Shown here piece by piece: positions 1 through 15,878 of a DNA stretch of 15,878 bases (positions are counted from its first letter, which is position 1; every line of letters starts with the position of its first letter). Where the stretch lies: the NCBI GenBank assembly GCA_038093515.1, contig JBBPSI010000395.1, positions 1 through 15,878 of the forward strand, in the 5' to 3' direction. The translations under genes were made by a program, and so were the position numbers. This DNA is from Butyriboletus loyo. Lineage: Eukaryota > Basidiomycota > Agaricomycetes > Boletales > Boletaceae. The notes below the pieces were generated by a model, which did not search any database, was not told where the DNA came from, and saw only the letters and a program-made list of their open reading frames with translations.

Positions 1-1245
1 TATTCCAACAATAGCTTGTAAGTGATCAGATATGCATTTTCAAGGAAAGTGTTAATCATGGATCTTTGTTCCATGCTTTCCATTGATAGTTTGTAAGTGT
101 TCCAATGTCATTATGAAAAAAGAATACCTGATGGGCCTGCTTTCTGTTGCTCTCCCATTGATAGCGAGTAAGTGGTCTATATGGATTAAATGAAAATATT
201 ACTGATGAGCTTGCCTCTTGCTGTGATCCTATTGATAGCAAGTAAGTGGTCTGATATGAATTTGAAATGAGAATATTGATGATGAATGTGCCTCCTACTG
301 CTCTTTCCTTGATAGCAAGTAAGTGATTTGATATGGTTTGAAAATGAGAATGCTTCTGATCAATGTGCCTTCTACCACTCTTCCATTAATAGCAAGTAAG
401 TGGTCTGATGTTGATTTGAAATAAGGATGCCACTAATGAACATTCCCCCTGCTAATTTCCCATTGATAGTTTGTAAGCAATTTGATGTGGATTTGAATGG
501 GAATATTGCTAATGAGCATGTCTCTGCTACTCTTTCATTGATAGCAAGTAAGTGGTCTGATATAAATTTGATTGAAACAAGAAAACTACTGATGAGCATG
601 CTTTCTGCTGGTCTCCCATTACTAGCAAGTAAGTGGTCTGATGTGGGTTTGAAAAAAGAATGTTGCTGATTAGCATGCCTCCTGCTACTTTCCCATTGAT
701 AGGAAGTAAGTGGTCTGATGTGGCTTTGAAATGAGAATGCTAATAATGAGCCTGCCTTTTGCTGCTCTCCCATTGATAGGGAGTAAGTGGTCTTACTATG
801 TGGATTCAAAATGGGAATGCTGCTGATCAATCTTGCTGCTCTCTAATTGATAGCTTGTAAGTGATCTGAAGTGAATTTAAAACAAGAATGCTACTGATGA
901 ACATGTCTCCTGCTATTCCCATCAATAGGAAGTAAGTAATTTGATATGGGTTTGAAATGAGAATGCTGCTGATCAGCATATCTCCTGCTACCTTCCCTTG
1001 GAAGGCTGTAAGTGGTCTAGTATGAATTTGATGAGACTACTAATGATTTCTTTCCATCCTTTCTGCTGCCATGACTGATAGTTTGTAAGTGCTTTTGTAA
1101 GCATGAGCAAGTGCATGCTGATTGTTGATCAATTTATGTTCATTTCCTTTACTGCCTTTCTATCTATAGGAAGTAAGTGATCTGCCCTGAAATCACAGCA
1201 AGAATGTGATTGATCAATTAATATCAAATTTTATTTTCATAGGAG
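1..1245 (+). repeat. Tandem array of ~75-nt intron-like units
   Basis: About 16 diverged units of 73-88 nt (mostly 74-77) run head to tail. Each starts with GTAAGTG, continues with a conserved GTCTGAT-type stretch and an AAATGAGAATG-type middle, carries CTGAT or CTAAT about 25-40 nt before its end, then a pyrimidine-rich stretch, and ends ATTGATAG. The three bases between one unit's final AG and the next unit's GTAAGT vary (CAA, GAA, TTT, CTT, CGA, GGA, GCT), while the flanking splice-like bases hardly change. Units decay toward the right: those from 1082 on are hard to align, yet the AG-NNN-GT spacing persists. Seen directly: the repeats and their spacing. Inferred: that each unit is a real intron. 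Confidence 0.85.
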
Positions 1246-2174
1246 GTAAATGATTTAATATGCATGAACAATGTGGATCATTAATACATACATGCCTCTC
1301 CCTAACTCTTTCTTCAAAAATAGAATGTTGGTGATATAATGCAGCAAATCTGCATTCTACTCATTGAACTTGTTATTTCACCATACCAAATCCCACAAAA
1401 ATCTATAATTCCTTGAATTTTGATATCCTCAGCTGGTAAGCATTACCTTACTTTCTTAAGAGGTGCAATTATAAATCAGTATTCCCACAGGATGTAAGTT
1501 TAGTTTGTCATGCAACACTTTTGTGTTATTCACCTTCATGCCTTGTTAACTTGCAGAAAGTAAGATCTTTATGTGCTAGCTTTAGTATTCTTGTTCATGA
1601 TTTGAATAGACAGTCAGCTTTTACCCTTGAATATTATATATATATATCACAACTAATGTTGTTCAGATTCTCACCAAGCCTCAGTCCAGCCCAGTAAGTC
1701 TTTTATAATCTAATCACATTATCTATTTTCTGAAATGATTTCTCTCTCTCTCTCTCTCTCTTGCTTTTTTTCAGGTCTCTTTTCATACAGTACAGGGAAT
1801 ATCAATGGTATATGCATCAAAATATATTTGTTTTACTGACTCTTTATGCATCTCAGACCAAGAAGAAAACCAATACATGGAAAGAGATCCTTCAACATGG
1901 CATTGGTAGATAAATTAATTTCTAATTTTTGATAACATTTATAACTTTCTTCATAGACCTCCTACTCCTTCTTCAATATTCCTTCACTCTTGTCCAAAGC
2001 CACTCTGAGGACCCCATTGCTCAGGCAGTACAAAGGTATAAAGCATCTGGGGTATCAGCTCAGGTCTCCAAGAAATTGGACAAGCTCTATATCAAATATT
2101 CTACTGCCAGTTCTGAGGAAGTGAAAGTGAAACTTGTGCTGGATATAATCTTGAATCACTCTCTGTGTAGGTAG
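15..2174 (+). CDS. Partial gene with a chain of 3-nt exons, unknown protein
   Basis: I do not recognise the protein. Candidate exons are 21 trinucleotides, each preceded by AG and followed by GT: CTT at 15, TTT 90, CGA 165, CAA 239, CAA 316, CAA 393, TTT 470, CAA 545, CAA 626, GAA 703, GGA 780, CTT 854, GAA 929, GCT 1005, TTT 1082, GAA 1170, GAG 1243, AAT 1324, CTG 1433, GAT 1491, AAA 1557. Larger exons follow at 1667-1693, 1775-1807, 1857-1905 and 1957-2174. Joined, they give 390 nt with no internal stop (129 residues); the 5' part lies outside the window. Twenty of the first 22 donors read GTAAG; those at 1246 and 1327 are weaker. The encoded microexon stretch is rich in Gln, Glu, Phe and Leu, and the rest is Lys-rich and probably helical. 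Near the end, 2170-2214 looks like another intron (TACTAAC branch site at 2196); using it would change only the last few residues. The last four exons are moderately sure; the microexons need RNA evidence. Confidence 0.55.
1631..1648. repeat. TA-rich simple repeat inside an intron
   Basis: A short run of alternating T and A lies inside the inferred intron 1560-1666, just before a CTAAT branch-like site at 1653. Confidence 0.7.
1740..1761. repeat. (TC)n polypyrimidine tract
   Basis: About eleven TC dinucleotides followed by T-rich sequence lead into the TTTTTTCAG acceptor at 1774. It serves as an exceptionally long polypyrimidine tract for the inferred intron 1694-1774 and supports the plus-strand exon model here. 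Confidence 0.85.
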
Positions 2175-2282
2175 TGAAGTGACACAGCTTTCCATATACT
2201 AACTTGTTTCCATAGCACAGACTACTGAATGTCATGACTTGTAGAATTTGTAGTTCTTTTTGTCCTAGAATACAAGGTAGTT

Positions 2283-2390
2283 GAAGCTCCATGGCGAGTC
2301 GCCATTGAGAAAGCCAAGGAATAAGCGGAGGCGAGATGGGAGCGATAATTTGAAGAGCCTGCAACCAAGAAAGAGTCTGAGGATGCTGTC
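2283..2390 (+). pseudogene. Possible coding remnant with two in-frame TAA stops
   Basis: In the frame starting with GAA at 2283, the translation begins EAPWRVAIEKAKE, hits TAA, continues AEARWER, hits TAA, and goes on FEEPATKKESEDA before a third stop. The stretch is strongly helix-like and charged, and each TAA would be CAA (Gln) with one transition. It lies right after the unknown gene and may once have been its continuation, or it may be chance. A different frame is also open and encodes a very basic peptide. I could not splice it in frame to the upstream gene. Confidence 0.2.
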
Positions 2391-2601
2391 TGAGAAAGGT
2401 GTGGATGCGTCTAGAGTGCGTGGGTTCTCCTCAGTCTCACTTTCTACATTCGCTCGCGGCCAATATTGTTCCAGAATCGGTCTCTCGACGTCTGTTGGAT
2501 GGTATGCTAAAAGCATTCTGTTACATAGATAGTATCGGATACATACCCCCTATCGCTACACGCTCAAGTTATCTTCATTGGTCGATGTGGATCGTGTCTC
2601 T

Positions 2602-3120
2602 CTAGTATAGTGCTTTCGTGTTCCGACTTATCGATACATGACGACGGATGATGAGCTGGCGTGGTTCCGCATGGGTGACGTGAGTGATCAGGTGTGTGAG
2701 GAGGGCGTAGGAGGCAACGTTGAAGGAGATGTCGAGGTCAGCGGAGCGTTGGTACATGAGCCCATCTGCCACTGGGGTGGATGCCACGTGGACATAGAAT
2801 GGGTACGGTGGTAGTGCCATCTCTGAAATCGTTGTTCGCCTCTGTCAATCTCTCCCTGCATCGATCCAACCAAACATTTTGTTCACCCGATGGATTCCAA
2901 GCACTCCAAATGATTCCGTCTATCGGTGGGGCGATGTCTAATTTTGTTCCTGAAGGTGGTCAGTGCCCTCCCTGCCTTGATAGTTTCCATCACAATCGAC
3001 ATCTCATTGTACGGGGCCCAAACGCCTACACGGAGATGCCCCCTGTTTGCGGGACTTGAGAAATACCTTGGAGCCGTTTCTGCCCCAGATGTTGACACTA
3101 CGTCGGGAGAGGAGGTTTGA
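2602..3120 (-). pseudogene. Possible minus-strand coding relics, unidentified
   Basis: Two short minus-strand stretches look more protein-like than their surroundings: one around 2820-2602 (a segment with ADLDISFNVASYALLTHLI, hydrophobic and helical) and one around 3016-2883 (a charged segment with METIKAGRALTTFRNKIRH). They are in different frames, have no convincing splice sites joining them, and I cannot assign a family. They may be remains of a decayed gene or transposon. Confidence 0.2.
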
Positions 3121-3190
3121 GTCGGTCTTGCCCGGTCTTACCGCAGATGAACCAAAGTTCTTCGGCGCACGTGCGTCTGATGGGTAGGAG

Positions 3191-3237
3191 GGGTGAGAGT
3201 GAGAGGTGAGAGTGGGAGTGAGAGTGAGAGTGAGAGT
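3191..3237. repeat. Imperfect (GAGAGT)n microsatellite
   Basis: Repeated GTGAGA/GAGAGT hexamers with a few insertions, followed by purine-rich sequence to about 3270. No gene function is evident. On the minus strand it creates a Ser-His repeat in an open frame that I regard as a shadow. Confidence 0.8.
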
Positions 3238-3720
3238 AAAGCGGAGAGCAGAGGGGGAGGGAGCGACGAAGGCGAATGCACTCGTTATGATGAGGCGAAT
3301 CTCCCCTGCCCACAAGGATTTTACCGCCCGTCGACTCCCTGCCTCGTCCGAATTCAGAGTACCATCCCATGAGTAGTGGCACGCTAGCACCTCTATTCGG
3401 TTCGTCTGGAAACCCTTCCCACCTAGTGCTGTGGCCGACGATCCGCAATGCAAAGCCTGTCCGACGTTTGAGGACTCCAGATCGTTGCCTCGGGAATGTG
3501 ACACTGACCGATGCGTTCAATCTGTCTGTAGGGTGTAGAAATGCGGACGGTAGTAGAGACTGGATATCGCTTATACTGTCAGTGTATTTTGTTGTTGTTC
3601 ATACCTGTCCGGCGTATGTATTTGCCAGCAATACCGTGGCATCTTGTCAGACTTGTCACCTGCTAGTAGGTCTCCATTACCATGTTGAGGTACTGACAGG
3701 AACGATGGCAGCACGTAAGT

Positions 3721-3921
3721 ATGGCCACCGGATGTATACTATGTCGTTTACACGTTGCTTCGTCATTCCCTTATTTTTCGGCTTTCATTTTTTTTGGAAT
3801 ACTAGCTTGTTGTGTGGTTGGAGCTCAAGTTGCCCATCCCGATGGGCCTACCGCTGACTTGGGAAATTTCCACTCTTTTTTTGACGATATCACGTCGGCA
3901 ATGTATAATCATTCTGAATGA
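3721..3921 (+). CDS. Doubtful small ORF with hydrophobic N-terminus
   Basis: An ATG at 3721 opens 66 codons. Residues about 12-35 are hydrophobic (a run with FPYFSAFIFFGILACCVVGA) and could be a signal peptide or anchor, followed by a short polar tail with DLGNFHSFFDD and a final NHS sequon. An AATAAA lies about 35 nt past the stop, near 3955, on the same strand. There is no recognisable family and no clear promoter, and other frames overlap. It could be the last exon of a gene starting further left, or chance. Confidence 0.2.
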   Translation: MATGCILCRLHVASSFPYFSAFIFFGILACCVVGAQVAHPDGPTADLGNFHSFFDDITSAMYNHSE

Positions 3922-4110
3922 CAAAAAGGGTATACAATCAATGCAGATCGGAGGAAATAAAGACAACTTGACATAATGATATACTAGTAGCGTGATCAAA
4001 CGCATCGGAAAACAAAAGGAGGTGGATATGTGAGCAAAAAAACCACATTTGTATTGGGGAGTATGGGGTAGGGATAGGGGTCAAAGCGAGATCGACACAT
4101 CCCTCACAGA

Positions 4111-6088
4111 TTAGAAAGTGTTTTTCTTGGCCCGATGCATACGCTTCGAGTGACCAGTGTGTCCAGCATGAGTAGTGTTTGTAACAGATCGATTGCACAA
4201 ACCCGTGGAATTGGTAGGCGTGCTCGACCCAGCCGGTAGGCTTGGATCAGTCGGTGTGCCAGATCCAGCTGGTAGGCTGGACGTGGGAATCTTGGAAGGG
4301 GAGGCCGGTGTGCTAGACCCAGCTCCGGACGCAGGAATCGTGGGAGGCAAAGCCGATGTACCGGACCCAGCTGGTAAGCTGGAGGTAGGAGTTGCGGAAA
4401 GAGCCGGTGTGCCAGACCCAGCTGGTAAGCTGGAGGTAGGAGTTGCGGAAAGAGCCGGTGTGCCAGACCCAGTTGGTAAGCTGGAGGTAGGAGTCGCGGA
4501 AAGAGCCGGTGTGCCAGACCCAGCTGGCACACTAGACGTAGGGGTCGTAGAAGGCGATGCCAGGGTGCCGGAGCCAGTTGCAGTGGTAGACCCATTCGAT
4601 ATGCTGTCGTTTACGAAGATGTCGTTTTGAGCACCTGTCAACATGTGTTCGTCATTCCGAGTCTCATCACATACACAAAAGGAGAGACGGAGGAGGGAGA
4701 GGGAAATCAAAGTAACACATACCGTCCGCGAAACCACAATCCGGGTTGTACCCTAGAGTCTTAGGATTCCCATACAAATCGTTCCCATCACCATCGATGT
4801 TGTTCCCTTCAAGTTGGTGGTAGACCATTATCTGCTTCGGTCCATTTACGCACGACCCCGGGTCGCCTTTGCACCAGACAGGCGCTTTCGGGCTTCCGAT
4901 CTGCTTGGGGTTCGGACCGGGAGTGACTTTGCACTTGCTGGGCCACATGTACATGTTTTGTTGTCCACATATACTGGCAACCTGGAACACAGACGATTTG
5001 ATCAGTGGACAAGAAAGATTGGTACTGAGATCATCCGCTTACCCAGTTGAACTGTCGGTTGTCAGGGAGAAATCGTGATCAACAGCCATCAAAAGAAAAC
5101 TAGTTCTTACAGTGCAGATACACCCGCCATCGGGACAGGGAGGCATACTTTCAGGGACGTCGTACGTGGTTAAACGCTTCCACGGGGTACTGCATACCAG
5201 CGGTTAGCACAGTTCTGCAAGGAAATGAAAGCAACGATGAACAAAGAAAGCTCACTGTGTACGAACACTGAACACAACAAGATTGTCAAGCGTCACGTTC
5301 TTGATATCCGACTGCGAGATACGCGTGAGCATCACCGGAAATAGGACCCCAATGAAATGAAAACGAACCGTGTACGCGATAGCAAAGGAAGTACCCAGAG
5401 CAGAGGACTCGTTGAAGGTATGAACTGGTCGAGCAAGCCCTTCAGATATCTACAGAAACAAGACGGAAACAAACTCACGGTTTGGACTGGTGATGCACGC
5501 ATCTCCGGGCACACCAAAATCGTCGGGATAATTCTGCCCGTTTCCCCACTCGGTTAGAATACTAGGATCAGAGGTGAGGGTGGTCCAACGACGGTTACCC
5601 GCCAGCTCCACACGGAAGGTTTGGCCAGCGGGGCTTTAAGAGTCAAGAAAACAGCAGCCAAGAAAAAGACAAGGTAAAGATCGTAAGGAGTTGCATTTAA
5701 GCGATGCACGAAAAGGATGAGCGTACAGAGCCAAAAAGTCACCTTCATCGGGTGGAAACTCGTCGCACTACCCAGTCGTGATTAGCATAAGAGTGTGCTT
5801 GATAAGATTAAAATTTACATGACCAGGGTGGTGGTGCATCCAATAATCGGAGTAGCTCAACTGATAAAGAGGCAAAGTAGGCTCATTGTTGTTGAGATTG
5901 ACCACGGGGGACGATCCCTGCCAAAGCACAGATGTAAACGAAATGTAAGCTGGGAAATTGCGGTAGGAAGGACGGAAGGTCACATTGATGCAGTACATCC
6001 CCTTGAAAAATGCACCGACGTGCGCATGGGCGAGACCAGCTAGAGCGATAGAAATCCATACTCCGGAGTTGAATGTATGCGTGAGCAT
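4111..6088 (-). CDS. Secreted AA14-like lytic polysaccharide monooxygenase
   Basis: Ten exons on the minus strand: 6088-5984, 5917-5819, 5767-5727, 5633-5479, 5424-5369, 5311-5256, 5189-5111, 5051-5043, 4981-4723, 4634-4111, giving 460 residues with phases that agree at every junction. Residues 1-22 are a signal peptide ending AHA, which would expose His23 as the mature N-terminus ([11 protein letters not shown]), as a copper histidine brace needs. His135 (SPNLHTFNESS) sits where AA14 enzymes have the second copper His. Other family-like blocks are EFPPDEGDF with [44 protein letters not shown] and FADGAQNDIF (to residue 293). AA14 enzymes are copper oxygenases reported to act on xylan-coated cellulose; substrate here is inferred. 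The remaining 167 residues are Ser/Thr/Pro repeats with a basic, His-containing end ([14 protein letters not shown]). It may be a divergent sister of AA14 rather than AA14 proper. Confidence 0.75.
4250..4555 (-). repeat. 51-bp minisatellite coding a 17-residue S/T/P repeat
   Basis: About six copies in the last LPMO exon. The three at 4401-4553 are nearly identical with an exact 51-bp period; those to the left are more diverged and one spacing is 48. Each unit codes [17 protein letters not shown] or a variant. The period is a multiple of three, so copy number can change without breaking frame. Such tails are usually heavily O-mannosylated linkers. Confidence 0.9.
5043..5051 (-). other. 9-nt microexon of the LPMO-like gene
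   Basis: Between introns 5052-5110 (GTAAGA...GACAG) and 4982-5042 (GTAAGC...TCCAG) lies a 9-nt exon coding Phe-Asn-Trp. It joins CICT to [13 protein letters not shown], restoring a segment similar to the one after the CIC motif in AA14 proteins. Leaving it out would keep frame but delete three residues of the core. Confidence 0.75.
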
Positions 6089-6228
6089 TGCTCCGACGAA
6101 ATGAGGGACAAAGATTTTGGTGTTTAGGCGAGAACCAGCGCGACGGTATAAGAACGAATGGAATGTGCTGATCAGATGAGATGAATGGGCAAGTGAACTC
6201 TTGGGACTGTGCGGTCCGTCCGAGGCTT

Positions 6229-6340
6229 ATATCCCAACAGAACCGAGAGCTGTCGGGATACAGTAGCAATCCATCAAAATGACCTTTTTTTTGACGGATT
6301 GCTACCGTATCTTGACAACTCTCTTTTCCATTGGGGATAT
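6229..6340. repeat. Imperfect inverted repeat upstream of the LPMO gene
   Basis: The arm 6229-6277 pairs with 6291-6340 around a 13-nt spacer ending in a T run. In the inner 42 positions about 33 match, and seven of nine mismatches are transitions. It lies 141-252 nt upstream of the LPMO start codon and could be a small MITE-like insertion or a strong hairpin. No target-site duplication was recognised. Confidence 0.8.
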
Positions 6341-6609
6341 CACTGTATCCAGAGTTTGAGGTCAGCCGGGGTCGGTATGGAGGGTGTCGCTCAATTCTGC
6401 TATTGGAATGAAGGCACATTCGCCTCGCTGGATGCATCCTGTGGAAATGCATGAAATTGAACGTCATCCAATTGTAGTTGTCCTGGATACTGTACATCTC
6501 GTACTGACATTCATTTCACAAACGAAGTGGTGTGTTGGCATTGACAGTGAGTGTGTCAGGTTTGGCGTGCCACTGGAATTCACACGTTAGGTAAAGGACG
6601 CAAATAATG

Positions 6610-7803
6610 TAAATCAAAGGCTATTCACGACGTAAGGGACAATTGACTGCTTCACTGGCTCTATCGGAAATACTACTGGACACTGGTTTGAGCCGTCGCA
6701 GTGAAAGCCACCTGTGTCCGATGGATTCACTATTCCAGTTAGCCCACGAAAAATTGAACGGCGACTGTAGCATTGAGAGCCTCGTTGATAACGATGCTGC
6801 CATCCTTGATGTACAGAATCACATGCTCCAACTATCGCTGAAACAATATGCCAGTGATGTGGCTGGTTCTCCATTCAGTGACTTTGTCATATCCGATGGA
6901 TGTCTAGTGCCCAGTGATTTGATCAGGAAGACCGGACGAAACATGCTTTCTTTTCCCTTATCTGAGGGATTGTCACAAAGATAGCCGTAGTTCTTGAATA
7001 GCACATTCGCTACCGCATGGATGTCAACGTCGGTATCCATTCTTACGAAGAAGGAAACGGTCATGGAGATGGCAGTGAACCCAATGCCACTTTGCTATTC
7101 TGCGAGGCACTGTTGCATTTGAATATATATAAAGTTAGCGACATTTCAAACCAAGCCATGAACTTACAATTCCCATGATGGAGCCGTCGAGTGTAACACT
7201 ATACCTAATCTCTGGAAACATGATGTCCCAGATGATTCGAATAGCAGCGGCGAGCTTTTCTTTGCGGATGACCCACGGATTGGGTTGCGAGGCGACCCAG
7301 AGTGTGATGGTACCAACAAGTCCGCGTGACCATCTACTGTCGTTTCTCGGCATAGAAAGGTCCCTGACGGTGTACTTCTTCTTGATAGTCTATGCATCTT
7401 GGTCGTACTGGGTTTCGGAGGCCATGGATTGATGTAGGAAATCCTAGAGGTTGATGAGCAAGATTCCGTGGGAGGGAGCAGTGTCTTGGCTTCGGCATCC
7501 GCTTTACCTTCTTCAGAGCGAGCTGAGAATCACACATGATGCCCAAGGACGTCTCATGGGAGCTGTGATTAGCAACCCATCGTAACGGTAGATAAACAAT
7601 ACCAATACTGAGGGAGTGTTCCACACAGACACATTCATAGGGTTGTCGATATCCACTCTCTCTGATTCACTCCCATCAGGTCCACTATCGGGGATCACAG
7701 AGCCTTCATGCGACATGACCTTTTTGCTTGCCAGTACCTGAGCTGGCCGCACGGACGTACTAGTAGGTGGCCAAGCTAGCGGGGACGCCATCTTGTTCGC
7801 CAT
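6610..7803 (-). pseudogene. Decayed gene of an unnamed Agaricomycete protein family
   Basis: Consecutive minus-strand pieces resemble, in order, a protein type I recall from Agaricomycete genomes whose function is unknown; I cannot name its Pfam entry with certainty. From 7803 there is a Ser/Pro-rich start (MANKMASPLAWPP). At 7425 MASETQYDQDA runs into TAG at 7392-7390, then KKKYTVRDL, GLVGTITLWVASQPNPW and IWDIMFPEIRYSVTLDG. A good intron spans 7110-7167 (GTAAGT...CGCTAAC...CAACAG). After it comes CLAE, TAG at 7097-7095 where the pattern suggests Trp, then QSGIG and a helical stretch (VDIHAVANVLFKNYGYL). Later pieces, KDGSIVINEALNATVAVQ near 6755-6815 and SWANWNSESIGHRW near 6700-6740, are in shifted frames. 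Stops plus frameshifts make an intact product unlikely. Confidence 0.6.
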
Positions 7804-8059
7804 CACTGCTGGGAGTTGCCACTGAAAGCTGGAACAAAGCTGAGTTAGTAGTCTACCAATAACGGTGGGTAATGTCCCGAGTGACTTGAGTGGTCTTGGT
7901 GGTATGCGAACTGAATACATACAATCGACACTGCTGTGGAGGAAAGCGACTCCTGTATATTCGTTGACACAACCCCTGAAACTAATATGCACGCCTATGA
8001 TGTTGCACTTTCTTCTCATTCACGTTCAAAAGCACTTACCTTTCGTGTGCAGTTATAAG

Positions 8060-8223
8060 GTTGGTGACAGTCCTGACAAGAACACTGGGATGTGCCAGTG
8101 GGTGGTGCATCTCGCTTGCCTCCCCAACCACGTTCCAAAGTTTGCCATGATTCACATCGACACCATCTATCGCGCGGCCCATTTAATTCCTGTCTACAAT
8201 ACGCAGTTGTGGCTTGATTAACG
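8060..8223 (+). pseudogene. Possible transposon-associated ORF remnant
   Basis: An open plus-strand frame ends with VPKFAMIHIDTIYRAAHLI and PVYNTQLWLD before TAA. A pattern of this kind (a hydrophobic strand, D-x-I-x-R-xAHL-hPVY) occurs near the end of long proteins belonging to large DNA transposons in Agaricomycetes, as far as I remember. The upstream 7865-8060 part of the frame is not convincing, and the sequence expected downstream is missing, so this would be a fragment. Confidence 0.35.
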
Positions 8224-9965
8224 AGTTGTCAGGCTTCTTGTCGCAGGCCCCATTGAGATGGATAAGTAGTCGGTTAAATTCCTGATGACTTGACTGGGTG
8301 TTGCCCACTCCCATTGAATAGGAAGGGCGAACAACTACTGAATGCGACGAAGGTGTTCTCGGGAGCTAGCGCGCAAGTGGGTACTTGCTATCTTCAACAC
8401 ACCTATGTTGCTATGAGAATGTCCGCAGATCGCCTAGATGTAAAAATCGAAATGAGGGACGGCTGCAACTACTTTCATTTCTTAGGATGACGAACTGGAC
8501 CTAAATTATGTGACAGTGACATGCTGTACTTGTAGTTTTTTTCGCGCAAGGCATCTCCTACTATCTAATTCCTCGTAGGCACCACATTGTATCATGACAC
8601 TGGCAAGACACCTCCGCTTCCCCCTACCCGTCTCCATTGACTCTGAAACCATTTCCTCGTGCATGCCAGCTGCTATGTCAACAAGAAGAACCAGCACAAT
8701 AACTGAACGATGGAATGGCAAGGTTGAGCCGAGATCAAACCGAATATCAACGCCAACCTATCCAAATGTCACACAGGGCTCATCACGAACCCAAGGTCGA
8801 AATGAGACGATATCTCTGACCTTGATGTGGCATTGATTAGGTGGAGGACAAAGCTACGAGAAAGCCCCCCATCTGAGATGTAATTGTGCGACGGAGGCGA
8901 TCGTTCATAGGGATCGTCAACTAGCTTGGATACATGCAGAGTTGTAAGTACGTGTCCTCGAATGTGCAGTCGATCGATCCGCTCAGCTCAGAGACGCTTG
9001 CGTACAGACATGGGGCAGGTGTCCGGACGACATGTCATGGCTGAACCTCTCGCACAATGTGTCATGATGAGTCTCGCGGTTGATACATCGCGTCCCAAAC
9101 AGGACTATTGATGCATCATGTTTGAGTCGTTTAAACTTGAAACAACAGCCTGTGGCCCTGCGATACGTATTCTGACGGCACGTCGTGAATGGCGATTCTA
9201 GACCGGCAAGTGGTAACGGAATTTCGACAGGCTCGTTAGCCTGAGGAAGAAATTTATTATGGACAACTGGCAGACAACCGCGCGTGCAGACGTATTCAAC
9301 ACTTTTCGTGAGGTTCGAGAGTCGAACTTGAAGACTTGAAAGTTGAAGTACTTGTTATATAACTCAAAGTTCCGCCTCCCCTAGACTTGCAGTAGTTGGC
9401 CAATTCTATCCTGATCCTGGTCCTGAATGATGTGTAGCACTACCAATATTCATTGACGACGGAAATGGATGATCTAGAGGATCGAGACACTCATCCAACA
9501 TCTCAGTCCCCCAATCAATCCCTGAAGGTGTCAAAGATGGTAACAGTGACATTTGGCATGTCCTCGCAACCATGCAGGGCGGGGACCGCTTCAATTGCCG
9601 AGATGCGAGAACCAACTCGAGGGGAGGCCAACACTACCAACTGCGACCTGCCCGCTGTTCGCCACACGTACAACTCCGGTCACAACGCCCCTCGGGTCTG
9701 TGCGGCATGGGACTCGCTTGATCTCGTCCGAATACCCACGTGCGTTGCTTGGTCACCTGCTAGGCAAGTCCTTTGCAATACTTTCGACAAAGCCCAAGGT
9801 GCCCGTTTCGCGCGATAGCTTGCTTTGCACTTCATATACCATTCTCTCGCCCCGTGATTACATGCTCGATACAGTATTTTTTTTTAATGATGGATACTAG
9901 TGCTGGGCATTGGATCGATTCCTCGGGTGGAGAATCAGCCACCTGTTCCTAGCACAACTTGGCCG

Positions 9966-9999
9966 GTGCTCTCTGTGCTCTCTGTGCTCTCTGAGGATC
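9966..9999. repeat. Short 9-bp tandem repeat
   Basis: Three copies of a GTGCTCTCT-type 9-mer in a row. No associated gene. Confidence 0.7.
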
Positions 10000-10411
10000 A
10001 ACCATGAGCGTATATCCATTGTATGTTGTTCTCGTTTCCTCGCCGAGGACTCGCAATTGGCCCAAAATGAAAGCATTCTAGGTACCTTTAGGTGCCACTG
10101 GCCCGTCTTTAATTTCCGCAGCTTTTGGGTGCTACAACGAATCAAGTTCTGCGGATCGGAAGCAGATTCTAGGCTGTGCTCGGTCAGTAATCCTTACAGC
10201 CCGACTCAGCGAGTCGTCATCGTAGAGCACGATCTACTCGTCCACCCTTGACGAGTCTGCCTAATCTTGAAAATGAGCCATTGAGACAGCATCGTCTCCG
10301 ATACCCTTCATATATTCTATTCCTTATTGCCTATAGCTTCGGCGTTTCGACCGGAATGGCCTGCCCGAGATGATTTACACACGTCGTGTTCGGGGACAGG
10401 CAGGCCCGCAA

Positions 10412-12409
10412 CTACCGTTTCACCTCATACTTTTCCCACCCGATCTCGGCCAGCTTGTCTACCTTGCCCAACACCTCTTTTTCGAGTCCTTCGAGGTATT
10501 CTTCCATCGCCGTGAAGAGATCCGGCATACCTGCGCCAAGAATGCGGACGGCAAGCAGACCCGCGTTCATGCCACCATTGATCGCGACCGTCGCCACCGG
10601 TATACCACGCTGTACGGCACCGCAGAGCGAGTAAGCATGTGTTCTCCTGAACACACTTTGAAAGCGTCCTTACCGGCATCTGGACGATACTATGCAACGA
10701 ATCTACCCCGTCCAATGCACTCCCCTTGACAGGAACGCCTACTACCGGCACACCGGTCATCGCCGCCACCATCCCTGGCAAATGCGCCGCTCCGCCTGCG
10801 CCAGCCACGATGACCCTGAGTCCCCGAGCCCGTGCACTTCGCGCATATGAGACCAACCTGTCTGGTGTACGGTGCGCAGAGACGATCGTGAGCTCGTACG
10901 GAATGCGAAAGCGGTCGAGGATGTGCGCAGCGGGGAGGAGTATGGGGAGGTCCGAGTCAGAACCCATGATGATGCCTACGATCGGGTGCGCGCTTGAGTG
11001 TCCACTCCCTGGAACTGACAAGGGCGGGGCATAAGCGTCGATCTCCGCTTGTGTGCTGGGAATAGGGAGGACAGACAGAAGGAAATTGAGGCGGGCGCGC
11101 AGGATAGCGTCAGTGTCCGCGACGAGAGTCACGTGCCCCATTTTACGGCCCAGCCGGCACTCGGATTTACCATACTGGTGAATAGTGCACCCGGAGACGG
11201 TGAGTGCAGCGGCGGTAAAGGCTTGGGTTGGCTCCATGGAAGTGGAGCTGCTGATGATGTTGAGCATGGCGGCAGAGGGGACTTTAAGGGCCGTGCTTCC
11301 GAGGGGGAGCCCCAGGATGGCGCGGAGGTGATTCTCGTATTGGGAAGTGTAACAAGCTTCGATGGTGTAGTGTCCCGAGTTATGAGGACGAGGGGCGATT
11401 TCGTTGATGTATATGGTACCTGGGGTGGTGGTGAGTAGGTGGACGTTGAAGGCGTGGGCGTGAACGCGACCATGCTTACGGACCATCTTCCATGAGAAAC
11501 ATTTCGACACCAAAGACACCAGCGCCCCCAAATGCTCGAACGGCAGACTCGGCAACACGCTGCGCACGGGAAGCAACAAGGGGGTCGTGGCTCCGGAGGG
11601 GAGCGAAGACGAGATGGCAGATGTTGTTCTTGTGCACGGTCTCGACGGCAGGATAAGAAACTACGTCCCCGTTGGTAGTACGTACAACCATGACTGCAAT
11701 TTCCTTGATGAAAGGGACCCATTTTTCGGCGTATAATGGACGGTTTGCGAGCGCTTGCAGTGCTTCTGTCGTTTGATCGAGCGTCCGAACGACAAAGTTG
11801 CCTCGTCCGTCGTATGCGAGTGTCCGACTCTTGAGCATAAAAGGGAGACCAAGCTGGGTGGCGGTAGCTACTACCGACTCGACGGTCGGCTCGACATTAA
11901 CGAACTCGGAGACGGAACAACCATTGGTACGCAAGTACTTCTTTTGTTCGAGCTTGTCCTGGATGACAGCGATCGTGGAAGGGCTGGGATGAATGACGGC
12001 CCTCGTCCCTAGTGTCGACTCGATCTCTTTGAGCATGGCCACGTCGACATGCTCGATCTCAACGGTGACAACATCGACTTTGCTCGCGAGTTGTCTTATC
12101 TTGTCTGGATCGGCGAACGAGCCGTCGATATGGGCGAGTGCGGGCGAGCGGGGTGCAATGATCTGTTTCGCTGGTGCTGACTCACCGACATCAAGGATGA
12201 CAAGGTCGATATTGAGCAGAGAAGCAGATGCTGCGAGCATGCGGCCAAGCTGGCCACCGCCTGTTGGGCTCAAATATGTCAGATGCCTTCCGCGACGAAT
12301 ATGAGATGGACATGGTAATCTGGGAGCAGTAGTGAGGACATCGCTGAACGACTCCAAGGAGACGAAAAGGCTCACGCGCACCGAGGACGCCGACGACCTT
12401 GCTACTCAT
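10412..12409 (-). CDS. ade2: Phosphoribosylaminoimidazole carboxylase (PurK-PurE fusion)
   Basis: Four exons on the minus strand: 12409-12382, 12260-11484, 11419-10674, 10609-10412, giving 582 residues, close to the 571 of yeast Ade2. The enzyme converts aminoimidazole ribonucleotide to its carboxylated form in de novo purine synthesis in the cytosol. Residues 1 to about 385 are the ATP-grasp PurK part: the start [49 protein letters not shown], and [13 protein letters not shown] at 274-286. Residues about 413-575 are PurE: GSDSD at 421-425, SAHRTP with the catalytic His451, and [11 protein letters not shown] at 475-485. The NGGMNAGLL segment after residue 528 departs from the yeast-type NNxTNAALL, perhaps normal in this lineage. 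The first two donors are weak (GTGCGC, GTCCGT); they were chosen because they alone restore the conserved LGGGQLG and MEDGTIYINE sequences. Loss of this gene in yeast causes red pigment and adenine need. Confidence 0.97.
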
Positions 12410-12694
12410 CGTCGTGGTCGTGGATGATGCTTACGAAGTGGTCTCTTTCAACTGGCACACTCCTTGGTGGTAATACTAAGGCAACCGAAACTACTTACCC
12501 GTTATCAATATCAATGGATTTACGTAAGCACCTGCAAATTACCACCAGAATTCAAATGTAATGGTACTGGAGCAGATCAGTAGTTCCGCTCTGGCCCCAG
12601 GCGAACAAGTTCAGGCTTGAATCCCTCCACCACCAAATGTATGTATCGTCTGTAGGATTCGGGGTGGAGAAGAGCTTTGCAGAACAGTTTACAG
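12410..12694. promoter_or_regulatory. Divergent intergenic region between ade2 and rsa3
   Basis: These 285 nt separate the two start codons and must hold both 5' ends. An upstream ATG at 12561 on the rsa3 side opens a short frame. I could not assign a TATA box or factor site with confidence. Confidence 0.5.
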
Positions 12695-13344
12695 ATGGGA
12701 CCAGGACAACCAAAGCCAACGAGAAAAAGAAACAGAAAACGGAAAAGAAGGGTGGCCTCAGATTCATCGTCTTCCGAAGAGGACTCCTCCTCATCATCAT
12801 CAGACGCGTCGACACTCAAGAAGACCGTGACCGTCCAGCAACCGAAACCAGTCACATCAGAAAACGCAGATACGGACGGCAATGAGGACACTTCGTCTTC
12901 CTCGTCCGATGAATCACAGGATGACTCAGATCCTCCAGAGAAAGACGTCGACATATCCGTGCCGCCGTCCAAACCTGGTCACCCTGAACCTCCCCCACAG
13001 CGCGACTCGCCCTCTCCGCCACCTAACGTGGATATACCTCCTTTCATCCCCCAAAACGCGCCAGAGAGCGAACAAGCTCTCAAGGAAAAGTTTCGCAAGT
13101 TCTGGATGGCATCTATCGCGGATGGATTCAAGGACGATCTCGAGGAGATACGTAAGGTGTGTGTGCTCCCTGAAGGGAGTTTCCGAGACTGAGCGTGTTC
13201 GTTGGTGGATAGGAGCCGAATCTTGGCCCGTCACGGCTGGCGCTCCTCATAGAATCACTTGCTTCTGGCGCCGATGTATTTTCCTCGAGTTCTGCCGGTG
13301 GTGGTGTGAGCGAGATGGAAGTTGTCTTGGAGCAGCTTCCATAG
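12695..13344 (+). CDS. rsa3: Ribosome assembly protein 3 (Rsa3 family)
   Basis: Two exons, 12695-13156 and 13213-13344, give 197 residues. The intron 13157-13212 (GTGTGT...GGATAG) is in phase 0. The protein starts MGPGQPKPTRKRNRKRKRR, a basic nuclear or nucleolar signal, followed by Ser/Asp/Glu-rich disorder to about residue 90 and a Pro-rich stretch to about 118. The C-terminal Rsa3 domain covers about 128-177: FRKFWMASIADGFKDDLEEI, then, across the splice, RKEPNLGPSRLALLI and SLASGADVF. In yeast, Rsa3 is a nucleolar factor acting with the helicase Dbp6 and its partners (Npa1, Npa2, Nop8) in early 60S subunit assembly. The open frame continues upstream only to a TTG, so I take the ATG at 12695 as the start. 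Without the intron the frame would end after 11 unrelated residues, which supports splicing. Confidence 0.92.
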
Positions 13345-13782
13345 CGGCTTTTCTTTCGACCAAGTACCCAAGTACCGTCAAGCTAGAACTTCGACTTCAA
13401 AAAATGTTAAATGTCTGACTGGCGTCCGACATGTGCGTGCCTTCCGCTTTTGCCACTTAACCTCACATGATGTTAATGATGGCATCAAGACATAAACTGC
13501 ACATGTGTCTCGCGTGTCCTTATCTTGTATTCATATTGTTTTCGCATGGCTGGAAGTGTAAGCTAATGCATACACTTGAGTCACAGAGTGCTACGTCGGC
13601 CTTCCTCAAAAAATTGAAATGGAAGTCGCAGTCAGGTAAGACAGCCAATGATATGGACGCGATCGAATTGACAGTCGGACTCCCATTAATGTGCATTGCA
13701 TAAACGAATGATGCTGCATGCTAAAGGTTGGTTACAAGTCTATGTAGGCCCGCTCCCGGTGCCGGCTAGACCACGCTGTCCC
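13345..13782. other. Convergent intergenic region, nothing recognised
   Basis: These 438 nt lie between the 3' ends of rsa3 and the protease-like gene. One 78-codon plus-strand frame (13467-13703) has no family features and is probably chance. Confidence 0.5.
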
Positions 13783-15524
13783 TCACCCCGACGACACTGC
13801 CGTCCAATTCCACACCATCTTTGGTAAATCGTCTGCACCCATCAGCGGCACCTGGTTCGCTCCCTGTATCCCGTAAACTGCATACGTGCCCTTGGAAGCG
13901 AGCGCTTCTTGTGCTAGCACGACATTGGCTGACGGCGTCGAGGTAGGTGCAGCGAGAGACAAGCATTGCGCACTGTTGGTCGGTGTTGCCGACGGTGTTT
14001 GCGAGATCTGCGACTGTGTTCGGTTGGACCCCGATGGGAAGGCGAACCCGTAGTACCCTGGACAGTCGTCCGTCGGGAATCGGTATGCGCTGGGCCGATC
14101 GTGATCTATGAGATCGGCGCGAAAGCACGAGTGAGGCTAGAGAGCAACGTACACGTAGACGCTCCGTAGGAACGGCAATCCGAGCACAATGCTCGGCTGT
14201 GCAGTATCAGTCCTATTCTTGATACCCACGGGACATGACCCAGGAGAGGATACCCCAGACCGAGGTCTTAATAAATTGCCTGTGGAATCGATCGGATAGT
14301 CGACCCCGTTGATCGTCGCCGTCAATGCAACGTACGGCGACTGAGGCGGACCAGATGACCCTGTGGGAGTAGAAGAGTCGGACGTGCAGTTGTATTCGAC
14401 GAGCCCCATGTCAGGGATGAGTCCAATAGGTTGTGGGACGGGTCCCGTCGAGTTAGGGTTGTTGAAATAAGTGTCTGCATCGGGAAGCGAAATGAACAAC
14501 GAGACTAGATCACGCAAGGTCAGCCACGGATCGATCGACACTGATGTATGAATTCTCACAAGAGTCGAGTGCAGCATTCAGGATTCCCGTATATGGTACG
14601 AATTGGCCATCATAGCCCTTCACGCCATCAAAGTCAAAGGTGTTGAAATAATCACCCTGGGGATCCGGGGTCTGGTCGAGTTCCACCCAATTGATCGTCC
14701 CTTCATAGTCGTTTGGGTCGAGTGCTCCGATCGTAATCTTTGGGTTCGCGGCATCGAACCGCATGCCGACAACAGGATTGAGGAGAAAAGATGATTGATG
14801 GAGGTGGGTGAGGATATGTTGTGCGATATCAGTAGTATTAAGCGGATCGAGGAAGAGACCGAGATGGCCATTCCAGATAGAATTCGCGAAGGTTAGATTG
14901 GAGCCATCGAGTATGTTTACTGTTGAAGGTCGCAGGAGTGAATGACTGCCCTAGGCGACGAGAATCGTCCACTTGCCAAAGGGTTGGTCTGGGACACTGA
15001 AAAGGCCCCCGAATCCAACTGTGTCGGAAACATGCACCCCGCTGAATGACGGCACGGACGCACTCCAAGCAGTGTTGTTCGTCTACCATGGAATACTTAG
15101 CAACACGCCTAAACTAACCCAAGCGCGACAAGCTCCACCAATGGTATTGTAAGAGTAGAAAAAAGTGTGGACGCACCTTGAAGGTCGACGACAAGGATGG
15201 ATCGAACATCGTTGTCCCAGCACAGAGGATACAGTCGGACCCATACGTAGCAAGGAATCCAGACGACATGTCAACGGTGAGGTTTATTTGTTGAGGTGGT
15301 GTCCCAACGAGGACTGGTACGGTGGAAGGAATGTAAGCGTCCTCTGAGAGATAGGGTGGGACGTTCATTGGGAGCGTAGCCCAAGCTGCATGTATGAAGC
15401 CATGATTGTCAATAAACGATCTCAAAATTTTACGCAAAGACTTGCTGCCTGAATTTGCTTCCACGTATGAGAGGGTGGACGATATGGAGCCAAGTACTAT
15501 GAGTGACGCCTGGAAGGTCGACAT
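13783..15524 (-). CDS. Secreted A1 aspartic-protease-like protein, catalytic motifs altered
   Basis: Six exons on the minus strand: 15524-15434, 15385-15177, 15082-14977, 14919-14560, 14504-14153, 14089-13783, giving 474 residues. Residues 1-23 look like a signal peptide (MSTFQASLIVLGSISSTLS, then YVEA). The pepsin fold is shown by VLVGTPPQQINLTVD, CILC at 81-84, FDPSLSSTF, SDTVGFGG, NPKITIGALD, GTINWVELD and LGLPFLRSVYVAYRF with a terminal Cys loop (DDCPGYYGFAFPSG). The first catalytic motif, normally D-T-G, reads Asp69-Met-Ser; the second, normally D-[ST]-G, reads Asp254-Ser-Phe. The Asp residues are 185 apart, as in active pepsins, but both Gly are gone, so activity is doubtful. Several N-glycosylation sequons fit secretion. 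Intron 14920-14976 begins GC. The first intron (15386-15433, 48 nt, GTAAAA...GCAG) has no stop in frame; retaining it would give 490 residues. An in-frame ATG at 15569 is an alternative start. Confidence 0.9.
14920..14976 (-). other. GC-AG intron in the protease-like gene
   Basis: The only boundary joining the two exons in frame here uses donor GCAAGT, the usual consensus of GC-AG introns, and acceptor TTCAACAG. It links VPDQPF to VNILDGSN. No GT donor nearby restores the frame. Confidence 0.7.
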
Positions 15525-15878
15525 TTGTAAATGTCGGTTCGTTGGAGAACCCAATGGATGGCAGCGCATTACAGACAACGCCAGATTGTATACGGGTAGT
15601 GACCGTAGTGCTGGGTGTAGTGCAGAGACCGGCTAGAGACAGTCAAGCGGACAGCCAGATTGCTTTCGAGTGGAAAAATCGGAGTTGATGCTGGAGTCGG
15701 CTGAGCGGTGCCGTCATATCATCATCCAGGATCAACTGGCGTTTGCCTTCCGGAACTTTGATTCGTGAATGTCCCTCGCAGGCTCAGCCGGCATAGTAGG
15801 GCTGCAACCGACAGGATAGACCACAATCGCCGGTACCATTGGACATCGAGTGGCAGGCCTTAGGCCGGTCATACCTGA
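15525..15878. other. Upstream region of the protease-like gene
   Basis: This is the 5' flank of the minus-strand protease-like gene and runs to the window edge. I see no further gene and no promoter element that I can name with confidence. Confidence 0.4.

Follow-up and report, generated by a model that had tools for sequence, protein, structure and literature searches.

Here we describe a predicted P-loop GTPase gene of the bolete Butyriboletus loyo in which 28 consecutive exons would each consist of a single codon. The 3′ end of this gene appears to occupy the left part of a 15,878-nt stretch of DNA (the window), with the array lying between the G domain plus a helical extension, which ends in WFPH, and the C-terminal helices. 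Each of these exons would encode one residue, and in a paralog such an unbroken run reaches 52. We are highly confident in the prediction that the window triplets are single-codon exons of this GTPase gene. The explanation as a whole, a single-codon array GTPase with selected codon diversity set in homogenised introns, we consider likely, with real room for doubt.

The window array and the predicted GTPase gene

A first-pass annotation of the window had proposed a chain of 21 3-nt exons. All 21 AG-NNN-GT sites are present between positions 15 and 1559, but the chain was incomplete, as seven more triplets lie upstream on another contig, C75 (28 in total). The sites are 58-109 nt apart, close to the 58-110 nt claimed, and their donors mostly start with GTAAG, as had been described (19 of 21; the exceptions are GTAAAT at 1243 and GTTGGT at 1324). 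The 21 triplets translate to LFRQQQFQQEGLEAFEENLDK. None is a stop, and they run in phase into four downstream exons along one open frame to the stop at 2174, in agreement with the annotation on both counts. The predicted features are as follows; single triplets are based on AG/GT triplet sites unless another basis is given.

1..1666, + strand: single-codon exon array, window part (21 of 28 predicted exons) with introns; 1-1454 identical to C75:807-2260
15..17, + strand: 3-nt exon CTT (Leu)
90..92, + strand: 3-nt exon TTT (Phe)
165..167, + strand: 3-nt exon CGA (Arg)
239..241, + strand: 3-nt exon CAA (Gln)
316..318, + strand: 3-nt exon CAA (Gln)
393..395, + strand: 3-nt exon CAA (Gln)
470..472, + strand: 3-nt exon TTT (Phe)
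545..547, + strand: 3-nt exon CAA (Gln)
626..628, + strand: 3-nt exon CAA (Gln)
703..705, + strand: 3-nt exon GAA (Glu)
780..782, + strand: 3-nt exon GGA (Gly)
854..856, + strand: 3-nt exon CTT (Leu)
929..931, + strand: 3-nt exon GAA (Glu)
1005..1007, + strand: 3-nt exon GCT (Ala)
1082..1084, + strand: 3-nt exon TTT (Phe)
1170..1172, + strand: 3-nt exon GAA (Glu)
1243..1245, + strand: 3-nt exon GAG (Glu), donor GTAAAT
1324..1326, + strand: 3-nt exon AAT (Asn), weak donor GTTGGT; paralogs also AAT
1433..1435, + strand: 3-nt exon CTG (Leu); main-subfamily paralogs also CTG, C6 TTG
1491..1493, + strand: 3-nt exon GAT (Asp); paralogs also GAT
1557..1559, + strand: 3-nt exon AAA (Lys), last of the array
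1667..1693, + strand: downstream exon, 27 nt (ILTKPQSSP); homology mapping and frame
1775..1807, + strand: downstream exon, 33 nt (VSFHTVQGISM); frame and splice sites, homology mapping did not place it
1857..1905, + strand: downstream exon, 49 nt; homology mapping and frame
1957..2174, + strand: last coding exon with stop (...LLLLLQYSFTLVQ...NHSLCR*); homology mapping and frame

Under a loose rule that accepts any AG-NNN-GT sites 50-120 nt apart, so that non-exon sites can enter, the longest chain in positions 1-1700 is 23, compared with a mean of 1.7 and a maximum of 6 in 500 dinucleotide shuffles and with 1 on the reverse strand. Spacer lengths of 0-12 other than 3 give chains of at most 9 in this region (length 7), and the remainder of the window reaches 6 on the + strand and 3 on the − strand under the loose rule. 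The window also holds a second tandem repeat at 4232-4472, where our scored finder gives a chain of four. Tandem Repeats Finder assigns positions 78-1047 a period of 77 nt (69% matches). The last window triplets AAT, CTG and GAT and their introns are unlike the window's repeats and are conserved in paralogs. The annotation had argued that repeat copying alone is not a sufficient explanation. Exons are fixed at 3 nt, while 462 array introns range from 50 to 134 nt.

Positions 1-1454 of the window are identical to C75:2260-807; past the identity, the final 806 bases of C75 have no genuine counterpart in the window and look Copia-like by eye. C75 contributes seven N-terminal exons of the P-loop GTPase and seven further single-codon exons. 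The full predicted array of 28 single-codon exons, KHQGAGLLFRQQQFQQEGLEAFEENLDK, keeps phase with the seven N-terminal and four C-terminal exons, and the spliced gene model is predicted to encode 508 aa. PF01926 (MMR_HSR1-type G domain; cut-off 21.9) matches the model at 29.2 bits and that of its paralog C46b at 24.0 bits. Neither of these two models has a NACHT or an ankyrin match, and NB-ARC falls below its cut-off in one (20.5 vs 23.5 bits).

A family of paralogs with predicted single-codon arrays

In searches of the same genome, 14 loci on 12 contigs matched the G-domain part, with weaker matches on five further contigs; the C-terminal part was found at 12 places, and array DNA on 14 contigs beyond the window's own. 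The scored finder recovered 481 single-codon exons with no stop in 17 arrays or array pieces from 16 loci, the C8 array being entered as two halves and the window being omitted because C75 covers its array; an orphan chain of four triplets on C164, which includes TGA, is excluded from the 481. The longest unbroken chains have 52 (C159a), 51 (C111), 43 (C6), 42 (C159b) and 40 (C46b) exons. Across the whole genome, pairs of successive 3-nt exons between GTAAG introns turn up at no fewer than 255 overlapping places, against 12 for a reversed-pattern control. The same kind of search returned one place for 4-nt exon arrays with GTAAG donors, none for 6-nt exon arrays with GTAAG donors and none for 3-nt exon arrays with GTATGT donors. 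The scored finder gave no chain of four in the pieces on C107, C146 and C274, no 3-nt chain was found in distant GTPase paralogs on C20, C209, C385, C31 and C218, and the opposite strand had a chain of four in 0 of 27 loci or windows. One locus (L033) has a chain of three 26-nt pieces, which we read as chance.

Several copies are irregular. In C149, a unit whose AG and GT lie 2 nt apart separates chains of 39 and 18, C146 lacks exons 4-7, and the C8 array contains a retroelement-like frame, so some copies may be dead. C107 and C274 stop near the array, and a piece of array without a gene lies at C164:34477-34960. Some pieces may be alleles; C158 and C254 share 96.5% identity across 3.8 kb. An assembly artefact was rejected: arrays recur on many contigs, and C6, C46b and C159b each carry N-terminal exons, an unbroken array and C-terminal exons on a single contig. 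Contig ends within arrays look error-prone (C254).

Exon length, stops and frame

Within the family loci, exon length 3 is exclusive, with 481 triplets in chains of four or more and none at lengths 0-2 or 4-15. The 481 triplets contain 0 stops, whereas their positional composition predicts about 13, a test weakened by the non-independence of paralogous positions, by NNT codons never being stops and by the C164 TGA chain lying outside the count. Shifting the frame of the array triplets gives 8 and 44 stops in 464 codons. The chain finder presupposes AG and GT and favours GTAAG. Six sites, one of them common to the window and C75, allow two overlapping readings, one a stop triplet; the scored finder, which is blind to codons, picked the neighbouring non-stop reading at each of them.

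All seven N-terminal exons map in ten copies (C46b, C75, C6, C149, C111, C159b, C8, C337, C46a and C152), and in ten of ten their summed length is a multiple of 3 and the frame is open, with a boundary other than AG or GT mapped at one exon each in C6, C111, C337 and C46a. Mapping was partial in C107, C146, C351 and C159a. In 11 copies, homology mapping recovered the C-terminal exons, with AG/GT internal boundaries and length differences in multiples of 3; it left the second of these exons unplaced in four of the 11 (the window gene, C6, C158 and C254). Because of the fixed length of 3, the fit of the frame to the exons on both sides, the 481 stop-free triplets and the concentration of variation in triplet positions 1 and 2, a chain of single-codon exons, as first proposed, is much the best reading.

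Introns and proposed stepwise splicing

The 462 array introns have a median length of 72 nt. Their donors are GTAAGT in 346, and their acceptors are TAG in 356, CAG in 70 and AAG in 36. A CTRAY motif lies between +10 and −8 in 314 of the 462, a count made without a chance control. In 450 of 462 cases, retaining an array intron would lead to a frameshift or an added stop. If a 3-nt exon is skipped, the protein loses a single residue and the frame is kept, and alternative splicing could thereby supply further variants. Two splice sites with 3 nt between them cannot both be bound at one time, which on general grounds calls for stepwise removal under intron definition, in line with the annotation's remark on intron-defined or stepwise splicing, and we suppose that the array introns would be removed one after another in this way.

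Near-identical introns in many copies could also point to introner-like mobile introns inserted serially into a coding stretch. The 72-nt intron has 186 matches, and among the matches listed all fall on family contigs or the C164 piece (first-look candidates were scored). Insertion would not be expected to yield regular 3-nt spacing or a fixed third base, and we find this origin highly improbable. Under our preferred explanation, the array would instead have grown as a unit comprising one 3-nt exon and an intron of about 72 nt was duplicated.

Constant ends and a variable middle

In the main subfamily, conservation covers the 15 codons at the start of the array (RGLGREKFLIQDDFL and variants) and the 11 at its end (AQEDFARNLDE and variants). 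Between them, the five genes with both ends have a variable middle of 14 to 31 codons, for example AAHHRVARARHAAH in C46b and DALPALLHPRPPDHGPPGFPRPPGFFY in C111. Across 179 variable units from 11 arrays, taken without a letter filter, position 1 is C in 76, G in 75, T in 22 and A in 6, position 2 is C in 67, A in 59, T in 34 and G in 19, and position 3 is T in 176, G in 2 and A in 1. For the 116 variable units of the five genes, the third base is T in 114 and the first two bases are near random, with pairwise triplet mismatches of 0.613, 0.720 and 0.034 at positions 1, 2 and 3. Ungapped intron mismatch in these units is 0-0.24 over the first 30 bases and 0-0.44 over the last 20, and aligned introns of variable units differ by 4-10%. 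Among 304 unit pairs with identical 72-nt introns, drawn from 90 units chosen by a length of 75, third base T and a GTAAGT donor, the triplet differs in 259. The near-invariance of the third base is not predicted by simple selection for amino-acid change.

In the constant 5′ block, 511 codon comparisons give differences of 0.139, 0.082 and 0.000 at positions 1-3 and of 0.040 in introns, with all 103 codon differences nonsynonymous; in the 3′ block (261 comparisons), positions 1-3 differ at 0.130, 0.111 and 0.027 and introns at 0.072, with 56 nonsynonymous differences, the codon and intron comparisons between paralogs sharing ancestry. For the N-terminal part of eight paralogs (28 pairs), pS is 0.073, intron difference 0.042 and pN 0.028. 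The G domain and helices are constrained (pN 0.014, pS 0.063), and the N-terminal tail has pN 0.071 and pS 0.101.

These values bear on whether the arrays are a neutral, decaying expansion in which the loop is unconstrained and copies are becoming pseudogenes. The retroelement-like frame in C8, the 2-nt unit in C149, the loss of exons 4-7 in C146 and the orphan C164 piece would all suit such decay, but the G domain is under constraint, and mismatch at triplet positions 1 and 2 exceeds that in the accompanying introns by a factor of six to eighteen, an excess that neutrality would not produce. We consider neutral decay very unlikely. In the preferred explanation, unequal exchange and conversion would keep the introns alike, and selection for change would keep the codons diverse; we judge it probable that diversifying selection, together with concerted evolution, drives the variable middle.

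A different possibility is that a mutational or copying process alters just the two bases after the acceptor AG and spares both the third base and the intron, creating a natural NNT codon library. Positions 1 and 2 are indeed near random beside identical introns (the 259 of 304 pairs), the third base is T in 114 of 116 units even though, in two-fold codons, a change at that base would replace the amino acid, and the 5′ block combines position differences of 0.139, 0.082 and 0.000 and 103 codon differences, all nonsynonymous, with introns at 0.040. Likewise, the unit at C158:807 is GCT and its C254 counterpart is CAT, with more than 60 identical bases to the left. The C158/C254 pair differs at 4 of 33 triplet bases and at 15 of 807 other array bases, and several of the non-triplet differences lie with one position-3 triplet change in a single conversion-like stretch. 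That change, one of four in the pair, and the variation of position 3 in the 3′ block (0.027) argue against a strictly two-base process. Within genes, pairs that share a triplet also have more closely matching introns (4.5 vs 6.7 differences per 50 nt; none of 300 shuffles went as low), which is what inheritance of triplets through unit duplication would produce. Splicing may hold the third base in place, and PRDM9 and HET-type repeats show similar patterns from strong selection and recombination, as far as the available accounts go. To our knowledge, no machinery for targeted two-base diversification is known in fungi, which also counts against it. On balance, we think such targeting unlikely and continue to favour selection within homogenised introns.

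Database relatives and the predicted loop

A search with the C46b protein returned 550 proteins at E ≤ 0.001. Among the best 120 of 550, the named top matches are from Boletales, and the best relative is from Butyriboletus roseoflavus (66% identity over 71%). A set of 27 proteins was hand-picked from short JGI or Logan contigs; several of them look like cDNA, judging by a long frame without introns. PF01926 scores above its cut-off of 21.9 in P0060 (23.7) and P0062 (24.7) and below it in P0003 (21.8) and P0170 (19.6). In P0060, P0062, P0165, P0170 and P0175, all intronless relatives on contigs of 1.4-1.85 kb, a low-complexity variable stretch follows directly after WFPH, the place of the array; P0003 and P0149 have no long low-complexity stretch there. 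Of 121 other database relatives with the WFPH motif, mostly genome-derived models that were not individually checked, 94 end within 40 residues past the motif and 24 run for at least 90; the corresponding numbers for 18 hand-picked short-contig relatives with the motif are 9 and 9. Relatives that end early after WFPH fit missed micro-exons, without proving them.

The gene models P0046, P0106 and P0122 have only short stretches at the array position, though they are predictions. Together with the tandem-repeat nature of the array and the orphan C164 piece, they could suggest a single large intron that contains the array as a non-coding minisatellite, its splice-like motifs being remnants and the G domain joining directly to the C-terminal exons. 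A minisatellite of this kind is hard to square with the exclusive length of 3, the frame kept on both sides, the lack of stops, the concentration of variation in triplet bases 1 and 2 and the conserved codons at both ends, and it seems to us very improbable. We therefore retain a coding array.

Comparison of array residues with relatives is less clear. When predicted array residues were aligned to relatives (20 rows), one row reached 6 of 300 shuffles and the others did not stand out. Against P0003, shuffles were as good as the 3′ block in 10-40 of 2000 for seven of 12 genes and in 121-733 for the other five, and against seven other relatives, 90-1557 of 2000 shuffles matched the 3′ block consensus. 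A query of array plus C-terminus found no match in the protein collection, and a PDB sequence search with P0004 found none at E 0.01. The AlphaFold model of P0003 (mean pLDDT 82) has a GTPase fold and a helical C-terminal part; its residues 311-340, within the place of the array, are of low confidence, which may reflect flexibility or poor alignment there. A fold search with this model gave generic GTPase matches, the best being a bacterial dynamin-like protein (2j69, E 4.6e-6, TM 0.30).

The array product would be a loop of variable length, probably flexible and different from one paralog to another. Its most likely role would be that of a recognition surface, for nonself or for a partner, as proposed for the one-codon exons of truffle NACHT-ankyrin genes; by this analogy, we rate the chance that the loop serves recognition as about even. 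P-loop GTPases appear among host-specific Suillus transcripts in the available text of one study (PMC5065116).

A second predicted array before a protein kinase

The pattern with GTGAGT donors occurs at 16 places, all on C154, and at none in controls. The predicted array there has 33 single-codon exons (RRFYDFEDDFEDFGGFPPLGEELYGPDEELETP) with no stop, a mixed third base and a spacing of 61-78 nt, and it precedes exons of a protein kinase (PF07714, 5.5e-23). A spacing of 7 nt also forms a chain of 30, which we read as an echo of GTGAGTGAG-like donors. The C154 and window arrays share one 41-nt match at E 0.001 plus weaker ones, and the kinase and GTPase arrays are apparently unrelated. Kinase paralogs of the C154 gene are present in the genome.

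Comparison with known systems

Long runs of 3-bp exons are already known in fungi from the truffle Tuber melanosporum, whose NACHT-ankyrin genes are described as having tens or dozens of codon-sized exons, with alternative splicing diversifying the sensor (PMC4986451, PMC10197012, PMC3689799 and PMC9815663, citing Iotti et al. 2012, Fungal Biol 116:261). As far as these accounts describe them, the truffle genes and the arrays here share tens to dozens of 3-bp exons, an expanded fungal family and a proposed diversification of a sensor region. They differ in that ours is a P-loop GTPase of a basidiomycete with no NACHT or ankyrin match, its array is predicted from sequence, and it combines constant ends with a variable NNT middle, whereas alternative splicing is the feature reported for the truffle. 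Extremely small fungal exons are also reported in Fusarium CYP621A (one nucleotide; PMC12940212) and Dactylellina lipS (two of 3 nt; PMC5639578), though the available text describes one or two tiny exons and no array. The Schistosoma MEG genes (PMC10526429) likewise have runs of very short, mostly in-frame exons and variable products, but these exons are described as 3-81 bp in the abstract of that report and 6-81 bp in its text, mostly 15 bp, with introns of 0.1-5 kb, rather than single codons.

Among the titles and abstract beginnings listed in our searches of open PMC papers, none mentions single-codon arrays in a basidiomycete or in any GTPase or kinase gene. A broader proposal is that fungi evolved, more than once, a system in which each residue of a recognition loop has its own exon in a homogenised intron, exactly two bases per unit undergo site-directed randomising (as stop-free NNT), and frame-neutral skipping multiplies the variants per cell, with one genome using it in at least two apparently unrelated signalling families, a GTPase and a kinase. 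We regard this proposal as doubtful. If the single-codon reading of the arrays is right, one-codon exon chains would be a repeatedly invented route to variable protein regions and not a truffle curiosity. Single-codon exon arrays are probably missed by annotation. The arrays also offer a system in which intron homogenisation can be told apart from codon diversification at each base, and they open to direct testing the stepwise, intron-defined joining of 3-nt exons by the dozen.

The closest parallels for the variation itself, in the parts of those reports available, are coding repeats. The WD repeats of Podospora HNWD proteins (PMC4986451), an example of fungal NLR repeats with high internal conservation, are near-identical with a few hypervariable codons and are shuffled within and between family members; the repeat there is coding, whereas here it is mostly intron, with 3 nt coding. 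In the PRDM9 zinc-finger array (PMC3890296), also a coding minisatellite, key codons escape homogenisation, the unit being 84 bp of coding sequence for zinc fingers. The trait common to these repeats, a homogenised background with hypervariable codons, is present here within one genome.

Other copies of the GTPase family

Among the other contigs of this genome, C158 and C254 (loci L016 and L017) carry single-codon exon arrays at their starts, and these are 96.5% identical. They are possibly alleles; the C254 sequence near the contig start is noisy in appearance. The copy on C146 (L027) has N-terminal exons 1-3 only, and a search of this copy for exons 4-7 and the array did not find them. A gene-less orphan piece of array lies on C164 (34477-34960; L022 about 4477-4960). 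On C149 (L012, reverse strand, about 4520), one unit has 2 nt instead of 3 between AG and GTAAG, reflecting either a frameshift or a sequence error.

Sequence resembling mobile elements interrupts or adjoins two arrays. The C8 array is in two halves, with a retroelement-like frame between them (L018 6208-9099) that we call Gypsy-like from its look. C75, which carries the 5' part of the window gene, diverges from the window sequence within the array and passes into Copia-like sequence (L009 1-806), representing either an insertion allele or an assembly join.

Other contents of the window and a second array

The window also contains:
4667-5038 (-), AA14-type LPMO domain (PF22810)
10425-12405 (-), phosphoribosylaminoimidazole carboxylase (domain matches: AIRC, PurK_C, ATP-grasp)
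14510-15632 (-), aspartyl-protease-like exons, slightly under the Pfam cut-off
4279-4527, tandem repeat of 48-51 nt

This tandem repeat also gives a chain of four AG-NNN-GT sites, which is due to chance. On C154, protein-kinase exons are preceded by another array, comprising 33 single-codon exons (C154:37283-39580, minus strand; L038/L039). Compared with the GTPase family, this kinase array is apparently unrelated.
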